From Salegentibacter sediminis (GTDB lineage Bacteria > Bacteroidota > Bacteroidia > Flavobacteriales > Flavobacteriaceae), in NCBI RefSeq assembly GCF_002078605.1, contig NZ_MSJR01000002.1:310001-374000 (forward strand): a stretch of DNA of 64,000 bases. Direction: 5' to 3'. Below are positions 1 through 64,000 of this stretch, piece by piece. Under the pieces are notes generated by a model. It was not told the origin of the DNA. It worked only from the letters and a program-made list of their open reading frames with translations, and searched no databases. The translations under genes were made by a program, and so were the position numbers. Each line of letters begins with the position of its first letter. The first letter of the stretch is position 1.

Positions 1-1
1 G

Positions 2-88
2 CGCGCCTGGTATAAGATCGATTATGGTCTGAAACAACGAAGAAAAAGAATTAAAAAAGAAAAACAATTACAGGAACAGGAAATATGA
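2..88 (+). CDS. 3' end of an unidentified gene (cut by window start)
   Basis: A frame is open from base 2 and stops at TGA 86-88. The last 28 residues are strongly basic (several Lys/Arg pairs) and end in a Gln/Glu-rich tail. The stop overlaps the cysC start as ATGA, which suggests translational coupling and an operon with cysCDN. The visible tail is too short to name a family. By analogy with other Bacteroidetes sulfate operons it could be a sulfate-activation, transport or membrane-linked partner, but that is only context. Confidence 0.5.
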   Translation, partial: RAWYKIDYGLKQRRKRIKKEKQLQEQEI

Positions 89-675
89 ATAATTTAGTCT
101 CCCATAAGTTTGAAATTAGTCGTCAGGTAAGAAATAAAAGAAACGGACATAAAAGTTTTGTGATCTGGTTTCTGGGCCTATCCGGATCGGGGAAATCTAC
201 GCTGGCAAATAAGGTGGAAGAGAAATTGTTTCAACAGGGCATTAACACTTATTCCCTTGATGGAGATAATATTCGCCAGGGGCTGAATAAGAACCTTGGA
301 TTTTCAAGAGAAGACAGACACGAGAATTTAAGAAGAATTGCTGAGGTAGCTAAATTATTTGTCGATAACGGGAATGTAGTAATTGCATCTTTTATTACGC
401 CCATGGAGTCAGATAGAAATTCAATAAAAGAAATAATAGGGGAGGATGAATTTGTAGAGGTCTTTGTCAATACTTCTGTGGAGGAGTGTGAAAGAAGGGA
501 TGTAAAAGGATTGTATAAGAAAGCCAGAAGCGGAGAAATCAAGAATTTTACCGGGATAGATGCTCCATTTGAAAAACCTGTAAAACCTGCGATAGAAATT
601 AAAACTGAAGAAGAAGCTCCTGAACACGCCGTTGAGCGAATTATGGAAGTTCTTCAGGATAAACTGAAATTATAA
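85..675 (+). CDS. cysC: Adenylylsulfate (APS) kinase
   Basis: Phosphorylates APS to PAPS, the universal sulfuryl donor, in the cytosol. The P-loop GLSGSGKST is at residues 31-39, DGDNIR at 59-64 and FSREDR at 73-78; a late conserved stretch contains FTGIDAPFEKP. At 196 aa it is a normal-length stand-alone kinase, not fused to CysN. The ATG at 85 overlaps the upstream stop (ATGA), and the TAA shares one base with the cysD start (TAATG), so the genes are tightly coupled. Because two PAPS-type sulfotransferases lie downstream (8290 and 11452), PAPS here probably serves polysaccharide sulfation as well as, or instead of, cysteine synthesis. Family assignment is firm; the role in sulfation is inference. 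Confidence 0.96.
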   Translation: MNNLVSHKFEISRQVRNKRNGHKSFVIWFLGLSGSGKSTLANKVEEKLFQQGINTYSLDGDNIRQGLNKNLGFSREDRHENLRRIAEVAKLFVDNGNVVIASFITPMESDRNSIKEIIGEDEFVEVFVNTSVEECERRDVKGLYKKARSGEIKNFTGIDAPFEKPVKPAIEIKTEEEAPEHAVERIMEVLQDKLKL

Positions 676-1580
676 TGAGTAAGTATTATTTAAATTATTT
701 AGACGAATTAGAGTCGGAAGCCATCTATATTTTAAGAGAGGTTTGGGCCCAGTTTGAAAACCCTGTGATCCTTTTTTCCGGCGGAAAAGATAGTATTTTG
801 GTAACCCACCTTGCAAAGAAAGCTTTTTACCCCAGTAAGATCCCTTTTGCCCTGATGCACGTAGATACCGGACATAACTTTCCGGAAACTATAGAGTTTA
901 GGGATGATCTAATTGATAAACTTGGTGTAAAGCTTATTGTCGGTTCTGTACAGGAATCAATAGATAAAGGCCGTGTTGCAGAAGAGAAAGGCAAAAATGC
1001 CACCAGAAACGCTTTGCAAATTACGACCTTGCTTGATGCTATTGAAACTAATAAAGTAGATTGTGCTATTGGCGGCGGAAGGAGAGATGAAGAAAAAGCG
1101 CGTGCGAAAGAACGCTTTTTTAGTCATAGGGATGATTTTGGACAATGGGATCCAAAAAATCAACGTCCTGAATTATGGAACCTTTTAAACGGAAAGCATT
1201 TTGAAGGGGAACACTTCAGGGCTTTTCCTATTAGTAACTGGACCGAGATGGATGTGTGGAATTACATAAAGCGTGAGAATATTAGTATTCCGTCTCTGTA
1301 TTTCGCACATGAAAGAGAAGTGGTCTTCAGAAGTAATTCCTGGATTCCGGTTTCAGAATATTTGAAGTTAGAGGAAGGAGAGAAAATAGAGAAAAAGAAA
1401 ATTAGGTTTAGGACGCTGGGAGATATTACGATCACCGGCGGGATAGAATCTGATGCTGATAATTTGGAAAAAATTGTTCAGGAAGTCTCTGCAATGCGTA
1501 AAACAGAAAGGGGAGATCGTTCTGATGATAAAAGGAGTGAAACAGCGATGGAGGATAGGAAAAAGCAGGGATATTTTTAA
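675..1580 (+). CDS. cysD: Sulfate adenylyltransferase subunit 2
   Basis: Small catalytic subunit of ATP sulfurylase, which makes APS from sulfate and ATP together with the GTPase CysN. The PP-loop SGGKDS is at residues 35-40, followed by HVDTGHNFPET, GGGRRDEEKARAKER and FPISNWTEMDVWNYI, all typical of CysD. The C-terminus ends with the conserved basic segment after GDITITGGI. Length 301 aa is standard. The start shares one base with the cysC stop. Normally cysN follows at once; here about 490 bp holding a four-helix-bundle gene and inverted repeats separate them. Confidence 0.96.
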   Translation: MSKYYLNYLDELESEAIYILREVWAQFENPVILFSGGKDSILVTHLAKKAFYPSKIPFALMHVDTGHNFPETIEFRDDLIDKLGVKLIVGSVQESIDKGRVAEEKGKNATRNALQITTLLDAIETNKVDCAIGGGRRDEEKARAKERFFSHRDDFGQWDPKNQRPELWNLLNGKHFEGEHFRAFPISNWTEMDVWNYIKRENISIPSLYFAHEREVVFRSNSWIPVSEYLKLEEGEKIEKKKIRFRTLGDITITGGIESDADNLEKIVQEVSAMRKTERGDRSDDKRSETAMEDRKKQGYF

Positions 1581-1585
1581 TATGG

Positions 1586-1603
1586 GGCTTTAGGCTTTAT
1601 GCC
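1586..1603. repeat. Left inverted repeat of four-helix-bundle insert
   Basis: An 18-base element starting 5 bases after the cysD stop, built of GGCTTTA and GGCTTTATGCC words. It matches the reverse complement of 2034-2051 at 16 of 18 positions by eye. A related word (ATAAGCTGTATGCC) follows directly to about base 1617. Confidence 0.65.
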
Positions 1604-1636
1604 ATAAGCTGTATGCCTTCGCAACTACCGTCAATA

Positions 1637-1990
1637 ATGAGAGATTTTAAGAAATATGATGTTTGGAAGTTAAGTCATGAATTGACTTTGCATGTATATA
1701 AAATAACTTCTTCTTTCCCTAATTCAGAGAGATATCAGTTAGTTTCTCAAATGCAGCGGGCTGCTTATTCAATACCTTCGAATTTCAGTGAAGGTTGTGG
1801 AAGGGGTTCAGACAAAGACTTTAACAGATTTGTACAAATTTTTCTAGGTTCAGCTCATGAATTAGAATACTTTTTCATATTGAGTAAAGACTTAAAACTT
1901 ATAGATGAAAATACATTTAGGATTTGTTTTGAGGAAGTAAATGAAATAAAGAAAAAATTGTTCAGATTGAGTCAGAAATTACATTGCTAA
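1637..1990 (+). CDS. Four-helix-bundle protein (23S rRNA IVS / Avd-like)
   Basis: Small helical protein of the S23/IVS family (TIGR02436 type). Family-like words are FKKYDVWKLSHELTLHVY near the N-terminus, AAYSIPSNFSEGCGRGS in the middle and FLGSAHELEYFFILSKDL further on. Members were found in intervening sequences of 23S rRNA genes, and relatives (Avd) assist diversity-generating retroelements; the function of stand-alone copies is unknown. The ATG at 1637 is preferred because homologues usually begin with M-x-DF-KY; an in-frame ATG at 1613 lies inside the left repeat region. The gene sits between cysD and cysN and is bracketed by inverted repeats, so it looks like an insertion rather than a working part of the sulfate operon. 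Confidence 0.85.
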   Translation: MRDFKKYDVWKLSHELTLHVYKITSSFPNSERYQLVSQMQRAAYSIPSNFSEGCGRGSDKDFNRFVQIFLGSAHELEYFFILSKDLKLIDENTFRICFEEVNEIKKKLFRLSQKLHC

Positions 1991-2033
1991 TTTATGATAT
2001 AAAAACTTTAATCGACAACTAAAATACATTTTT

Positions 2034-2069
2034 GGCCTAAAGCATAAAGCCTGAGGCCTAAAGCATAAA
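2034..2069. repeat. Right inverted repeat with internal 15-bp direct repeat
   Basis: GGCCTAAAGCATAAA occurs twice (2034-2048 and 2055-2069), spaced 21 bases apart. The first copy, extended to 2051, is the inverted partner of 1586-1603. It ends 4 bases before the cysN ATG, so insertion left the cysN start intact but would have replaced any native cysD-cysN spacing. Confidence 0.65.
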
Positions 2070-2073
2070 AAAC

Positions 2074-3330
2074 ATGGAGATAAATAACAACCAACTATTA
2101 CGATTCACCACAGCAGGCTCAGTAGACGACGGAAAAAGTACATTAATAGGCCGGCTTTTATTCGACTCGAAGTCTATATTTGAAGATCAACTGGATTCTG
2201 TGAGCAAGACCAGTGAAAAGAAGGGACACGACGGGGTGGACCTCGCACTTTTCACCGATGGACTAAAGGATGAAAGAGAGCAGGGGATTACCATTGATGT
2301 AGCCTACCGGTATTTTACCACGCCAAAGCGAAAATTTATAATTGCCGATACCCCGGGGCATATTCAGTATACGCGTAATATGGTGACCGGAGCTTCTACC
2401 GCTAATGCGGCGGTGATTCTTATCGATGCCCGTCACGGCGTGATCGAGCAAACCAAGAGACACTCTTTTATCGCCTCTTTGTTGAATATCCCCCACCTCA
2501 TTGTTTGCATTAACAAGATGGATTTGGTGGATTATTCTGAAGAAGTTTATAACAACATTATCGGGCAGTTTGAGGAATTCTCCTCGAAGCTATTGATGAA
2601 AGATGTTCGTTTTATCCCCATTAGCGCATTACTTGGAGATAATGTGGTAAATCGCTCCGAAAACATGAAGTGGTATCAGAACGGCACTTTACTTAGTACT
2701 TTGGAAAATCTCCATATAAGCAGTGATATCAATAAAATTGATGCTCGTTTCCCTGTACAGACTGTATTAAGACCACAAAGTGAGGAATTCAGAGATTATA
2801 GGGGTTATGCCGGAAGGATTGCCAGTGGGATTTACCGGGTTGGTGATGAAGTAGCTGTACTGCCTTCAGGATTTACCTCTAAGATAAAGTCGATCAATGC
2901 GGGAGAGGAGGAAGTTGAAGAAGCTTATGCCCCCATGTCTGTATCGATTACTTTAGAAGATGATATAGATGTAAGCCGGGGAGATATGATCGTTAAGAAG
3001 AACAACCAACCGGAGCAAGAACAGGAGTTTGATGTAATGCTTTGCTGGTTGAACAATGATGCTATAAAACCCCGTGCAAAATATACCATAATGCATACCT
3101 CAAATGAAGAAAGGGCGATGATAAAAGAGGTAGTATACAAAATGGATATCAATACCTTTGAACGTGATAGCGAAGATTCTAAACTGGAAATGAACGATAT
3201 CGCCAGGGTAAAAATAAGAACCACCAGGAGGTTAATGCTGGATTCTTACAGAGATAACAGAAATACCGGAAGTATTATTTTAATAGATGAAAACACTAAC
3301 GAAACCGTTGCGGCGGGAATGATTGTGTAA
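2074..3330 (+). CDS. cysN: Sulfate adenylyltransferase subunit 1 (GTPase)
   Basis: GTPase subunit that drives APS synthesis by CysD. The EF-Tu-like G domain shows GSVDDGKST at residues 15-23 (G1), the DEREQGITIDVAYRYF switch region, DTPGH (G3) and NKMD (G4). Beta-barrel domains follow, with FRDYRGYAGRIASG and the ending GSIILIDENTNETVAAGMIV. At 418 aa it is the short type without a fused APS kinase, consistent with the separate cysC. The start ATG follows a short A-rich stretch after the right inverted repeat. It is the last gene of the sulfate unit. Confidence 0.96.
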   Translation: MEINNNQLLRFTTAGSVDDGKSTLIGRLLFDSKSIFEDQLDSVSKTSEKKGHDGVDLALFTDGLKDEREQGITIDVAYRYFTTPKRKFIIADTPGHIQYTRNMVTGASTANAAVILIDARHGVIEQTKRHSFIASLLNIPHLIVCINKMDLVDYSEEVYNNIIGQFEEFSSKLLMKDVRFIPISALLGDNVVNRSENMKWYQNGTLLSTLENLHISSDINKIDARFPVQTVLRPQSEEFRDYRGYAGRIASGIYRVGDEVAVLPSGFTSKIKSINAGEEEVEEAYAPMSVSITLEDDIDVSRGDMIVKKNNQPEQEQEFDVMLCWLNNDAIKPRAKYTIMHTSNEERAMIKEVVYKMDINTFERDSEDSKLEMNDIARVKIRTTRRLMLDSYRDNRNTGSIILIDENTNETVAAGMIV

Positions 3331-3360
3331 ACGCGAATTGTCGCGAATTCTAGCGAATTG
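3331..3360. repeat. Three 10-base GCGAATT units
   Basis: Directly after the cysN stop: ACGCGAATTG, TCGCGAATTC and TAGCGAATTG, three units in exact 10-base period, followed by a weaker CACGGATTAA unit. A degenerate set in reverse orientation lies at 5903-5937, just past rfbB. Confidence 0.6.
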
Positions 3361-3431
3361 CACGGATTAAAGTGTTTACTGTTATACTCATATTTAAATA
3401 TTGTTGGGATTATATTAAGATTAATTTAGGG

Positions 3432-3460
3432 TTTAGAACTATAGAGAAAACCTACTTTTG
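3432..3460 (+). promoter_or_regulatory. Candidate Bacteroidetes promoter for the epimerase gene
   Basis: A perfect -7 box TACTTTTG (TAnnTTTG) is at 3453-3460, with TTTA 17 bases upstream as a 3-of-4 match to the -33 TTTG. The ATG at 3470 lies only about 10 bases downstream, so transcription from here would give an almost leaderless mRNA; this lowers confidence. Confidence 0.3.
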
Positions 3461-3469
3461 AAATCTAAA

Positions 3470-4504
3470 ATGGAGACTTCTTTGGAAAATAGAAAAATTC
3501 TAGTTACTGGTGCTGCAGGATTTATCGGATACCACTTATGCGAAAAATTAATTGCTGAAGGCTGGAAAGTTATTGGTTTGGATAATATCAATGATTATTA
3601 CGATCCTCAACTGAAATTTGATAGGTTGAAAGAGTTAGGAATTAAAGAACAGGATGCTAAAAAATATAATTCAGTTTGCCATAGTAATCTTAATAGTTTT
3701 CAATTTGTACGTTTAAACCTGGAAGACCGGGAGGAGTTGCCTAAAATTTTTGAAAATCACAAATTCGAAAAGGTGGTTAATTTAGCTGCTCAGGCTGGAG
3801 TTCGTTACAGTATTGAAAACCCTGAAGCTTATATCGACAGCAATATTATTGGTTTCGCCAATTTACTGGAGTGCTGTAGAAATTATGGAATTCAGCATTT
3901 GATTTATGCCAGTAGCTCGAGTGTTTATGGGCAAAATAAGAAGGTGCCGTTTTCTACTGAGGACGCTGTAGATCACCCAATCAGCCTATATGCTGCTACA
4001 AAGAAAAGCAATGAGTTAATGGCCTTTACTTATAGTCATTTATATGGTTTTAAAACAACCGGTTTAAGGTTTTTTACCGTATACGGGCCCTGGGGGCGAC
4101 CTGATATGGCTATGTTTTTATTTACGGATGCCATAATGAATGGGCGTCCGATTAAAATATTTAATGAAGGGAATCAGGAAAGGGACTTCACATATATAGA
4201 TGATATAGTTGATGGGGTATATAAAGTCATAAGTCAGGATAATAATCAAAGTTACTCTCTTTATAACATAGGAAACAGCAAGCCGGTAAATTTAATGCGG
4301 TTTATAGAAGAAATTGAAAAACAAACTAAAACACCGGCAAAAAAAGAATTTCTTCCTGCGCAACCGGGAGATGTTACTCGTACCTGGGCTGATGTGGAAG
4401 CCCTAAGGAGTAAATTTGGCTATGCTACTTCTGTTGATATTGAAAATGGGGTTAAACAATTTATAGACTGGTATAAAACATATTATTTAGAAGAGCATGG
4501 ATAA
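3470..4504 (+). CDS. UDP-glucuronate 4-epimerase-like SDR (CapI/LspL type)
   Basis: Extended short-chain dehydrogenase acting on nucleotide sugars. The Rossmann motif GAAGFIG is at residues 14-20. The diagnostic GLDNINDYYDPQLK stretch follows beta-2, and the catalytic YxxxK is Y174/K178. RFFTVYGPWGRPDMA is typical of CapI/LspL UDP-glucuronate epimerases, so UDP-galacturonate is the likely product, giving an acidic capsule sugar. The ATG at 3470 is preferred over a TTG 12 bases upstream. The last codons overlap an 8-base start of a vestigial rfbB (4497), which shows the ancestral arrangement was epimerase directly followed by rfbB. Substrate is inferred from family motifs. Confidence 0.85.
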   Translation: METSLENRKILVTGAAGFIGYHLCEKLIAEGWKVIGLDNINDYYDPQLKFDRLKELGIKEQDAKKYNSVCHSNLNSFQFVRLNLEDREELPKIFENHKFEKVVNLAAQAGVRYSIENPEAYIDSNIIGFANLLECCRNYGIQHLIYASSSSVYGQNKKVPFSTEDAVDHPISLYAATKKSNELMAFTYSHLYGFKTTGLRFFTVYGPWGRPDMAMFLFTDAIMNGRPIKIFNEGNQERDFTYIDDIVDGVYKVISQDNNQSYSLYNIGNSKPVNLMRFIEEIEKQTKTPAKKEFLPAQPGDVTRTWADVEALRSKFGYATSVDIENGVKQFIDWYKTYYLEEHG

Positions 4505-4547
4505 AAGATCTATTTTAATTACCGGTGGAGCCGGATTTAACCCGTGA
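4497..4547 (+). pseudogene. Vestigial 5' end of an rfbB allele
   Basis: An ATG inside the epimerase stop region opens MDKRSILITGGAGF, then leaves the rfbB sequence and stops at TGA 4545-4547. The intact rfbB at 4859 begins MENRRILITGGAGF. Twelve of 14 residues agree, but many codons differ at silent positions. It is therefore a remnant of a related allele rather than a fresh tandem copy. The homology ends just inside the region coding for the NAD-binding loop, where the GIY-YIG gene begins. Confidence 0.75.
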
Positions 4548-4548
4548 A

Positions 4549-4842
4549 ATGATGATAAATCAGTTAGGTAAATATTTTTATGTTTATATTCTTCAAAGCC
4601 TAAAGGACAAAAAGAAATATACAGGTTTAACTAGTGATTTATCATCAAGATTTGAGGCTCATCAAAAGGGAATGGTAACGTCTACTAAGTATCGTAGACC
4701 ACTAAAATTGATTTATTTTGAAGGTTGTATCTCAAGATCGGATGCGATAAAGAGAGAAAAGTATTTAAAAACACATTACGGAAAAATGTATTTGGGAAAT
4801 CGCCTCAAATCTTATTTCACAGGTCAGGATGAAAATAAATAA
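4549..4842 (+). CDS. Small GIY-YIG nuclease-domain protein
   Basis: About 97 aa forming a single GIY-YIG domain of the UvrC N-terminal / YhbQ type. YFYVYILQS supplies the first motif and KKYTGLTSDLSSRFEAHQKG the second, with the arginine in SSRF. TKYRRPLKLIYFE and SDAIKREKYLK, including the catalytic-type Glu, complete the fold. ATG 4549 or 4552 is preferred over a GTG at 4525 that lies inside rfbB-derived sequence. It is embedded between the rfbB stump and the intact rfbB, which suggests mobility. No DNA-binding extension is visible, so if it moves it does so by minimal machinery or passively. Family is secure; mobility is inference. Confidence 0.88.
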   Translation: MMINQLGKYFYVYILQSLKDKKKYTGLTSDLSSRFEAHQKGMVTSTKYRRPLKLIYFEGCISRSDAIKREKYLKTHYGKMYLGNRLKSYFTGQDENK

Positions 4843-4858
4843 TAATATAAAGGATAAA

Positions 4859-5914
4859 ATGGAAAACAGAAGAATCCTAATTACCGGAGGAGCCGGGTTT
4901 ATCGGTTCTCATGTTGTCCGACTTTTTGTGAATAAATACCCAGCTTATAATATCTATAACCTGGATGTACTTACCTATGCGGGAAACCTGGAGAATTTAC
5001 GGGATATTGAGGAAGCAGAAAATTATAAATTTTTAAAAGCCGATATAAATGATGCTGTAAAAATTGACAGCCTTTTTGAGGAATATAAATTTGATTCTGT
5101 TATTCATCTTGCCGCAGAATCCCATGTAGATCGTTCCATTACCGATCCACTTGCTTTTGTAAAAACCAATGTGATAGGGACTTTAAATTTAATGAATGCC
5201 GCCAGGAAATTCTGGAAGGATAATTTTAATGATAAATTGTTCTATCACATCAGTACCGATGAAGTTTACGGAAGCTTAGGAAAGGCGGGATTATTTACAG
5301 AAAACACTTCCTACGATCCAAATTCCCCGTATTCTGCCTCTAAAGCAAGTTCAGATCATTTCGTTCGGGCCTACGGAGAAACTTACAGTCTTCCCTATAT
5401 TATTTCTAATTGTTCTAATAATTACGGTCCCAACCAATTCCCCGAGAAGCTTATTCCTTTGTTTATTCATAATATCGTGAATAATAAACCCCTCCCTGTT
5501 TATGGAGATGGCAGGTATACCAGGGACTGGCTTTTCGTAAAAAACCATGCTGAAGCCATAGATCTTGCATTTCATAAAGGACAGCATAAGGAAACCTATA
5601 ATATTGGTGGTTTTAATGAATGGCAAAATATTGATCTTATCCATTTGCTATGCCAAATTATGGATAGAAAATTGAATCGAAAAGAAGGGGAATCTGCCAG
5701 GTTAATCACTTATGTAAAAGACAGGCCCGGGCATGATAAGCGTTATGCTATAGATGCTAGCAAGATTAATAAAGAGCTTGGGTGGAAGCCTTCCGTCACT
5801 TTTGAAGAAGGGCTTGAAAAAACCATTGATTGGTATCTGGAGAATAAAACCTGGTTGGATAATGTTACCAGTGGTAATTATAAAGACTATTATAAAAAAC
5901 AATATTCGCGTTAA
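4859..5914 (+). CDS. rfbB: dTDP-glucose 4,6-dehydratase
   Basis: Converts dTDP-glucose to dTDP-4-keto-6-deoxyglucose with bound NAD. GGAGFIGSH begins at residue 10, then HLAAESHVDRSI, STDEVYG, the catalytic YSASK (Y158/K162), CSNNYGPNQFPEKLIPL and RDWLFVKNH. About 351 aa is standard. ATG 4859 is chosen because it aligns with the vestigial copy at 4497; an in-frame ATG at 4829 overlaps the GIY-YIG gene. RfbA follows 30 bases later. No rfbC or rfbD is visible in the window, so the keto sugar probably goes to the VioA-like aminotransferase at 9177 rather than to rhamnose, unless those genes lie elsewhere. Confidence 0.95.
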   Translation: MENRRILITGGAGFIGSHVVRLFVNKYPAYNIYNLDVLTYAGNLENLRDIEEAENYKFLKADINDAVKIDSLFEEYKFDSVIHLAAESHVDRSITDPLAFVKTNVIGTLNLMNAARKFWKDNFNDKLFYHISTDEVYGSLGKAGLFTENTSYDPNSPYSASKASSDHFVRAYGETYSLPYIISNCSNNYGPNQFPEKLIPLFIHNIVNNKPLPVYGDGRYTRDWLFVKNHAEAIDLAFHKGQHKETYNIGGFNEWQNIDLIHLLCQIMDRKLNRKEGESARLITYVKDRPGHDKRYAIDASKINKELGWKPSVTFEEGLEKTIDWYLENKTWLDNVTSGNYKDYYKKQYSR

Positions 5915-5937
5915 TTCGCTTAAATCAGTGAAATTCG
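5903..5937. repeat. Reverse-orientation GCGAATT-type repeat
   Basis: Read on the minus strand, this stretch holds GCGAATT-like units in about 10-base steps, plus a CACTGATTTA unit that resembles CACGGATTAA at 3361. The last codons and TAA of rfbB are part of it. Together with 3331-3360 it brackets the epimerase / GIY-YIG / rfbB segment as degenerate inverted repeats. Confidence 0.45.
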
Positions 5938-5944
5938 AGAAGAC

Positions 5945-6811
5945 ATGAAGGGAATAATATTAGCAGGAGGAAGTGGAACAAGGTTATATCCAATTACCAT
6001 AGCAGTAAGTAAACAATTACTGCCGGTATATGATAAACCTATGATTTACTATCCGCTTTCCGTATTGATGCTGGCCGGAATTAAGGATATCTTGTTCATA
6101 ACCACTCCTCATGACCAGGAAGCCTTTAAAAAATTGTTAGGAGATGGTTCCCATTTAGGTTGCAATTTTGAGTATGAAGTACAGGAAGAACCAAATGGAT
6201 TGGCAGAAGCTTTTATAATTGGTGAAGAATTTATAGGAAATGAGAAAGTAGCCCTTGTTTTAGGAGATAATATTTTTTACGGAAATGGTTTGGGGAGTTT
6301 GCTAAGAAGCAAAATAAATATCGAGGGTGCAGCAATTTTCGCCTATCCGGTTAAAGATCCGAAGCGTTATGGAGTTGTAGAATTTGATGAAGATAAAAAG
6401 GCCATCAGTATAGAGGAAAAACCTACGAAACCAAAATCCAAATTCGCAGTGCCAGGCCTCTACTTTTATGATAATAGGGTGGTGGAATATGCAAAAAATG
6501 TAAAACCTTCTGCACGTGGTGAGAAAGAGATTACTGCCATTAACGATATGTACCTCCAAGCCGGTGAATTAGAAGTTGGTGTTATGACCAGAGGTATGAG
6601 TTGGTTTGATACGGGTACGGTAGAATCCCTGGATGACGCTACAGAGTTTATCAGAGTATTGCAAAACAGGCAAAGTACTATGATAGGTTGTATTGAAGAG
6701 GTTGCATATCAACGAAGGTTTATTTCTAAAAATGAGCTCAATGATTTATCTAATAGATATGGAAAATCTAAATACGGAGCTTATCTTACTGAGATTGCTA
6801 AATCAATTTAA
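5945..6811 (+). CDS. rfbA: Glucose-1-phosphate thymidylyltransferase
   Basis: Makes dTDP-glucose from glucose-1-phosphate and dTTP. The nucleotide-binding signature GGSGTRLYP is at residues 8-16, followed by [51 protein letters not shown] and the metal/sugar region [13 protein letters not shown]. Length 288 aa is standard. It feeds RfbB immediately upstream. The stop abuts the start of the flippase gene (zero spacing), so both are probably co-translated. Confidence 0.96.
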
Positions 6812-8248
6812 ATGTCCCTAAGAAAACAGGCCACTGCGGGGATGGTATGGACTTTTGCTCAGCAGTTTGGAAACCAAATAATTGGTTTTATTATTTCAAT
6901 GGTATTAGCCCGGCTACTTATGCCGGAAGAGTTTGGGTTAATAGGTATGATTGCTGTTTTCGTTTCGGTGGGAAAGGTTTTAGTGGATTCCGGATTAACC
7001 CAATCTCTGATCCGTACAAAAGATCCCGATCAGGGTGATTTTTCTACTGTTTTTTATTTTAACCTGGTTACCAGTATTTTGATATATGGGATAATTTATT
7101 TTAGTGCTCCTTTAATTGCTTCTTTTTATGAGCAGAATATTTTAACCAATATAATAAGATTATACTGTATTATTTTTATCATCGATGCCTTTTCCACGGT
7201 GCAAAGAACGCGGATGACTAAAAGATTGGATTTTAAAACCCAAACTATAGTAAGTATTCCTTCCACAATATTAGGAGGGGTGGTAGGTTTAAGTATGGCT
7301 TATTCAGGATATGGAGTTTGGAGTTTGGTATGGAGTAATATAAGTTCCTCTTTTTTAAGTTCAATACAGTTTTGGATTTATTCTAAATGGACTCCTGACT
7401 TAAAATTTAGTGCTCAGAAATTTAAGGACCATTTTAATTTTGGATATAAGCTCATGTTTTCGAGTTTATTAGAGAAAGTTTTTAGCAATATTTATTTAAT
7501 AGTTATTGGTAAGTATTTCTCTGCCGGGCAGGTTGGTTTTTATACACGGGCAGAGACTATGAAACAATTACCCGTAAGAAATATTTCAAGTGCTTTAGGT
7601 AAAGTAACCTATCCGCTTTTTGCTTCCATTCAGGATGATAATGTTCGGCTTAAGAGGGTTTATAAACAATTAATGCAAATAGTTGTATTTGTAATTGCTC
7701 CAACGCTTATATTTTTAGCAATACTTGCGGAACCAATATTTGTGTTTTTATTTACTGAAAAATGGTTACCGGCAGTACCTTTTTTTCAAATATTATGTAT
7801 AACAGGAATTTTGTATCCAATTCATTCTTATAATCTTAATGTTTTAAAAGTTAAAGGAAGAAGCGACCTGGTTTTAAAACTTTCTGTATATAAAAAGATT
7901 CTTACTGTAATAGGCATTGTAATAGGTATACAGTTTGGGATATTTGGTTTATTGTATGCCCAGATAATATTATCATTTCTTGTTTTTTTTATTAATGCAT
8001 ATTATACCGAAAAATTTATTAATTATCCCGCATTTGAGCAGATAAAGGATATAGTACCAATTATTTTACTTGCTCTAATTGGGGGGGCGGCAGTTTATGG
8101 TTTAGATCAGTTTATTATTGATCAAACTAATTTTATAAGAATTACCCTTGGGATATTATTGGGTACTCTAACTTATTTGGTTTTCAGCTACTTAATAAAA
8201 CTGGATGGACTGGTTAAATTAGTTGAATTAATCAGGAAAAGGAATTAA
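6812..8248 (+). CDS. Wzx-type lipid-linked oligosaccharide flippase (MOP family)
   Basis: A 478-aa polytopic protein with about 12-14 hydrophobic segments. Its N-terminus (GMVWTFAQQFGNQIIGFIISMVLARLL, given here only as a landmark) begins as in WzxC/TuaB-like polysaccharide exporters, with PEEFGLIG and an SLIRTKD loop. It would flip undecaprenyl-PP-linked repeat units across the inner membrane. It starts on the base after the rfbA stop. The substrate cannot be read from sequence. Family call is firm. Confidence 0.9.
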   Translation: MSLRKQATAGMVWTFAQQFGNQIIGFIISMVLARLLMPEEFGLIGMIAVFVSVGKVLVDSGLTQSLIRTKDPDQGDFSTVFYFNLVTSILIYGIIYFSAPLIASFYEQNILTNIIRLYCIIFIIDAFSTVQRTRMTKRLDFKTQTIVSIPSTILGGVVGLSMAYSGYGVWSLVWSNISSSFLSSIQFWIYSKWTPDLKFSAQKFKDHFNFGYKLMFSSLLEKVFSNIYLIVIGKYFSAGQVGFYTRAETMKQLPVRNISSALGKVTYPLFASIQDDNVRLKRVYKQLMQIVVFVIAPTLIFLAILAEPIFVFLFTEKWLPAVPFFQILCITGILYPIHSYNLNVLKVKGRSDLVLKLSVYKKILTVIGIVIGIQFGIFGLLYAQIILSFLVFFINAYYTEKFINYPAFEQIKDIVPIILLALIGGAAVYGLDQFIIDQTNFIRITLGILLGTLTYLVFSYLIKLDGLVKLVELIRKRN

Positions 8249-8289
8249 TGCTTCTTTAATATTGTTCAGGAAGATTAAAAATCATTTAA

Positions 8290-9177
8290 ATGCAAAAATT
8301 AAAACAAAAAATTAAAAACTTTAAGTTGAGAATTACTGTTATTCAAGGTAGCATATTAAATTATTTGAATATCAAACCTTACCAGAAAGTTAATACTTTT
8401 ATAGTTGGAACCCAAAAAGGGGGTACTTCTGCACTGTTTAACTACCTTGAAAAGTCACCTGAAGTTACCGGAGGCTATAAAAAAGAAATAGGCTTTTTTT
8501 CGAAGGAACAAATTTTTAGACTTGGGACATATTGGTATGAGAAACAATTCTCAAAGTCCAAAAAGGCCGCCAAGATCTTTTTAGATGCCAGTCCGGAATA
8601 TTTATATCATCCATCTGTTCCGGAAAAAATTTATGATTATAATCCCGAGGCCAAAATTATAATCTTATTAAGAAATCCAATCTCAAGAGCATTTTCACAT
8701 TATAATATGTTCAAGAATATTCATAGTCTTCCTGAAGATAAAAAAGAAATACTTATTAGAAAGTTTAATAAGTCAGATGGAAAATCAATGATACCGTTAA
8801 TAAATAATGAATATTTTCCGGATTTCATGGATTTAATCAAACAAGAGGTTGAAAATGTTAATAGCTTAGAGCCATCATTTATTCGTCGTGGTTATTATTA
8901 TGAACAAATAAAAAGATATATTGATCTATTTCCCAATGAGCAGATCTTGATCTTAGAAAGCTCAACCTTAAGGGAAAATAAAAAAGCTACCTTAACAAAT
9001 ATTTGTTCTTTTTTAAATATTTCGTTAAAATTTCTTGATCATCAAGAATACGAAAATAAACATGTCGGAAAGTATTCTGAGAAAATGAGGCCGGAAGAAG
9101 AAAAATATTTACGAGATCATTATAAAGAACATAATGAAAAACTTTTTCAATTACTAAATAAAAGATTTGACTGGTAA
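8290..9177 (+). CDS. PAPS-dependent sulfotransferase
   Basis: Transfers sulfate from PAPS to a carbohydrate. The 5'-phosphosulfate loop GTQKGGTSAL covers residues 40-49, and the 3'-phosphate motif LLRNPISRAFSHY begins near 127, both as in heparan-type sulfotransferases. KEIGFFS near 65-71 matches the KExxFF segment of that group. No membrane anchor is obvious, so it should act in the cytosol on nucleotide- or lipid-linked sugar. The last base is shared with the next start (TAATG). Together with cysCDN at the window start this gives donor synthesis and transfer in one locus. Confidence 0.88.
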   Translation: MQKLKQKIKNFKLRITVIQGSILNYLNIKPYQKVNTFIVGTQKGGTSALFNYLEKSPEVTGGYKKEIGFFSKEQIFRLGTYWYEKQFSKSKKAAKIFLDASPEYLYHPSVPEKIYDYNPEAKIIILLRNPISRAFSHYNMFKNIHSLPEDKKEILIRKFNKSDGKSMIPLINNEYFPDFMDLIKQEVENVNSLEPSFIRRGYYYEQIKRYIDLFPNEQILILESSTLRENKKATLTNICSFLNISLKFLDHQEYENKHVGKYSEKMRPEEEKYLRDHYKEHNEKLFQLLNKRFDW

Positions 9178-10238
9178 TGATTCCTGTAACCAAAACATTT
9201 TTTCCGCCTCTAGAAGATTATCAAGAACACCTTAAACGAATTTGGAAGAACCAATGGTTAACAAATAGGGGTAAACTGGTAAAAGAACTAGAAGCTAATT
9301 TGAAAACCGAATTGGGAGTCCCAAATATAACCTTAACAACTAATGGGACCCTGCCCATTCAGATAGCTTTGAAAGTGTTAGCTAAAGGAGGAGAGGTGAT
9401 CACCACCCCGTTTAGTTATGTGGCTACAACCTCTGCTATCGTTTGGGAAAATTGCACCCCCATCTTTGTGGATATCCATCCGGAGTACCTTACTATTGAT
9501 GAAACAAAAATTGAGGCAGCTATTACTGAGAAGACTACGGCAATACTTGCCACTCATGTTTTTGGAAACCCCTGTAATCTTGAGGAAATTGAACGCATTG
9601 CCCAAAAGCACGGTTTAAAAGTGATCTATGATGCAGCTCACTGTTATGGAGTGAAATATAAAGGAGAAAGTTTGTTTAATTATGGAGATGTAAGCACTTG
9701 TAGTTTTCACGCCACTAAATTATTTCATACCGGGGAAGGCGGTGCCATATTTTGCCAGAATAAAGAACTAAACCATAAGCTATTCTATAGTCATAATTTT
9801 GGTCATAACGGGCCGGAAGATTTTCACGGGGTTGGGATCAATGCTAAGATGAGTGAGCTACAGGCTGCGATGGGGTTAAGTGTTTTGCCATATATGGAAG
9901 GTATTTTGGAAGCACGTAAAGAAATTGTAAGCTTTTACGACGATCACCTGGACTTCACTAAAGTTCGAAAATTGAAACTCCGAGAGGATACCGATTGGAA
10001 TTACAGTTATTACCCAATTATTTTTGAAACTGAGCAGCAACTTTTAAAAGTTCAGAAAAAATTAAACGAACAAGAGATTTTTCCTAGAAGGTATTTTTAT
10101 CCTTCCCTGAATACCTTAAATTATACAGGTAAAAGTAAGATGGTTCATTCTGAAAGTATTTCCTCAAGGATTTTATGTTTGCCATTATATAAAGATTTAG
10201 ATATTTCTCACTTAATTAAAATTTTGGAAATTTTTTAA
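9177..10238 (+). CDS. VioA-like dTDP-sugar 4-aminotransferase (DegT/DnrJ/EryC1)
   Basis: PLP-dependent sugar aminotransferase that would aminate dTDP-4-keto-6-deoxyglucose from RfbB. PLP lysine K181 lies in SFHATKLFHT and the ring-nitrogen Asp is D152 in IYDAAH. IPVTKTFFPPLEDY, TTPFSYVATTSAIVWE and ATHVFGNPC closely follow the VioA subgroup rather than ArnB or PglE. About 353 aa is typical. The likely product is dTDP-4-amino-4,6-dideoxyhexose (viosamine or a related isomer). It overlaps the sulfotransferase stop and is followed after 2 bases by an ATP-grasp ligase, so it should be co-translated. Regio- and stereochemistry are inferred. Confidence 0.87.
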   Translation: MIPVTKTFFPPLEDYQEHLKRIWKNQWLTNRGKLVKELEANLKTELGVPNITLTTNGTLPIQIALKVLAKGGEVITTPFSYVATTSAIVWENCTPIFVDIHPEYLTIDETKIEAAITEKTTAILATHVFGNPCNLEEIERIAQKHGLKVIYDAAHCYGVKYKGESLFNYGDVSTCSFHATKLFHTGEGGAIFCQNKELNHKLFYSHNFGHNGPEDFHGVGINAKMSELQAAMGLSVLPYMEGILEARKEIVSFYDDHLDFTKVRKLKLREDTDWNYSYYPIIFETEQQLLKVQKKLNEQEIFPRRYFYPSLNTLNYTGKSKMVHSESISSRILCLPLYKDLDISHLIKILEIF

Positions 10239-10240
10239 AA

Positions 10241-11437
10241 ATGAAAAAGTTGTTGCTGCTAGGCGGGCTAAGATATTTGATTCCAGTAATTAAGGAGGCC
10301 AAAAAACTCGGTTATTATACCATAACTTGTGATTATCTGCCGGAGAATATAGCCCATAAATATTCCGATGAATATCATAATGTTAGTATAACTGACCATG
10401 AAGCGGTTTTAGCCCTGGCACGAAAGCTCCAAATAAACGGGATTATGTCTTTTGCTGTGGATCCAGGCGTTGTATCAGCAGCCTATGTAGCCGAAAAGAT
10501 GGGATTACCTGGTTGCCCCTTAAAATCAGTGGAGATTCTTCAAAATAAAGGTTTATTCAGGACATTTCTTGAAAAACATAATTTCACAGTTCCTAAGGCA
10601 AAAACCTTTAATACTTTTGATGAAGCTATTAAGGAGTTTAATACATTTAATTTGCCGGTAATAGTGAAACCGGTGGATGCAGCAGGCAGTAAAGGGGTGT
10701 CAAAAGTTGAGGAATTAGAAGATTTAAAATATGCAATTGAAAATGCTTTAACGCATTCTATTTCAGATACTTTTATTATAGAAGAATTTATAGAAGCAAA
10801 AGGGAGTCCTTCAGATTCAGATTGTTTTTCCATTAATGGGGATTTACATATTGTAACTTTCTCCAATCAATATTTCAATAGTAATTCTAATAATCCTTTC
10901 ACTCCCTCAGCATATAGCTGGCCCTCAAATATTAGTAGAACAAATAAGATTGAACTTAAAAAAGAGTTACAAAGGTTAGTAACTCTTTTGAACCTTCAAA
11001 CATCAATCTTTAATATTGAAGTAAGGGAAGGAAAGGATGGAAAAGCTTATATAATGGAGATGGCTCCCAGAGGAGGCGGGAATAGGTTATCTGAAATGGT
11101 TAGGTATGCAACAGGATTAAACCTAATAGAATTTGCTGTAAAAGGAGCTATGGGAGAAAAAATAACTGTACCGGAAGAAAAGCTTTATAATGGTAATTGG
11201 ACAGAATTAATCTTGTTTAGTAGGAAGGAAGGGAAATTTCATGGTCTTGAAATAGATGCTTCAATAGAAGCTTTTCTAATAGAAAAAGATATTTGGATAA
11301 ATAGCCGAGACAAGGTTTATCCCTTTTCATCAGCAAATTATGCAATTGGCACTTTAGTCTTTAATTTTAAGGAAAGCGAGCAAGTTGAAAATCTTATTCA
11401 AAATAGGGATAATCTTGTAAGGGTTGTGGTAAGTTAA
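10241..11437 (+). CDS. ATP-grasp carboxylate-amine ligase
   Basis: An ATP-grasp enzyme of about 398 aa, joining a carboxylate to an amine via acyl-phosphate. The N-terminal pre-ATP-grasp domain starts KLLLLGGLRYLIPVIKEAK. The central domain has PVIVKPVDAAGSKGVSKV (Lys-rich ATP lid) and IIEEFI, and metal ligands fall near the end in FNIEVR..YIMEMAPRGGGNR. Placed 2 bases after a VioA-like aminotransferase, it is a good candidate for attaching an amino acid or other acid to the new amino sugar. That role is inference; the amine donor and acid cannot be read. Confidence 0.82.
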   Translation: MKKLLLLGGLRYLIPVIKEAKKLGYYTITCDYLPENIAHKYSDEYHNVSITDHEAVLALARKLQINGIMSFAVDPGVVSAAYVAEKMGLPGCPLKSVEILQNKGLFRTFLEKHNFTVPKAKTFNTFDEAIKEFNTFNLPVIVKPVDAAGSKGVSKVEELEDLKYAIENALTHSISDTFIIEEFIEAKGSPSDSDCFSINGDLHIVTFSNQYFNSNSNNPFTPSAYSWPSNISRTNKIELKKELQRLVTLLNLQTSIFNIEVREGKDGKAYIMEMAPRGGGNRLSEMVRYATGLNLIEFAVKGAMGEKITVPEEKLYNGNWTELILFSRKEGKFHGLEIDASIEAFLIEKDIWINSRDKVYPFSSANYAIGTLVFNFKESEQVENLIQNRDNLVRVVVS

Positions 11438-11451
11438 TTTAAAAAGCTAAA

Positions 11452-12270
11452 ATGAAATTTAATAAAATTGCAATACATAGTGTACCGAGATCTGGTTCAA
11501 CGTGGTTAGGTAGTATTTTTGATTCTCATCCAAGAGTAGCTTACCGATTTCAACCACTTTTTTCCTATATGCATAAAAATCAATTAAATGAAAAATCTTC
11601 ATTAGATGATATTAACAGGTTTTTTAAAGATATTTTGCAAAGTACTGATGACTTTGTACTACAAAAAGATGCCATTAGAAATAGTAAAGTTCCGAATTTC
11701 ACAAAAAAGACTATTACCCATATTGTATATAAAGAAGTTCGGTATCATAATATTTTAGAAAATTTATTAAAGCAGGATGATACTTCCAAAATTATAGGAT
11801 TACTTAGAAATCCATTCTCTGTTATCAATTCCTGGTTACGTGCTCCTAAAGAGTTTAAAAAAGAATTGGATTGGAACATTGAAGAAGAGTGGAGGTTTGC
11901 ACCAAAAAAGAACCTAAATAAACCGGAAGAGTTTAATGGTTATGAAAAATGGAAAGAAGTAACCTTTTTATTTTTGAATTTGAAGAAAAATTATCCGGAG
12001 CGATTTTATTTGGTGAATTATGATTCACTTTTAACTGATAAAAATACAGTGGTAAAGGACCTTTTTAATTTTTGTGGCCTTGAAATGACAACACAAACCT
12101 TGGATTTCTTAAATAAATCTTCAAAATTAAATAATGAGGATGCTTACTCAGTATTTAAGAAGAAGTCGAAAGATGATAACTGGCAGACAGAACTTCCACA
12201 TTTCATTTTTGATGAGATTAAAGCAGATGAGGATTTTAAGGTGTTAAATAAGGTATTTAAGTGGATTTAA
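11452..12270 (+). CDS. Second sulfotransferase-family protein
   Basis: PAPS-type sulfotransferase of 272 aa. HSVPRSGSTWLG gives the 5'-phosphosulfate loop (residues 9-20) and GLLRNPFSVINSW the 3'-phosphate site (about 116-128). It differs from the one at 8290 in the PRSGST rather than QKGGTS loop, so it belongs to another subfamily and may sulfate a different position. A late LVNYDSLL..LFNFCGL stretch is typical of the family C-terminus. The stop region overlaps the next gene's GTG start by 10 bases. The DNA is noticeably A+T-rich. Acceptor unknown. Confidence 0.8.
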   Translation: MKFNKIAIHSVPRSGSTWLGSIFDSHPRVAYRFQPLFSYMHKNQLNEKSSLDDINRFFKDILQSTDDFVLQKDAIRNSKVPNFTKKTITHIVYKEVRYHNILENLLKQDDTSKIIGLLRNPFSVINSWLRAPKEFKKELDWNIEEEWRFAPKKNLNKPEEFNGYEKWKEVTFLFLNLKKNYPERFYLVNYDSLLTDKNTVVKDLFNFCGLEMTTQTLDFLNKSSKLNNEDAYSVFKKKSKDDNWQTELPHFIFDEIKADEDFKVLNKVFKWI

Positions 12271-13241
12271 TAGAGTTTAAAAGAAAATTTGAGCATAAAA
12301 AGGTGATTGAGGAGCCAAATTTCGTTTCTCCCAGACCCTTAGTTTCAGTTTGTGTGCAAACCTATCAACACGCTAATTTTATTAAGGAATGTTTGGATAG
12401 TATTCTGATGCAAAAAACCAATTTTGAATTTGAGATTCTTTTAGGTGAAGATGCATCTACCGACGGTACAAGAGAAATTTGTCTAGAATATGCCGAAAAC
12501 TTCCCTAATAAAATAAGATTGTATTTACATCGAAGGGAAAATAACATAGGAATTGGCGGTTCACCAACCGGAAGATTTATTTTAATGACTAATTTATTTT
12601 CCGCTAGAGGTGAATACATTGCTCTTTGTGAAGGCGACGATTACTGGACCGACCCTTATAAATTGCAAAAGCAGATAGATTTTTTGGAAGCAAATCCCGA
12701 ATATGTAGCTTGTTTTACCAATGCAACAATATTAAACGAAACTTCTAATATAACTAAAGATTTTATAAAATTAAAGGAGGAAAAGACATTTAAAATAAAT
12801 GAAATTATTAAAAAGGGAGGCGGTTTTTTTCCAACTCCAACTTTGGCTTTTAGAAATATCATAAAGGAGTACCCAAAATTTATTTTTGAAGTTAAATCTG
12901 GAGACCGGGCTTTAAGCCTATTATTAGGTGATAAAGGCAAATTCTTTTTTTTAAATATAAACTCTGCTGTATATAGAATTCATGCTCAAGGTATTTTTTC
13001 CAGGAATCTTTTTGATAAAAGAAAAAGGAATGAAATAAATTCGAATAACATCAAATTATTAAAGGAATTTAATAGTTATACAAGGAGTAAGTATAATGGT
13101 GAAATAAAAGATGCTATTTCTTTACTATCCAAAAAAATTCTATTAAATGAATCCTGGAAAAATATATCGCGCTCAAACCTATTAAAATCCTTAAAACTTA
13201 AGGATATGGTCTCATTATTAAAAACTAAAGCTTTTAAATGA
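12261..13241 (+). CDS. GT2 glycosyltransferase
   Basis: GT-A fold family 2 transferase of 326 aa. The core begins PLVSVCVQTYQHANFIKECL and contains GEDASTDGT (nucleotide site) and ALCEGDDYWTDPYKLQKQ (DxD-like metal site plus W/Y). A GTG start at 12261 is chosen because the derived N-terminus (DLIEFKRKFE) parallels that of the paralogue at 28538-29476 (DYKKFKAKFQ). It overlaps the previous stop, and its own stop overlaps the next ATG (ATGA). Sugar specificity unknown. Confidence 0.86.
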   Translation: MDLIEFKRKFEHKKVIEEPNFVSPRPLVSVCVQTYQHANFIKECLDSILMQKTNFEFEILLGEDASTDGTREICLEYAENFPNKIRLYLHRRENNIGIGGSPTGRFILMTNLFSARGEYIALCEGDDYWTDPYKLQKQIDFLEANPEYVACFTNATILNETSNITKDFIKLKEEKTFKINEIIKKGGGFFPTPTLAFRNIIKEYPKFIFEVKSGDRALSLLLGDKGKFFFLNINSAVYRIHAQGIFSRNLFDKRKRNEINSNNIKLLKEFNSYTRSKYNGEIKDAISLLSKKILLNESWKNISRSNLLKSLKLKDMVSLLKTKAFK

Positions 13242-14128
13242 TTTCTATAATAACTCCCACCTATAATCGCGCCAATTTGATTGAAAGAATGATTGAAAGT
13301 GTTATTCGTCAAACTTATTTAAATTGGGAGTTAATAATTGTTGACGATGGTAGTACCGATGAAACAGAATTATGTATAAAAGAATACCAAGATGAAAGAA
13401 TCAGGTATTTTTACACAGAGAATAGCGGCGCAACAGATTCACGTAATTATGGAGTAAATCAAGCCAAAGGAGATTATATTATTTTCCTTGATAGTGATGA
13501 TGAAGCCCGAAACACCTGGTTAGAGGAGTTGATGGATATTGTAAAACTGGAAAATGCCGATATTGCATTTTGCGGTTTGGAAAAATATAATGAAAAAGGA
13601 GAATTATTATCAAAAGTACTGCCACAAAAGTTGGAATATAATAAGCATATTCTGTATGGTAGTTTCTTATCCGGGACATTCCTGGTATTAAAAGAATATT
13701 TTCTTGATGTTGGAGGTTATGATATTAAACTAGCCTCAGGACAACATACAGAACTAAGATTGAGACTGTTGCCTTACTTAATTAATCGAGGAATAAATTG
13801 GGGGTATACGGAAAATTGCCTGCTAAAAGTTTATATTCATAAAGGGCCTCGAATAAGGCATAATAACTTATCTATTTATCAAGGTAGCTTAAGTATTTTA
13901 ACAAAACATAAGGAGTATTTTGACTCAAATCCAACGGCCTATTATTATTTTTATTCGGTAGCCGGTGTGGCGGCTATCAGATCTGGTTATCATAAAGAAG
14001 GGAGGAAATTATTGTTAAAAGCCTTTAAAAAGAAACCTTATAAGATGAAGGCTTTATTAAGGTATATGATAAGTCACTTTCCGGAAATTCGAAATAAAAT
14101 ATGGGTTGTTAGAAATAACAATATTTAA
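13238..14128 (+). CDS. GT2 glycosyltransferase
   Basis: Family 2 transferase of 296 aa. Motifs are ISIITPTYNRANLIERMI at the start, WELIIVDDGSTDET, RNYGVNQAKGDYIIFLDSDDE (DxD) and SGTFLVLKEYF. The C-terminal half resembles the protein at 27601 along its whole length (GGYDIKLASG versus GGFDPSLASG), so the two are paralogues. Translation is coupled to the previous gene by an ATGA overlap. Confidence 0.88.
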   Translation: MISIITPTYNRANLIERMIESVIRQTYLNWELIIVDDGSTDETELCIKEYQDERIRYFYTENSGATDSRNYGVNQAKGDYIIFLDSDDEARNTWLEELMDIVKLENADIAFCGLEKYNEKGELLSKVLPQKLEYNKHILYGSFLSGTFLVLKEYFLDVGGYDIKLASGQHTELRLRLLPYLINRGINWGYTENCLLKVYIHKGPRIRHNNLSIYQGSLSILTKHKEYFDSNPTAYYYFYSVAGVAAIRSGYHKEGRKLLLKAFKKKPYKMKALLRYMISHFPEIRNKIWVVRNNNI

Positions 14129-14137
14129 AAATACTAA

Positions 14138-15025
14138 ATGGCTTTGAACAAGAAATTAAAGAGTAAAATTTATTCACACGGAATTAAAGTAAGGAACTTA
14201 TTCTCCAAGGATTTTTTTTTAAGTTTTAAGAAGGAAACCATTTTTCTTTATTATCAGGATTTCACTAAAAATTGGGGAGACTATGTAAACCCATTTTTAA
14301 TTGAAAAGATTACTGGAAAAAAGGTGGTTTCTTATAAACGAAATTATAATTTTAGAAATAAAAGCCCTCTTTTTGCTATTGGAAGCATTTTAAATGGTGA
14401 TTTGAACAATTCAGTTATATGGGGATCGGGTTTCATACATCCAACCGAAAAGAAAATTGGAAAACCTTTTAAAGTCCTGGCTGTTCGCGGAAAATATTCC
14501 GCTGAAATTTTGAAAAAGCAGGGCATTTCTTTTAACGGAGTATATGGTGATCCGGCGCTACTGTTTCCGAGTATTTATAATCCTTCTATTAGTAAAAAAT
14601 TTAAATTGGGAATAATTCCCCATTATACAGAATTGAAAGATTTTGAAAAACATAAAGAAGAATATTCAAAAAAAAATATTTTACTAATATCTCCAATGGT
14701 TAAGGAAGATATTCACAATTTTATTGATCAGATCCTAAGTTGTGAAAATATTGCTTCGAGCTCATTGCATGGATTAATCGTAGCCGATGCTTATGGTATA
14801 CCATCTATTAGATTTAAATTTAAAAATGAACTAGTTGGAGGAGATTTTAAGTTTAAGGATTATTATAGTGGGGTTGGTTTAGAAGAGCAGAGTTGTATGC
14901 ATATTAAGGAGGTTAGTAATATTAATCGGGATGAAATTATAAACCAAGCCAATCAAAAACCAATTAAGTTTGATGCTCCTTTATTGAAAAACACATTAAT
15001 AAATTTCTTTAAAAAGGAGTATTAG
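14138..15025 (+). CDS. Polysaccharide pyruvyltransferase-family protein
   Basis: About 295 aa with hallmarks of the WcaK/CsaB/GumL family (PF04230): KNWGDYVNPFLIEKITGK near residue 46, AIGSIL, VRGKYSAEIL, YGDPALLFP, GIIPHYTEL and the late IASSSLHGLIVADAYGIPSIRFK. Known members transfer pyruvate from PEP to make ketals on sugars, adding negative charge; some homologues act as glycosyltransferases. Nine bases follow the preceding gene, and its TAG directly abuts the next ATG. Confidence 0.82.
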   Translation: MALNKKLKSKIYSHGIKVRNLFSKDFFLSFKKETIFLYYQDFTKNWGDYVNPFLIEKITGKKVVSYKRNYNFRNKSPLFAIGSILNGDLNNSVIWGSGFIHPTEKKIGKPFKVLAVRGKYSAEILKKQGISFNGVYGDPALLFPSIYNPSISKKFKLGIIPHYTELKDFEKHKEEYSKKNILLISPMVKEDIHNFIDQILSCENIASSSLHGLIVADAYGIPSIRFKFKNELVGGDFKFKDYYSGVGLEEQSCMHIKEVSNINRDEIINQANQKPIKFDAPLLKNTLINFFKKEY

Positions 15026-15928
15026 ATGGAAAGTAACACAAAATTAGCTGGTTTTGTAATTACTTACAACAGGGAGGAGAAAATACTTAAAAGTACTATC
15101 GAAAAAGTTTTGAGTCAAACAATAGTTCCCGGGAAGTTACTCGTACTTGACAATGGAAGTAAAAGTAATGTTAAAAAATTAATTGAGGGTTTTAATAACC
15201 CGGTATTAGAATATCATGCAATGGGAAGTAATATAGGGCCTGCTGGAGCAGCTAATTTTGGATTAAAGACCTTAGCCTCTCAAAATTTCGAATGGATTTA
15301 TTGGGGAGATGATGATGATCCTCCTCTGTTCCCTGATATTTTTGAGCATTTGATTGAATTAGGAAATTCCATTTCAAAAATAGGGGCCATTGGATCGGTT
15401 GGAGGGAAATTTGACTTTAGTAAAGGTTTATTGGTACGATATAAAGATGAAGATTTAAAAGGTTTACTGGACGTTGATTCTATTGGAGGTGGACAAAATT
15501 TATTAATTAGCGGTACAGCTTTAAGGGAAACTAAGGTTTTTCCTGATGCTAAATTATTTTTTGGTTTTGAGGAATTTGAATTCTTACAAAAGTTAAAACT
15601 GAAAGGTTATAGAATTTTAGTTAGCGGGGAATCAATGCTTAAACATAGAATTTTTAAAGACCGAAAAGGCATTCAAGTAAAACGTTCTTATTTTCTTAAG
15701 AAGAGTCATTCTGCAATAAAAAGAGACTATTACTCTTATAGAAACAATATATATATGTTTTTATATAAATTTAGAAATTGGCGTTTAGTTTTTATATTTA
15801 TTTCCAGGGCTTTAGGAAAAATGTTAGCAGGATATTTAAAAGGAATTCCATATGGAAATTATAACTTCCGAATGATGTTTTTTTCCATTTTTGATGCTTT
15901 TAGAAAAAGAATGGGAAAAACATATTAA
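15026..15928 (+). CDS. GT2 glycosyltransferase (rhamnosyl/galactofuranosyl-like)
   Basis: Family 2 transferase of 300 aa with AGFVITYNREEKILKSTI, VLDNGSKSN, GSNIGPAGAANFGLK and a strongly acidic YWGDDDDPPLFPD metal site. The GGQNLLISGTALRE and FGFEEFEFLQKLKLKGYRI segments resemble the GlfT/rhamnosyl branch, in which an E-rich loop positions the acceptor. No membrane segment is clear. It begins directly after the previous stop, so the operon continues. Donor sugar unknown. Confidence 0.85.
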   Translation: MESNTKLAGFVITYNREEKILKSTIEKVLSQTIVPGKLLVLDNGSKSNVKKLIEGFNNPVLEYHAMGSNIGPAGAANFGLKTLASQNFEWIYWGDDDDPPLFPDIFEHLIELGNSISKIGAIGSVGGKFDFSKGLLVRYKDEDLKGLLDVDSIGGGQNLLISGTALRETKVFPDAKLFFGFEEFEFLQKLKLKGYRILVSGESMLKHRIFKDRKGIQVKRSYFLKKSHSAIKRDYYSYRNNIYMFLYKFRNWRLVFIFISRALGKMLAGYLKGIPYGNYNFRMMFFSIFDAFRKRMGKTY

Positions 15929-15946
15929 TAAATAAATAATCAAAAA

Positions 15947-16777
15947 ATGCTGTTTATTAATGGAGTAAGAGTTTTAGCCTATCATAAAGTTTCTGCAAAA
16001 GAAAACTTTAGAAGCCAAATCAAATTTTTGGTGAAATATTTTAAGATTATTTCAATTTTTGATCTATATGATAATATTTATCTTGATAAAGAGTTACCTA
16101 AAAATTCTGTTTTATTAACATTTGATGATGGGGATTATTCTATTTATCAAAATGCAATGCCAATCTTAAAGGAATTTAATATACCGGCAGTTATTTTTGT
16201 CATTACTGATCTAATTAATACCAACAAGCCATTTTGGTGGGATGAAATAAAATATTATTTAGGTGAAACTGAAGGAGAAAGAATGGTGTGGGAAGTCAAA
16301 AAATGGGATAATTTTGAACGAAAAAGGTTTTTAGAAAAAATAAGGAAAGATAGCTGCTTACCAAATAAGAATATTAAGCAACTTTCAAATCATGAGCTTA
16401 AAGAGATGTCGGACGCTGGAATAACTATTGCAAATCATTCTCATTCACACCCGATGTTTGATAAAGTCTCTGATTTGGAGCTCAATAAAGAGTTGTCAAT
16501 GGCCATTGATAAACTCAAAAGCTTGAAGTTTTCTCCATTTTTCTTCGCTTACCCGAATGGAAATTTCACAATAAAGTCAGAGAATAAATTAAAAGAGTTG
16601 GGTATTCAATTAGCTTTTTTATTTGATCATAAAATAAATAGAAATAAATTAAATCCATTAAGGATTTCCAGATTGAGATTAAATGATCATACTCCTAAGT
16701 GGAAATTGATATTTATTTTATCAGGACTGCACACCAAACTTTTACCTTTTATTAAAGCAGTTAATAAAATAAAATGA
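15947..16777 (+). CDS. NodB-type polysaccharide deacetylase
   Basis: Carbohydrate esterase family 4 domain of 276 aa. LTFDDG with the catalytic and metal aspartates is at residues 58-62, and the metal-binding HSHSHP at 164-169. A late FFAYPNGNF gives motif 3/4. No signal peptide is seen and the protein begins MLFINGVRVLAYHKVS, so cytosolic or membrane-peripheral action on a lipid-linked intermediate is likely. The most probable reaction is N-deacetylation of a HexNAc. Surrounding DNA is A+T-rich. Confidence 0.87.
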   Translation: MLFINGVRVLAYHKVSAKENFRSQIKFLVKYFKIISIFDLYDNIYLDKELPKNSVLLTFDDGDYSIYQNAMPILKEFNIPAVIFVITDLINTNKPFWWDEIKYYLGETEGERMVWEVKKWDNFERKRFLEKIRKDSCLPNKNIKQLSNHELKEMSDAGITIANHSHSHPMFDKVSDLELNKELSMAIDKLKSLKFSPFFFAYPNGNFTIKSENKLKELGIQLAFLFDHKINRNKLNPLRISRLRLNDHTPKWKLIFILSGLHTKLLPFIKAVNKIK

Positions 16778-16818
16778 AATTCTGGAAAGTTATATTAGAA
16801 GTCCTATAAAAAAGAAAC

Positions 16819-17940
16819 ATGAAAATTTTAATTTTAATAAACTCTTTCGGAAGAGGGGGAGCCGAAAAATCAACTGCATCCTTTATAATAAAACTTAAAG
16901 AAAAATATCCTGAATTAGAGTTTGTTTGTGCTTATCTCTATTTATATAATCCTGGATTTTACGATGAATTAAGAGAACATGAAATACCTTTAATCCATAT
17001 CGAAGAAAGTAATTTTATCGCACGAGTTTGGCGGTTTAAAAAACTTATTAAAAAACATAGACCTCAAATCATCCATAGTGTTTTGTACGAGTCTAATATA
17101 ATAGGCAGGTTTTCCTCTATAGGCTCTAAAGTGAAATATGTTGAAAGTTTAGTGAACAAGACGTATTCTATGGATAGAGATTATGAAAGTAAAATAATCA
17201 AAGCCAAGACCAAAATAATTAGAATGCTGGACAGAATTACCTCTTATGCTGTCGATTACTTTCATTCCGTTGGCTATTCTGTTGCAGACCATTATAAGGA
17301 AGTTTATGGACGTGATTTTAATTGTAAAGTTGTAGAGAGAGGTAGACCTCTACCCAAAATTGAAAAACGATCAAATACAATAAAGGATGATAAGTTAATT
17401 TTATTAACATTGGCTCGTCAGGAGTATCAAAAAGGATTATCTTATCTTTTAGAGGCAACTTTGATGAATAGAGATAAGGTTAAGTTAAAAATTGTTGGTA
17501 GGAAGGGGTCGGCCACGAAAGATTTGGTTAAATTCATTAAAAAACATGAGCTTGAAGAGCTAGTTGAATTTTGTGGGTATTTAAACGATATTAATCCAGT
17601 TGTAAAGGAAGCAGATATTTATGTATCAGCTTCTTTATATGAAGGATTACCTGGCAGTGTTATTGAAGCTATGTCTTTAGCAAAACCTCTTTTGTTGAGT
17701 GATATAGGAGAGCATCGGGAGGTAGCTCAAGAGAATATTAACGCTATGTTTTTTAAACCTAAGAATATTTTAGAGCTTTCAGAAAAGATAAATTTTTATT
17801 ATGAGAATAAAAATTTGATTAATAAATATGGTGAAAAATCCTTTGAAATTTATTTAAACAAATTTACTGAAGATGCTATGACAGAAGGAATGGCAGATTT
17901 CTATTTCAATTTAATGCCTAATGTTGAATCCCAGAACTGA
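16819..17940 (+). CDS. GT4 glycosyltransferase
   Basis: GT-B fold transferase of 373 aa. The N-domain starts KILILINSFGRGGAEKST. The C-domain has LTLARQEYQKGLSYLLEA, KIVGRKG and the donor-binding SLYEGLPGSVIEAMSLAKP, whose EGLP..IEAM is the family hallmark. It retains a family 4 layout with the two halves near 1-185 and 190-373. It follows the deacetylase after 41 bases and precedes a GNAT gene after 4. Specificity unknown. Confidence 0.88.
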   Translation: MKILILINSFGRGGAEKSTASFIIKLKEKYPELEFVCAYLYLYNPGFYDELREHEIPLIHIEESNFIARVWRFKKLIKKHRPQIIHSVLYESNIIGRFSSIGSKVKYVESLVNKTYSMDRDYESKIIKAKTKIIRMLDRITSYAVDYFHSVGYSVADHYKEVYGRDFNCKVVERGRPLPKIEKRSNTIKDDKLILLTLARQEYQKGLSYLLEATLMNRDKVKLKIVGRKGSATKDLVKFIKKHELEELVEFCGYLNDINPVVKEADIYVSASLYEGLPGSVIEAMSLAKPLLLSDIGEHREVAQENINAMFFKPKNILELSEKINFYYENKNLINKYGEKSFEIYLNKFTEDAMTEGMADFYFNLMPNVESQN

Positions 17941-17944
17941 TTAA

Positions 17945-18832
17945 ATGGAATTTCGAGAAACTGATTACCATAAGGATATTGATGAAATTGTATTGCTTAT
18001 AAGGAAAAATCTACAACCAAATTATACAAAAGAATTTCTTATCTGGAAACATCTTAATAATCCATTTGGTTCTTCCATATCCATGGTTGCAACTAACCAG
18101 GGGGTAATAGTAGGGGTAGTTTTTTATATGCGATATAACTTTTTTAATCGAAAGGGGGAGAGGATAAAATGTATCCGTCCCTTTGATGCTTGTACTTCAC
18201 CTGATATGCGAGGAAAAGGTATTTTTAAGAAATTAATGACCAAAGGCCTGGAAAGATATAAGAATGATTATCAAATTCTGTTGGCTAATCCAAACTCTAA
18301 TAGTCACCCCGAATTTTTAAAATTGGGTTGGAAAGAGCCTAAGCACAATTACATATATAAATTTGGATTAATCGTGCCTAAAAAATTAAAAATGGGAGAA
18401 AGCTTAATGGATATAACGAAATCGGAAAACTCTTCAGATATACTTTCCTCAAGCAATCTCTTTCAGGTTGGTAATTCTCTTAAATTTATCCAATGGCGTT
18501 ACAATGATTCCAATTATAAAAAAGTGAAGTATAAATCATCAGATCAAAAACTGCTTTACGTTATTTATCGAAAGGACCGTATCAAAGGAATACCAACGGT
18601 CGTTTTATGTGATACCTATGGTGATAATGAATTACTGCAGAGAGCAGTAAAAAGAATTCTTGCCAAGGAGAAGACTCCTTTTGTATATTTTCTTGAGAAT
18701 CCAATTAATAAAGAAATATCACCTGTTTTTTCATTAAAACATAAGAAGGCATTGATCGTATTTAAAGGGAATGACTATAATATTCCAAAAAACCTCGTAG
18801 TATCTCTTGGAGACCTTGAAGGCAAACTTTAA
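17945..18832 (+). CDS. GNAT-family acetyltransferase-like protein
   Basis: About 295 aa with an N-terminal GNAT fold. RPFDACTSPDMRGKGIFKKLM at about 80-100 is the acetyl-CoA pyrophosphate loop (RGKGIF), followed by ANPNSNSHPEFLKLGWKEP. The second half is a separate, poorly defined domain with FIQWRYND. The same two-part design occurs in the protein at 24064 (QGKGIFKKL, TPNTQSKPGYLKMGW, YIKWRYLN), so the two are paralogues. An N-acetyl or other acyl transfer to an amino sugar is plausible given nearby aminotransferase and deacetylase genes, but unproven. Confidence 0.78.
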   Translation: MEFRETDYHKDIDEIVLLIRKNLQPNYTKEFLIWKHLNNPFGSSISMVATNQGVIVGVVFYMRYNFFNRKGERIKCIRPFDACTSPDMRGKGIFKKLMTKGLERYKNDYQILLANPNSNSHPEFLKLGWKEPKHNYIYKFGLIVPKKLKMGESLMDITKSENSSDILSSSNLFQVGNSLKFIQWRYNDSNYKKVKYKSSDQKLLYVIYRKDRIKGIPTVVLCDTYGDNELLQRAVKRILAKEKTPFVYFLENPINKEISPVFSLKHKKALIVFKGNDYNIPKNLVVSLGDLEGKL

Positions 18833-18836
18833 TTCT

Positions 18837-21086
18837 GTGAATAAAATTAAAGTCTTATATATAATCGATACCCTTGAAGGCTACGGAGCTGAAAAAAGCC
18901 TGGTAGAAATAACCCGAAGTTTTACCCGCATCATTCCGGTTTTTGTACATATTTATCAGGGTGATATGCTCAAGCCAAGATTAGAAGAGGCCGGGGTTAG
19001 AGTTTACTCTCTGGATCTAAGGAAAAAATATGCCTTTAATATTGCTGTTAAGAAGCTTAAAACTATTTATTTACAAGAGCAACCCGATATTGTTCATGCT
19101 ACTTTGTTTAGGTCTGAGATTATTGCCAGGAAGTTAAAAAAAGTACTGCCTCAAATTTATCTGGTGGGAAGCTTTGTGAGCAATGCATATTCCCCGGAAA
19201 GGTTTAGGAAAAAGAACACTCTGGACAAACTTAAACTTTCCTATTTTCAAAATCTTGATAAGCGATCTGCTCCTTTGGTTGATCAATTCATTTCAAACTC
19301 CGATACCATAAAAGAAAATACTTCCCGAGCCCTAGGAATAGGAATTAATAAGGTAAAGGTTATCTATAGGGGAAGAAAAAGTGCAAATTTTGATCCCTTA
19401 AAAGTTCATGGGGATCTACCGTATTTAAATAACCAAAATCAAATTCTTTTAAACGTTAGCAGGTTAATACCTTTAAAAGGGCAACTGGATCTATTAAAAG
19501 CTATGCCTCAGGTAATTAAGGTTTATCCACAAATCCAACTTGTTTTTGCCGGCCATGGCAGTTTTAGGGAGAATTTGGAACGGCACGCCCGAAAGTTAGG
19601 GATTCAGGACTATATTCGATTCTTAGGTAGAATAGATAATATTCAAAAACTATTGGTTAAAGCTGATATTTTCCTGTATCCTTCATATTCAGAAGGCCTC
19701 CCGGGAGCCTTAATAGAGGCAATGATGGCTGAAAGGATAATTATTGCCTCGAATATTCCTGAAAACCTGGAATGTGTAGATGAGAATTGTGCTTTAATTT
19801 ATCAAAAAGGAAATGTTGAAGAGCTCGCTTCTAAAATTTTAAATGTTCTAAAGAATCCGGAAAATTACCAAATATTGGCCCAAAATGCCCGAAAAAAGGC
19901 AATCGAAAAATTTGAACTTGAGAAAGTGGTAGATGAATATGAAAACTTTTATTTAAAAGCCGCTCCAAAACAAAATTTGGAATCAGGTAATGTACAGGAG
20001 AAAAAGCTTAGAATTCTTCATATTATTCAAAAACCTCAAAATCGTGGGGCAGAGATCTTTGCGAGCCAATTAGCTATTCATCAAAAAAATAATGGAAATA
20101 GCGTTAAAATGATTTCGGTATTTTCAGGTAATGCAAATCTTCCCTGGGAGGAAGAAATTGAAAGCCTGAAGGCCTCCCCAAAATTGAGATTTTTAGATTA
20201 TAAAGCCTGGAAAAAATTGAATGAGATAATTAAGGAGTTTGAACCCGATATTATACAGGCCAATGCCGGAGACACCTTAAAATATGCGATTTTTTCAAAA
20301 AAAATATTTGGTTGGAAAACTCCTATAATATTTCGAAATGCCAGTGAGGTGGGGCGATATTTAAAGTCCGGACTTCAAAAACGATTAAATTCCTTTTTAT
20401 ATAGAAACGTAGTGGGGGTAGCATCGGTATCTAAAGCTTCGGAAAAAGACTTGCTGGTTCATTTCCCTTTCTTACTAGGTAAAACTCAAGTCATTCCTGT
20501 AGGTTTGGAAAATAAAAATAGTATAGAACCAATACAACTCGAGCCTAAGAAGTCAAAACATTTAATTCATGTGGGTGGTTTCAGTTTTGAGAAAAATCAT
20601 AGGGGGCTTATTTCAATTTTTAAAAAGCTTATACCCAAAGAGAATGATATAGTTTTACATTTAATTGGCGATGGTCCTTTGCTGGAAGAGATTGAAGCCT
20701 TAGTTGAAAATGAAGGTTTGAGTTCTAAGGTGAAATTTTACGGCTTTAGGGATAATCCACTTTCATTTATCAAAGCAGGTGATGCTTTAGTCTTACCCAG
20801 TATTATAGAAGGACTTCCGGGTGTTATTCTTGAAGCTATGTATTGTAAAACTCCAGTGGTGGCTTATAATGTAGGCGGAATTCCGGAGATTTTATATGAT
20901 AATACCGGGGACTTAATAAAAAAAGGACACGAGGAAGACTTTGCAGAGGCCGTGGTCAATATTTTAGAAAATCCTGATTGGAATAAAACCAAGGATGCTT
21001 ATGAATTGGTTACTGGAAATTTTATGAATGAAAAAATTTCAGGGAAATTTTTAGATTTTTATAACCGTATAATATGTGATACTTAA
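18837..21086 (+). CDS. Tandem GT4-GT4 fusion glycosyltransferase
   Basis: One frame of roughly 750 aa contains two complete GT-B transferases. The first begins KIKVLYIIDTLEGYGAEKSL and ends with YSEGLPGALIEAMMAERI and a C-terminal helix by about residue 375. A short linker (about 380-395) is followed by the second, starting LRILHIIQKPQNRGAEIFAS and ending IIEGLPGVILEAMYCKTP. Both keep the EGLP..xEAM signature, so both may be active and could add two sugars in sequence. GTG 18837 is preferred as start because it gives a normal GT4 N-terminus; a TTG at 18807 inside the previous gene is the alternative. It overlaps the next gene. Confidence 0.85.
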   Translation: MNKIKVLYIIDTLEGYGAEKSLVEITRSFTRIIPVFVHIYQGDMLKPRLEEAGVRVYSLDLRKKYAFNIAVKKLKTIYLQEQPDIVHATLFRSEIIARKLKKVLPQIYLVGSFVSNAYSPERFRKKNTLDKLKLSYFQNLDKRSAPLVDQFISNSDTIKENTSRALGIGINKVKVIYRGRKSANFDPLKVHGDLPYLNNQNQILLNVSRLIPLKGQLDLLKAMPQVIKVYPQIQLVFAGHGSFRENLERHARKLGIQDYIRFLGRIDNIQKLLVKADIFLYPSYSEGLPGALIEAMMAERIIIASNIPENLECVDENCALIYQKGNVEELASKILNVLKNPENYQILAQNARKKAIEKFELEKVVDEYENFYLKAAPKQNLESGNVQEKKLRILHIIQKPQNRGAEIFASQLAIHQKNNGNSVKMISVFSGNANLPWEEEIESLKASPKLRFLDYKAWKKLNEIIKEFEPDIIQANAGDTLKYAIFSKKIFGWKTPIIFRNASEVGRYLKSGLQKRLNSFLYRNVVGVASVSKASEKDLLVHFPFLLGKTQVIPVGLENKNSIEPIQLEPKKSKHLIHVGGFSFEKNHRGLISIFKKLIPKENDIVLHLIGDGPLLEEIEALVENEGLSSKVKFYGFRDNPLSFIKAGDALVLPSIIEGLPGVILEAMYCKTPVVAYNVGGIPEILYDNTGDLIKKGHEEDFAEAVVNILENPDWNKTKDAYELVTGNFMNEKISGKFLDFYNRIICDT

Positions 21087-21102
21087 AAATATTAGAAAGA
21101 TA

Positions 21103-22506
21103 ATGCGGTTCCCTCATAATATTAGTTATTATCATTCTTCTTTGATCGGATTGATAGCTTTATTTTTAGTTGCTTTTTTTTTAAGGATTTATAATATAAA
21201 TTTCCAGAGTTATTGGTTAGATGAATTAGTTTCGGCATATATAAGTGATCCCAACAATGACTTAAAGGTTGTTTTTTCTGAAACCCTAAAAGGGGGACCT
21301 CCATTATATCAACTATTATTGTGGTCTTGGTATAATTTGGTAGGTTTTACAGAACTGTCAGGAAGATTATTTTCCGCCATACTGGGAAGCCTTGCTGTAG
21401 TTGCTATTTATCACCTTGGTAAGGAAATCTTTAATAAGAAAATAGGTGCGATTTCAGGAGTTATCCTGGCACTTAATGAATTTGCAATTTATTACTCTCA
21501 GGAAAACAGAGCATATAGTCTTTTGTTGTTGTTGTCCATAGTGGCTTCAATAATGCTTTTTAAGCTTCTTAAAAGTCCTTCAAAGAAAAATTTCATACTA
21601 TATTTTTTCAGTGTCATCAGTGTTTTTTATACTCACTATTTTGGTTTTTTTGTAGTCATATCTCATGGTTTATTTATAATATCATTTAAGCGAGACTTTT
21701 TTAAGCAGAATATTATAACACTTGCCGTTTTAAGCCTTTTTATATCCCTGGCTATCTTACCATTATTCTATAACCTCCTTAGCTTATCAAGATTAAATGA
21801 ATTTTGGATTCAAAGTCCGCCGTGGAATTTTTGGTGGTATTATTTTATTTTTTATTTCAAGTCTCGATTTTCGGTGGTTTTGTTTGGGATTTTAATAAGT
21901 ATAGCCTTAATCAAATATTATACTTATGATAAAACTATTAAGCAAGGTGTGGTTTTTTTATTATTACTGATAATTATAACTTATGCTTTATCCTTCATTC
22001 GGAGTATTTTATCAACTCCAATTTTGACAGAGAGATATACCATAATTGTACTTCCTCCCATCATACTCCTTATATCCCTAGGGATTTATGAATTAAGAAA
22101 ATTTTTAATACTAAGTCTTATAGTTATTTCTCTGTCATTCTATTCAATATTTAATAGAGATTATTATTCGGAACATAAAAAAGAGAATTGGAGGCAGGTT
22201 CTAAATAAATTGAAAGAAGAAAATGATTCTCAATTACCCATTTATGATATAGTGTATGAAGGGCGGTATTTTAAAACTTATGCAAAGTTATTGAAATTAG
22301 ACATTCAAATAAGAGATTATTATGAGTTTAAGGAACATAGCTTTAAAGATAAATTACCAAATGAATTTTGGATTCTTACTGCTCATCGGGATTATACCAG
22401 GGATTTAGAAGTTCTTAATGAGCTTAGTTTGGAGATAAAAAAAACATTTGATGGTTACCGGGCTAGGGCGATACTATTTACCTCTAAATCAGAGGATTCG
22501 TTTTAA
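21103..22506 (+). CDS. GT39/ArnT-like membrane glycosyltransferase
   Basis: A polytopic protein of about 467 aa with a dozen or so hydrophobic segments. The first periplasmic loop holds YWLDELVSA, with the DE pair diagnostic of GT-C fold transferases (PMT/ArnT/GT39), then PPLYQLLL and YYSQENRAYSLLL. A soluble tail follows the last segment. Such enzymes use polyprenyl-phosphate sugars on the periplasmic side. ATG 21103 is preferred; a GTG at 21076 would extend it by 9 codons and overlap the GT4 fusion. It could modify the finished repeat unit after flipping. Acceptor unknown. Confidence 0.8.
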   Translation: MRFPHNISYYHSSLIGLIALFLVAFFLRIYNINFQSYWLDELVSAYISDPNNDLKVVFSETLKGGPPLYQLLLWSWYNLVGFTELSGRLFSAILGSLAVVAIYHLGKEIFNKKIGAISGVILALNEFAIYYSQENRAYSLLLLLSIVASIMLFKLLKSPSKKNFILYFFSVISVFYTHYFGFFVVISHGLFIISFKRDFFKQNIITLAVLSLFISLAILPLFYNLLSLSRLNEFWIQSPPWNFWWYYFIFYFKSRFSVVLFGILISIALIKYYTYDKTIKQGVVFLLLLIIITYALSFIRSILSTPILTERYTIIVLPPIILLISLGIYELRKFLILSLIVISLSFYSIFNRDYYSEHKKENWRQVLNKLKEENDSQLPIYDIVYEGRYFKTYAKLLKLDIQIRDYYEFKEHSFKDKLPNEFWILTAHRDYTRDLEVLNELSLEIKKTFDGYRARAILFTSKSEDSF

Positions 22507-22600
22507 AAACTTTTTTGTTTTTTAGATATCCAATTATTAAATTTTTCCAAAAAGCTTGGTTAGGCCTATTATTGAAGTAATTTTGCTCAAGAAATTTCCA

Positions 22601-23707
22601 ATGACAAAATTAAGAATTCTTCACATTATAAAATCTTTAGGTAGAGGAGGAGCTGAAATGTTGCTACCCGAAACCCTTAAGCTTCATGATAAAGAAAAAT
22701 TCGAATTTCATTATATCTATTTTCTTCCCTGGAAGGATCAGATGGTGGGAGCAATTGAAGATGCGGGCGGGAAAGTGACCTGCTTTGAGGCAAAAGATAA
22801 TATTAATTTGCTTTTACAGTATAAGAAAATTGACTCATATTGTAAAGAGCATAAAATAGACCTTGTCCATTGCCATCTTCCCTGGGCCGGATTTGTCGGG
22901 CGACTGGTACATAAGAGAACCGGGATCCCGGTGATCTATACCGAACATAATATGCAGGAGCGTTATCATATCGCTACCAAGAGTATCAATAAATTCAGTT
23001 TTAATTTCCAGTCCCTGTCGCTGGGAGTATCTCAGGATGTTTCGAATTCCATTAAAAAAAATATTCAACCGAAAATTCCGGTCAGAACTTTATTAAATGG
23101 GGTTAATACCGAGGCTTTTCAAAGGTCTGAACATTCAGAGATTAGATTGCAGCTGGGAATCCCGGAAGATGCCATTGTGATTGGGAATGTGGCCGTGTTC
23201 AGGTTTCAGAAACGGCTTGTGGAGTGGTTACAGGTGATAAAAAAAATCAGGAAGAGGAATTTAAATGTTTACGGGATAATTGTTGGGGCAGGCCCATTAG
23301 AAGAGGAGATCAAAAAGGAATGGAAGGCTCTTGAACTGGAAAAGTTTGTGTTTTTTCCCGGTCTGAAAACGGATGTGAAACCTTATTTCGAGGTGATGGA
23401 TATTTTTATGATGTCTTCATCGTTTGAAGGCCTGCCTATTGCCTTGCTGGAAGCAATGAGTATGGAATGTGCAGTTGTTTCTACTGATGCCGGTGGAATT
23501 AAAGAAGTTATAAGAAATAAGGAAGATGGGTTGATTGTTCCGGTGGATAAATGGCAGGAGCTCTCAGGTCAAGTTCAAGGCCTTATCGCTGAACCAGGGG
23601 AGTTAGCCAGATATAAGCTGGCAGCGCGTAAAAGAGTAATCGAAGCGTTTAGCCTAAAAAAAATGGTTGAGGAGTTGGAGGAAATTTATAGTTCGTATTC
23701 GAATTAA
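22601..23707 (+). CDS. GT4 glycosyltransferase
   Basis: GT-B transferase of about 368 aa. It starts KLRILHIIKSLGRGGAEMLL; the middle has IYTEHNMQERYH and a LLNGVNTEAF hinge, and the C-domain has VFRFQKRLVEWL and SSSFEGLPIALLEAMSMECA. ATG 22601 is chosen over a TTG 45 bases upstream. G+C is visibly higher than in the preceding genes. This is the last plus-strand gene before a repeat-rich gap. Confidence 0.88.
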   Translation: MTKLRILHIIKSLGRGGAEMLLPETLKLHDKEKFEFHYIYFLPWKDQMVGAIEDAGGKVTCFEAKDNINLLLQYKKIDSYCKEHKIDLVHCHLPWAGFVGRLVHKRTGIPVIYTEHNMQERYHIATKSINKFSFNFQSLSLGVSQDVSNSIKKNIQPKIPVRTLLNGVNTEAFQRSEHSEIRLQLGIPEDAIVIGNVAVFRFQKRLVEWLQVIKKIRKRNLNVYGIIVGAGPLEEEIKKEWKALELEKFVFFPGLKTDVKPYFEVMDIFMMSSSFEGLPIALLEAMSMECAVVSTDAGGIKEVIRNKEDGLIVPVDKWQELSGQVQGLIAEPGELARYKLAARKRVIEAFSLKKMVEELEEIYSSYSN

Positions 23708-24063
23708 AGTTCAAAGTTTAAGGTTCAACCTTAGTTTAGTGATTTTAGAATGTTTGGGGTTTGATGTTTATAGTTTGTGGTTTCGTTAATTGGTTAATTC
23801 GGGATGCGTTAATACGGTTGTCAGTTTTGAGTTCTCAGTTTTGATTTCTCTGTTGAGGAAAACAACAGATTGCCGCGCTCCTTCTTTCGCTCGCAATGAT
23901 GGATCTTTCAGTTGTGAGTTGTCTGTTATGCGTTCTCAGTTATTCATTGTTTAGCGGAAAGGGTTAATTTTTGAAAACGCTTAAACCGGATGTTGTTAGT
24001 CCGTGAATCAATTCGGGAATTCAATTTATAATGTTAGTTTAGTAATAGAATTAAAGGTTTAAA
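23708..24063. repeat. Repeat-rich intergenic region (356 bp)
   Basis: No plausible gene is present. It contains a perfect AAGGTTCAACCTT palindrome at 23720-23732, several degenerate GTTTTGAGTTCTCAG words, an ATTGC...GCAAT inverted repeat at 23869-23897, and TTTCAGTTGTGAGTTGT at 23906-23922. The last 17-mer recurs exactly at 26200-26216. ATTCATTGTTTAG at 23942-23954 recurs at 26262-26274 in the same order. The two repeat-rich gaps thus bracket the genes at 24064 and 24988. Confidence 0.6.
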
Positions 24064-24987
24064 ATGCAAATAAGAGAAGCTAATCATTCTGATATACCTG
24101 GGATTTTGAGGGTTCTAAAAGCCAGTCTTGGGGAAACTTCTTCCAAAAAAACGGAAGAGGTTTGGCGTTATAAACATATTGACAATCCCTTTGGGGAGTC
24201 TTTGGTGTTGGTGGCGGAGGAGAAGAATGAAATTGTAGGGGTACGTGCTTTTATGCGTTGGAAATGGCAACGGGGAGAAGAGGTATATTCTGCATTTAGA
24301 GCGGTGGATACCGCCACCCATCCACATCACCAGGGGAAAGGGATATTTAAAAAGCTTACTTTACAGGCTTTAGAGATAGGAAAGGAACGTGGTGATCATT
24401 TTGTTTTTAATACCCCAAATACGCAAAGCAAACCGGGATATCTTAAAATGGGATGGGAAGAAGTGGCTAAGCTCAAAATACAGTTGCGCCCTTTAAATTT
24501 ACTAAATTTTAAAAACAAAGAATTAGAATACGAAACCTCAGGTGATGAAGATACTATTTCAGACCTCCTCAACACTTACGTTGAGCAATTAAAGGCAGGT
24601 GACCGACTTTTTACCCCAAAAGATTTAGCTTATATAAAATGGCGCTATCTTAATAATCCACTACAAGATTATGTAGTAATCTTTGAGAAGGAATATTTTA
24701 TTGCCGGTTACGTAAAAGAAAGAAAAAGATTCAGTGAATTCAGGGTATCTGAAGCTATAGTTCCCGGGAAGGGAAAGAAACCGGCTAAATCGGCCATTCT
24801 GAAATTAGCAAAAGCATCGGGGGCAAAGGTTCTAAGTATATCTCCTGATGCCAGGATTAATTTTAAAACGGGAATTACGGGGAATTTTGGTCCGGTTCTT
24901 ACCTATAAACCTATAAACCTTAATCAAGCTGAATTTTTAAATATAAAAACCTGGTCTTATAGTTTGGGAGATCTTGAATTGTTTTAG
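24064..24987 (+). CDS. GNAT-family acetyltransferase-like protein
   Basis: A 307-aa paralogue of the protein at 17945. The N-terminal GNAT domain begins IREANHSDIPGILRVLK and has the CoA loop HPHHQGKGIFKKLTLQAL near residue 78-95, then NTPNTQSKPGYLKMGWEE. The C-terminal part carries YIKWRYLNNPLQDY. It directly abuts the membrane protein at 24988 (TAG then ATG). A role in acylating an amino sugar is inferred from context only. Confidence 0.78.
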   Translation: MQIREANHSDIPGILRVLKASLGETSSKKTEEVWRYKHIDNPFGESLVLVAEEKNEIVGVRAFMRWKWQRGEEVYSAFRAVDTATHPHHQGKGIFKKLTLQALEIGKERGDHFVFNTPNTQSKPGYLKMGWEEVAKLKIQLRPLNLLNFKNKELEYETSGDEDTISDLLNTYVEQLKAGDRLFTPKDLAYIKWRYLNNPLQDYVVIFEKEYFIAGYVKERKRFSEFRVSEAIVPGKGKKPAKSAILKLAKASGAKVLSISPDARINFKTGITGNFGPVLTYKPINLNQAEFLNIKTWSYSLGDLELF

Positions 24988-26199
24988 ATGATAGGAGCCT
25001 TAGTCTTAATATTATTTTTATTTCTCATCAATCAGGGCCTATTCAGTTCTTTTTCAAAGAGACATAAATGGTTTTCGAAGAAATTGATGAATTCCTTGTA
25101 TTTTTATCATCTTTTCTTTTTTCTGGTGTATTATACTTATGCTAGCTTCAACCGATCTGATTCTAAATTATATTTTGATCGACCCCAATGGGGGGACTCC
25201 TGGGGAGAATATTTTGGCACGAGCACTACCTTTATCGATTTTTTATCCTGGCCATTTATTAATGTACTGGGTTTCAATTATGAGATGATGATGGTTTTAT
25301 TTTCCTGGTTTGGATATGTAGGTTTTGTATATGCCTATATGTTCTTTAGGGAGAATATACCTATTAAGATCAAGGTTTTTAAAAATTTTGACCTATTAAT
25401 TCTTACACTTTTTCTTCCTAATATGCATTTCTGGACGGCTTCTTTAGGTAAGGGCGCCCCAATTTTTTTGGGTTTGATGATGTTTGCTTATGCTATAAAA
25501 AATCCCAAATCAAAGCTTATAACTTTAATTTTAGGTTCGGCACTAATCTATTTTATTAGACCTCATGTATTTTTATTTGTTGCAGTAGGAACGGTTTTAG
25601 GGTATATGACGGGTAAAGAAAAAATTTCATTTACGAGAAAACTTTTGATTTATATAGGAATGATTGGCGGACTAATAATGGTACAAGATCAAATTTTGGG
25701 TGTAGCTGGTCTTGAAGATTCTGAAAATCTAGTTTCTGATTTTGAAAATTTTTCAGAGGGACGCTCTCAGAAATTAGATAATGCAGGATCCGGAGTTTCC
25801 ATGGATTCTTACCCATTACCATTAAAGTTTTTTACCTTTTGGTATAGACCTTTGTTTTTTGATGCACCAGGGGTTTTAGGTTTGATTGTTTCAGCAGAAA
25901 ATCTAATTTATTTGCTTTTATCGTTAAAAATTTTTAAAAAGGATTTTATTTCTTTTTTAAAAAAATCTCCGATCTCTGTAAAAATGAGTTTAGTAGTTTT
26001 TTTTCTTTCTTCATTTGCTATGACATTTATAATGTCTAATCTGGGGATTATTATGCGGCAAAAATCTATGGTAATGTACTTCCTGTTCTTTGTAATCTAT
26101 TATTATCTGGCGCAGAAGAAATATGATAAGGTTATGAAATTGAAACGTAGAAAGAAAGCTTTAGAAGAAATGAAGTTACGTGAGTCGGTAGTTAGTTAA
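24988..26199 (+). CDS. Polytopic membrane protein, candidate Wzy polymerase
   Basis: A 403-aa protein with about 9-11 hydrophobic helices and a large loop (about 230-280) between them, ending in a basic Lys/Arg-rich tail. No named family is recognisable. Size, topology with a big periplasmic-type loop, and position in a locus that otherwise lacks a polymerase make it the best Wzy candidate. RPH near 190 and several Trp/Asp residues in the N-terminal loops could be functional. Alternatives are an EpsG-like protein or an O-acyl transferase partner for the adjoining GNAT. Assignment is inference. Confidence 0.5.
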   Translation: MIGALVLILFLFLINQGLFSSFSKRHKWFSKKLMNSLYFYHLFFFLVYYTYASFNRSDSKLYFDRPQWGDSWGEYFGTSTTFIDFLSWPFINVLGFNYEMMMVLFSWFGYVGFVYAYMFFRENIPIKIKVFKNFDLLILTLFLPNMHFWTASLGKGAPIFLGLMMFAYAIKNPKSKLITLILGSALIYFIRPHVFLFVAVGTVLGYMTGKEKISFTRKLLIYIGMIGGLIMVQDQILGVAGLEDSENLVSDFENFSEGRSQKLDNAGSGVSMDSYPLPLKFFTFWYRPLFFDAPGVLGLIVSAENLIYLLLSLKIFKKDFISFLKKSPISVKMSLVVFFLSSFAMTFIMSNLGIIMRQKSMVMYFLFFVIYYYLAQKKYDKVMKLKRRKKALEEMKLRESVVS

Positions 26200-26389
26200 T
26201 TTCAGTTGTGAGTTGTGGGTTCTCGGTTTTCGGTTACCCTTCGAGATTTTTGCTTTAGAACATTCATTGTTTAGTGTATAATCTTGTATATCCCTGAAAT
26301 AGGTGGCAGGAGTTTTAATTAATAAGAGTGTTCTCACTTTGTTAGCTCTGAGTTTTGTGCAAATGTTTTTATTAGTAAATTGATTTTTA
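26200..26389. repeat. Second repeat-rich gap, shared with 23708-24063
   Basis: Begins with TTTCAGTTGTGAGTTGT (26200-26216), an exact copy of 23906-23922, continues with degenerate GGTTCTCGGTTTTCGG words, and holds ATTCATTGTTTAG at 26262-26274. No coding sequence is evident. With the first gap it forms direct repeats about 2.3 kb apart around the GNAT and membrane-protein genes. Confidence 0.55.
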
Positions 26390-26454
26390 ATGGAAAATGT
26401 GGCTTTGGTATATCCCTTGATTTCGAACTGCTTTGGGGAGTTTTTGATAAAGTT
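26390..26454 (+). pseudogene. Vestigial, frameshifted 5' end of a deacetylase gene
   Basis: ATGGAAAATGTGGCTTTG opens like the intact gene at 26545 (MENGAL). After a one-base loss it continues in another frame as ISLDFELLWGVFDKV, identical in amino acids to the intact gene. Almost every difference is silent, so this is the relic of a diverged allele, not a recent copy. It breaks off exactly where a palindrome begins. Confidence 0.75.
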
Positions 26455-26478
26455 CCTCCTTCGCTAACGCTTCGGAGG
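26455..26478. repeat. REP-like palindrome
   Basis: Outer arms CCTCC and GGAGG enclose an imperfect inverted repeat around TTCGCTAACGCTTCG. It lies right after the deacetylase relic and 66 bases before the intact deacetylase start. The shape resembles extragenic palindromes of Bacteroidetes. No transposase is nearby. Confidence 0.55.
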
Positions 26479-26544
26479 GCGAATTGGGGAGGTTTAAGTC
26501 TATAAAGGATAAAATTATTGTTAGTTCAATTTTAAATGCAAATA

Positions 26545-27516
26545 ATGGAGAATGGTGCTTTGATAATATCATTAGATTTTGAATTACTGTGGGGAGTGTT
26601 TGATAAGGTGGACTGGAGGGAAAAGAAAGAATATTTTCGGAATACCAGAAAACTTATTCCTGAAATTCTTAATCTTTTTGAAAAGTATGAAATTCAATGC
26701 ACCTGGGCTACGGTGGGTATGTTATTTAATGAGAATTGGGATGAGTGGAACCAAAATATTCCTGATATCCTCCCTAACTATGAGAATAAGAAGCTATCTG
26801 CTTATAGAAACGGAAAGTCTATCCAAAGTAAAGAAACCGAAGAGCTTTGTTTTGCTCCGGATCTGATAAGACGAATTAAAGAAAGTCCGGGACAGGAAAT
26901 AGGAACACATACTTATTCCCATTATTATTGCCTGGAGCCCGGACAAACCCCGGAGAGTTTTAAAGCTGATCTGGAAAAATCCAGGGAGCTGGCTGAGAAA
27001 TTTGGAATCAGGTTAGAATCTCTGGTCTTTCCCAGAAATCAGTATAACTCAAATTATCTGGAAGTATGCAGGGAGACCGGGATAGGCACAGTTAGAACCA
27101 ATCCTGAGGTGTGGTACTGGAAGAACACTCAGCACGACAGTCTTCAGCAGAAGATTTTTCGAACGGGGGATGCCTATATCGGCATGAACAACAAATCTTA
27201 CAGGGATATTCCCGAAATAGCTCCCGGAATTACCGGACAAAAAGCAAGCAGGTTGCTAAGACCAAATAGTGGAAAAGTCTTTCTTGATAAAACCCGTTTG
27301 AAAAGGATAAAATCTGAGATGAGTGCAGCAGGTATGAATAAGGAAATATATCATTTGTGGTGGCATCCCCATAACTTTGGGGGAAAGCCTGAAAAGAGTC
27401 TACAGGAACTGAAACATTTATTAGAGCATTTTCAATCCTGCCGAAATAAATTTGGATTTAAATCATTGAGTATGGCTGGAGTTATTTCATCAAGAGAAAT
27501 GAATTATTATGTATAA
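26545..27516 (+). CDS. Polysaccharide deacetylase-like protein
   Basis: About 323 aa of the polysaccharide deacetylase superfamily, in the branch that begins LIISLDFELLWGVFD. The aspartate in SLDFE takes the place of the TFDDG motif, and HTYSHYYCL (about 129-137) provides the metal histidines. FPRNQYNSNYLEVC and LWWHPHNFGGKPE come later. It is unlike the NodB protein at 15947 and belongs to a separate subgroup. ATG 26545 is chosen by alignment with the relic; ATG 26536 is possible. No signal peptide. Substrate unknown. Confidence 0.82.
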   Translation: MENGALIISLDFELLWGVFDKVDWREKKEYFRNTRKLIPEILNLFEKYEIQCTWATVGMLFNENWDEWNQNIPDILPNYENKKLSAYRNGKSIQSKETEELCFAPDLIRRIKESPGQEIGTHTYSHYYCLEPGQTPESFKADLEKSRELAEKFGIRLESLVFPRNQYNSNYLEVCRETGIGTVRTNPEVWYWKNTQHDSLQQKIFRTGDAYIGMNNKSYRDIPEIAPGITGQKASRLLRPNSGKVFLDKTRLKRIKSEMSAAGMNKEIYHLWWHPHNFGGKPEKSLQELKHLLEHFQSCRNKFGFKSLSMAGVISSREMNYYV

Positions 27517-27600
27517 AATTATTTCCATTATCTTCAAGTTTGAACTGGCATAATCCTTACCACCTTATTCTAAAAGCAGAGACTAACTTATTTTATCATC

Positions 27601-28476
27601 ATGCTTCCAGCAATAACAATCATTACTCCCACCTTTAACCGAGGAAAATTTCTGAAAAGAATGTTAAAAAGTGTGTTAGAGCAAAGCTTTCAAAACTGGG
27701 AACTAATTATTCTTGATGATGGTTCAAATGATAATACCCAGGAAGTTGTTAAAAGCTTTGATGATCCCCGGATCACCTATTTCTATTTTATTAAGCATTC
27801 TGGGGCAGGTGATAAAAGAAATGAGGGCATTCGAAGAGCAAAATCAAAATATATTACTTTTTTAGATAGTGATGATGAAGCATTACCGGATTGGCTAGAG
27901 AAAATTAATAAAAAGATACTAGAGAAATATAGTTTAATCTCCTGTGGATATGAGCGTATACAGGTTAATAAGACTAAAAATATTGTATTACCTCAATATA
28001 TGGGTGATTTTGATATCAGGATAAATTTTAAATCAGGAACACTTTGCATCGATAAGAAAGTTCTGCAAGGAATTGGTGGCTTTGATCCTTCTTTGGCGTC
28101 AGGTTTAAATACAGATCTTATTTTGAGAGTATTGCCCTATATTTTAACTAATAAACTCTCATATATATATATTAATGAAGCTTTAGTTAGGGTTCATGAG
28201 CACTCAAAAAACCGAATAAGAAATAATAACCAGGCCGTTCTTTTTGGAACCTTAGTTTTATTGGATAAACACAACCTCTGGTTTAAAAGAAATCCCCAGG
28301 AATATAAGGATTATTTAGGAGTAGCGGGGGCAGGTCTTGCCAAAGAAGGAAACTTTAAAAAAAGCAGGAATTTTTTCATTAAAGCATTTAAGATAAAACC
28401 TGGTTTTAAACCCGGATTAAAAATCATTTTGACTTCAATTCCTTTTTTAGGTAAAAAAATATGGAAAAATGAATAA
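27601..28476 (+). CDS. GT2 glycosyltransferase
   Basis: Family 2 transferase of 291 aa and a full-length paralogue of 13238: ITIITPTFNRGKFLKRML, WELIILDDGSNDNT, ITFLDSDDEALPDWLEK, GGFDPSLASGLNTDLILRVLP and a basic C-terminus. It ends 61 bases from the convergent minus-strand GT2 gene, with no clear terminator between them. Confidence 0.87.
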   Translation: MLPAITIITPTFNRGKFLKRMLKSVLEQSFQNWELIILDDGSNDNTQEVVKSFDDPRITYFYFIKHSGAGDKRNEGIRRAKSKYITFLDSDDEALPDWLEKINKKILEKYSLISCGYERIQVNKTKNIVLPQYMGDFDIRINFKSGTLCIDKKVLQGIGGFDPSLASGLNTDLILRVLPYILTNKLSYIYINEALVRVHEHSKNRIRNNNQAVLFGTLVLLDKHNLWFKRNPQEYKDYLGVAGAGLAKEGNFKKSRNFFIKAFKIKPGFKPGLKIILTSIPFLGKKIWKNE

Positions 28477-28537
28477 AAACCAGGGTTTCTCATTTATACC
28501 TCTTATTTAAGTTGAATGTTGGTCCCCAAGATGATTT

Positions 28538-29476
28538 TTAACCAAGGTAATTTTTTATTCCAAAAATTAAAGCTTTCCGGTTTGCTTGTTTTATAGCTTT
28601 GCGAATTAACATTTTTGCCTGAAATCTTCTTTTTTCTTTAAAATGTATATAGGCCTTCTTGTTTCGATTTTTATAATAGCTTTCCAGTTTTTTAAGTGTA
28701 TGGAGTTTTAATGCCAGTTGTTTAATTCTCAATTTAGAACTCCAAATTCCGCCAGTATGTTTTCTGCTTATAGCAGGTCTTAATTCTTTCTGATAATGGG
28801 CTTTTCCAAACTCCCCCAGGATACTAAATAGAAATGTATCCAGGTTAAGAACTTCCAATAATTCCCTTGGAATTTGTTTCATTTCATTTCTAAAACATGT
28901 AGTTAGTAATAAAGGATGTTCTTTTAACAAGATGAGATCCTTCCTGTCAATATCATTATCTGGTTGCAAATACTTAATGTCCTGTGGTAAAGGTTTGTAA
29001 TATTTGTTTTGGTAACTATGAAAACTAAGGATGAAGCCAGGATTGGTCTCAAGAAAATCAACCTGTTTTTGAAGTTTATAGTCATCGTTCCAATAGTCAT
29101 CACCCTCACAAATTGCTATATATCTACCCCTTGATTGAAAATAGCAATAGGCTGCATTAAAATTTCCCGTTGTTTCTTTTAAAACCTTGATTTTATTAAG
29201 TGGATTATGTAAAAAGAGCCGAATTTTATCAGGGTTGTTTCTAGCATACCGCTTTACAATTTCTAAAGTGCCGTCAGTAGAAGCATCTTCTCCTATAATT
29301 ATTTCAAGAGGAAAGTTTGTTTTCTGATTAAGTATTCCATCCAAACATTTAGAAATGAATTCGGCGTGTTGGTAGGCCAGTACAATGATGCTAACCAGGG
29401 GGGTCTCATTAACCTGATTAGGAAATTCTTTAACCTGAGCTTTTTGAAATTTCGCTTTAAATTTTTTATAGTCCAT
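28538..29476 (-). CDS. GT2 glycosyltransferase (minus strand)
   Basis: Family 2 transferase of 312 aa and paralogue of 12261. It has PLVSIIVLAYQHAEFISKCL, GEDASTDGT, AICEGDDYWNDDYKLQKQVDFLE, and a highly basic C-terminus. It lies 13 bases after the acetyltransferase at 29490 on the same strand, so the two form a small operon reading against the surrounding cluster. Specificity unknown. Confidence 0.86.
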   Translation of the reverse strand: MDYKKFKAKFQKAQVKEFPNQVNETPLVSIIVLAYQHAEFISKCLDGILNQKTNFPLEIIIGEDASTDGTLEIVKRYARNNPDKIRLFLHNPLNKIKVLKETTGNFNAAYCYFQSRGRYIAICEGDDYWNDDYKLQKQVDFLETNPGFILSFHSYQNKYYKPLPQDIKYLQPDNDIDRKDLILLKEHPLLLTTCFRNEMKQIPRELLEVLNLDTFLFSILGEFGKAHYQKELRPAISRKHTGGIWSSKLRIKQLALKLHTLKKLESYYKNRNKKAYIHFKEKRRFQAKMLIRKAIKQANRKALIFGIKNYLG

Positions 29477-29489
29477 AATTCCAAGTGGG

Positions 29490-30155
29490 CTACAAGTATT
29501 TATCTTTCAAATCGCCATAACTTATATTTCTTCTTTTCGCAGGGGTTGAGGAGTACACTTCATTTTCCTTGGTGTTTTTCGTTATATTACACCCCATACC
29601 TATAATATTTCTTTTTTCTATTCTAGTATTTGGTTTTATTGTAGAATTAAGGCCCAAAAATGAATTATCACCAATATATGAGTTAGCGCCAATAGTTGAA
29701 ATACTTAGAAGTACATGATTTCCAATATGGGTATGATGACCTATTTTAGAACCAATTATTATAGTGTTATCACCAATTTCAACAAATGGTTGTATTCCGG
29801 TGTCTTCAGAAATAAAAACATTTTTTCCTATTTTTATCTCCTCAAATACCGTTGCTTTGGAAGAAACATAACTAGCAAGTTTATACCCCATCGATTTAGC
29901 TTCATTGAAAATACGTTCTCTTAGCGCGTCATTCCCAATTGCAATAAATAACTCAAAATTGGAAGGATCATAGGTATTTTTTAAAGAATTAAAATTTAAA
30001 ATTTCCAATCCGTTTTGAGTTTGGTCTGCTAAATTTGATAAATACGAAGCTTCTAAGCAAAAAGCTTTTACTCTGTAATCACTATCATATTCGAAAGCAT
30101 ACCTAATGTACTCCGCAAATTTTCCACTTCCATAAATGATAAGGTTATTTTGCAT
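29490..30155 (-). CDS. NeuD/PglD-like sugar O- or N-acyltransferase
   Basis: A 221-aa protein with a Rossmann-like N-terminus (NLIIYGSGKFAEYIRYAFE) followed by a left-handed parallel beta-helix of hexapeptides (IGKNVFISEDTGIQPFVEIG and onward). It ends in a tail YSSTPAKRRN. This architecture is typical of sialic-acid O-acetyltransferase NeuD and sugar N-acetyltransferases. The GYGASGHGK-type motif is replaced by YGSGKFAEY, so the substrate may differ from the PglD-like enzyme at 33706. First gene of the minus-strand pair. Confidence 0.8.
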   Translation of the reverse strand: MQNNLIIYGSGKFAEYIRYAFEYDSDYRVKAFCLEASYLSNLADQTQNGLEILNFNSLKNTYDPSNFELFIAIGNDALRERIFNEAKSMGYKLASYVSSKATVFEEIKIGKNVFISEDTGIQPFVEIGDNTIIIGSKIGHHTHIGNHVLLSISTIGANSYIGDNSFLGLNSTIKPNTRIEKRNIIGMGCNITKNTKENEVYSSTPAKRRNISYGDLKDKYL

Positions 30156-30173
30156 TTAATTCTGTTTATGATT

Positions 30174-30181
30174 CAAATATA
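30174..30181 (-). promoter_or_regulatory. Candidate -7 box for the minus-strand pair
   Basis: Reading on the minus strand, TATATTTG matches TAnnTTTG exactly and lies about 19 bases before the ATG at 30155. A TTG about 24 bases further upstream is a poor, over-spaced -33. The -7 box alone is suggestive. Confidence 0.35.
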
Positions 30182-30402
30182 GTTAAAACTGAGGATTCGA
30201 GTCTACAAGAAAATCAGTTGAAATACTTTTTTAACAAATGTTTTAGAGGAAAATTCTTCGAGAAATGTGTGGTTTCACATATTTACTTCTATTTATAGCT
30301 TTTTGTCTGAAAATCAATACTTGACATCGAAAAGCCATTAATTGTATAGTGGCTTATGGCCCTTATTTGGTAAATTAGATAAGTATTTTTAATCAAGATA
30401 TC

Positions 30403-31773
30403 ATGAAAAAATTTGGGGCAATTTTGGTATCAGCAATTATCCTTTCCTGTTCAGTAGAGGATGATTTTCTTCCTGTTGGGGATGCACTACAGGATATTTC
30501 AGCTGTTGTAGAAATAGAGGGGGGTGAAACAATTTCATATCCTTTTGAAGAGGCCGGGGTTATCGAGGTCATCAACGATAATGAGTTTATCTATATTAGT
30601 GTTTCGGCAAAAAACGGGTATGAACTTAACAGGGTCCGGTTTCATCTAGCCGGAGAATTAAGTGATTTCCCGGTTAGAGGGAATGGTGCTTTGCCTCAAG
30701 GGCAAATGGAATATGACATGAAATTTTCCCCGGCAGTCAATAATTATACTTTTAAATTTCCGGTTTCTGATTATTCTGAAAATATAACTATTGCTTCATT
30801 TTCAGAATTTTTGATGGGATCGGAAAAAGTTCATACATGGGCGGGTGATCAATATGAGAAAAATGGTAATTGGTATTATTTTAATTATACTATTCAGGAA
30901 TATGTTGATCCCTGTGAAAATTTTGATGCCGGACCTGATAACTCCAGGGAAATTTCACAATCTGTAATACCTGATTTGGAAACTTACCAAGTTTTAAATT
31001 TATATAAAAGTTTATTAGATGACTCTGTCCCTGAAGATGGCACTTTTGACCCAAGCATACGATCTCTAATTGATTTATATAAATCGAGAGACGATGATGA
31101 AAAATTAGGGGATTATACCACTACTTATACAATTACTGAAGGAGAATGTACAGATTCTGTTGAATTAACACTTACTGTGGTATCAGCTGTGGTTTTCGAT
31201 CCTTGTGAAAATTTTGATGCTGGACCTGATAACTCCAGGGAAATTTCACAATCTGTTATACCTAATTTGGAAACTTACCAAGTTATAAATTTATATAAAA
31301 GTTTATTAGATGCCTCTGTACCTGAAGATGGCACTTTTAACCCAAGCATACGATCTCTGATTGATTTATATAAATCGAGAGACGATGATGAAAAATTAGG
31401 GGATTATACCACTACATATACAATTACTGAAGGAGAATGTACAGATTCCGTTGAATTAACGCTTACTGTAGTATCAGCTGTGGTTTTCGATCCTTGTGAA
31501 AATTTTGATGCCGGACCTGATAACTCCAGGGAAATTTCACAATCTGTTATACCTACTTTGGAAACTTACCAAGTTATAAATTTATATAAAAGTTTATTAG
31601 ATGCCTCTGTACCTGAAGATGGCACTTTTAACCCAAGCATACGATCTCTGATTGATTTATATAAATCCAGACAAGGAGATGAGAAGTTGGGAGACTATAC
31701 CACCACTTACACTATTACAGAAGGTGAGTGCACAGATTCCGTAGAATTAACCATAAGGGTAGTTCCCGATTAA
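30403..31773 (+). CDS. Lipoprotein with three 97-residue repeats
   Basis: A 456-aa predicted lipoprotein; the signal peptide ends ILSC with Cys16 as lipid site. Residues 17-168 form a unique domain. Three units follow (about 169-265, 266-362, 363-456), each starting DPCENFDAGPDNSREIS and ending SVELTLTVV. Unit length is 97 codons. The pattern (two Cys, DAGxDN start, TYTxxxxxC..S.ELTVTV end) resembles Ig-like repeats in Flavobacteriia adhesins. Repeats are nearly identical at DNA level, except that the last third of unit 3 differs mostly at silent sites. A surface attachment or polymer-binding role is inference; no family is named with confidence. Confidence 0.8.
   Translation: MKKFGAILVSAIILSCSVEDDFLPVGDALQDISAVVEIEGGETISYPFEEAGVIEVINDNEFIYISVSAKNGYELNRVRFHLAGELSDFPVRGNGALPQGQMEYDMKFSPAVNNYTFKFPVSDYSENITIASFSEFLMGSEKVHTWAGDQYEKNGNWYYFNYTIQEYVDPCENFDAGPDNSREISQSVIPDLETYQVLNLYKSLLDDSVPEDGTFDPSIRSLIDLYKSRDDDEKLGDYTTTYTITEGECTDSVELTLTVVSAVVFDPCENFDAGPDNSREISQSVIPNLETYQVINLYKSLLDASVPEDGTFNPSIRSLIDLYKSRDDDEKLGDYTTTYTITEGECTDSVELTLTVVSAVVFDPCENFDAGPDNSREISQSVIPTLETYQVINLYKSLLDASVPEDGTFNPSIRSLIDLYKSRQGDEKLGDYTTTYTITEGECTDSVELTIRVVPD
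30907..31770 (+). repeat. Three in-frame 291-bp coding repeats
   Basis: Unit starts are 30907, 31198 and 31489, exactly 291 bases apart. The first two and the first two-thirds of the third differ by only a few bases. The end of unit 3 (from about 31670) is silently diverged, as expected when a tandem duplication copies an internal segment next to an older terminal part. Confidence 0.9.
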
Positions 31774-31790
31774 TTAGCAATAATAAAACG

Positions 31791-31821
31791 AAAAAGGTCA
31801 TACGTAAGCATGACCTTTTTT
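31791..31821 (+). terminator. Intrinsic terminator
   Basis: AAAAAGGTCAT pairs with ATGACCTTTTT (11 bp) around an 8-base loop and is followed by T. It lies 18 bases after the lipoprotein stop and separates that gene from the next transcription unit; A-rich on the left arm, so it may also work in reverse. Confidence 0.8.
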
Positions 31822-31833
31822 CATTAACACTAC

Positions 31834-31868
31834 TTTCAGATAAATATTTTTAAAAAGGTTTAGTTTTG
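31834..31868 (+). promoter_or_regulatory. Candidate promoter of the Pgl/Wza/Wzc unit
   Basis: A perfect -7 TAGTTTTG is at 31861-31868, with TTTC at 31834-31837 (3 of 4 to TTTG), spacer 23. It lies directly after a terminator and 17 bases before the ATG at 31886, a sensible position for a new operon start. Confidence 0.45.
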
Positions 31869-31885
31869 CGGTGTAACTTTAGCCT

Positions 31886-33052
31886 ATGCCCAAAAAACTC
31901 ATCCGCATTACCACGATCCCTCTTTCGCTGGAAAAACTACTGGAGGGTCAGCTTAGCTATATGAATCAGCATTACCAGGTAACGGCTGTTTCAGCCGAAA
32001 AAGATAGGTTGGAAAAATATGGCAGGGAGAATGGGGTGAAGACTTTTTGGGTGGAAATGACCAGGGCAATTACACCCCTTATGGATATTAAGGCCGTGTG
32101 GAAATTATATAATTATTTTAAAAAGGAAACCCCTTTAATAGTCCACACTCATACCCCAAAAGCGGGTATTGTTGGGATGCTGGCGGCTAAACTGGCCGGA
32201 GTACCTCTAAGACTACATACCGTGGCTGGGTTGCCCTTAATGGAAACCACCGGAAAAAAAAGAAAACTTCTGGATTTTGTCGAGAAACTTACCTATAGGC
32301 TTGCCACTAAGGTTTACCCGAACTCCAGAGGACTAAAAGAAATAATTTTGAAGGAAGGTTTTGCAGATGATAAAAAACTGAAGGTCCTGGGAAAAGGAAG
32401 TTCTAACGGAATCGATACTGCTTATTTTGATCCTTCGGCTTTTTCTAAAAAAGATAAGATGAAAATCCGGCGGGACTTAAATATACCTGACGAAGATTTG
32501 GTTTTTATCTATATTGGCCGCTTGGTTTCAGAGAAAGGGATTAATGAACTCGTAGCGGCTTTCAAGCGTTTGCAGCAAAATATTCCTGATATATCTCTAT
32601 TACTGGTCGGTCCTTTCGAAGAAGAGCTGGACCCGCTTTCCGAAGAAAGTATGCAAAGCATTGAGGATCACCCTAAGATTTATACCACCGGTTACCAGGC
32701 AGATGTCAGGCCGTATTTTGCAGTGTCAAATGTGTTGGCTTTTCCGAGCTATAGGGAAGGTTTCCCAAATGTTGTCATGCAGGCTGGGGCGATGGGTTTA
32801 GCTTCTATCGTTAGCAATATCAATGGCTGCAATGAAATTATAGTGGAAGGTAAAAACGGAATGATTATCCCCGTAAAAGATGAAGGGGCTCTTTTTAATG
32901 TCATGGAACTCATTGCACAAAACGAAGATTACCGTCTAAGGCTGGCTTCCAACAGCCGCGAGGAGATTTGTAAATACTATGAACGCGAGGAATTCTGGCA
33001 AATTTTGTTAAAGGAATATAAAAGCTTAGAGCAGGAATATATAAAGTTATAA
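31886..33052 (+). CDS. GT4 glycosyltransferase (PglA-like)
   Basis: GT-B transferase of 388 aa. The N-domain has IVHTHTPKAGIVGMLAAKLAGVP and LHTVAGLPLMETTGKKR. The C-domain has YIGRLVSEKGINELV, LVGPFEEELDPL and PSYREGFPNVVMQAGAMG, i.e. EGFPNVxMQA in place of EGLP..xEAM. This pattern fits the PglA/CapM-like branch that adds a second sugar to a bacillosamine-type lipid. It is followed by PglC-, PglD-, PglE- and PglF-like genes in a tight row, which supports that role. The acceptor sugar is inferred. Confidence 0.85.
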   Translation: MPKKLIRITTIPLSLEKLLEGQLSYMNQHYQVTAVSAEKDRLEKYGRENGVKTFWVEMTRAITPLMDIKAVWKLYNYFKKETPLIVHTHTPKAGIVGMLAAKLAGVPLRLHTVAGLPLMETTGKKRKLLDFVEKLTYRLATKVYPNSRGLKEIILKEGFADDKKLKVLGKGSSNGIDTAYFDPSAFSKKDKMKIRRDLNIPDEDLVFIYIGRLVSEKGINELVAAFKRLQQNIPDISLLLVGPFEEELDPLSEESMQSIEDHPKIYTTGYQADVRPYFAVSNVLAFPSYREGFPNVVMQAGAMGLASIVSNINGCNEIIVEGKNGMIIPVKDEGALFNVMELIAQNEDYRLRLASNSREEICKYYEREEFWQILLKEYKSLEQEYIKL

Positions 33053-33099
33053 TTTTGCGCGGTAATTAACCCCAGAGAAAACAGACCTCAAGCCAAAGC

Positions 33100-33705
33100 A
33101 TGTACAGGCATTTTTTTAAACCATTTCTTGATTTTTTTATTGCATTTACGGCATTATTAGTGCTTAGTCCGTTATTAATCCCAATCACGCTTTTATTAGC
33201 TTTGGCAAATGGTGGGAAACCTTTTTTCTTTCAGAAAAGACCCGGGAAGAATGCTCAGATTTTCAGCATTATCAAGTTTAAGACCATGACCGATGAGAAG
33301 GATCCTGAAGGGAATTTATTTCCGGATGCCGAGCGTTTAACCGGAATAGGAAAATTTGTAAGAAGGACCTCGATCGATGAAATTCCTCAACTTTTGAATG
33401 TTTTGAAAGGGAATATGAGTATTATCGGGCCGCGCCCTTTGTTGCCACAATATTTAGCCCTTTATACTAAAAGACAGCAAAGGAGACACGAAGTAAAACC
33501 GGGGATTACGGGTTGGGCTCAGGTTAATGGGAGGAATGCAATCAGTTGGACAAAAAAATTTGAATATGATGTTTGGTATGTTGAGAATCAGTCTTTTTGG
33601 CTGGATCTGAAAATTTTGTTCAAAACAATAAAAAAAGTAGTAATTTCGGAAGGTATCAATACCGCCAATATGGCTACCACCGAAGCCTTTAACGGACATA
33701 ATTAA
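33100..33705 (+). CDS. PglC-like phosphoglycosyl transferase (first sugar)
   Basis: Monotopic phosphoglycosyl transferase of 201 aa. A hydrophobic re-entrant helix near residues 8-34 is followed by PFFFQKRPGKNAQIFSIIKFKTM and the catalytic pair in TSIDEIPQLLNVLKGNMSIIGPRP. Near the end come PGITGWAQVNGRN and the WYVENQSFWLDLKILFKT segment. At this length it is the short PglC/WbpL-type, not the long WbaP form. It would move a phospho-sugar (probably diNAc-bacillosamine or a close relative) to undecaprenyl phosphate at the cytoplasmic face. The stop directly abuts the next ATG. A TAATTTTG -7-like box at 33050 might give extra transcription. Confidence 0.88.
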   Translation: MYRHFFKPFLDFFIAFTALLVLSPLLIPITLLLALANGGKPFFFQKRPGKNAQIFSIIKFKTMTDEKDPEGNLFPDAERLTGIGKFVRRTSIDEIPQLLNVLKGNMSIIGPRPLLPQYLALYTKRQQRRHEVKPGITGWAQVNGRNAISWTKKFEYDVWYVENQSFWLDLKILFKTIKKVVISEGINTANMATTEAFNGHN

Positions 33706-34308
33706 ATGCTTATCTACGGCGCAAGCGGACATGGAAAAGTGATTTTTGATATTCTGAAATCCCGGAGTATCAGACCTGAATATGTTCTGGATGATAACCC
33801 TGAGGTTACCGAATTCATGGGTTATAAAGTTGTGCATGAAGCTCAGGGGAATATTCTGAAGATTCCTGGGATCCTGGCAATAGGTGATAATACAATAAGG
33901 AAATTAGTTGCCCGGCGGTATACCGGAGCGATAGCTAAGGCTTTTAGTCATTCCACTGCTATAATTTCTGAAAATGTAGAATTGGGAGATGGTACAGTAG
34001 TAATGCCGGGAGCAATTATTAATTCTAATACGTCTATAGGAATGCACTGCATAATTAATTCGGGCGCTGTGGTAGAACACGACGTAGACCTGGAAGATTT
34101 TGTACATATTTCTCCTAATGCTGTGGTTACCGGAAATGTGCAAATAGGGGAAGGTAGCCAGGTTGGTGCCGGAGCTGCTGTTATTCCCGGTGTGAAAATC
34201 GGCAAATGGGTGAACATTGGAGCCGGAGCCGTTATAATAGAAGATATCCCGGATTTCGCTGTAGTAGTTGGGAATCCTGGGAAAATTATAAAGTATTCAA
34301 ATGAGTAA
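33706..34308 (+). CDS. PglD-like UDP-4-amino-sugar N-acetyltransferase
   Basis: A 200-aa NeuD/PglD-family enzyme. GASGHGKV (residues 5-12) binds nucleotide sugar. A hexapeptide left-handed beta-helix starts near residue 85 and includes GAVVEHDVDLEDFVHISPNAVV, where the conserved His acts as base. Ends VVGNPGKIIK. With the PglE-like aminotransferase (overlap of 8 bases) and the PglF-like dehydratase it should produce UDP-2,4-diacetamido-2,4,6-trideoxyhexose. Confidence 0.86.
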   Translation: MLIYGASGHGKVIFDILKSRSIRPEYVLDDNPEVTEFMGYKVVHEAQGNILKIPGILAIGDNTIRKLVARRYTGAIAKAFSHSTAIISENVELGDGTVVMPGAIINSNTSIGMHCIINSGAVVEHDVDLEDFVHISPNAVVTGNVQIGEGSQVGAGAAVIPGVKIGKWVNIGAGAVIIEDIPDFAVVVGNPGKIIKYSNE

Positions 34309-35455
34309 CGAAAAGATATGGCTCTCTTCGCCGCATATGGGAGGAAAAGAGCAGGAATTTATAAACGAAGCTTTTGAACAAAACTGGATAGCGCCATTAG
34401 GGCCTAATGTTAGTGGTTTTGAACAGGATATCAAAGACTATATATTTCCTGAAGGAGAAAACTCTGCCGAGGTGGTGGCCCTGAGTTCGGGGACTGCAGC
34501 TTTGCATCTTGCATTGATTCAACTTGGGGTGAAAGCCGGGGATGAGGTACTTTGCCAGAGTATGACCTTTGCCGCTTCGGCTAATCCAATTGTTTATTTG
34601 GGGGCAACACCCGTGTTTATAGATAGTGAAGAGGATACCCTAAATATTTGTCCCATAGAACTCGAAAGAGCCATTCAAGACCGGATTGCGAAAGGAAAAA
34701 AACCAAAAGGGATTATAGCGGTACACTTATATGGAACCCCTTACAAGATCGATGAAATTAACAAAGTGGCCTCAGCATATGGGATTCCGGTTATAGAAGA
34801 CAGTGCTGAAGCCTTGGGAAGTTCCTATAAAGGGAAGAAATGTGGGAGTTTTGGTGAATTTTCAATTCTATCCTTCAATGGAAATAAGATCATAACAACT
34901 TCCGGGGGAGGAGCATTGGTGACAAAAAATCAACAGGCCAAAGAAAAAACCATTTTTCTTGCCACTCAGGCCAGGGATGCGGCGCCACATTATCAGCATT
35001 CAGAAATTGGCTATAATTACCGACTGAGTAATGTTTCCGCCGGAATCGGAAGGGGTCAGATGCTGGTTTTGGATGAAAGAGTTGCTGCGCGAAGAGCAAT
35101 GCACGAATTTTACGTAGATTTGTTTAGTGAAATCAATGGGGTGGAGGTCCACTCTGTGCCTGATAATGATTACTTTAGCAATCACTGGTTAAGTGTTGTA
35201 AAAGTTGATAAAAAACAAACAGGGGGAATAAACCGGGAGAACCTCCGTTTATTTCTTGAAGAAAATAATATTGAAAGCAGGCCACTTTGGAAACCCATGC
35301 ATATGCAGCCGATATTTAAAGATTCGCCATTTTACGGAAAAGGGGTTGCTGAAGCTCTTTTTGAAAACGGACTCTGTCTTCCTTCCGGTTCTAACCTTAG
35401 CGACGAGGATAGAGCCAGGATTAGCCGGGCAGTAAAGGAGTGTTTTAAGAAATAA
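34301..35455 (+). CDS. PglE-like UDP-4-keto sugar aminotransferase
   Basis: DegT-family PLP enzyme of 384 aa. The PLP lysine is K196 in SFNGNKIITTSGGGAL and the Asp is D167 in VIEDSAEALGSSYKGK. Start KIWLSSPHMGGKEQEFINEAF and late ESRPLWKPMHMQPIF resemble PglE/PseC-type sugar aminotransferases more than VioA at 9177. It overlaps the PglD-like gene by 8 bases and stops 7 bases before the PglF-like gene. It would aminate the 4-keto group made by the latter. Confidence 0.87.
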   Translation: MSNEKIWLSSPHMGGKEQEFINEAFEQNWIAPLGPNVSGFEQDIKDYIFPEGENSAEVVALSSGTAALHLALIQLGVKAGDEVLCQSMTFAASANPIVYLGATPVFIDSEEDTLNICPIELERAIQDRIAKGKKPKGIIAVHLYGTPYKIDEINKVASAYGIPVIEDSAEALGSSYKGKKCGSFGEFSILSFNGNKIITTSGGGALVTKNQQAKEKTIFLATQARDAAPHYQHSEIGYNYRLSNVSAGIGRGQMLVLDERVAARRAMHEFYVDLFSEINGVEVHSVPDNDYFSNHWLSVVKVDKKQTGGINRENLRLFLEENNIESRPLWKPMHMQPIFKDSPFYGKGVAEALFENGLCLPSGSNLSDEDRARISRAVKECFKK

Positions 35456-35462
35456 AAATTTT

Positions 35463-37436
35463 ATGGGGAATTTAGTCAAAGTTCTTAAAAGAATATTGTC
35501 AGGGACCGACAGTTCCTTAGACCTAAGGAATATGCGTTACCTGCCCAGGTGGGCGGTATTACTTATCGATATTGCTTTGGTGGCTATTTCCACCCTGTTT
35601 ACTGTGCTAATCGTCGTAGATCTTACTCCCCGGTATTATACGATTCTGAGTTTCTATGATAAAGGAATTCTCATTATTGCAGTTCATATTTTTTATTTTT
35701 TTATTTTTAAAACTTATGCGGGCATCATCCGGTATTCCTCCAATATCGATGCGCTCAAGCTACTGCTGGCTACATTGAGCTCGTTCTTCACCCTGGTATT
35801 TATTAGTTACACCACATATTTTGTAATAGGAGAAAAGATCTTCTTGATAGGAGGTTTATTGATAAACCTTTGTGCGGCTTTCTCTTTATTATTTCTTTTT
35901 AGATTGGGAGTAAAGCAGGTTTATGAGTATTTTAAAATAGTTCAGAAAAACGAACAACTTATCAATGCAGTAATTATCGGAGCCGATGAAAATGCTATCT
36001 CGGTGGCAGGGGCACTGGATATTGAACATCCAAGAAGGTTTAAAGTGGTGGGGTTCTTAACTCAGGAAAAATTAAACCGAAGTATACGCTTACTCGATAA
36101 GCCTGTGGTGAGCCAGACCGCGAAAGTTCATGAAGCCGTGCAATCTCTTAATGCAGATGCGGTCATCCTCTCGGAACACGATCTAAGTGCCGAGGAAAAA
36201 TTCGGAATTGTAGAAGATTGTCTCGAACACGATATCAAGGTTTATAATGCGCCAATTGTTTCCACCTGGGGCCAGGGGGAGCCTATTGCCCAAAAAGTGA
36301 AATCCTTACAGATAGAAGACCTACTTGAAAGGGAGCCTATCAAATTGGATATTCAGAATAAGATTGAACAACTCACAGGAAAAACTATTCTTGTGACCGG
36401 TGGTGCGGGATCAATTGGAAGTGAGATAGTTCGGCAGGTCGCCGATTATAACCCTAAACGACTTATTATTCTGGACCAGGCGGAAACTCCGCTGCATAGT
36501 TTGAAACTGGAAATTGAATCCAGATTTCCGAATTTGAACTGTAAATTTATCATTTGTGACGTCGGGAACTGGAAGCGTCTGGAACTAATGTTTCAGAATA
36601 ATGAAATCGATGTGGTGTATCATGCTGCGGCATATAAGCATGTCCCCTTGATGGAAGAAAATCCCCATGAGGCAATTTTTGTAAATATTGCCGGAACAAA
36701 AAATCTTGCTGACCTTTCGGTGAAATATGGGGTTGGTCATTTTGTTATGGTTTCAACCGATAAAGCGGTGAATCCAAGTAATGTCATGGGAGCTTCGAAG
36801 AGGGCTGCTGAGATGTATGTGCAATCTTTGTATCATAGTCAGCTGGCGAATAATCCACATCCAACAAAATTTATCACCACCCGATTTGGGAATGTATTAG
36901 GTTCTAATGGTTCAGTAGTACCCCTGTTCAAAAAACAAATTGAGAAGGGTGGCCCGGTTACCATAACCCATCCTGATATTATCAGGTATTTCATGACCAT
37001 TCCCGAAGCTTGTCAGCTTGTGCTCGAAGCCGGGACCATGGGAAAAGGAGGGGAGATCTTTGTATTTGATATGGGAGAACCCGTAAAAATCATGGACCTG
37101 GCTATTAAAATGATCAAACTTGCGGGATACGATCCCAATAAAAACATCAAGGTAAAAATTACAGGCTTAAGACCGGGTGAAAAGCTTTATGAAGAATTAT
37201 TAAACGATGAATGCAAGACCCTACCTACCCATCATAAGAAGATTATGATTGGCCAGGAGGTTGTTAGGGATTATGAGTTGATAAGTGATAAGATAGAAAA
37301 GATCATCGCATCTGGCAATAAATTAAAAGCCGACCTGGTTGTGCAAAAGCTTAAAGAGCTTATTCCGGAGTTTAAAAGCAATAACTCCTCTTTTGAACGT
37401 TTAGACAATAAAGAGGAAAATGTAATTAGTAAATAA
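35463..37436 (+). CDS. PglF/WbpM-like UDP-GlcNAc 4,6-dehydratase (membrane type)
   Basis: Long-form dehydratase of 657 aa. Four hydrophobic helices fill about residues 25-155. A CoA-binding-like domain follows (about 165-290), then an SDR domain with LVTGGAGSIGSEIVRQ from about 310. HAAAYKHVPLMEENP and STDKAVNPSNVMGASKR follow, with Met in place of the catalytic Tyr, as is normal for this family. RFGNVLGSNGSVVPLF and GLRPGEKLYEELL confirm the group. It makes the 4-keto-6-deoxy intermediate for PglE/PglD. Seven bases after the aminotransferase gene. Confidence 0.92.
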   Translation: MGNLVKVLKRILSGTDSSLDLRNMRYLPRWAVLLIDIALVAISTLFTVLIVVDLTPRYYTILSFYDKGILIIAVHIFYFFIFKTYAGIIRYSSNIDALKLLLATLSSFFTLVFISYTTYFVIGEKIFLIGGLLINLCAAFSLLFLFRLGVKQVYEYFKIVQKNEQLINAVIIGADENAISVAGALDIEHPRRFKVVGFLTQEKLNRSIRLLDKPVVSQTAKVHEAVQSLNADAVILSEHDLSAEEKFGIVEDCLEHDIKVYNAPIVSTWGQGEPIAQKVKSLQIEDLLEREPIKLDIQNKIEQLTGKTILVTGGAGSIGSEIVRQVADYNPKRLIILDQAETPLHSLKLEIESRFPNLNCKFIICDVGNWKRLELMFQNNEIDVVYHAAAYKHVPLMEENPHEAIFVNIAGTKNLADLSVKYGVGHFVMVSTDKAVNPSNVMGASKRAAEMYVQSLYHSQLANNPHPTKFITTRFGNVLGSNGSVVPLFKKQIEKGGPVTITHPDIIRYFMTIPEACQLVLEAGTMGKGGEIFVFDMGEPVKIMDLAIKMIKLAGYDPNKNIKVKITGLRPGEKLYEELLNDECKTLPTHHKKIMIGQEVVRDYELISDKIEKIIASGNKLKADLVVQKLKELIPEFKSNNSSFERLDNKEENVISK

Positions 37437-37454
37437 AAATCTACCCCAGATTAT

Positions 37455-38219
37455 ATGAAAAAATACCCACTGCTACTATTAATTGGTTTTTTAATTTTTA
37501 GTTGCTCCACTAAAAAGGAAATCGTTTATTTTCATGATATCGAAGAACTCGAAGGCTATGAGAATATCATGGAATATGAACCGGTGATAGAGCCTAATGA
37601 TGTTTTGAGAATAAATGTTTCGTCGATAAACGAGGAGGTAGTGAAACCTTTTCAACCCCCTACCCAGGGATCGCAAGGAGGCGGAGGCGGAGGACAAAAT
37701 ATGTCATTAACCGGATATCTCGTGGACCCTGAAGGGAAAATCCAGTTTCCTGTATTAGGTTCAGTAGAAGTAGCCGGATTGAAAAGAAGTGAAGTCCAGC
37801 AGAAACTTCAAGGTGAGATTCGAAATTTTGTTACCGATGCGGTAGTGGATATTAGAATTGTCAATTTTAAGGTAACAGTGCTGGGGGAAACCGGAGCGAC
37901 AAGAGTTGAGGTTAGTGACGGGCGTATTACCGTACCGGAATTAATCGCTGAAGTTGGAGATATTAGCTACGACGGCAGGAGACAGAATATTTTAGTGATC
38001 AGAGAAAAAGATGGAGTAAAATCTTATGGCCGGGTAGATCTTACCGATGCTAACGACGTCTTTAAAAATCCTTATTATTATTTAAAGCAAAATGACATTG
38101 TTTATGTGGAACCTACTTACAGAGCGGTGAAATCAGCCGGTTTCTTTACCAGTTACCAGGGAATAATTTCTTTGGGAACTACGATTATAAGTATGTACCT
38201 GCTAATAAACAGCCTCTAA
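37455..38219 (+). CDS. wza: Wza-like outer-membrane polysaccharide export lipoprotein
   Basis: A 254-aa protein with lipobox IFSCS (Cys17). The polysaccharide export domain covers about 40-130 (PNDVLRINVSSINEE, GYLVDPEGKIQFPVLGSVEVAGL), with a Gly-rich run near 74-80 in its middle. An SLBB-like part follows (about 135-215: VTVLGETGATRVEV, LKQNDIVYVEP) and a C-terminal hydrophobic segment. It would form the export pore together with Wzc. Shorter than E. coli Wza but normal for Bacteroidetes. It is followed after 4 bases by wzc. Confidence 0.9.
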   Translation: MKKYPLLLLIGFLIFSCSTKKEIVYFHDIEELEGYENIMEYEPVIEPNDVLRINVSSINEEVVKPFQPPTQGSQGGGGGGQNMSLTGYLVDPEGKIQFPVLGSVEVAGLKRSEVQQKLQGEIRNFVTDAVVDIRIVNFKVTVLGETGATRVEVSDGRITVPELIAEVGDISYDGRRQNILVIREKDGVKSYGRVDLTDANDVFKNPYYYLKQNDIVYVEPTYRAVKSAGFFTSYQGIISLGTTIISMYLLINSL

Positions 38220-38223
38220 ATTT

Positions 38224-40620
38224 ATGGAAGACCTAAACGACTTCACGGAAGAGCAAGAAGAATCGAATTTTGATCTCAAGGCCGAAATCTATAAGTATCT
38301 GGCTTATTGGAAATGGATCATTTTGGGGTTATTACTTGGAGGCTTGGTTGCCTATCTCTATAACCGTTATACCATCCCTAAGTACCGCACTGAAGCCACC
38401 CTGGTTATTGTGAATGATGAAGAAAATACGGCCTTAAGTGCAATGCCTAAGGGAGGTGGTTCTATTTTGTCCCTCAATGATGACGGCCTGGATAATCAAA
38501 TAGAAAAACTGAAATCTAAAAGCCTGATCGAGAGTGTTGTGGATGAACTTGACCATAATATTTCCTATTTTATAGAAGGGAATGTAATCAAAGTTGAAGC
38601 TTATAAAAGCAGCCCGGTACTTATTGAGTTTATCACTCCAGACAGTATTATAAATAAACAAAATGCCAATTTATTTATAAGTCCTGTTTCGGATACTGAA
38701 TTCAAACTGGTCGAAGAAAGTAGATCCTACAATAAAACCCATAAGATAGGGGAAGTTATTAATTTTGATGGAGCTAAATTCACTATCCTTCCGAGATCCG
38801 GGAATGAGGAGGGAGAGTTTAAAAACACAAAAACAGTAAATATTCTAATACAACCAGTACCGGATGTGGCCAGGGATTATCTTTCCAGATTACAGATTAT
38901 GAAAAAGGGGCAGGCTAAGGATATGCTGGCTTTATCTATGATCCATCCTAGCAGTGAAAAGTCCGAAGACTTTCTCAATAAATTAATGGGAAGATTTAAT
39001 GAGGAAGGAGTAAAGAATAAGCAGGAGGTAGCTGAAAATACTACAAAATTTATCCAGGACAGACTTGAAATGATTACCACGGAATTAGATTCGGTGGAAG
39101 GAGGAATAGCCGATTTCAAGAGGGAGAACCGGATGATGGATGTATCTAGTACTGCCGGAATGTACCAGTCACAGTATACTGCTGCCGAGCAAGAGATTTT
39201 TAGCCTGGAAACTCAACTGGCATTAATCGAATCGGTAGAGGAATTATTGCGGAATCAGGGAAATTATGAACTATTACCGGAAGCGGGAATTAGCGAAGGA
39301 GGGATTTCAGGATTAACGAATTCCTATAACAGTTTGGTGATGGAACGGAATCTTTACCTGAAGAATTCTACTCCCGAAAATCCGGTGGTGCAGGCAATTA
39401 CGGACCAGTTAGATAGTTTGAAAGAAAACCTTTTTGAGAGTATAAATAGTACGCGAAGATCTATAAATGTCAGGATTAATGAACTTAATCAACGGGAAAA
39501 TAGGGCGCAGGGCCAATTCAGTAATTTCCCGGGACTGGAAAAGGGGATGCGTAGCATAGAAAGGCAGCAGCAGATCAAGGAGCAGTTGTATTTATTTCTT
39601 CTGCAACGCAGAGAAGAGGCTGCTATTAGCTTTGCGGCTACTGCTTCAGTTGCACGTGTAGTGGATCCGGCTTATACCATCGAGGAACCCGTAGATCCAA
39701 AGCCCTGGTTGATACTGGTAGCAGGATTTGTCCTTGGTTTGATCATTCCTATCCTGATCATCTTTATCAAGAATTTTCTGGATACCAAAGTGCATCATAA
39801 AGGAGACCTCCAACCGCTAACCAAAACAATCCCTTTTCTGGGTGAGCTGCCAAGAATTAAATCAGATCAAAATGAACTAATAGGCGTTAATGACCGCTCG
39901 CCCCTTGCAGAAGCCTTTAGAATTCTAAGAACCAACCTGGCCTATTTAATTCAGAATAAAGGAAAGGAACGCGGGGAGATTATCTTTGTAACCTCTACCA
40001 TTAAAGGGGAAGGTAAGACTTTTGTTTCTACCAACCTGGCTCGTACGCTTTCGACCACTAATAAAAAAGTACTTCTGGTTGGGGCTGATATCCGTAACCC
40101 TAAACTGCATAAGTATTCAGATAAGGCAATGGAAGATAAAGGTCTGTCTGATTACCTGCACAATTATGAAGTAGGAATGGAAGATATTATCGTCCCAACC
40201 AATAAAAATGATATTGATGTAGATATCATTATGTCGGGAGCAATACCTCCAAACCCGGCAGAGCTTTTTATGAGTGACCGGATGGGTGATTTGCTCACAA
40301 GAGCCAGTGAATTGTATGATTTTGTGATCGTAGATACCGCGCCTACCATGATAGTTACCGATACTCTTTTAATTAGTCCGTTGGCAGATACTACACTTTA
40401 TATTGTACGGGCAGAACATACCGATAAAAAACTTCTTGATTTCCCTAAAGATTTAAAACAGCAGGGGAAATTAAAAGGCCTGGCTGTAGTGCTAAATGAT
40501 ATCGATTATTCTAAATTCTCTTATGGTGCCAATTATGGTTATTCCTACGGCTACGGTTATGGTTACGGTGCCGATAAGGAAAGCCGATGGAAAAGGTGGT
40601 TTGGAAAGAAAAAGTCTTAA
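38224..40620 (+). CDS. wzc: Wzc-like co-polymerase / BY-type tyrosine kinase
   Basis: A 798-aa inner-membrane protein with N-terminal Wzz domain (TM about 30-48), a periplasmic coiled-coil part and a second TM at about 493-515. The kinase domain carries TSTIKGEGKTF (Walker A, about 590), VLLVGADIRNPKLH (Walker A', about 617) and FVIVDTAPT (Walker B, about 700). The C-terminus is a Tyr/Gly cluster (YGYSYGYGYGYG) for autophosphorylation, followed by a basic tail. It controls chain length and export with Wza. The gene ends 7 bases from the convergent PHP phosphatase gene, its probable regulator. Confidence 0.93.
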   Translation: MEDLNDFTEEQEESNFDLKAEIYKYLAYWKWIILGLLLGGLVAYLYNRYTIPKYRTEATLVIVNDEENTALSAMPKGGGSILSLNDDGLDNQIEKLKSKSLIESVVDELDHNISYFIEGNVIKVEAYKSSPVLIEFITPDSIINKQNANLFISPVSDTEFKLVEESRSYNKTHKIGEVINFDGAKFTILPRSGNEEGEFKNTKTVNILIQPVPDVARDYLSRLQIMKKGQAKDMLALSMIHPSSEKSEDFLNKLMGRFNEEGVKNKQEVAENTTKFIQDRLEMITTELDSVEGGIADFKRENRMMDVSSTAGMYQSQYTAAEQEIFSLETQLALIESVEELLRNQGNYELLPEAGISEGGISGLTNSYNSLVMERNLYLKNSTPENPVVQAITDQLDSLKENLFESINSTRRSINVRINELNQRENRAQGQFSNFPGLEKGMRSIERQQQIKEQLYLFLLQRREEAAISFAATASVARVVDPAYTIEEPVDPKPWLILVAGFVLGLIIPILIIFIKNFLDTKVHHKGDLQPLTKTIPFLGELPRIKSDQNELIGVNDRSPLAEAFRILRTNLAYLIQNKGKERGEIIFVTSTIKGEGKTFVSTNLARTLSTTNKKVLLVGADIRNPKLHKYSDKAMEDKGLSDYLHNYEVGMEDIIVPTNKNDIDVDIIMSGAIPPNPAELFMSDRMGDLLTRASELYDFVIVDTAPTMIVTDTLLISPLADTTLYIVRAEHTDKKLLDFPKDLKQQGKLKGLAVVLNDIDYSKFSYGANYGYSYGYGYGYGADKESRWKRWFGKKKS

Positions 40621-40627
40621 GTAAGTT

Positions 40628-41362
40628 TTAATTAAATAAAGCCTTGCTTTTTTCTATAACAGGTTCAATCAATTGGACCTGTTTTTTATTTAGTTTGATT
40701 TTTTCAAGTTTTTCCAGGTGTTCCAGTCGATGCGTGTCACTGCTAATGTAGTCTATCATGCCGGCTTCCAGCAGTTGATTTGCTGTTTTCTGCATCCCCA
40801 ATCCATAATGTGGGGTTAGCGAAAGCATATTCATTTGAAAGCTACAGCCCCGATTTTTTAGATCTTTATATTTTTCCAGATTTTTAGAGTGATAATAAGC
40901 ATAACGTTCGGGATGTGCCAGGATGGGCTTTTGACCGCTGGTTAGGATCTTAAAAAGAATTTCTTTTAAATTTATAGGAGCCTGAAAATACGACATTTCA
41001 ACCAGCACATTATTTCCGGTGATGGGCAGCATTTTTTCTCCTTCCTCCAAACTATCCATTAAATGCTGATCCATCATATATTCGCCGGCTGCTGAAATTT
41101 CAATTTGCGAAGACAATACGGATTTTAATCTTTCAAGTGCGTCACCAATAGTTTCTCTGGTATTTGGATAGTAATCTCCCATAACATGCGGAGTACACAC
41201 AAAACGACTCACCCCGAATTTTTCGAATTTTTCAATCATCTCCAGAGAAGCTTCCGGGCTTGCAGCGCCATCATCTATCCCCGGTAATAAATGATTATGA
41301 AAATCGGTGAAGCCCTCTAAAAGATCGACGAAGAATATTTTTTTCTGAAAAAAAGAGATCAT
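40628..41362 (-). CDS. CpsB/YwqE-type PHP tyrosine phosphatase
   Basis: PHP-domain metal-dependent phosphatase of 244 aa. DFHNHLLPGIDDGA (about 20-33) provides the first metal ligands. VCTPHVMGDYYPN, ILAHPERYAYYH and ISSDTHRLEH supply further His/Asp residues. Such proteins dephosphorylate BY-kinases and so set capsule output. It faces wzc tail to tail, and divergent wzi starts 78 bases beyond its own start. Substrate Wzc is inferred from family and position. Confidence 0.9.
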   Translation of the reverse strand: MISFFQKKIFFVDLLEGFTDFHNHLLPGIDDGAASPEASLEMIEKFEKFGVSRFVCTPHVMGDYYPNTRETIGDALERLKSVLSSQIEISAAGEYMMDQHLMDSLEEGEKMLPITGNNVLVEMSYFQAPINLKEILFKILTSGQKPILAHPERYAYYHSKNLEKYKDLKNRGCSFQMNMLSLTPHYGLGMQKTANQLLEAGMIDYISSDTHRLEHLEKLEKIKLNKKQVQLIEPVIEKSKALFN

Positions 41363-41440
41363 TTCGGAAATTTTGAGCTGTAAAATTACAGAATTTTAAT
41401 TCATTTTAAGCATCTTTGGTAAGCCTTTAATCTGCTGCTT

Positions 41441-42781
41441 ATGAGATCGATCTTTACTCTGCTTTTTTCATTTATTTTTTTTGCTAAAGCTCCTGCCCAG
41501 GAACTTAATTATTCTGCCGAAGTAAATACTTCAGCCCTTATATACACTGAAGACGAATCTCCGTTCTGGTTACACAGTAATCAGCGTGGAAGAATTGATG
41601 AACTTACCAATTTTTCAGGATGGATTAGTGGAAATGCTACTTATAATCTCGGTAATACCACTTTTCTTGAAGTTGGCCTTGGCGGACTTTATCAGGATGG
41701 CTATACCGATAAATTTCAGCTGGATGAAAGCTATTTGAGTTTTCAAACTTCCTGGCTGGAGATCTCGGCCGGAAGAAAACAAAAGACCGAATTTTACCGG
41801 GGCTTAAGTGCTTCCAACGAAAACATTCTCTGGTCTTTAAACGCCCGACCTCTGGCGGGAATTCAATTAAAGACCAAAAGACCTGTATTTATCTCCGGCA
41901 GTAAGGGAATTGGATTCACCGCAGCTTTGGAAGAATATTTTATGGATGATGAGCGATATGTTGTAAATACCCGCTTACATCATAAACGCTTCAGTTTAGT
42001 TTATCGGCATTCAGAGAACTTCGAGTTTTCAGCCGGATTGCAACATTTTGTGCAATGGGGTGGTGTTCATCCCGAGTTCGGTCAGCTCCCGGATTCTTTT
42101 TCCGATTATCTGGATGTATTTATGGGGAAAGAGGGGGAAGATACCGTAGAGGGACAGGAAGCCAATGCTTTAGGGAATCACCTGGGGAGCTACGAAGTGA
42201 AACTTAAAAGCCGAATTCAAAATTATAAGCTCGAATTAATTTATAACCACTTATTTGAAGATGGTTCCGGCCGGGTTCTCGCCAACACTCCAGATGGCCG
42301 CTATGGAATTTACCTCGAAGATCAAAACCCCGGGAACTGGGTTGACGCTGTAATGTACGAGCTTTATTATACCCGTAATCAAAGCAAAAACAGCCCTACT
42401 ACCGATGGAGCTGATAATTATTTCAATAATAATCTTTACCGATCGGGATGGACCTATGAGAGTAGGATCTTAGGCGTTCCTTTTATAGGTTTGGGGGAAA
42501 ACCGTTTCCGGATTAACAATAATAAATTGATTGCACATCATCTGGGAATAACAGGACTGGCTTTTGATAAACTGCCTTATAAGTTCCTGGGCAGTTACCG
42601 CAAGAACTATGGAGCAAAAGGGGGAGGGAATATTCCGCAACATGATATTCTATCTACCTATCTGGATGTAAAAGTTTATTCTTACCTTATAGATATCAAC
42701 CTGCAGCTTGGAGCCGATTTCAATACGATGAAATCACCAAATTACGGGGCAGGCATTCTCTTAAGTGCAAGCCTTCTTTAA
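41441..42781 (+). CDS. wzi: Wzi-like capsule assembly outer-membrane protein
   Basis: A 446-aa protein with a signal peptide (about residues 1-20, cut after PAQ) followed by a beta-barrel-like alternating sequence. Family words include WLHSNQRGRID, ISAGRKQKTEFYRGL, FSAGLQHFVQWGG and DNYFNNNLYRSGWTYESRILG. It matches the Bacteroidetes Wzi (PF14052) type, which anchors or assembles capsule at the outer membrane. Ends in aromatic/hydrophobic LSASLL. Closes the export part of the locus. A weak CATCTTTG box lies at 41411. Confidence 0.87.
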   Translation: MRSIFTLLFSFIFFAKAPAQELNYSAEVNTSALIYTEDESPFWLHSNQRGRIDELTNFSGWISGNATYNLGNTTFLEVGLGGLYQDGYTDKFQLDESYLSFQTSWLEISAGRKQKTEFYRGLSASNENILWSLNARPLAGIQLKTKRPVFISGSKGIGFTAALEEYFMDDERYVVNTRLHHKRFSLVYRHSENFEFSAGLQHFVQWGGVHPEFGQLPDSFSDYLDVFMGKEGEDTVEGQEANALGNHLGSYEVKLKSRIQNYKLELIYNHLFEDGSGRVLANTPDGRYGIYLEDQNPGNWVDAVMYELYYTRNQSKNSPTTDGADNYFNNNLYRSGWTYESRILGVPFIGLGENRFRINNNKLIAHHLGITGLAFDKLPYKFLGSYRKNYGAKGGGNIPQHDILSTYLDVKVYSYLIDINLQLGADFNTMKSPNYGAGILLSASLL

Positions 42782-42854
42782 GCCCATTCTCTAACTAATT
42801 GTAAATAACAAATTCTTGAAAAAATCATCTATTATATTTACTGTAAGTAGAGAA

Positions 42855-43025
42855 ATGAAAGTTTTAAGCTGTACTCCTGATGCGGTGTAATTATTTCCTG
42901 AGATTTCTTTTCAGGAAAATGTTCCAGAGGGACTTCTCGATTATTTTCCCCAGAATCTACACCAAAGTATTGCGAAATCGGTAAATGCAGCTTTTGAGGG
43001 CAGGCTGAGCCGGTTTGAAACTAAA
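42855..43025 (+). other. In-frame 5' extension of the sensor kinase, interrupted by a stop
   Basis: ATG 42855 opens 11 codons, then TAA at 42888-42890. The same frame then runs without further stops into the kinase gene and reads like protein (e.g. ENVPEGLLDYFPQNL, NAAFEGRLSRFETK). No ATG lies between the stop and the GTG at 43026. This suggests either a nonsense mutation, a sequence error, or an unrecognised alternative start in the interval. Confidence 0.5.
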
Positions 43026-44984
43026 GTGAACAATAAACAGCAGGTCTTGTCCTTTAGTTTTTCACCTATTATTTCAGAAAAAAAGACAATAGATAAGCTC
43101 AGTTTGGTGATTGAGGAGAACTCAGGAATTCTAAACGAAGTAGAACACCAGCTACGAAACGTTATTGAGCATTCTTCATTAGCAATTTTTCTCACTGAAC
43201 CTTCAGGAGGAATTATGGATATGAATAAAACCGCCTGTGAAATGTTTGGTTATAGTCCGCAGGAATTTCAGAAATTGGGTAGAGGAGGTATCTTATTACA
43301 GGATAAAGCCCTGGAAGAAAGCCTAAGCATAAGAGCTGAAACGAATGAGGTAAAAAGCGAGTTAACAGGAATTAAAAAAAACGGAGAGCATTTCCCCTGT
43401 GAGGTGCATTCGGTAATTTATAAAAATCACCGCGGAGAAAAACGTACCAGTACAGGTGTTTTGGATATTTCTGAAAAAAAGAGGCAGGAGCAGCAAGCAG
43501 CCAACAACCGGGAGGCTTTTGAATCGCTATTCCATAATAACCCCGATGCTGTTTATGCCTTCGATCTGGAAGGGAATTTCACCAATGTAAATAACAGTTC
43601 TATTGTGATGACTGAAACGGAGAAAAAAGAGCTCCTTAATAGCAGTTTTATTCCATATATTGATGAAAGAGATCTCCCAGAAGTCATGGATCATTCCCGC
43701 AAAGCACTATCGGGAGAGGTGCAACATTATACCACCCGTTTTATTGGTAAAAAAGGAACTAAGAGAGTATTGGATGTTACTAATTTCCCTATTTACGTCA
43801 ACAATGAAATTACAGGGATTTATGGCATAGCAAAAGACATCACCAGGCAGGTGAAGGCTGAAAAAAGTATGCGGGAAGAGCGCAATATGTTAAAAGCTAT
43901 TATCGATAATATTCCCGATTATATTTTTGTAAAGGATCTTGAACATCGCTCTATTCTTGTAAACAAAAAGTTCTATAAGAATTTTCTGAATGTAAATTCT
44001 GAAAAAGAAGCTTTGGGCTTAACTCCCCTGGATTATTTTGATGAAATTAAAGCCCGGGAAATAATTAAGGATAACGAGCGTGTACTTATTTCGGGAGAGT
44101 CGGTAATTAACTACGAGGACGTAGTGCTTAATAAGGATGGCAGCCAGGAAACAGTACTCCTAACCAAAGTACCTTTAACCAATAATGAAGGTGATATCAC
44201 CGGCCTCGTTGGAATAGCCAGGAATATAACCTCTTTAAAGAAACAAAAACTAGAGCTTGAAAGGCTCAATGCTGAACTGGAAGACAGGGCCAGAGAACTT
44301 TCGGTATCCAATAAGGAGTTGGAGCAATTTGCTTATATCGCCTCTCACGATCTACAGGAACCCTTGCGGATGATAACGGGTTTTTTAGACAGGCTGAAAA
44401 CAAAATATGAAGATCAGCTGGATGAAAAAGCCCTGCAATATATTGAAATAGCTCGTGACGGTGCTTTAAGAATGCGGCAATTGATCCTGGATCTTTTGGA
44501 ATTTTCACGAGCCGGAAGATGGGAAAAAAAGCCTGAAAGAATCTTTTTGAATGAGTTAGTAGATGAAATTCTAAAACAGCAACAGGAAAACATCCAGGAA
44601 AAAAGGGCCAGGATTATTTTTTCAGATTTACCTGTGATCAATGCTGAAAAAACACCTCTGCAGCAAATTTTGAGTAATCTAATAGGCAATGCATTAAAAT
44701 ATCATTCATCCAATTCCTTGCCTGAGGTAAAAATAGAGGTAAAGGAAAAAGAAAAACACTGGCATTTCCAGATTTCAGATAATGGCATTGGAATTGAAGA
44801 GGAGTTTCACCAGAAAATCTTCGAGATCTTCAAGCGCCTGTATAACCGCCAGCAATATTCCGGTACAGGCTTAGGTCTTGCGATCTGCAAAAAGATAGTT
44901 GAAAATATGGGAGGTAAAATATGGGTGGAATCTAAACCTGGCGTAGGTAGTAGGTTCTATTTTACCATCTCTAAACAAAATTAG
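43026..44984 (+). CDS. PAS-domain sensor histidine kinase (possible 5' truncation)
   Basis: At least 652 aa. PAS domains lie about 45-155, 165-275 and 290-400. The dimerisation helix has H441 in YIASHDLQEPLRMITGFL, followed by the catalytic domain: NLIGNALKYHS (N box, about 551), DNGIGIEEE (G1), FKRLYNRQQYSGTGLGLAICKKIVENMGG (F/G2, landmark only). No transmembrane segment, so a cytosolic sensor. A GTG at 43026 is the first usable start, but the frame continues meaningfully upstream to 42891, so the true N-terminus is longer or the gene is damaged. The REC-PAS gene follows 111 bases later. Confidence 0.82.
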   Translation: MNNKQQVLSFSFSPIISEKKTIDKLSLVIEENSGILNEVEHQLRNVIEHSSLAIFLTEPSGGIMDMNKTACEMFGYSPQEFQKLGRGGILLQDKALEESLSIRAETNEVKSELTGIKKNGEHFPCEVHSVIYKNHRGEKRTSTGVLDISEKKRQEQQAANNREAFESLFHNNPDAVYAFDLEGNFTNVNNSSIVMTETEKKELLNSSFIPYIDERDLPEVMDHSRKALSGEVQHYTTRFIGKKGTKRVLDVTNFPIYVNNEITGIYGIAKDITRQVKAEKSMREERNMLKAIIDNIPDYIFVKDLEHRSILVNKKFYKNFLNVNSEKEALGLTPLDYFDEIKAREIIKDNERVLISGESVINYEDVVLNKDGSQETVLLTKVPLTNNEGDITGLVGIARNITSLKKQKLELERLNAELEDRARELSVSNKELEQFAYIASHDLQEPLRMITGFLDRLKTKYEDQLDEKALQYIEIARDGALRMRQLILDLLEFSRAGRWEKKPERIFLNELVDEILKQQQENIQEKRARIIFSDLPVINAEKTPLQQILSNLIGNALKYHSSNSLPEVKIEVKEKEKHWHFQISDNGIGIEEEFHQKIFEIFKRLYNRQQYSGTGLGLAICKKIVENMGGKIWVESKPGVGSRFYFTISKQN

Positions 44985-44992
44985 TATCTTTA
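44961..44992 (+). promoter_or_regulatory. Candidate promoter for the REC-PAS gene
   Basis: TTTA (44961-44964) and TATCTTTA (44985-44992) with a 20-base spacer; each box is one base off the TTTG / TAnnTTTG consensus. It overlaps the end of the kinase gene and leaves about 95 bases of leader before 45096. Confidence 0.3.
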
Positions 44993-45095
44993 TAAGGCCC
45001 TAAATTAATTTTCCCAATAATATGGCTGGTAATTTACTATCGGTTTTATGTGGTAGGCTATAACCCGGGAGTAGTGTAAATAGCAAGCTTAACCT

Positions 45096-46844
45096 ATGCT
45101 GAAGGAGAACGAAAAATTAAAAATTTTAGTAATAGAAGATAATTACGGTGATTTCGTTCTTATCCAGGAGTATCTTAGTGATGAATATTCAAATTTTAAA
45201 ATAGAAAGAGCCGAAAATTTTAGAATAGGAAGGAAACTTCTGGTGGACCACGGGGATTTCAGCGCTGTTCTTCTGGACCTTTCTTTACCCGATGTTGATA
45301 AGCCCGAAAAACTGGTGAAGGAAGTATTGGAACTGGCTAATTCTTCGGCTGTGATCGTATTAACGGGTTATGCTGATAAAGATTTCGGAATGAAAACACT
45401 CTCCTGGGGTGTTTCCGATTATTTATTGAAGGACGAGATCACTTCCTCGATCCTTGCCAAAAGCATTCAGTATAGCCGGGAAAGGAAACGAGTTAATCGT
45501 CAACTCGAGGAATCAGAAAAAAAATACAGAAATCTTTTTGATGCAAGTCCGCTGCCCATGTGGGTGCTGGACAGAAATACCCTGGAATTTCTGAATGTTA
45601 ATAAAGCAGCTATCGATCTATACGGCTATAACCGCCAGGAGTTTTTAAAAATGACGGTTAGAGATCTTTGGGTTGAAGGTGAAAATGTGGGCGAGGAAAC
45701 CTGGAAGAAAAATAAAGATACTTCCTTTTCGCTTAAAATTAAGCATCGTACTAAAGAGGGGAAACTTTTGTTTATGGAGGTTGAAACCAATCCCATAAGT
45801 TTTGATGGTCGTGATGCCAGGGTTAGCCTGGCCTCCGATATTACCGGAAAGATGAAAGCTGAACAGGAACTTTATCACAGTCAGCAACGCTTTAAAGCCC
45901 TGGTGCAGGACGGTTCTGATATGATAAGTATAATAGATGAAAATTACCATTATTCTTATGTTAGCCCCAGTGTAGAAAATATTCTTGATGCCGAACCGGA
46001 GAATATGGAAGGCAGAAATGTTTTTGATTTTATCCATCCAGAAGATGAAATTAGGATTAAAAAATATCTCAAATTCGCTGGGAATAAGAAAACCGTACAA
46101 TTGCCTTCCTATCGCTACAAAAACGGGAACGGTAACTGGCGTTGGTTGGAAACCATTATGAGTGATTTAAGAGACGATCCTGCCGTGGGCGGGTTTGTCG
46201 CTAATTCAAGGGATATAACCCAGTTTATAAATCAGGAACAAGTATTAAAAGAAAGCCTGGAGAGGTATGATACCGTTGCCAAGGCCACTAGTGATCTTAT
46301 TTTGGATTTCGATTTAGAAACCGATGAACTAAAATTTAATGAAGCTATTTCAGAAATCTTTGGTTATTCTACCGATGATATTGCACTCAATAGAAAGTGG
46401 TGGGAGTCGAAAATTCATCCTGATGATTTTGGTCGTATCAAAGCCCATAGCAGGGAAATGGTGGAAAGAAAACGCAAATTAATGCATACCGAATATCGCC
46501 TGGCCTGTGCAGATGGGAGTTATAAATATGTATTAGATCGTAGCTATCTCTTAACCGATACCTCTGGTAATCCCAAACGTATTATTGGTTCTATCCAGGA
46601 TATAACCGATCGCTACAATTATATTAAGGCTATTGAAGACAGTAATGAACGCCTGCGTGAAATTGCCTGGACGCAATCACATGTGGTACGAGCACCTCTT
46701 GCCCGTATTATGGGGTTAATAGATTTATTGAGAAATAATAGAGAAAATATTGAAAATATTACGGAGATTCTGGATAATATCTTAATTTCATCAGAAGAAC
46801 TCGATAAAGTTATTCGAAAGATTGCAAATAAAACAGAAAGATAA
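45096..46844 (+). CDS. REC-PAS-PAS-PAS protein with DHp-like tail
   Basis: A 582-aa protein. A receiver domain covers about 8-125 with acidic E14-D15 and phospho-acceptor D61 in LLDLSLPD. Three PAS/PAC units follow (about 145-265, 270-385, 395-515), then a short helical segment with SHVVRAPLARIMGLIDLL where H529 sits like a kinase H-box. No ATPase domain follows: the protein ends about 50 residues later. It could be phosphorylated by the upstream kinase, or act as a phosphotransfer or partner subunit. Function inferred only from domains. Confidence 0.83.
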   Translation: MLKENEKLKILVIEDNYGDFVLIQEYLSDEYSNFKIERAENFRIGRKLLVDHGDFSAVLLDLSLPDVDKPEKLVKEVLELANSSAVIVLTGYADKDFGMKTLSWGVSDYLLKDEITSSILAKSIQYSRERKRVNRQLEESEKKYRNLFDASPLPMWVLDRNTLEFLNVNKAAIDLYGYNRQEFLKMTVRDLWVEGENVGEETWKKNKDTSFSLKIKHRTKEGKLLFMEVETNPISFDGRDARVSLASDITGKMKAEQELYHSQQRFKALVQDGSDMISIIDENYHYSYVSPSVENILDAEPENMEGRNVFDFIHPEDEIRIKKYLKFAGNKKTVQLPSYRYKNGNGNWRWLETIMSDLRDDPAVGGFVANSRDITQFINQEQVLKESLERYDTVAKATSDLILDFDLETDELKFNEAISEIFGYSTDDIALNRKWWESKIHPDDFGRIKAHSREMVERKRKLMHTEYRLACADGSYKYVLDRSYLLTDTSGNPKRIIGSIQDITDRYNYIKAIEDSNERLREIAWTQSHVVRAPLARIMGLIDLLRNNRENIENITEILDNILISSEELDKVIRKIANKTER

Positions 46845-46880
46845 TCATTAAAAGCCTAAGGCTATCAATAAGGCCCCCCT

Positions 46881-47285
46881 ATGAATTTGAAAGTACTTAT
46901 TATCGACGATGATGCGGTAGTTGTTTTTATTCAGAAAAAATTAATGGCGAACAACGAAATTTCAGATAGTCCTCTGGTTTTTAAGAGAGCCAATCCTGCC
47001 CTGGATTTCATTGAAGCTGAAGAAAATGATAAGGAGTTCCTGATTTTGCTTGATATAAATATGCCCGGAATGAATGGCTGGGAATTTCTCAATGAATTAA
47101 ATAATAAACCTGATAAACACAGGTATCATGTAATTATGGTAACCTCTTCAGTAGAACAGCGAGACAAAGAGAAGGCCAGCCAATATCCTATGGTAAGGGA
47201 ATTTTTGGAAAAACCAATAACTAACGAAAGCTGCAAAAAAATCAAAGATATTCCCGAAATAAGTCATTTTTTTGAGAAGGTCTAA
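46881..47285 (+). CDS. Single-domain response regulator
   Basis: A 134-aa stand-alone receiver: acidic D9-D11, phospho-acceptor D58 in ILLDINMPGMNGWEF, Thr/Ser at VTSS and Lys111 in FLEKP. No output domain, so it acts through protein contact or as a phosphate sink (Rcp/CheY-like). It ends 4 bases inside the convergent minus-strand gene. It likely works with the preceding PAS proteins. Confidence 0.9.
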   Translation: MNLKVLIIDDDAVVVFIQKKLMANNEISDSPLVFKRANPALDFIEAEENDKEFLILLDINMPGMNGWEFLNELNNKPDKHRYHVIMVTSSVEQRDKEKASQYPMVREFLEKPITNESCKKIKDIPEISHFFEKV

Positions 47286-48358
47286 ACTTCCTTTTCCAAC
47301 GGGTTTGCATCCTCAATTTTTTCCTGGGCCCATTCCTTTTCTTCTTCTTCAGCATCAGGCTCGTCCTGGAGGATCTCTGCGCGCGGTTCATAGTTGAGCT
47401 TTATATACATGGGGAAATGATCTGAACCAATCGGGCGCTCCCGTGCGATATCTACCAGGGTAAAATCATTGGTGTGGAAAACATGATCCAGGGGCCAGCG
47501 CAGCAACCAATAATTAGCATGAAAGGTATTAAAAAAACCACGGCCAATCCGGGGGTCGAGCAAACCACTCATTTTCTGAAATAACCTGGTAGTTCGGGAC
47601 CAGGCCACATCATTTAAATCCCCAATTACGAGCACCCCTTCTTCACTGGTCTTTATATCCCTTCCCAACATAAGTAATTCTGCATCCCTGTTTGTGGAGG
47701 TTTTACTTTCAGTGGGACTGGGTGGTTTTGGATGGAGACAATGTAAATGAATTCGGGATTTTTCATCTAATCTGAAATAAGTATGAATAGAAGGAATATC
47801 GTCCTGTACCAGGTACTTAACCTCAGTTTCCTCAAGTTTTATCTTTGAATACAGATGCATTCCGTAGAGGTTATCCAGGGGTACTTTTTCGGTATATTTG
47901 TAAACGTCTTCGAGTTCTTCCAGGGCTTTCTCCCATTTCTTGTCAGATTCTAATGTTAAAAAGATATCCGGATCCCGATCTCTTACAAGGTCAATAAATT
48001 TTTGATAAGCCCTGTTTTCAGTAAGAACATTACTCACCAATATCGAAACCAAACAATCTGAATCGCTACCTTCGAATTGTACCACCTGTTTTTTGGCAAG
48101 ATAGGTGTAAGGATAAATTTGTTTGAACTGGTAGCCCAAACTAAAGATTAAAGCGGCGGTTGCAAGGTAATGCCAGGTTTCAGAAAAATCATAATATAAA
48201 ACTGAAGCCAGAAACACAATCCCAACCAGAAAACAAATCTGGATCCTTGGGAAGTCAAATCCTCTTATCCACCACTGGTCAAAGCGCGTTGCTGAAGCCA
48301 GACTGGGTATCAACATCAAAATAGTGAAAAACAAGATAATGATTTCAGTGATATTCAT
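47282..48358 (-). CDS. Endonuclease/exonuclease/phosphatase-family membrane protein
   Basis: A 358-aa protein with three hydrophobic helices (about 3-20, 38-55, 63-80) and a C-terminal EEP domain. Domain words are SNVLTENRAYQKFIDLVRD, LESDKKW, VIGDLNDVAWSRTT, PLDHVF and GSDHFPMYIK, which carry the catalytic Asn, Asp and His residues. The acidic tail (about 320-358) is low complexity. The domain faces out or in depending on topology, not decidable here. Three bases separate it from the PAP2 gene, with which it forms an operon. Substrate unknown; lipid- or nucleotide-phosphates are possible. Confidence 0.82.
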   Translation of the reverse strand: MNITEIIILFFTILMLIPSLASATRFDQWWIRGFDFPRIQICFLVGIVFLASVLYYDFSETWHYLATAALIFSLGYQFKQIYPYTYLAKKQVVQFEGSDSDCLVSILVSNVLTENRAYQKFIDLVRDRDPDIFLTLESDKKWEKALEELEDVYKYTEKVPLDNLYGMHLYSKIKLEETEVKYLVQDDIPSIHTYFRLDEKSRIHLHCLHPKPPSPTESKTSTNRDAELLMLGRDIKTSEEGVLVIGDLNDVAWSRTTRLFQKMSGLLDPRIGRGFFNTFHANYWLLRWPLDHVFHTNDFTLVDIARERPIGSDHFPMYIKLNYEPRAEILQDEPDAEEEEKEWAQEKIEDANPLEKEV

Positions 48359-48361
48359 ATC

Positions 48362-49183
48362 TTAAAAAGTATAAGAAAGGGCCAACCCACGTGAGTTTAA
48401 GCCTGTTCCATGAATATTAAAAGCAGCAGTGGGATACAGATTCAGGTTTTCATTTGATTTTTTATGAATTTCAGGAACTAATATGCCTGTAGCAGCCCCT
48501 ACACAAAAGCCTATCAAATTATCGGTTAGGAAATGCTTACCACTTTTTGTTCTTAGATAGCCTACAAAAGCCGGAATGGCCACCGCACTAGTCCAAACAT
48601 ACGGAATAGCCCGGGAATTGGGGTTAAAATCCTGAAAAACCTTTGCAGTAAAAAAGGTCGCGGCCGAGGTTGCTGCTACGTGCCCCCCAAAAAAAGACCG
48701 TTGTGCATCGTTATCTCTACGTTCCCTCATGGATAAACTTTCATTGTAAACCAAAGGGCGGCTCTTATGGACCGCTCCGGCCGTTATAGTAAACATTGCG
48801 CCTACCGTAGCCATGGTTTCCAGGTAAAGCACAGAGATCTGCCCAAAATTATTTCTTTCAGCATCACTGGGTAAAAAAGCAATGGGTAAGGCAAAAGAAG
48901 CATAAAAGGGAAGGTAACTCAGTTCATCTTCATTTTTAGAATAATAACCGGCGGCCCATTGGTCTATTTTCCAGATGTCTTTTTTGTCTAAAGCCAGCAC
49001 TTCAGCTTCTGTTAATCCTGCCTTGTTTTGAATCATAATAACGCCTACTGCATTTAGGCCGAGCCCTGTGGTTATCCATATACCGTCTTTTAGGAGATCA
49101 GTTTGATAGGGCGACTCCTTTTCTTGCGATCTTGCATAATTAATAGATAAGAATGCGAAAATTATTAGCGTTAGCTGCTTCAT
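48362..49183 (-). CDS. PAP2-family phosphatase
   Basis: About 273 aa with N-terminal signal-like sequence (MKQLTLIIFAFLSINYARS). PAP2 motifs: KSRPLVYN (motif 1, K-x6-RP is shortened), SFFGGHVA (motif 2 has Gly-Gly-His where Ser-Gly-His is usual) and RTKSGKHFLTDNLIG (motif 3 with His and Asp). It probably acts on lipid phosphates, such as undecaprenyl diphosphate, outside the inner membrane. ATG 49183 is chosen; a TTG 21 bases upstream would add 7 residues ahead of the signal sequence. Coupled to the EEP gene. Confidence 0.8.
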   Translation of the reverse strand: MKQLTLIIFAFLSINYARSQEKESPYQTDLLKDGIWITTGLGLNAVGVIMIQNKAGLTEAEVLALDKKDIWKIDQWAAGYYSKNEDELSYLPFYASFALPIAFLPSDAERNNFGQISVLYLETMATVGAMFTITAGAVHKSRPLVYNESLSMRERRDNDAQRSFFGGHVAATSAATFFTAKVFQDFNPNSRAIPYVWTSAVAIPAFVGYLRTKSGKHFLTDNLIGFCVGAATGILVPEIHKKSNENLNLYPTAAFNIHGTGLNSRGLALSYTF

Positions 49184-49335
49184 AGAAATTTTATTTCTAT
49201 TCAAATCTCCTAAGTATACTCTTAAATTTAAAGTATTTAAGAAAATAATAACATGAAAATCTAAGCTTTACTGAGAATAGTTTAAAGACGTTTATCTATT
49301 AACAAAAGTTTAATTGATGTTAATCATAAGGTCTT

Positions 49336-49365
49336 TTTGTTTGTGTTTAAAATGCAGTAATTTTA
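49336..49365 (+). promoter_or_regulatory. Candidate promoter for the VWA gene
   Basis: TTTG at 49336-49339 and TAATTTTA at 49358-49365 (one mismatch), spacer 18. It ends 5 bases before the ATG at 49370, so if used, translation may instead begin at the in-frame ATG at 49388. Confidence 0.35.
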
Positions 49366-49369
49366 AGAT

Positions 49370-50494
49370 ATGAAGCAGCGAGAAAAAATGCAGGGGCGGG
49401 GCTTTGTCTTCCGGAAATTTGAAGAAGAAACTAAAAGTCCTTTTGAAAATCTCTTTGAAATATTCAAGGAACTTATAACTCATACCTCCGGGGACCTGGA
49501 AGAAGCCCTGGATTGGCTTAAGCAACTGGATGAGGAATATAAGCTCACTACAGAAGATTATACTTTAGATGATTTTGTAGAAGACCTTAAAAAGAAAGGC
49601 TATATCAGGGAAGAGACAGATGATGGAGGAGGAATGAGTATCACCGCCAAAACCGAACGCGCTATAAGAAAGCAGGCCCTGGACCAAATCTTTGGAAAGT
49701 TAAAAAAAAACACTTCCGGAAATCATCGCACTAACTATACCGGTATCGGAGATGAACATACCGGCGATTTCAGGGATTATCAATACGGGGATTCCCTGGA
49801 CCGAATTTCTATGACAGAGAGTTTGCGCAATGCACAGATTCATCATGGGATTGAAAATTTTAATATGACCGAAGATGACCTGGTGGTAGAGGAAACTCAT
49901 TACAAATCTCAAATGAGTACAGTACTTATGATCGATATCAGTCATAGTATGATTCTCTATGGGGAAGATCGGATTACCCCGGCTAAAAAGGTTGCAATGG
50001 CCCTGGCAGAGCTCATTACTACACGCTATCCGAAAGATACCCTGGATATTATTGTCTTCGGAAATGACGCCTGGCAGGTTTCTATCGCTGATCTCCCATA
50101 TCTTAAAGTTGGTCCATACCATACAAATACCGTTGCCGGCTTGCAGTTGGCCATGGATCTGCTGCGCAGGAAACGCAATACCAATAAACAAATCTTTATG
50201 ATCACCGACGGGAAACCGAGTTGTGTTCGCGAACGGGATGGCACCTATTACAAGAATCCAATGGGGCTGGATCCATTTATTGTAGATAAATGTTACAATA
50301 TGGCTCAACAGGCTAGGAAATTAAAGATTCCTATCACCACCTTTATGATCGCCCAGGATCCCTACTTGATGCAATTCGTGAGAGAATTCACTTATGCCAA
50401 TCAAGGGAAAGCTTTTTATACCGGGATTAAAGGCCTGGGGGAAATGATCTTTGAAGATTATGAAACGAATAGAAAAAAGAGGATAAGAGGATAA
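49370..50494 (+). CDS. VWA-domain protein (partner of MoxR-type AAA)
   Basis: A 374-aa protein. The C-terminal von Willebrand A domain has the MIDAS DISHS (residues 189-193), an RRKRNTNKQIFMITDGKPS stretch and a helical end. The N-terminal 170 residues are helical and acidic, ending with the FNMTEDDLVVEE segment. Such proteins pair with AAA ATPases as in RavA/ViaA or the Mg-chelatase BchI/BchD system. The AAA gene lies at 51334; the space between holds a DUF559 gene and repeats. No metal-chelatase partner (BchH/CobN) is seen, so a chaperone role is more likely than chelation. The sequence of its last 12 codons recurs twice downstream. Confidence 0.85.
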   Translation: MKQREKMQGRGFVFRKFEEETKSPFENLFEIFKELITHTSGDLEEALDWLKQLDEEYKLTTEDYTLDDFVEDLKKKGYIREETDDGGGMSITAKTERAIRKQALDQIFGKLKKNTSGNHRTNYTGIGDEHTGDFRDYQYGDSLDRISMTESLRNAQIHHGIENFNMTEDDLVVEETHYKSQMSTVLMIDISHSMILYGEDRITPAKKVAMALAELITTRYPKDTLDIIVFGNDAWQVSIADLPYLKVGPYHTNTVAGLQLAMDLLRRKRNTNKQIFMITDGKPSCVRERDGTYYKNPMGLDPFIVDKCYNMAQQARKLKIPITTFMIAQDPYLMQFVREFTYANQGKAFYTGIKGLGEMIFEDYETNRKKRIRG

Positions 50495-50560
50495 TTGATT
50501 TAGTCAAACTCCCCGTTTTGGGTTACCCCAAAACACCCCTCTTTATTTAAAGAGGGGAGC
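50453..50560 (+). repeat. Copy A: VWA 3' end plus hairpins
   Basis: A 108-base unit from GAAGATTATG (VWA codons) through its stop to GGGGAGC. It matches 51200-51307 at about 100 of 108 positions by eye. It contains the GTTTTGGGTTACCCCAAAAC palindrome and a CCCCTCTTT / AAAGAGGGG stem. Confidence 0.8.
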
Positions 50561-50566
50561 TTTTTT
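50536..50566 (+). terminator. Intrinsic terminator after the VWA gene
   Basis: CCCCTCTTT and AAAGAGGGG pair (9 bp) around ATTT, followed by AGC and six T. It ends the VWA message, which may uncouple it from the downstream AAA gene. Confidence 0.65.
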
Positions 50567-50584
50567 CATTTTATAATAATTGTT

Positions 50585-50950
50585 TTGAAAAAACAACAAA
50601 TTCATACCCGGTTGGATTTAAAGCGAAAGCGTAAGTTCCTTAGAGAAAATATGACTGCTGCTGAAGGTTTTCTGTGGAAATTTTTAAAAGCCAGGAAGTT
50701 TGTGGGAAAAAGGTTTACAAGACAGCACAGTATTGGAAATTATATTGTAGATTTTTATTGTGCTTCTGAAAAATTAATTATTGAACTGGATGGGGATGTT
50801 CACCTGAATAGCACTGCCGAGGAAAAGGATTTAAAACGCACTGAGTATTTGGAAGGTTTAGGCTTTAAGTTAATACGCTTTGAAAATAAAATGGTGTTCG
50901 ATGCACTACCTTCGGTATTAAAGGAAATTAGAGATAATTTTAAAAAATAA
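50585..50950 (+). CDS. DUF559-domain protein (Vsr/restriction-like nuclease fold)
   Basis: A 121-aa DUF559 protein. Motifs are TAAEGFLWKFLKARKFVGKRF, then FTRQHSIGNYIVDFYCASEKLIIELDG (landmarks: the D of VDFYC and the E of IELDG) and GFKLIRFENKMV. Family members adopt a PD-(D/E)XK-like nuclease fold related to Vsr. The start is a TTG at 50585, since the conserved region begins before the first ATG (50651). It is flanked on both sides by copies of the end of the VWA gene. A DNA role in moving or maintaining the repeat is inference. Confidence 0.85.
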   Translation: MKKQQIHTRLDLKRKRKFLRENMTAAEGFLWKFLKARKFVGKRFTRQHSIGNYIVDFYCASEKLIIELDGDVHLNSTAEEKDLKRTEYLEGLGFKLIRFENKMVFDALPSVLKEIRDNFKK

Positions 50951-50976
50951 AGATGGAGGATTAAATAAGAATACAT

Positions 50977-51069
50977 TATGAACCGAATAGAAAAAAGAGG
51001 ATAGAACAATCAAACTCCCTGTTTTGGTTTTTCAACCAAAACCTTCCCTCTTTGTCTTAAGAAGGGAGT
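50977..51069 (+). repeat. Copy B: diverged VWA tail plus hairpins
   Basis: 50977-51003 matches 50459-50485 at 26 of 27 positions (VWA codons near the stop). A diverged hairpin part follows, with GTTTTGGTT / AACCAAAAC arms and an AAGGGAG end. It starts 26 bases after the DUF559 stop. Confidence 0.7.
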
Positions 51070-51130
51070 CTCTTTAAGGCTTTGATCTGTTTTGATTGTT
51101 CTTAAATTAGGTTGATTTTAAAACTAACCA

Positions 51131-51190
51131 AGCTCCTCCCTTTTTTAAAGGGAGGTGGCTAGATTTCGATAGAAATTTAGACGGAGGGTT
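51131..51190. repeat. Compound hairpin repeat between copies B and C
   Basis: CCTCCCTTT pairs with AAAGGGAGG (9 bp, loop TTT, 51135-51155), followed by ATTTC-GATA-GAAAT (51163-51176) and an ACGGAGGG tail. It resembles widespread Bacteroidetes intergenic hairpins. Bases 51070-51130 show no gene. Confidence 0.6.
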
Positions 51191-51199
51191 TAATTTGGT

Positions 51200-51307
51200 G
51201 AAGATTATGAAACAAATAAGAAAAAGGAGATAAGAGGATAATTGATTTAGTTGAACTCCCCGTTTTGGGTTACCCCAAAACACCCCTCCTTATTTAAAGA
51301 GGGGAGC
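51200..51307 (+). repeat. Copy C: VWA 3' end plus hairpins
   Basis: A 108-base unit aligned without gaps to copy A. It keeps the reading frame and stop of the VWA tail (EDYETNKKKEIRG, then TAA). It lies 26 bases before the AAA gene start. Copy C has one mismatch in the terminator stem and lacks the T run, so it is a poorer terminator than A. Confidence 0.8.
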
Positions 51308-51333
51308 CTATCAAATTTAAAAAGATTAAGAAA

Positions 51334-52797
51334 ATGAAAATAGAAAACATAAAGACTTTAGGCGATTTAAAAAAATCAGGGTATAAGAGCAAAGGAATAA
51401 AAGAAGAACTTAGGCAGAACCTGCGAGAGAAAATAAAAAACGGAGAACCAACTTTTAAAGGTATTTACGGCTATGAATATACAGTAATTCCGGAGCTGGA
51501 GCGCGCTATACTTTCTAAGCATAATATCAATCTTTTAGGCTTGCGGGGTCAGGCCAAAACCCGGCTCGCTAGACTTATGGTGAATTTACTGGATGAATGG
51601 ATGCCCATAGTGGAAGGTTCAGAAATAAATGACGATCCCCTGAATCCTATTTCCAGGTACGCCAGGGAACTCATAAAGGAAAAAGGAGATGATACTCCCA
51701 TTTCATGGGTGAACAGGGAAGATCGATTTTTTGAAAAGCTGGCCACTCCGGATGTTACCGTAGCCGATTTAATAGGCGATGTAGATCCTATTAAAGCAGC
51801 AAATCTCAAGCTTAGTTATGCCGATGACAGGGTGATTCATTTCGGTATGATCCCACGTGCCAATCGCAGTATTTTTGTGATTAATGAACTTCCAGATCTG
51901 CAGGCGAGAATTCAGGTAGCATTGTTTAATATTCTGCAGGAAGGTGACATACAAATTCGCGGATTTAAGCTTAGGTTACCCCTGGATATGCAGTTTGTTT
52001 TCACCGCCAACCCCGAAGATTATACCAACCGCGGAAGCATTGTAACTCCCTTAAAAGACAGAATTGGCTCGCAGATTCTAACCCATTACCCCGATTCTAT
52101 TGAGGTTGCCAAAACCATTACCAAACAGGAAGCTAACCTGGATGAGGAACAGGAAAAAATGGTGCACGTGCCGGAATTGGCCAAAGATCTTTTGGAACAA
52201 ATCAGTTTTGAAGCACGTGAAAGTGAATTTATAGACGAGAAAAGCGGAATTAGTGCCAGGATGAGCATCACCGGTTATGAAAACCTACTCAGCACCGCAG
52301 AGCGCCGTAGCTTAAAAATTGGAGAAGATAAAACCACGCTGCGTTTCAGCGATTTTATGGGAGTGATCCCCAGTATAACAGGAAAGGTAGAACTGGTCTA
52401 TGAAGGGGAACAGGAAGGAGCAGCAGCCGTAGCTTTACAATTAATCGGCGAAGCGGTTAAAAGTTTGTTTCCTGAATATTTCCCTAAAATAGAGAAACTT
52501 CAGAAACCCGATGAAACCAGCCCATACGATGAGTTAGTAGAATGGTTCTTTGATCAAAGCGGATTTGAACTTCCGGATGAGATCTCAGAAAAAGAATATA
52601 GGGAAAAACTTGATTCCGTGCCGGCACTGGAAACTTTGGTGAAAAAATACCAGCCGGAGATTCCGGAGGAAGATAAATTATTTCTGAAAGAATTTTTGCT
52701 TTGGGGCTTGGTGGAATATAAGAAGTTAAGTAAACATCGTTTCAGTAAAGGGATTCAGTTTAAGGATCTCTATGGTTCCTACATCAGCGGAATCTAA
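51334..52797 (+). CDS. MoxR / Mg-chelatase-like AAA ATPase
   Basis: A 487-aa AAA+ protein with Walker A GLRGQAKT (69-76) and Walker B IFVINELPDL (about 181-190). TANPEDYTNRGSIVTPLKDRIGSQI follows as the sensor region, and the C-terminal half is helical. A long insertion between Walker A and B (about 90-150) is typical of this Bacteroidetes subtype. It should remodel targets together with the VWA protein at 49370. ATG at 51334 follows copy C by 26 bases. Confidence 0.85.
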   Translation: MKIENIKTLGDLKKSGYKSKGIKEELRQNLREKIKNGEPTFKGIYGYEYTVIPELERAILSKHNINLLGLRGQAKTRLARLMVNLLDEWMPIVEGSEINDDPLNPISRYARELIKEKGDDTPISWVNREDRFFEKLATPDVTVADLIGDVDPIKAANLKLSYADDRVIHFGMIPRANRSIFVINELPDLQARIQVALFNILQEGDIQIRGFKLRLPLDMQFVFTANPEDYTNRGSIVTPLKDRIGSQILTHYPDSIEVAKTITKQEANLDEEQEKMVHVPELAKDLLEQISFEARESEFIDEKSGISARMSITGYENLLSTAERRSLKIGEDKTTLRFSDFMGVIPSITGKVELVYEGEQEGAAAVALQLIGEAVKSLFPEYFPKIEKLQKPDETSPYDELVEWFFDQSGFELPDEISEKEYREKLDSVPALETLVKKYQPEIPEEDKLFLKEFLLWGLVEYKKLSKHRFSKGIQFKDLYGSYISGI

Positions 52798-52807
52798 AAG
52801 GATAAAA

Positions 52808-52849
52808 AACAGGGAGTTGAATTTTTGTTTTGATAATTCACTCCCTGTT
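52808..52849 (+). terminator. Intrinsic terminator after the AAA gene
   Basis: AACAGGGAG pairs with CTCCCTGTT, with further pairing of TGAA and TTCA across a bulge, followed by ATTTTATG. It lies 10 bases after the stop. Confidence 0.7.
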
Positions 52850-52924
52850 ATTTTATGAATAATTCAGAATAATTTACTTATTATGAAATATCTGTATTTC
52901 TGTCTCTAAAGTTGAGTTTTCATT

Positions 52925-52953
52925 TTTCTTCCCGGCAAAAACCTGTACATTTA
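52925..52953 (+). promoter_or_regulatory. Candidate promoter of the thr operon
   Basis: TTTC (52925-52928) and TACATTTA (52946-52953), spacer 17; each one base off consensus. The predicted start lies just upstream of the leader ORF at 52974. Confidence 0.3.
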
Positions 52954-52973
52954 TCACCATATTTAAGGAAAAG

Positions 52974-53078
52974 ATGCCAAAAAGTAATTTCAATCATAAT
53001 AGCTTCAGCTTTATCCCAATGGGGGCTGTAATGACTATGATTACTGGTATTACCCCGTTTGGGGTATTTTGTATATAA
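52974..53078 (+). CDS. Candidate Thr/Ile-rich leader peptide of thrABC
   Basis: A 34-codon frame with AAGGAAAAG just before its ATG. Codons 20-28 read MTMITGITP, giving three Thr and two Ile within seven codons, the two end products drawing on this pathway. A GC-rich hairpin (53051-53066) overlaps the last codons, and the thrA ATG lies 68 bases past the stop. This is the layout expected of attenuation by ribosome stalling. The mechanism is inference: the hairpin overlaps the frame rather than following it, so it might act as a pause or anti-structure. Confidence 0.5.
   Translation: MPKSNFNHNSFSFIPMGAVMTMITGITPFGVFCI
53051..53066 (+). promoter_or_regulatory. Hairpin in the thr leader
   Basis: TACCCC-GTTT-GGGGTA followed by TTTTGT: a 6-bp GC-rich stem with a short T run, like a weak intrinsic terminator. 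GTAAT / ATTAC (53028-53044) just upstream offers a competing stem. Confidence 0.5.
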
Positions 53079-53145
53079 CTTCCGCAACACGTACATCCGT
53101 ACATTTTTCTTAAAAATCTTATATCTAAATTTAAAAATTTCACCA

Positions 53146-55593
53146 ATGAATGTCCTGAAATTTGGGGGATCATCCCTTGCATCACCGGAGCGTATAAAGC
53201 TGGTCGCTGAAACTGTAGAAAAACATCTTAAAAAAGATTCGACCCTGGCCGTCTTTTCAGCCTTTGGCGGCGTAACCAATGATTTGCTGGAGATGGCAGA
53301 GTTGGCAGCCCATGAAGATCTGGCCTATAAAAAGATCCTGGCACAAAATGAAAAACGCCACCTCGATGCGGTAAGAGAACTTATTCCTGTCAATGATCAA
53401 AGCGCTGTTTTAAGCAAAGTAAAAACCGAATTTAATCGCCTGGAAACTTTATATGAAGGCGTGTATTTGCTCAATGAGCTTTCCAATAAAACCAAACACG
53501 TGGTTTCAGGATTTGGCGAAATTCTATCCTCACTTATCATCACTGCTTATTTTAAGAGCAAAGGTGTTGAAACCAACTATGTGGATTCCCGCGAATTGAT
53601 CGTATGTCGGAATAACAATGAAAAGGTGCAGGTGAATTATGCTAAAACCAATAAAAATATTGAAAGCTATTTTTCCGGAAAACCTAAAGCTTTATTCGTT
53701 GCCCCAGGCTTTGTGGCTAAAAACGATGAAGGCGTGCCCAGCACGCTGGGTCGTGGAGGTTCAGATTTTACCGCCGCGATCTTTTCCGCTGCATTGAAAA
53801 CCAAAAAGCTTATTATCTATACCGATGTGAACGGAATGTATACTGCCAATCCTATGATCGTGCCGCAGGCCTATTCGCTGGATAAGATTTCTTATGAAGA
53901 GGCGATGGAACTTTCTCATTTTGGCGCAAAAGTGCTATATCCGCCCACGCTTCAACCTTTGCTTGAACTGCAGATAGAAATTCATATCAAAAACACCTTT
54001 AAGCCCGAAGAACCAGGCACCCTTATTTCTAAATCGAGCAAAGAAAATTTTCGTTGGGTAACCGGGATAACCCATATAGATTCCATAAAGCTTCTTAATA
54101 TAGAAGGTAGTGGGATGGTTGGAATTCCGGGGTTTTCCAAGCGTTTCTTCGAGGTCCTTTTTCAGGAAAATATAAATGTGGTGCTTATCACCCAGGCTTC
54201 TTCGGAACATAGTATTTGTGTGGCCGTAAAAGATGATGAGGCGAAAGCCGCCAAGGAAGCCCTGGACGAGGCTTTCGAAGTCGAAATTCAGAATAAAAAA
54301 ATAAAACCTGTTTCCATAGAAGAAAATGTAGCTATTGTTGCACTGGTGGGTGACCGGATGAAAAGCCATCACGGACTTAGCGGAAAAATGTTCAGCGCTC
54401 TTGGAAACAACAATATCAATATTAGGGCGATTGCCCAGGGTTCTTCTGAGAGAAATATTTCGGCTGTAATCGCAAAAAAGGATGTGAAAAAAGCCCTGAA
54501 TACCTTGCACGAACAATTTTTTGAAGTGCCTTCGAAAGAACTAAATCTGTTCATCACCGGAGTAGGCAATGTAGGGGGTAAGTTACTGGCGCAACTTGAG
54601 AAACAGGAGCAATTCCTTTTAGAAAAACTCAGACTAAAAGTGCGGGTTTTAGGACTTTCCAATTCGAAAAAAATGATTTTTAATGAAGAGGGAATAAACC
54701 TGCAGAATTGGGAAAAAGAGTTACAAGCAGGAGAACCGGCCAATAAGAAAGCTTTCTTTAAAAAGGTTCAGAAGTTGAATTTACGCAACAGTATTTTTGT
54801 AGATAATACCGCAAGTGCCGAGATCTCTTCCTGGTACAGGCATTATTTGGCGAACTCCATTTCGGTGGTGACCTGTAATAAGATCGCCTGTGCCGATGAT
54901 TTTGCGAATTACCAGGAATTGCAGGACCTTTCCCGGGAATATGGAGCCTCTTTTCTTTATGAAACAAATGTAGGGGCCGGGCTCCCAATTATAGATACCT
55001 TAAAGAACCTCGTAGCTTCCGGAGACCAGGTGAAAAAGATCCAGGCAGTGCTTTCCGGTAGTTTAAATTTTGTTTTTAATAATTATGATGCCAGAGCTCC
55101 CTTTTATAAAACCGTAGAAATGGCGATGAAGGAGGGTTATACTGAACCTGATCCTAAAATTGATCTCAGTGGAGTAGATGTAGCAAGAAAGATCCTTATC
55201 CTGGCCCGGGAAACCGGTTTAAAACTTGAGCTGGAGGATATAGATAAGAAAAACTTTCTTTCTGAAAAGGCCCTGAATTCCGAAAACAATGAAGAATTCT
55301 TTAAGCTGCTGGAAAAGGATGAAGAAAAGTTCAAAGAGATTTATCATAATGCTGAAAAAAACAATGCTCAGCTAAAATATGTGGCTCAATTGGAAAATGG
55401 AAAGGCCCAGGTTGGTTTGCAGGAAGTGGGACCAGATCATCCGTTCTATAATTTAAGTGGCAGCGATAACATCGTTCTGTTTTTTACTGAACGTTATCCC
55501 GAACAGCCACTTATAGTTAAAGGCGCCGGTGCCGGAGCCGATGTTACAGCCTCGGGAATTTTCGCTGATGTGATAAGAATAGGAAAAAAATAA
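53146..55593 (+). CDS. thrA: Bifunctional aspartokinase / homoserine dehydrogenase
   Basis: An 815-aa fusion catalysing the first and third steps of threonine synthesis. The kinase part starts MNVLKFGGSS (catalytic Lys5) and has GRGGSDFTAA, TDVNGMYTANPMIV and SYEEAMELSHFGAKVLYPPT. Two ACT domains follow (about 315-460). The dehydrogenase part begins ELNLFITGVGNVGGKLL (about 463) with FVDNTAS, VVTCNKIACA and LSGVDVARKILILARE. ATG 53146 is the clear start; in-frame codons upstream are non-conserved leader sequence. Expected to be inhibited by threonine through the ACT domains. First gene of thrABC. Confidence 0.96.
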   Translation: MNVLKFGGSSLASPERIKLVAETVEKHLKKDSTLAVFSAFGGVTNDLLEMAELAAHEDLAYKKILAQNEKRHLDAVRELIPVNDQSAVLSKVKTEFNRLETLYEGVYLLNELSNKTKHVVSGFGEILSSLIITAYFKSKGVETNYVDSRELIVCRNNNEKVQVNYAKTNKNIESYFSGKPKALFVAPGFVAKNDEGVPSTLGRGGSDFTAAIFSAALKTKKLIIYTDVNGMYTANPMIVPQAYSLDKISYEEAMELSHFGAKVLYPPTLQPLLELQIEIHIKNTFKPEEPGTLISKSSKENFRWVTGITHIDSIKLLNIEGSGMVGIPGFSKRFFEVLFQENINVVLITQASSEHSICVAVKDDEAKAAKEALDEAFEVEIQNKKIKPVSIEENVAIVALVGDRMKSHHGLSGKMFSALGNNNINIRAIAQGSSERNISAVIAKKDVKKALNTLHEQFFEVPSKELNLFITGVGNVGGKLLAQLEKQEQFLLEKLRLKVRVLGLSNSKKMIFNEEGINLQNWEKELQAGEPANKKAFFKKVQKLNLRNSIFVDNTASAEISSWYRHYLANSISVVTCNKIACADDFANYQELQDLSREYGASFLYETNVGAGLPIIDTLKNLVASGDQVKKIQAVLSGSLNFVFNNYDARAPFYKTVEMAMKEGYTEPDPKIDLSGVDVARKILILARETGLKLELEDIDKKNFLSEKALNSENNEEFFKLLEKDEEKFKEIYHNAEKNNAQLKYVAQLENGKAQVGLQEVGPDHPFYNLSGSDNIVLFFTERYPEQPLIVKGAGAGADVTASGIFADVIRIGKK

Positions 55594-55596
55594 GCG

Positions 55597-56520
55597 ATGG
55601 AAGAACTAAAGATTTTCGCCCCGGCTACTGTAGCCAATCTCTCCTGCGGCTTTGATGTGCTGGGATGTTGCCTGGAAAATGTGGGGGATGAAATGCTTAT
55701 TCGAAAAAATGATCTCCAGGAGTTAAGAATCACTAAAATAACCGGGCAGAATTTACCACTGGAAACCGAAAAGAATGTTGCCGGGGTAGCGGTTCAGGCA
55801 TTGTTGAAGGAAGCCGGGAGCAAGCAGGGTTTTGATATTGAAATCGATAAAAAGATAAAAGCCGGCAGCGGGATAGGCAGTAGTGCAGCCAGCGCCGCGG
55901 GTTCTGTCTACGCGGTAAATAAATTGCTGGGCGAACCCTTCAGTAAAAATGAATTGATAAAATTCGCGATGGAAGGGGAACGTTTAGCCAGTGGAAACGC
56001 CCACGCCGACAACGTTGCGCCTGCCTTGCTTGGTGGTTTTAGTCTCGTGAAAAGCTATGAGCCCCTGGAGGTAATTAAACTTCCCAGCCCTTCCGAATTA
56101 AGAATAGTTATCCTCCATCCATTGATTGAGATCAAAACACGGGATTCCAGGGCGGTAATCCGGCAAAGTGTTAGTTTGCAGAAAGCTATATCTCAATGGG
56201 GAAATCTTGCAGCCCTGGTTAGCAGTCTTTATACTGAAGATTATGCCTTGCTGGGCAGAAGCCTGAAAGATGAAATAATAGAACCTTTTCGGTCTATTCT
56301 TATTCCGCATTTTGATAAATTGAAAAGCATTGCTTTAGAAAACGGAGCTTTAGGTTTCGGGATTTCAGGGTCTGGCCCATCGGTTTTTGCAATGTGTAGA
56401 GGAGAAGAGAATGCCGAAAATGTTAGAAAAAATCTTGAAAGTTTTTATGCCGATAAGAATATAGCTTATGAACTTCACCTCTCAGAAATTAATATTCAGG
56501 GAATAAAAGAATTATCATGA
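55597..56520 (+). CDS. thrB: Homoserine kinase
   Basis: GHMP-family kinase of 307 aa making O-phosphohomoserine. FAPATVANLSCGFDVLG opens the protein; the ATP loop GSGIGSSAA is at 90-98 and the late SGSGPSVFAM motif completes the site. NAHADNVAPALLGGF is the substrate loop. It follows thrA by 3 bases and overlaps thrC by ATGA, so all three are co-translated. Confidence 0.96.
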   Translation: MEELKIFAPATVANLSCGFDVLGCCLENVGDEMLIRKNDLQELRITKITGQNLPLETEKNVAGVAVQALLKEAGSKQGFDIEIDKKIKAGSGIGSSAASAAGSVYAVNKLLGEPFSKNELIKFAMEGERLASGNAHADNVAPALLGGFSLVKSYEPLEVIKLPSPSELRIVILHPLIEIKTRDSRAVIRQSVSLQKAISQWGNLAALVSSLYTEDYALLGRSLKDEIIEPFRSILIPHFDKLKSIALENGALGFGISGSGPSVFAMCRGEENAENVRKNLESFYADKNIAYELHLSEINIQGIKELS

Positions 56521-57812
56521 AATATTTCAGTTTAAATAACAGGGAAAACACCTCAAACTTTGAAAATGCTGTTGTAAAAGGACTTGCGCCAGATAAAGGG
56601 CTTTATTTTCCTGAAGAAATCCCTGGTTTACCAAAGGAATTCTTTGATAATATTGATGACCTATCACGGTCGGAAATAGCTTTTGAAGTTATCAAAGAAT
56701 ACATTCAGGATGAGATTCCCGGAAAGGACCTAAAAAAGATTATTGAGCAGACACTGGATTTCGATTTTCCCGTTGTTCCTGTAGAAAAAAATATTGGGGT
56801 ATTAGAGCTTTTTCACGGCCCGACTCTGGCCTTCAAAGATGTTGGGGCCAGGTTTATGGCAGGTTGCCTGGGCTATTTCATTAAGAAAGGTAACCTGGGA
56901 AATGTAACTGTATTGGTTGCTACTTCGGGCGATACCGGGGGCGCAGTAGCCAATGGTTTTTTGGGCGTTGATGGAATAGATGTGGTGATCTTGTATCCCA
57001 AAGGAAAAGTGAGTGAAATTCAGGAAAAGCAGCTAACTACGCTTGGGCAAAATATTACAGCCCTTGAAGTAAACGGGACTTTTGATGATTGTCAGGATAT
57101 GGTGAAACAAGCTTTCCTGGATGAGAAAATTCAGAAAAAAAGACGATTAACTTCGGCTAACTCTATTAATGTAGCACGCTGGTTACCCCAAATGTTCTAT
57201 TATTTTCTGGCCTGGAAGCAATTAAAAGACAAAAAGGAAGAACTGGTATTTTCTGTGCCCAGTGGAAACTTCGGTAACATCTGTGCCGGACTTATGGCCC
57301 GGGAAATGGGGCTTCCGGTAAAACATTTTGTGGCCGCTAACAATGAAAACAATGTGGTAACGCGTTATCTTAAAACTGAGAAATATGAACCAAAACCAAG
57401 CGTTCATACTATTTCAAACGCGATGGATATTGGAAACCCCAGTAATTTTGTTAGGGTGCTGGAGATTTTTCAGAATGAATTCAAAAACCTAAAGGAAGTG
57501 CTTTCATCCTATAGTTTTAATGATGAAGAAACCAGGAAGGCCATCAAAGAGGTTTATCAAAAACATAATTATGTAATGGACCCTCACGGGGCTGTGGGAT
57601 ATTTAGGATTAAGGGAGTTTTTAAAAGAAAATCCGCAGTATTATGGTGTTTTTCTGGAGACAGCTCATCCGGTGAAGTTTCTTGAAACGGTAGAAACCTC
57701 AATAGAGCAAAAAATTGAAATCCCCGATTCGGTTAAATCTTTTATGAAAAAGGAAAAGAAATCGGAGGAGATAAGTACTTATGAAGATTTAAAGGCTTAT
57801 TTATTACAATAA
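56517..57812 (+). CDS. thrC: Threonine synthase
   Basis: PLP enzyme of 431 aa converting O-phosphohomoserine to threonine. PLP lysine K107 is in HGPTLAFKDVGARF. ATSGDTGGAVANGF binds phosphate and SANSINVARWLPQMFYY and SVPSGNFGNICAGLMA follow. Length fits the E. coli type. Start overlaps the thrB stop (ATGA). A two-way terminator follows the stop. Confidence 0.96.
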   Translation: MKYFSLNNRENTSNFENAVVKGLAPDKGLYFPEEIPGLPKEFFDNIDDLSRSEIAFEVIKEYIQDEIPGKDLKKIIEQTLDFDFPVVPVEKNIGVLELFHGPTLAFKDVGARFMAGCLGYFIKKGNLGNVTVLVATSGDTGGAVANGFLGVDGIDVVILYPKGKVSEIQEKQLTTLGQNITALEVNGTFDDCQDMVKQAFLDEKIQKKRRLTSANSINVARWLPQMFYYFLAWKQLKDKKEELVFSVPSGNFGNICAGLMAREMGLPVKHFVAANNENNVVTRYLKTEKYEPKPSVHTISNAMDIGNPSNFVRVLEIFQNEFKNLKEVLSSYSFNDEETRKAIKEVYQKHNYVMDPHGAVGYLGLREFLKENPQYYGVFLETAHPVKFLETVETSIEQKIEIPDSVKSFMKKEKKSEEISTYEDLKAYLLQ

Positions 57813-57850
57813 AAAAATCCCGGAAGTTCAAACTCCCGGGATTTATTTTT
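57811..57850. terminator. Bidirectional terminator between thrC and peptidase
   Basis: AAATCCCGG (57815-57823) pairs with CCGGGATTT (57836-57844) around an 12-base interior that itself has AGTT / AACT. A T run follows on the plus strand and an A run precedes it, so it can end thrC and the convergent minus-strand gene. Confidence 0.8.
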
Positions 57851-57855
57851 GATAA

Positions 57856-59340
57856 TTAATATTTAGCGGGTGCATCTTTTTTCGGCAGAGAATTTTCAAT
57901 AAACTCTCTAATGTCGTCATTTGCATTTTTAAGGTCCTCGGCTCTTAAGTACATCATATGTCCGCTTTCATAGCCTTTGAAGCTCAGTCGATCTTTCATT
58001 TTTCCACTTTTATCGAGCTGCCACATTGAATATTTGGCATTGAAATAAGTAGTAGCTCCATCAAAATATCCCGATTGGACCAAAACATCGAGATTTGGAT
58101 TTTGAGCCATTGCCTGCCTCAAATTTTCTCCGGTGTTATCGCCGCTTCGATCCCAGGGATGAACAGGGCCAAACATAAAATATTTAAGATCTGTTTTGAA
58201 ATTAAGTTCTTCCCTTAGATAATGGTTTATAGCAGGGGTGAATGAATGTAACCAGGAAGTAAGTTCCGAATTGTAATCTGGAGAATCACCGGCTTCTCTG
58301 GCATCGAGCCCAAGGTAACGGGAATCCAGTCTTCCTACCGTATAACCACTATCTTCACGTAGGAGTTCTTTCCAGAAATAACGAATTGGTACCTCGAGAT
58401 TGTTTTGCAGAATCACTTTTTCAGAAATACCTGAATAGTAAGCCATCCTCTCTGCGGCTTCTTGTTTCATAGCGGTTTCGGTAAAGCCGCCTTTGATCAA
58501 TACTGGTAATAGTTCGTTAATGGCATATTCTTCAACTTCAGCCAACAAATCTTCTAATTCTCTGTTTTGCAATTCCTGCGGAAGGGCATCATGATACCAG
58601 GCAGCTGCGGTAAAGTATGGCAATCGGTTTGCTACTTCTACCGGCCCCTCGCGGTCAATGCCAATTTCGGTAGGAGACACCAGGATCACCCCGTTAAGGT
58701 ACATCCACTGGCTGTTTTGCAATTCAAGAGCAAGACCGGAAACCCTGGTAGTACCGTAGCTTTCCCCAATAAGGTATTTTGGTGATAACCATCTTTCATT
58801 TCTGGTCACGAAGGTATTAAGCCATTCTGCCAGGTATTGTATGTCGGCTTTTACCCCGAAGAATTTTTCCCTTTCCACTTTTCCTTCTTTATCTGGAATA
58901 GGGCGGGAGTAACCGGTATTTACCGGATTGACATATACGATATCGGCAACATCCAAAATTGAATGTGGGTTGTCTTTTATGCCATATGGTTGAACCGGAA
59001 AGCCCTCATCATCTATCTTTAATACCCTGGGGCCGGTGTAGGCTATATGCATCCATACTGAAGCTGAACCCGGGCCTCCATTAAAAGAAATTACAAGGGG
59101 ACGGTTTTCGGTATTTTGTATATCACTACGTTTATAATAGGTATAATAAAGGCTGGCGATGGGTTCTCCACTTTCGTTCCATACGGGTTGGGTTCCGGTA
59201 GTGGCAGTATACTTTATATTTTGTCCCTTAATACGCACCGAATGTTCTGTAACTACGGTAGTGTCTACTGGAACCTCAACTTTTTGTGCATAAATTCCGA
59301 AGGTGAAAAACAGAAGCAGAATTGTAGAAATATATTTCAT
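57856..59340 (-). CDS. S10-family serine carboxypeptidase-like protein
   Basis: A 494-aa protein with a signal peptide (about 1-18, MKYISTILLLFFTFGIYA). The oxyanion motif NGGPGSAS is at 87-94, the nucleophile S194 in GESYGTTR, the Asp about 427 in SGYFDGATTY, and the His about 461 in ESGHMMYL, completing the triad. It belongs to the bacterial S10 type with a large helical insert. It is exported, probably to the periplasm or surface, for peptide trimming. A promoter with a palindrome is seen upstream. Confidence 0.88.
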   Translation of the reverse strand: MKYISTILLLFFTFGIYAQKVEVPVDTTVVTEHSVRIKGQNIKYTATTGTQPVWNESGEPIASLYYTYYKRSDIQNTENRPLVISFNGGPGSASVWMHIAYTGPRVLKIDDEGFPVQPYGIKDNPHSILDVADIVYVNPVNTGYSRPIPDKEGKVEREKFFGVKADIQYLAEWLNTFVTRNERWLSPKYLIGESYGTTRVSGLALELQNSQWMYLNGVILVSPTEIGIDREGPVEVANRLPYFTAAAWYHDALPQELQNRELEDLLAEVEEYAINELLPVLIKGGFTETAMKQEAAERMAYYSGISEKVILQNNLEVPIRYFWKELLREDSGYTVGRLDSRYLGLDAREAGDSPDYNSELTSWLHSFTPAINHYLREELNFKTDLKYFMFGPVHPWDRSGDNTGENLRQAMAQNPNLDVLVQSGYFDGATTYFNAKYSMWQLDKSGKMKDRLSFKGYESGHMMYLRAEDLKNANDDIREFIENSLPKKDAPAKY

Positions 59341-59367
59341 GAAATCAGGATTTAATTGAATTTAAAC

Positions 59368-59399
59368 CGAAAATACACTGATTCGTCGAATCCTACAAA
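59368..59399 (-). promoter_or_regulatory. Promoter with internal palindrome for the S10 gene
   Basis: On the minus strand: TTTG, 20-base spacer, TATTTTCG (one mismatch to TAnnTTTG). The expected start is about 20 bases before the ATG. A perfect 13-base palindrome GATTCG-T-CGAATC (59380-59392) fills the spacer and could be an operator. Confidence 0.45.
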
Positions 59400-59417
59400 A
59401 ACAAATTCTATTAATAC

Positions 59418-61097
59418 TTAATCGTCTTTTTTGGAATTGAGATTTTCATCCTTAAAAATGATAATATAGCTCAGATAAATTCCCATCACTGCTGCGAGTA
59501 AAAAAAACACCATAGCCAGGCCGGGGTAACCAAAAATTGTAAAGTCTGAAGGAACCTGCATCAACATTGCGGCTCCAATAATCATCGCGGCAATTATGAG
59601 CCCCAGGGTTATCCGATTGGCTACTTTTTGAAAACCATCGGTAACCCGTTTTTCATCTATAGCTTCAACATGTAATTTAAACTTGTTGTTTGCAAGATTA
59701 TCAGATAGTTTATTTAAGCGTTCAGGTAAATGTTCTGTAAGTTTCTTGGTTTCGAGTACGAAGGAGAAAAAGTTTTCAGGCTTTAATTCCTCATACATCT
59801 TTCTGCTCATAATCTCATTAACGTGCTTTCTGATTGCTTCTTTCAAATCAAAATCGGGGTCCAAAACTGCAATAATCTGGTCCATATTGAGCAGAATTTT
59901 ACCAAGGATATTAACCTCTACAGGAATATGAATATTATTACTGGCAGCCACACGATTAAGCTGAATTAAAAGCCTCCCTGTTTGCATATCTTCAGCACTT
60001 CCGGTTTGGCTGTCCATCACCAGGTCACTTATCTGTTTGTTGAAATTTTTTACGTTAGCTTTATCGGGGTCATATTCACTCATATTCAGCAAAACATGGG
60101 CAGTATCCTGCCCGTTACTTCGGCTTATTGCGATTAAAAGCTGCAGCAGATCTTCCTGAAGGCCCGGGGTGAATTTAGCAACCATTCCCAGGTCTATAAG
60201 GGCAATTTTATCGTCCCTGGTAAATTGGATGTTTCCCGGGTGAGGATCGGCATGAACAAAACCATCGTTTATTACCTGTTGCAAATAGGCCTCTACGAGT
60301 TCGTCTACAATGGGACTATAATCTACTTCCAGTTGTTTTAAGGGGGAAATGGATGTCACTTTTCTCCCGTCTATGAAATCCATAGTAAGGACTTTGGAGG
60401 TACAATAATCCAGAATGGGTTGTGGTACGATGAGATTCCTGAAGTGTTTGAGATTTTTGCCCAGGGTAAGAAGGTTTGTGGCTTCCCGGTTATAATCGAG
60501 TTCCTGCAACAGGATTCTTCTGAGTTCTGCCAGAACATTGTCAAAAGCATAGCGCCTGGCCACCTGACTGTGTTTTACAGCCATTTCAGCCAATTCCTCC
60601 AGGGTGTCCAGATCTTCTAAAAACTTTTTTCTTATTCCCGGGCGTTGAATTTTTACGGCTACCGGCTTCCCTGAACGTAAGGTGGCTTTATGAACCTGTC
60701 CTATGGAAGCACTGGCAAGGGGTTTTTCGTCAAAGGTTTCGAATGCCTTTGAAATACGGGTTCCAATTTCCTGTTCGATAATCCTATGAATATCCTCATA
60801 AGGAATTGGGGGAACATCATCCTGGAGGCTGGCAAGAGCTTTTAAATAGTTATCGGGAAGCAAGTCTGGCCTTGTAGAAAGCAATTGTCCCATTTTAATA
60901 TAGGTTGGCCCCATATTTTTGAGATCTTCTACCAACTCCTCAGGAGTCTGATCGTAGTCTGTTTCTTTTTCTTTATCCTCTGGTTCATCCTCCAGAGCCG
61001 AGTTGGCAGTTTGGAGGAATAATTCGCTATTCCAGTATTTCAGCATAAATCCTATGAACTTTCTATAGCGTTCCAGGTTATCGGGTAATACAGACAT
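59418..61097 (-). CDS. UbiB/ABC1-family atypical kinase
   Basis: A 559-aa protein with KMGQ (68-71) in the YIKMGQLLSTRPDLLP helix, the Ala-rich loop PLASASIGQVHKA, VAVKIQRPG (catalytic Lys), DGFVHADPHPGN (about 280-288) and ALIDLGM. Two transmembrane helices lie near the C-terminus (about 500-550). This family supports quinone synthesis or lipid homeostasis. In organisms making menaquinone its role is unsettled. Gene stands alone behind a plausible promoter. Confidence 0.9.
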   Translation of the reverse strand: MSVLPDNLERYRKFIGFMLKYWNSELFLQTANSALEDEPEDKEKETDYDQTPEELVEDLKNMGPTYIKMGQLLSTRPDLLPDNYLKALASLQDDVPPIPYEDIHRIIEQEIGTRISKAFETFDEKPLASASIGQVHKATLRSGKPVAVKIQRPGIRKKFLEDLDTLEELAEMAVKHSQVARRYAFDNVLAELRRILLQELDYNREATNLLTLGKNLKHFRNLIVPQPILDYCTSKVLTMDFIDGRKVTSISPLKQLEVDYSPIVDELVEAYLQQVINDGFVHADPHPGNIQFTRDDKIALIDLGMVAKFTPGLQEDLLQLLIAISRSNGQDTAHVLLNMSEYDPDKANVKNFNKQISDLVMDSQTGSAEDMQTGRLLIQLNRVAASNNIHIPVEVNILGKILLNMDQIIAVLDPDFDLKEAIRKHVNEIMSRKMYEELKPENFFSFVLETKKLTEHLPERLNKLSDNLANNKFKLHVEAIDEKRVTDGFQKVANRITLGLIIAAMIIGAAMLMQVPSDFTIFGYPGLAMVFFLLAAVMGIYLSYIIIFKDENLNSKKDD

Positions 61098-61123
61098 AAG
61101 TTTTTAGTTAGTTTGATGTAGAT

Positions 61124-61154
61124 TAAAGATATCTATTTATAATTATACCCCCAA
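61124..61154 (-). promoter_or_regulatory. Candidate promoter for the ABC1 gene
   Basis: On the minus strand, TTG (rc of 61152-61154), 20-base spacer and TATCTTTA (rc of 61124-61131). About 27 bases separate the -7 box from the ATG. Confidence 0.4.
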
Positions 61155-61234
61155 TAACAAGTGATTTCAATTGGCTATTTTTGGGAAATATTTAAAAGAA
61201 TCCGGATGTATATTGTCTTATTCACCTTTAAAAC

Positions 61235-63235
61235 TTAATATGAAAGCTCCTTGTTAAGTTTGTAAATATTTTGTGGATGCCCAAAGATGTAAAGCAAATC
61301 ACCTTGCTCAATAACGGTATCGGGACCTACTTCGGTAAGATAATGCGTATCCCGTTTAATGGTGAGAATGGTTAAATGGAATCTTTTTCCAATCTCTGAA
61401 TCTTCGATGCTCTTACCAACTATACTGCTGTTATTTTGCTGAACACTAATAGTCACGATTTCCTTATTGGGAATATGAAGATGCTGCAGCGAAGGGCGAT
61501 GTGGCTTTTCCTTTAAGGAGGTGAGCATTTCATAGTCTGAGGAACGAATATTATTAATGAAATCCTGGATCTCATTATAGGGGACCAGGTATTTTTTTAA
61601 CACTCTGGTAAAGATTTCAATAGAAGTTTCAAATTCCTCCGGGATCACCTCGTCGGCCCCTAGTTTCAGATTTTCTTCTATTTCTCTTACGTAGCGGGTT
61701 CGCACGATTATAAAAGCAGCATTTGTAAAACTCCTGATATTACTGATTATCTTTTTGGTCGCACCGGGATCAGAAATTGCGATAACAACAACCCGGGCCT
61801 CGTGAATATGCAGATGTTTAAGAATTAAAGGGTTGGTAGCATCTCCATAGATTATAGGCTCCTCTTTTTGCTTTGCCTTGTGAAAAGCATCGGGATCTAT
61901 ATCAACTATCAAATAAGGTATTTCAGCATTTTTAGCGGCTTTAGAGATATTTTCACCATTTATACCGTAACCCACGATAATCAGATGGTCTTCCAGTGGT
62001 TTTTTTGATTCTTCTTCAGAAACAGAAATCTTTTTTAAATGCTCCAGCCGTCTTCTCACCGGTGCCGGCATAGGCGCCTTCAGTAAAAAATAAGTTATTC
62101 CAGGGGAGGCTGAAATCAGGAAAGGCGTAAGGCCCATGCTTATTATGGATATCGCCAGAAAATACTGGTAAACATTATCTGGAATGAGGTTATTGTCTAC
62201 CCCAACTCCGGAAAGTAATAAAGAAAATTCCCCCACCTGAAAAAGGCTGAACATTGTCATGAAAACTGTGCGGGGAGGATATTTTAAAACCAGTACGGTT
62301 GCAGCGATCACAATCATCTTTAGCAATACCACCCCAATAACCAAAAGCACGATATAGATTATATTTTCTATAAAAAAATTAAGGTTTAAAAGGGTTCCTA
62401 CCGAGATGAAGAAAAAACTGATAAATATTTCCCTGAAGGGGAGCACATTGGCCGTAGCCTGGTGACTATATTCAGATTCTGAAATAATAAGCCCCGCGAA
62501 AAAGGCACCCAGAGCCAGGGAGAGGCCGGCCGAAGAAGTAAGCCAGGCAATGGCAAAAATAAATACTACAACCGTTAAGATAAAAAGTTCACGGCTTTTG
62601 GTTTTAACCACCATAGAAAACACTTTAGGGACAACATATTGGGCAAGCAGATAGATCACGATACCTAAAATCAGAAATTTAAGGAGAAGGATGCCCACGG
62701 TTTCCATGATATTATCGGAAGCCCCGGCCAGCAAGGGGGTAAAAAGCATCATGGGTACTACAATAATATCCTGAAAGATCAATACTCCCAGGCTTATGCG
62801 CCCATGTGGTGCTGTGATCTCACCTTTTTCCTGTAGTATTTTTAGAACGATAGCCGTACTGCTAAGGGAAAAAAGAAAACCGACAAATATTGCCGTATTT
62901 AAGGGTAATCCCATCAAATTAGCGAGGGCAGTCGTAATTATAATCGTCCCGCCTACCTGAATACTTCCTCCCAGAAGTACCGTACGTTTCATAGTGATAA
63001 GCTCCTTGAGTGATAACTCAATTCCTATGATAAAAAGCAGGAAGATTATTCCAATTTCTGAAAGCAGCTCGACCTCATGTTGACTGCTAATCAGGTTAAA
63101 GGCATATGGCCCGGCGATAATCCCGGCAAGTAAGAAACCCAATAAAGATGGCACTTTCATTTTCTGAAACAGCAGAATAATAAGGATTGAAAGTCCTAGG
63201 ATTATAATTATATCCTGTAAAATCGGGATTTCCAT
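61235..63235 (-). CDS. CPA2-family cation/proton antiporter with TrkA domains
   Basis: A 666-aa KefB/YbaL-like protein. About 12 membrane helices fill residues 1-385, including IIFLLFIIGIELSLKEL and FSLSSTAIVLKIL (CPA2 core). A TrkA-N domain follows (about 405-530; IIVGYGINGENISKA with GxGxxG) and a TrkA-C domain (about 580-666; HYLTEVGPDTVIEQGDLLYIFG). It likely exchanges K+ or Na+ for H+ under nucleotide control. No KefF/KefG partner is seen. Confidence 0.88.
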   Translation of the reverse strand: MEIPILQDIIIILGLSILIILLFQKMKVPSLLGFLLAGIIAGPYAFNLISSQHEVELLSEIGIIFLLFIIGIELSLKELITMKRTVLLGGSIQVGGTIIITTALANLMGLPLNTAIFVGFLFSLSSTAIVLKILQEKGEITAPHGRISLGVLIFQDIIVVPMMLFTPLLAGASDNIMETVGILLLKFLILGIVIYLLAQYVVPKVFSMVVKTKSRELFILTVVVFIFAIAWLTSSAGLSLALGAFFAGLIISESEYSHQATANVLPFREIFISFFFISVGTLLNLNFFIENIIYIVLLVIGVVLLKMIVIAATVLVLKYPPRTVFMTMFSLFQVGEFSLLLSGVGVDNNLIPDNVYQYFLAISIISMGLTPFLISASPGITYFLLKAPMPAPVRRRLEHLKKISVSEEESKKPLEDHLIIVGYGINGENISKAAKNAEIPYLIVDIDPDAFHKAKQKEEPIIYGDATNPLILKHLHIHEARVVVIAISDPGATKKIISNIRSFTNAAFIIVRTRYVREIEENLKLGADEVIPEEFETSIEIFTRVLKKYLVPYNEIQDFINNIRSSDYEMLTSLKEKPHRPSLQHLHIPNKEIVTISVQQNNSSIVGKSIEDSEIGKRFHLTILTIKRDTHYLTEVGPDTVIEQGDLLYIFGHPQNIYKLNKELSY

Positions 63236-63293
63236 TAATGTTGGGAGTTGGTTGGTGTTGTGGGCCTAAGTTAACAGATTTAGGTGTATATCT

Positions 63294-63325
63294 AAAATAA
63301 AAAAGCGGCAGGTTTCCCTGCCGCT
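63294..63325 (-). terminator. Terminator of the M61 peptidase gene
   Basis: AGCGGCAGG / CCTGCCGCT (9 bp, loop of 4) with an A run on the plus strand, i.e. a T run when read from the minus-strand gene ending at 63347. Confidence 0.8.
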
Positions 63326-63346
63326 CTGTGCTTAAATTAAAATCTA

Positions 63347-64000
63347 TTAACCTTTTAACCAAGCTTCACGCAGTTTCACCTGCGCATTATCATCGTCTTT
63401 TTCAATAATTCTTGTAGAAGTGGTAGTTGGCTGGTGAGTCGTGGCGGTTAAACTTAGTTCCTCCCCGTCACGTACCACTGTAAAAGTAACCTCTTCGCCT
63501 TCTTCCCAGGACTCGGCAGTCATTACCATATTATAGGCGGTCTGTATATTGTATTCCTGACCGTTTATAGATTTTAGAATATCTCCTCCTTCTATGCCGA
63601 GTTCATTTAGAAAAGAATTAAAGCCTATATTTTCTCTGAAGAATAGCTCACCGGTATCGGGATTGCCATCTATATAAGGCGTTTGCCCTGCAAGAAAATA
63701 ACCGGTATTGGTTTCGTATTCTTCTTCTACCAGACCTACTTTTTTGAAGAATTCATTGTAGGGAATAGAAGTGGAGCCTGTGATATATTTATCAAAGAAC
63801 TTCTGAATTTCAGGATAAGATAAGTCAACTATCACCTCTATTAATTTCTCATCATCAAAAGGCTTGTTTTTTCCATATTTTTCAGAAAGGCTTTTCATAA
63901 GGTCCAGGAGGCCGGTTTCGCCGCCGCTTAACTCCCTTAATTTGATATCCAGGGCCATCCCTATCAGGGCTCCTTTTTGATAAACATTATAATAGCTGTC
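63347..64000 (-). CDS. M61-type peptidase, C-terminal part (cut by window end)
   Basis: The frame stays open to the window edge. Visible residues begin DSYYNVYQKGALIGMALDIKLREL, the typical segment after the active site of M61 glycyl aminopeptidases (landmark words YYNVYQKG and GALIG). A C-terminal PDZ domain follows (from about 60 residues before the end: GIEGGDILKSINGQEYN and VTFTVVRDGEELSLTATT). The catalytic HExxH lies beyond the window. The internal ATG at 63958 is not the start. Probably exported. Confidence 0.85.
   Translation of the reverse strand, partial: DSYYNVYQKGALIGMALDIKLRELSGGETGLLDLMKSLSEKYGKNKPFDDEKLIEVIVDLSYPEIQKFFDKYITGSTSIPYNEFFKKVGLVEEEYETNTGYFLAGQTPYIDGNPDTGELFFRENIGFNSFLNELGIEGGDILKSINGQEYNIQTAYNMVMTAESWEEGEEVTFTVVRDGEELSLTATTHQPTTTSTRIIEKDDDNAQVKLREAWLKG

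Follow-up and report, generated by a model that had tools for sequence, protein, structure and literature searches.

Why does a small DUF559 gene in Salegentibacter sediminis lie among repeated copies of the 3′ end of its upstream neighbor? In the window, by which we mean the whole 64,000-nt stretch of DNA analyzed here, this gene sits between a VWA-domain gene and an AAA ATPase gene, and a first-pass annotation had proposed that duplicating the end of the VWA gene was a way of inserting cargo while keeping the upstream product intact. The features of the locus are listed below, where R1 denotes the covariance model of the palindromes that is described further on.

49370–50494, plus strand: VWA-domain gene, 374 aa, the left neighbor (open reading frame; PF13519, E 6e-9)
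50452–50494, plus strand: start of copy A, the native final 43 nt of the VWA gene including the stop
50509–50558, minus strand: palindrome of copy A, class CTCCCCTC with foot CGGGGAG (R1 E 5e-9; outside the training set)
50585–50950, plus strand: DUF559 gene, 121 aa, TTG start as listed, nuclease-like fold (PF04480; PDB 3hrl and 3r3p; AF2; Foldseek)
50975–51003, plus strand: copy B of the VWA 3′ end, 29 nt, 97% identical to copy A
51015–51068, minus strand: palindrome of copy B, decayed (R1 E 0.0055; outside the training set)
51133–51188, plus strand: palindrome P2, class CTCCTCCC with foot CGGAGGG (R1 E 2e-13; one of the 33 training sequences)
51199–51241, plus strand: copy C of the VWA 3′ end
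51256–51305, minus strand: palindrome of copy C (R1 E 1.5e-8; outside the training set)
51334–52797, plus strand: AAA ATPase gene, the right neighbor (open reading frame; PF07728)

Alignment confirmed that the last VWA codons and the hairpin that follows them occur three times (starting at 50452, 50975 and 51199) and that the DUF559 gene (PF04480, E 6e-33) lies between copies A and B. The VWA stop is at 50494, and the gene-end portion is about 29 nt long in B and 43 nt in C. Copies A (50452–50576) and C (51199–51323) align without gaps at 88% identity over 125 nt; the value of about 93% given in the first-pass annotation holds across the first 109 nt. Copy B (50975–51068) is shorter and decayed, with 73% identity. 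As A is the native VWA end, B and C are the copies of the gene end plus hairpin. The three copies first listed were correctly identified, but the list was incomplete, since it overlooked P2, which lies between B and C and belongs to the same palindrome family as the A, B and C hairpins. Within the window, each of the seven R1 matches up to an E of 1 falls on P2, A, B or C. Across the genome it gave three matches at E 0.01, all at the VWA–AAA locus, and another elsewhere at E 0.06; dispersal is thus not visible in this genome at E 0.01. The best match of the unit itself outside the locus had an E of 0.03. The second DUF559 gene of this genome (L040 1833–2228, contig C2) is of another subtype; there, a 124-nt hairpin repeat occurs three times, with the DUF559 gene between the last two copies.

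To place the locus among its relatives, 30 loci were fetched from 96 genomes with a VWA match, one of them being the S. sediminis genome itself. In all 29 relatives read, the VWA and AAA genes are adjacent without DUF559, separated by 4–308 nt, which upholds the earlier view that DUF559 splits a VWA–AAA pair; DUF559 is best read as an insertion. Among 80 DUF559 loci from other genomes, two occupy this gap (S. lacus and Flavivirga jejuensis), so the module is present there and in S. sediminis and absent from the 29 others. Salegentibacter lacus LM13S has VWA, palindrome (minus), DUF559, palindrome (plus) and AAA in this order, and no VWA-end copy is found in the VWA–AAA gap. This indicates that insertion is possible without gene-end copies, and the idea that gene-end duplication was the route by which the cargo entered had to be given up. 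A single hairpin unit had also been expected at the VWA end of empty sites, its absence having been named in advance as a refutation; empty sites lack this hairpin, as the covariance model gave no match with an E under 0.07 at any of the 29 loci without DUF559. Two empty gaps (L053 and L058) hold other short palindromes and no DUF559, possibly solitary elements.

Flavivirga jejuensis carries five tandem units, each with a VWA end and a palindrome, at spacings of 266, 266, 265 and 506 nt. The first unit is native, the remaining four are 70–93% identical to it, and DUF559 occupies the last, longer spacing. Gene-end copies therefore recur at the same gene in a second genus, and their fivefold tandem repetition together with the palindrome suggests that they arise as by-products when arrays grow; they are better read as later events within tandem arrays. 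The expectation that other DUF559 genes would be accompanied by copies of adjacent gene edges was borne out: such copies occur in 11 of 114 DUF559 gaps (window included) compared to 1 of 225 control gaps, whose lengths were unmatched. This fits a by-product of array growth and not a protective insertion logic.

The window protein matches PF04480 with 113 bits (cut-off 20.6) and, by profile, PDB entries 3hrl (E 4e-32) and 3r3p (E 2.6e-6). Its AF2 model (pLDDT 89.6) retrieved 3hrl, a DUF559 structure, and the homing endonuclease I-Bth0305I (3r3p, E 4e-4) in Foldseek; Vsr itself was not among the 50 matches listed. Residues E27, D56, E67, H73 and D82 are invariant in the 37 proteins aligned (of 53 left after omitting eight fused or truncated genes), which we take to be an EDxHD-type motif. 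With the fold and the conserved acidic and histidine residues of a Vsr/EDxHD-type enzyme, the protein is a predicted nuclease. In one published analysis, YcjD, the DUF559 protein of Escherichia coli, picked up Vsr at an e-value of 1e-5 (PMC1189080). In another report, Caulobacter VsrA, a DUF559 protein, is described as fully responsible for an SOS response in some mutant cells (PMC12907096), consistent with an active nuclease.

The palindromes share a layout of stem 1, TG, a variable hairpin and a foot (CGGAGGG, CGGAAGGG or CGGGGAG). A strict plan (CTCC-stem1-loop-stem1′-TG-hairpin2-foot) yielded 60 copies at 33 of 134 loci, and in a search that permitted all combinations of the listed stem and foot classes, the stem class equaled the foot class in 57 of these 60 copies. 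Copies were selected on stem 1 and foot, hairpin 2 not being a criterion; at the five variable pairs of hairpin 2, the pair is kept despite two-sided change in 13–19 of 33 sequences and is broken or gapped in 2–11. From one copy per locus, we built R1 (33 training sequences). Searching Rfam gave only sub-threshold lysM-TM7 matches, with 30.9 and 26.6 bits compared to a gathering score of 61.5.

In the set of 80 loci (900 kb), of which seven repeat loci of the other set, R1 found 224 matches, 198 of them within 700 nt of DUF559, a 55-fold density. Matches are present at 69 of the 80 loci and missing from 11. Where no training sequence came from the locus, R1 was found at 48 of 59, or at 45 of 56 after also dropping the training-locus duplicates L182, L198 and L240. 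At the 76 of these 80 loci for which orientation was counted, the nearest palindromes stood (−,+) at 12, (+,−) at 14, (−,−) at 6 and (+,+) at 10, the rest being one-sided or without any. This mixed orientation excludes fixed terminal inverted repeats, although L276 and some others look like them. Many dispersed R1 copies were found in four genomes (G094, G096, G120 and G129), those of G094 within larger repeats; at most 39 candidates were scored per genome.

Several comparisons tie these repeats to DUF559. The left and right 800-nt flanks share a direct match of 50 bits or more at 34 of 61 DUF559 genes but at only 17 of 523 other genes from these loci (Fisher 7e-26); the 61 include six fused and two truncated genes, and without these the count is 32 of 53. 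In 20 of the 34 bracketing repeat pairs, both copies contain a C-polar palindrome by a strict test, so that much of this repeat material belongs to a family that recurs from locus to locus and is not target sequence peculiar to one site. The other 14 pairs include the window, which fails because of a mismatch in copy C. At three loci (L124, L129 and L145), a subtype-D DUF559 gene lies between copies of the downstream gene's 5′ end, not hairpins; the bracketing repeats there are the 5′ ends of neighboring paralogous genes. When C-polar palindromes (perfect arms of 8 or more with CCC in the 5′ arm) were counted up to 250 nt from each gene, 49 of 119 DUF559 genes had them on both sides, compared to 0 of 853 other genes that lie 1.5 kb or more away in these loci, and 27 of the 119, mostly of subtypes B, C and D, have one on neither side. 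Palindromes of opposite polarity are rare (2/119 upstream, 0/119 downstream). The 119 were kept from 134 loci after dropping genes outside 80–200 aa or near a contig end.

The type of repeat also follows the type of gene. With subtypes read by us from a tree of 53 proteins (the eight fused or truncated genes omitted), the DUF559 subtype predicted the flanking repeat type at 44 of 50 loci, compared to a mean of 11 and a maximum of 23 in shuffles; here, 30 neighbor-sharing pairs were excluded and L115, L116 and L152 left out, and before excluding shared neighbors the agreement was 41 of 50. R1 is present in all 18 genomes with a subtype-A gene, a count that includes G033 (divergent L115/L116) and G040 (broken gene), and in 11 of 131 others; dropping these two genomes gives 16 of 16 compared to 13 of 133. 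As 11 of the 18 genomes had supplied training copies, we note that the seven that had not all carry R1 (Fisher 2e-7). R1 without a subtype-A gene occurs in 11 genomes. Palindromes that flank the gene and match its subtype, a feature like that of RAYT/REP systems, are thus seen here.

The surroundings of DUF559 vary widely, with 102 different neighbor contexts at 126 loci. Eight loci (L106, L112, L118, L125, L136, L193, L195 and L217) share one gene context, which points either to site preference or to an ancient insertion passed on by descent. Of 114 loci scored for neighbor strands, both neighbors run in the same direction as DUF559 at 58, both opposite at 17 and divergently at 5; this co-orientation hints at expression of DUF559 by read-through. 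In-frame DUF559 matches, of which 13 and a further 6 were read, also occur within or joined to other genes. LeuRS, MetH, RecG and an Eco57I/PglX-like methylase contain DUF559 as an internal insert (L071, L095, L154 and L274), whereas HemD, HisD and a PALP enzyme carry it as a terminal fusion (L073, L077 and L153), as confirmed with Pfam for one example each. On visual inspection, palindromic sequence borders four LeuRS inserts on both sides and two RecG inserts on the 3′ side. The LeuRS and RecG positions recur across several genera, so these inserts may be old and inherited.

The window protein (E 1e-5) matched 2 of 50,697 phage records and 39 of 72,556 plasmid records. Within the reach of this query, DUF559 is not a usual phage or plasmid gene, and PADLOC gave weak matches only. 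Of the 39 plasmid records, 17 were fetched, with Neisseria and near-duplicates skipped; these comprised E. coli H14 (L281) and 16 loci that were analyzed together (six from Cyanobacteria, seven Alphaproteobacteria, one Gammaproteobacteria and two Deinococcota, some gene ends being set by eye). A C-polar palindrome (arms of at least 7) lies within 300 nt of the gene in 15 of the 16, and on both sides in nine; C-polar density near DUF559 is 12-fold that of the remainder of the loci. The sixteenth locus, from Novosphingobium, has three R1 matches beside DUF559 (E 1.6e-8 to 4.5e-8) with the model trained on Bacteroidota, and in Photobacterium an R1-type array stands behind DUF559. In one Synechocystis plasmid (L280 2301–3420), a short piece of DUF1156 precedes DUF559, which looks as though it had split that gene.

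The E. coli gene ycjD belongs to DUF559; C-rich palindromes follow it downstream, and the hairpin upstream of it is of a different, AT-rich kind. A 151-nt query containing the downstream palindrome matched 5365 of 5426 genomes, at a median of four places per genome, some of which cover the fabI-side part only. A palindrome copy stands behind tkt in E. coli KE48. No clean empty ycjD site was found among the three E. coli strains without ycjD that were read, which carry an efflux operon there instead (PMC12817139). Judged from sequence, the link between DUF559 and palindromes extends to Alpha- and Gammaproteobacteria, Cyanobacteria and Deinococcota.

We consider it rather probable that DUF559 and its palindromes constitute one genetic module, in which a predicted nuclease of PD-(D/E)XK/Vsr type is paired with cognate tripartite palindromes. 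The association suggests that gene and repeats form one selfish or mobile unit, and we infer that this module may carry out both cleavage and mobility. We hypothesize that the nuclease would recognize the folded palindrome and nick or cut there, and that repair would then copy the palindrome, sometimes with the gene, into new sites. Breaks at palindromes would also enlarge local tandem arrays. Where the first palindrome abuts a gene end, the unit could carry the last codons along, which would account for copies B and C in the window as well as for the five Flavivirga units. A broader reading, to which we would assign a little short of an even chance, is that DUF559 serves as the dedicated mobilizing nuclease for a superfamily of C-rich, REP-like palindromes that reaches across phyla, from Bacteroidota and Proteobacteria (where it would probably take in E. 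coli ycjD) to Cyanobacteria and Deinococcota, and that it can also place itself in frame, for example in leucyl-tRNA synthetase and recG; this would be a second, unrelated solution to the problem that RAYT/REP systems solve.

Other explanations account for part of these observations. DUF559 could have entered the VWA–AAA gap by a long target duplication of about 110 nt that kept VWA intact, in line with the long direct repeats that bracket the gene in the window and at 34 of 61 surveyed genes, and with the enrichment of gene-edge copies (11/114 compared to 1/225). In S. lacus, however, the insertion at the same site was not accompanied by duplication of the target, which largely refutes this mechanism unless copies were lost, and on this ground we rejected it; the hairpin is also missing from the 29 empty VWA–AAA sites, and 20 of 34 bracketing pairs carry a C-polar palindrome in both copies by a strict test. 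We regard such a duplication as highly unlikely.

Alternatively, a RAYT (Y1) transposase may move the palindromes, which would then be ordinary REPs, with DUF559 a passenger settling in REP clusters. BIMEs are mixed-orientation arrays, which the arrays here resemble, and Y1_Tnp is commoner in R1-positive genomes (20/29 compared to 39/120). Yet G120 and G129 hold 27 and 30 R1 copies with no Y1_Tnp match at E 0.001, and in S. sediminis no HUH Y1 transposase gene is present at the locus, the sole Y1_Tnp match of the genome being on contig C22 and not on the contig of the DUF559 locus. A passenger is further argued against by the prediction of flank type from subtype (44/50) and by the closeness of R1 matches to DUF559 (198/224 in the 80 loci), and we find this account unlikely. 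If DUF559 were instead a nuclease for defense or repair, and local selection had kept the hairpins as its terminators or as controls of its expression, its frequent co-orientation with its neighbors (58 same as both, 17 opposite to both, of 114) would be accommodated, but terminators leave unexplained the upstream copies, the dispersed copies far from DUF559, the palindromes at the edges of in-frame inserts and the matching of subtype to flank, so that this is quite unlikely. The best reading is that the enzyme–palindrome pair works like RAYT/REP with an unrelated enzyme.

Many short bacterial palindromes are without a known enzyme, and this pairing offers a widespread orphan class a candidate. 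DUF559, a "domain of unknown function", would gain a candidate substrate, and the build-up of gene-end copies beside small nuclease genes a possible explanation; ycjD makes the pairing testable in a laboratory strain, E. coli K-12. Our searches of open-licence PMC papers gave no title or abstract describing a DUF559–palindrome pairing, and the pairing is new only to that extent.

Several known systems resemble this one in part. Rickettsia palindromic elements are palindromes inserted in frame in protein genes; at DUF559 loci, what is inserted in frame codes for a nuclease domain. For restriction-modification genes, an insertion that duplicates a long target has been proposed, and there too a nuclease gene is bracketed by long direct repeats, but the DUF559 repeats are often a palindrome family, and a relative has the same insertion site without duplication. 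I-Bth0305I (3r3p) is alike in fold and profile; it carries the label of a mobile intron protein, whereas no intron was noticed at the DUF559 loci. Vsr and PD-(D/E)XK nucleases are alike through the detection of Vsr by YcjD (PMC1189080).

Among palindromic repeats, the CGTC-REP core is absent at the DUF559 gene of the window and hardly enriched near DUF559 in general (4 in 184 kb, compared to 29 in 1.70 Mb elsewhere). The stems of CGTC-tagged REPs are described differently (PMC3733652) from those of the DUF559 palindromes, and together with the weak enrichment this excludes them as the same elements. The same paper says that CGTC-tagged REPs lack a dedicated transposase and also names further untagged palindrome families as lacking a known enzyme. 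A close parallel is with RAYT/REP systems (REPtron, REPIN; PMC3733652, PMC3116915), in which a small nuclease gene likewise stands beside cognate palindromes, with matched gene and repeat types, mixed-orientation clusters and dispersed copies in some genomes. The palindromes differ, those of DUF559 having two stems and a C/G foot and, unlike REP, no GTAG end; the element alignment shows feet of the CGG(A)GGG kind in place of a GTAG tag. The enzymes differ as well: RAYT is an HUH Y1 transposase, whereas the protein here is a DUF559 protein of the PD-(D/E)XK type.
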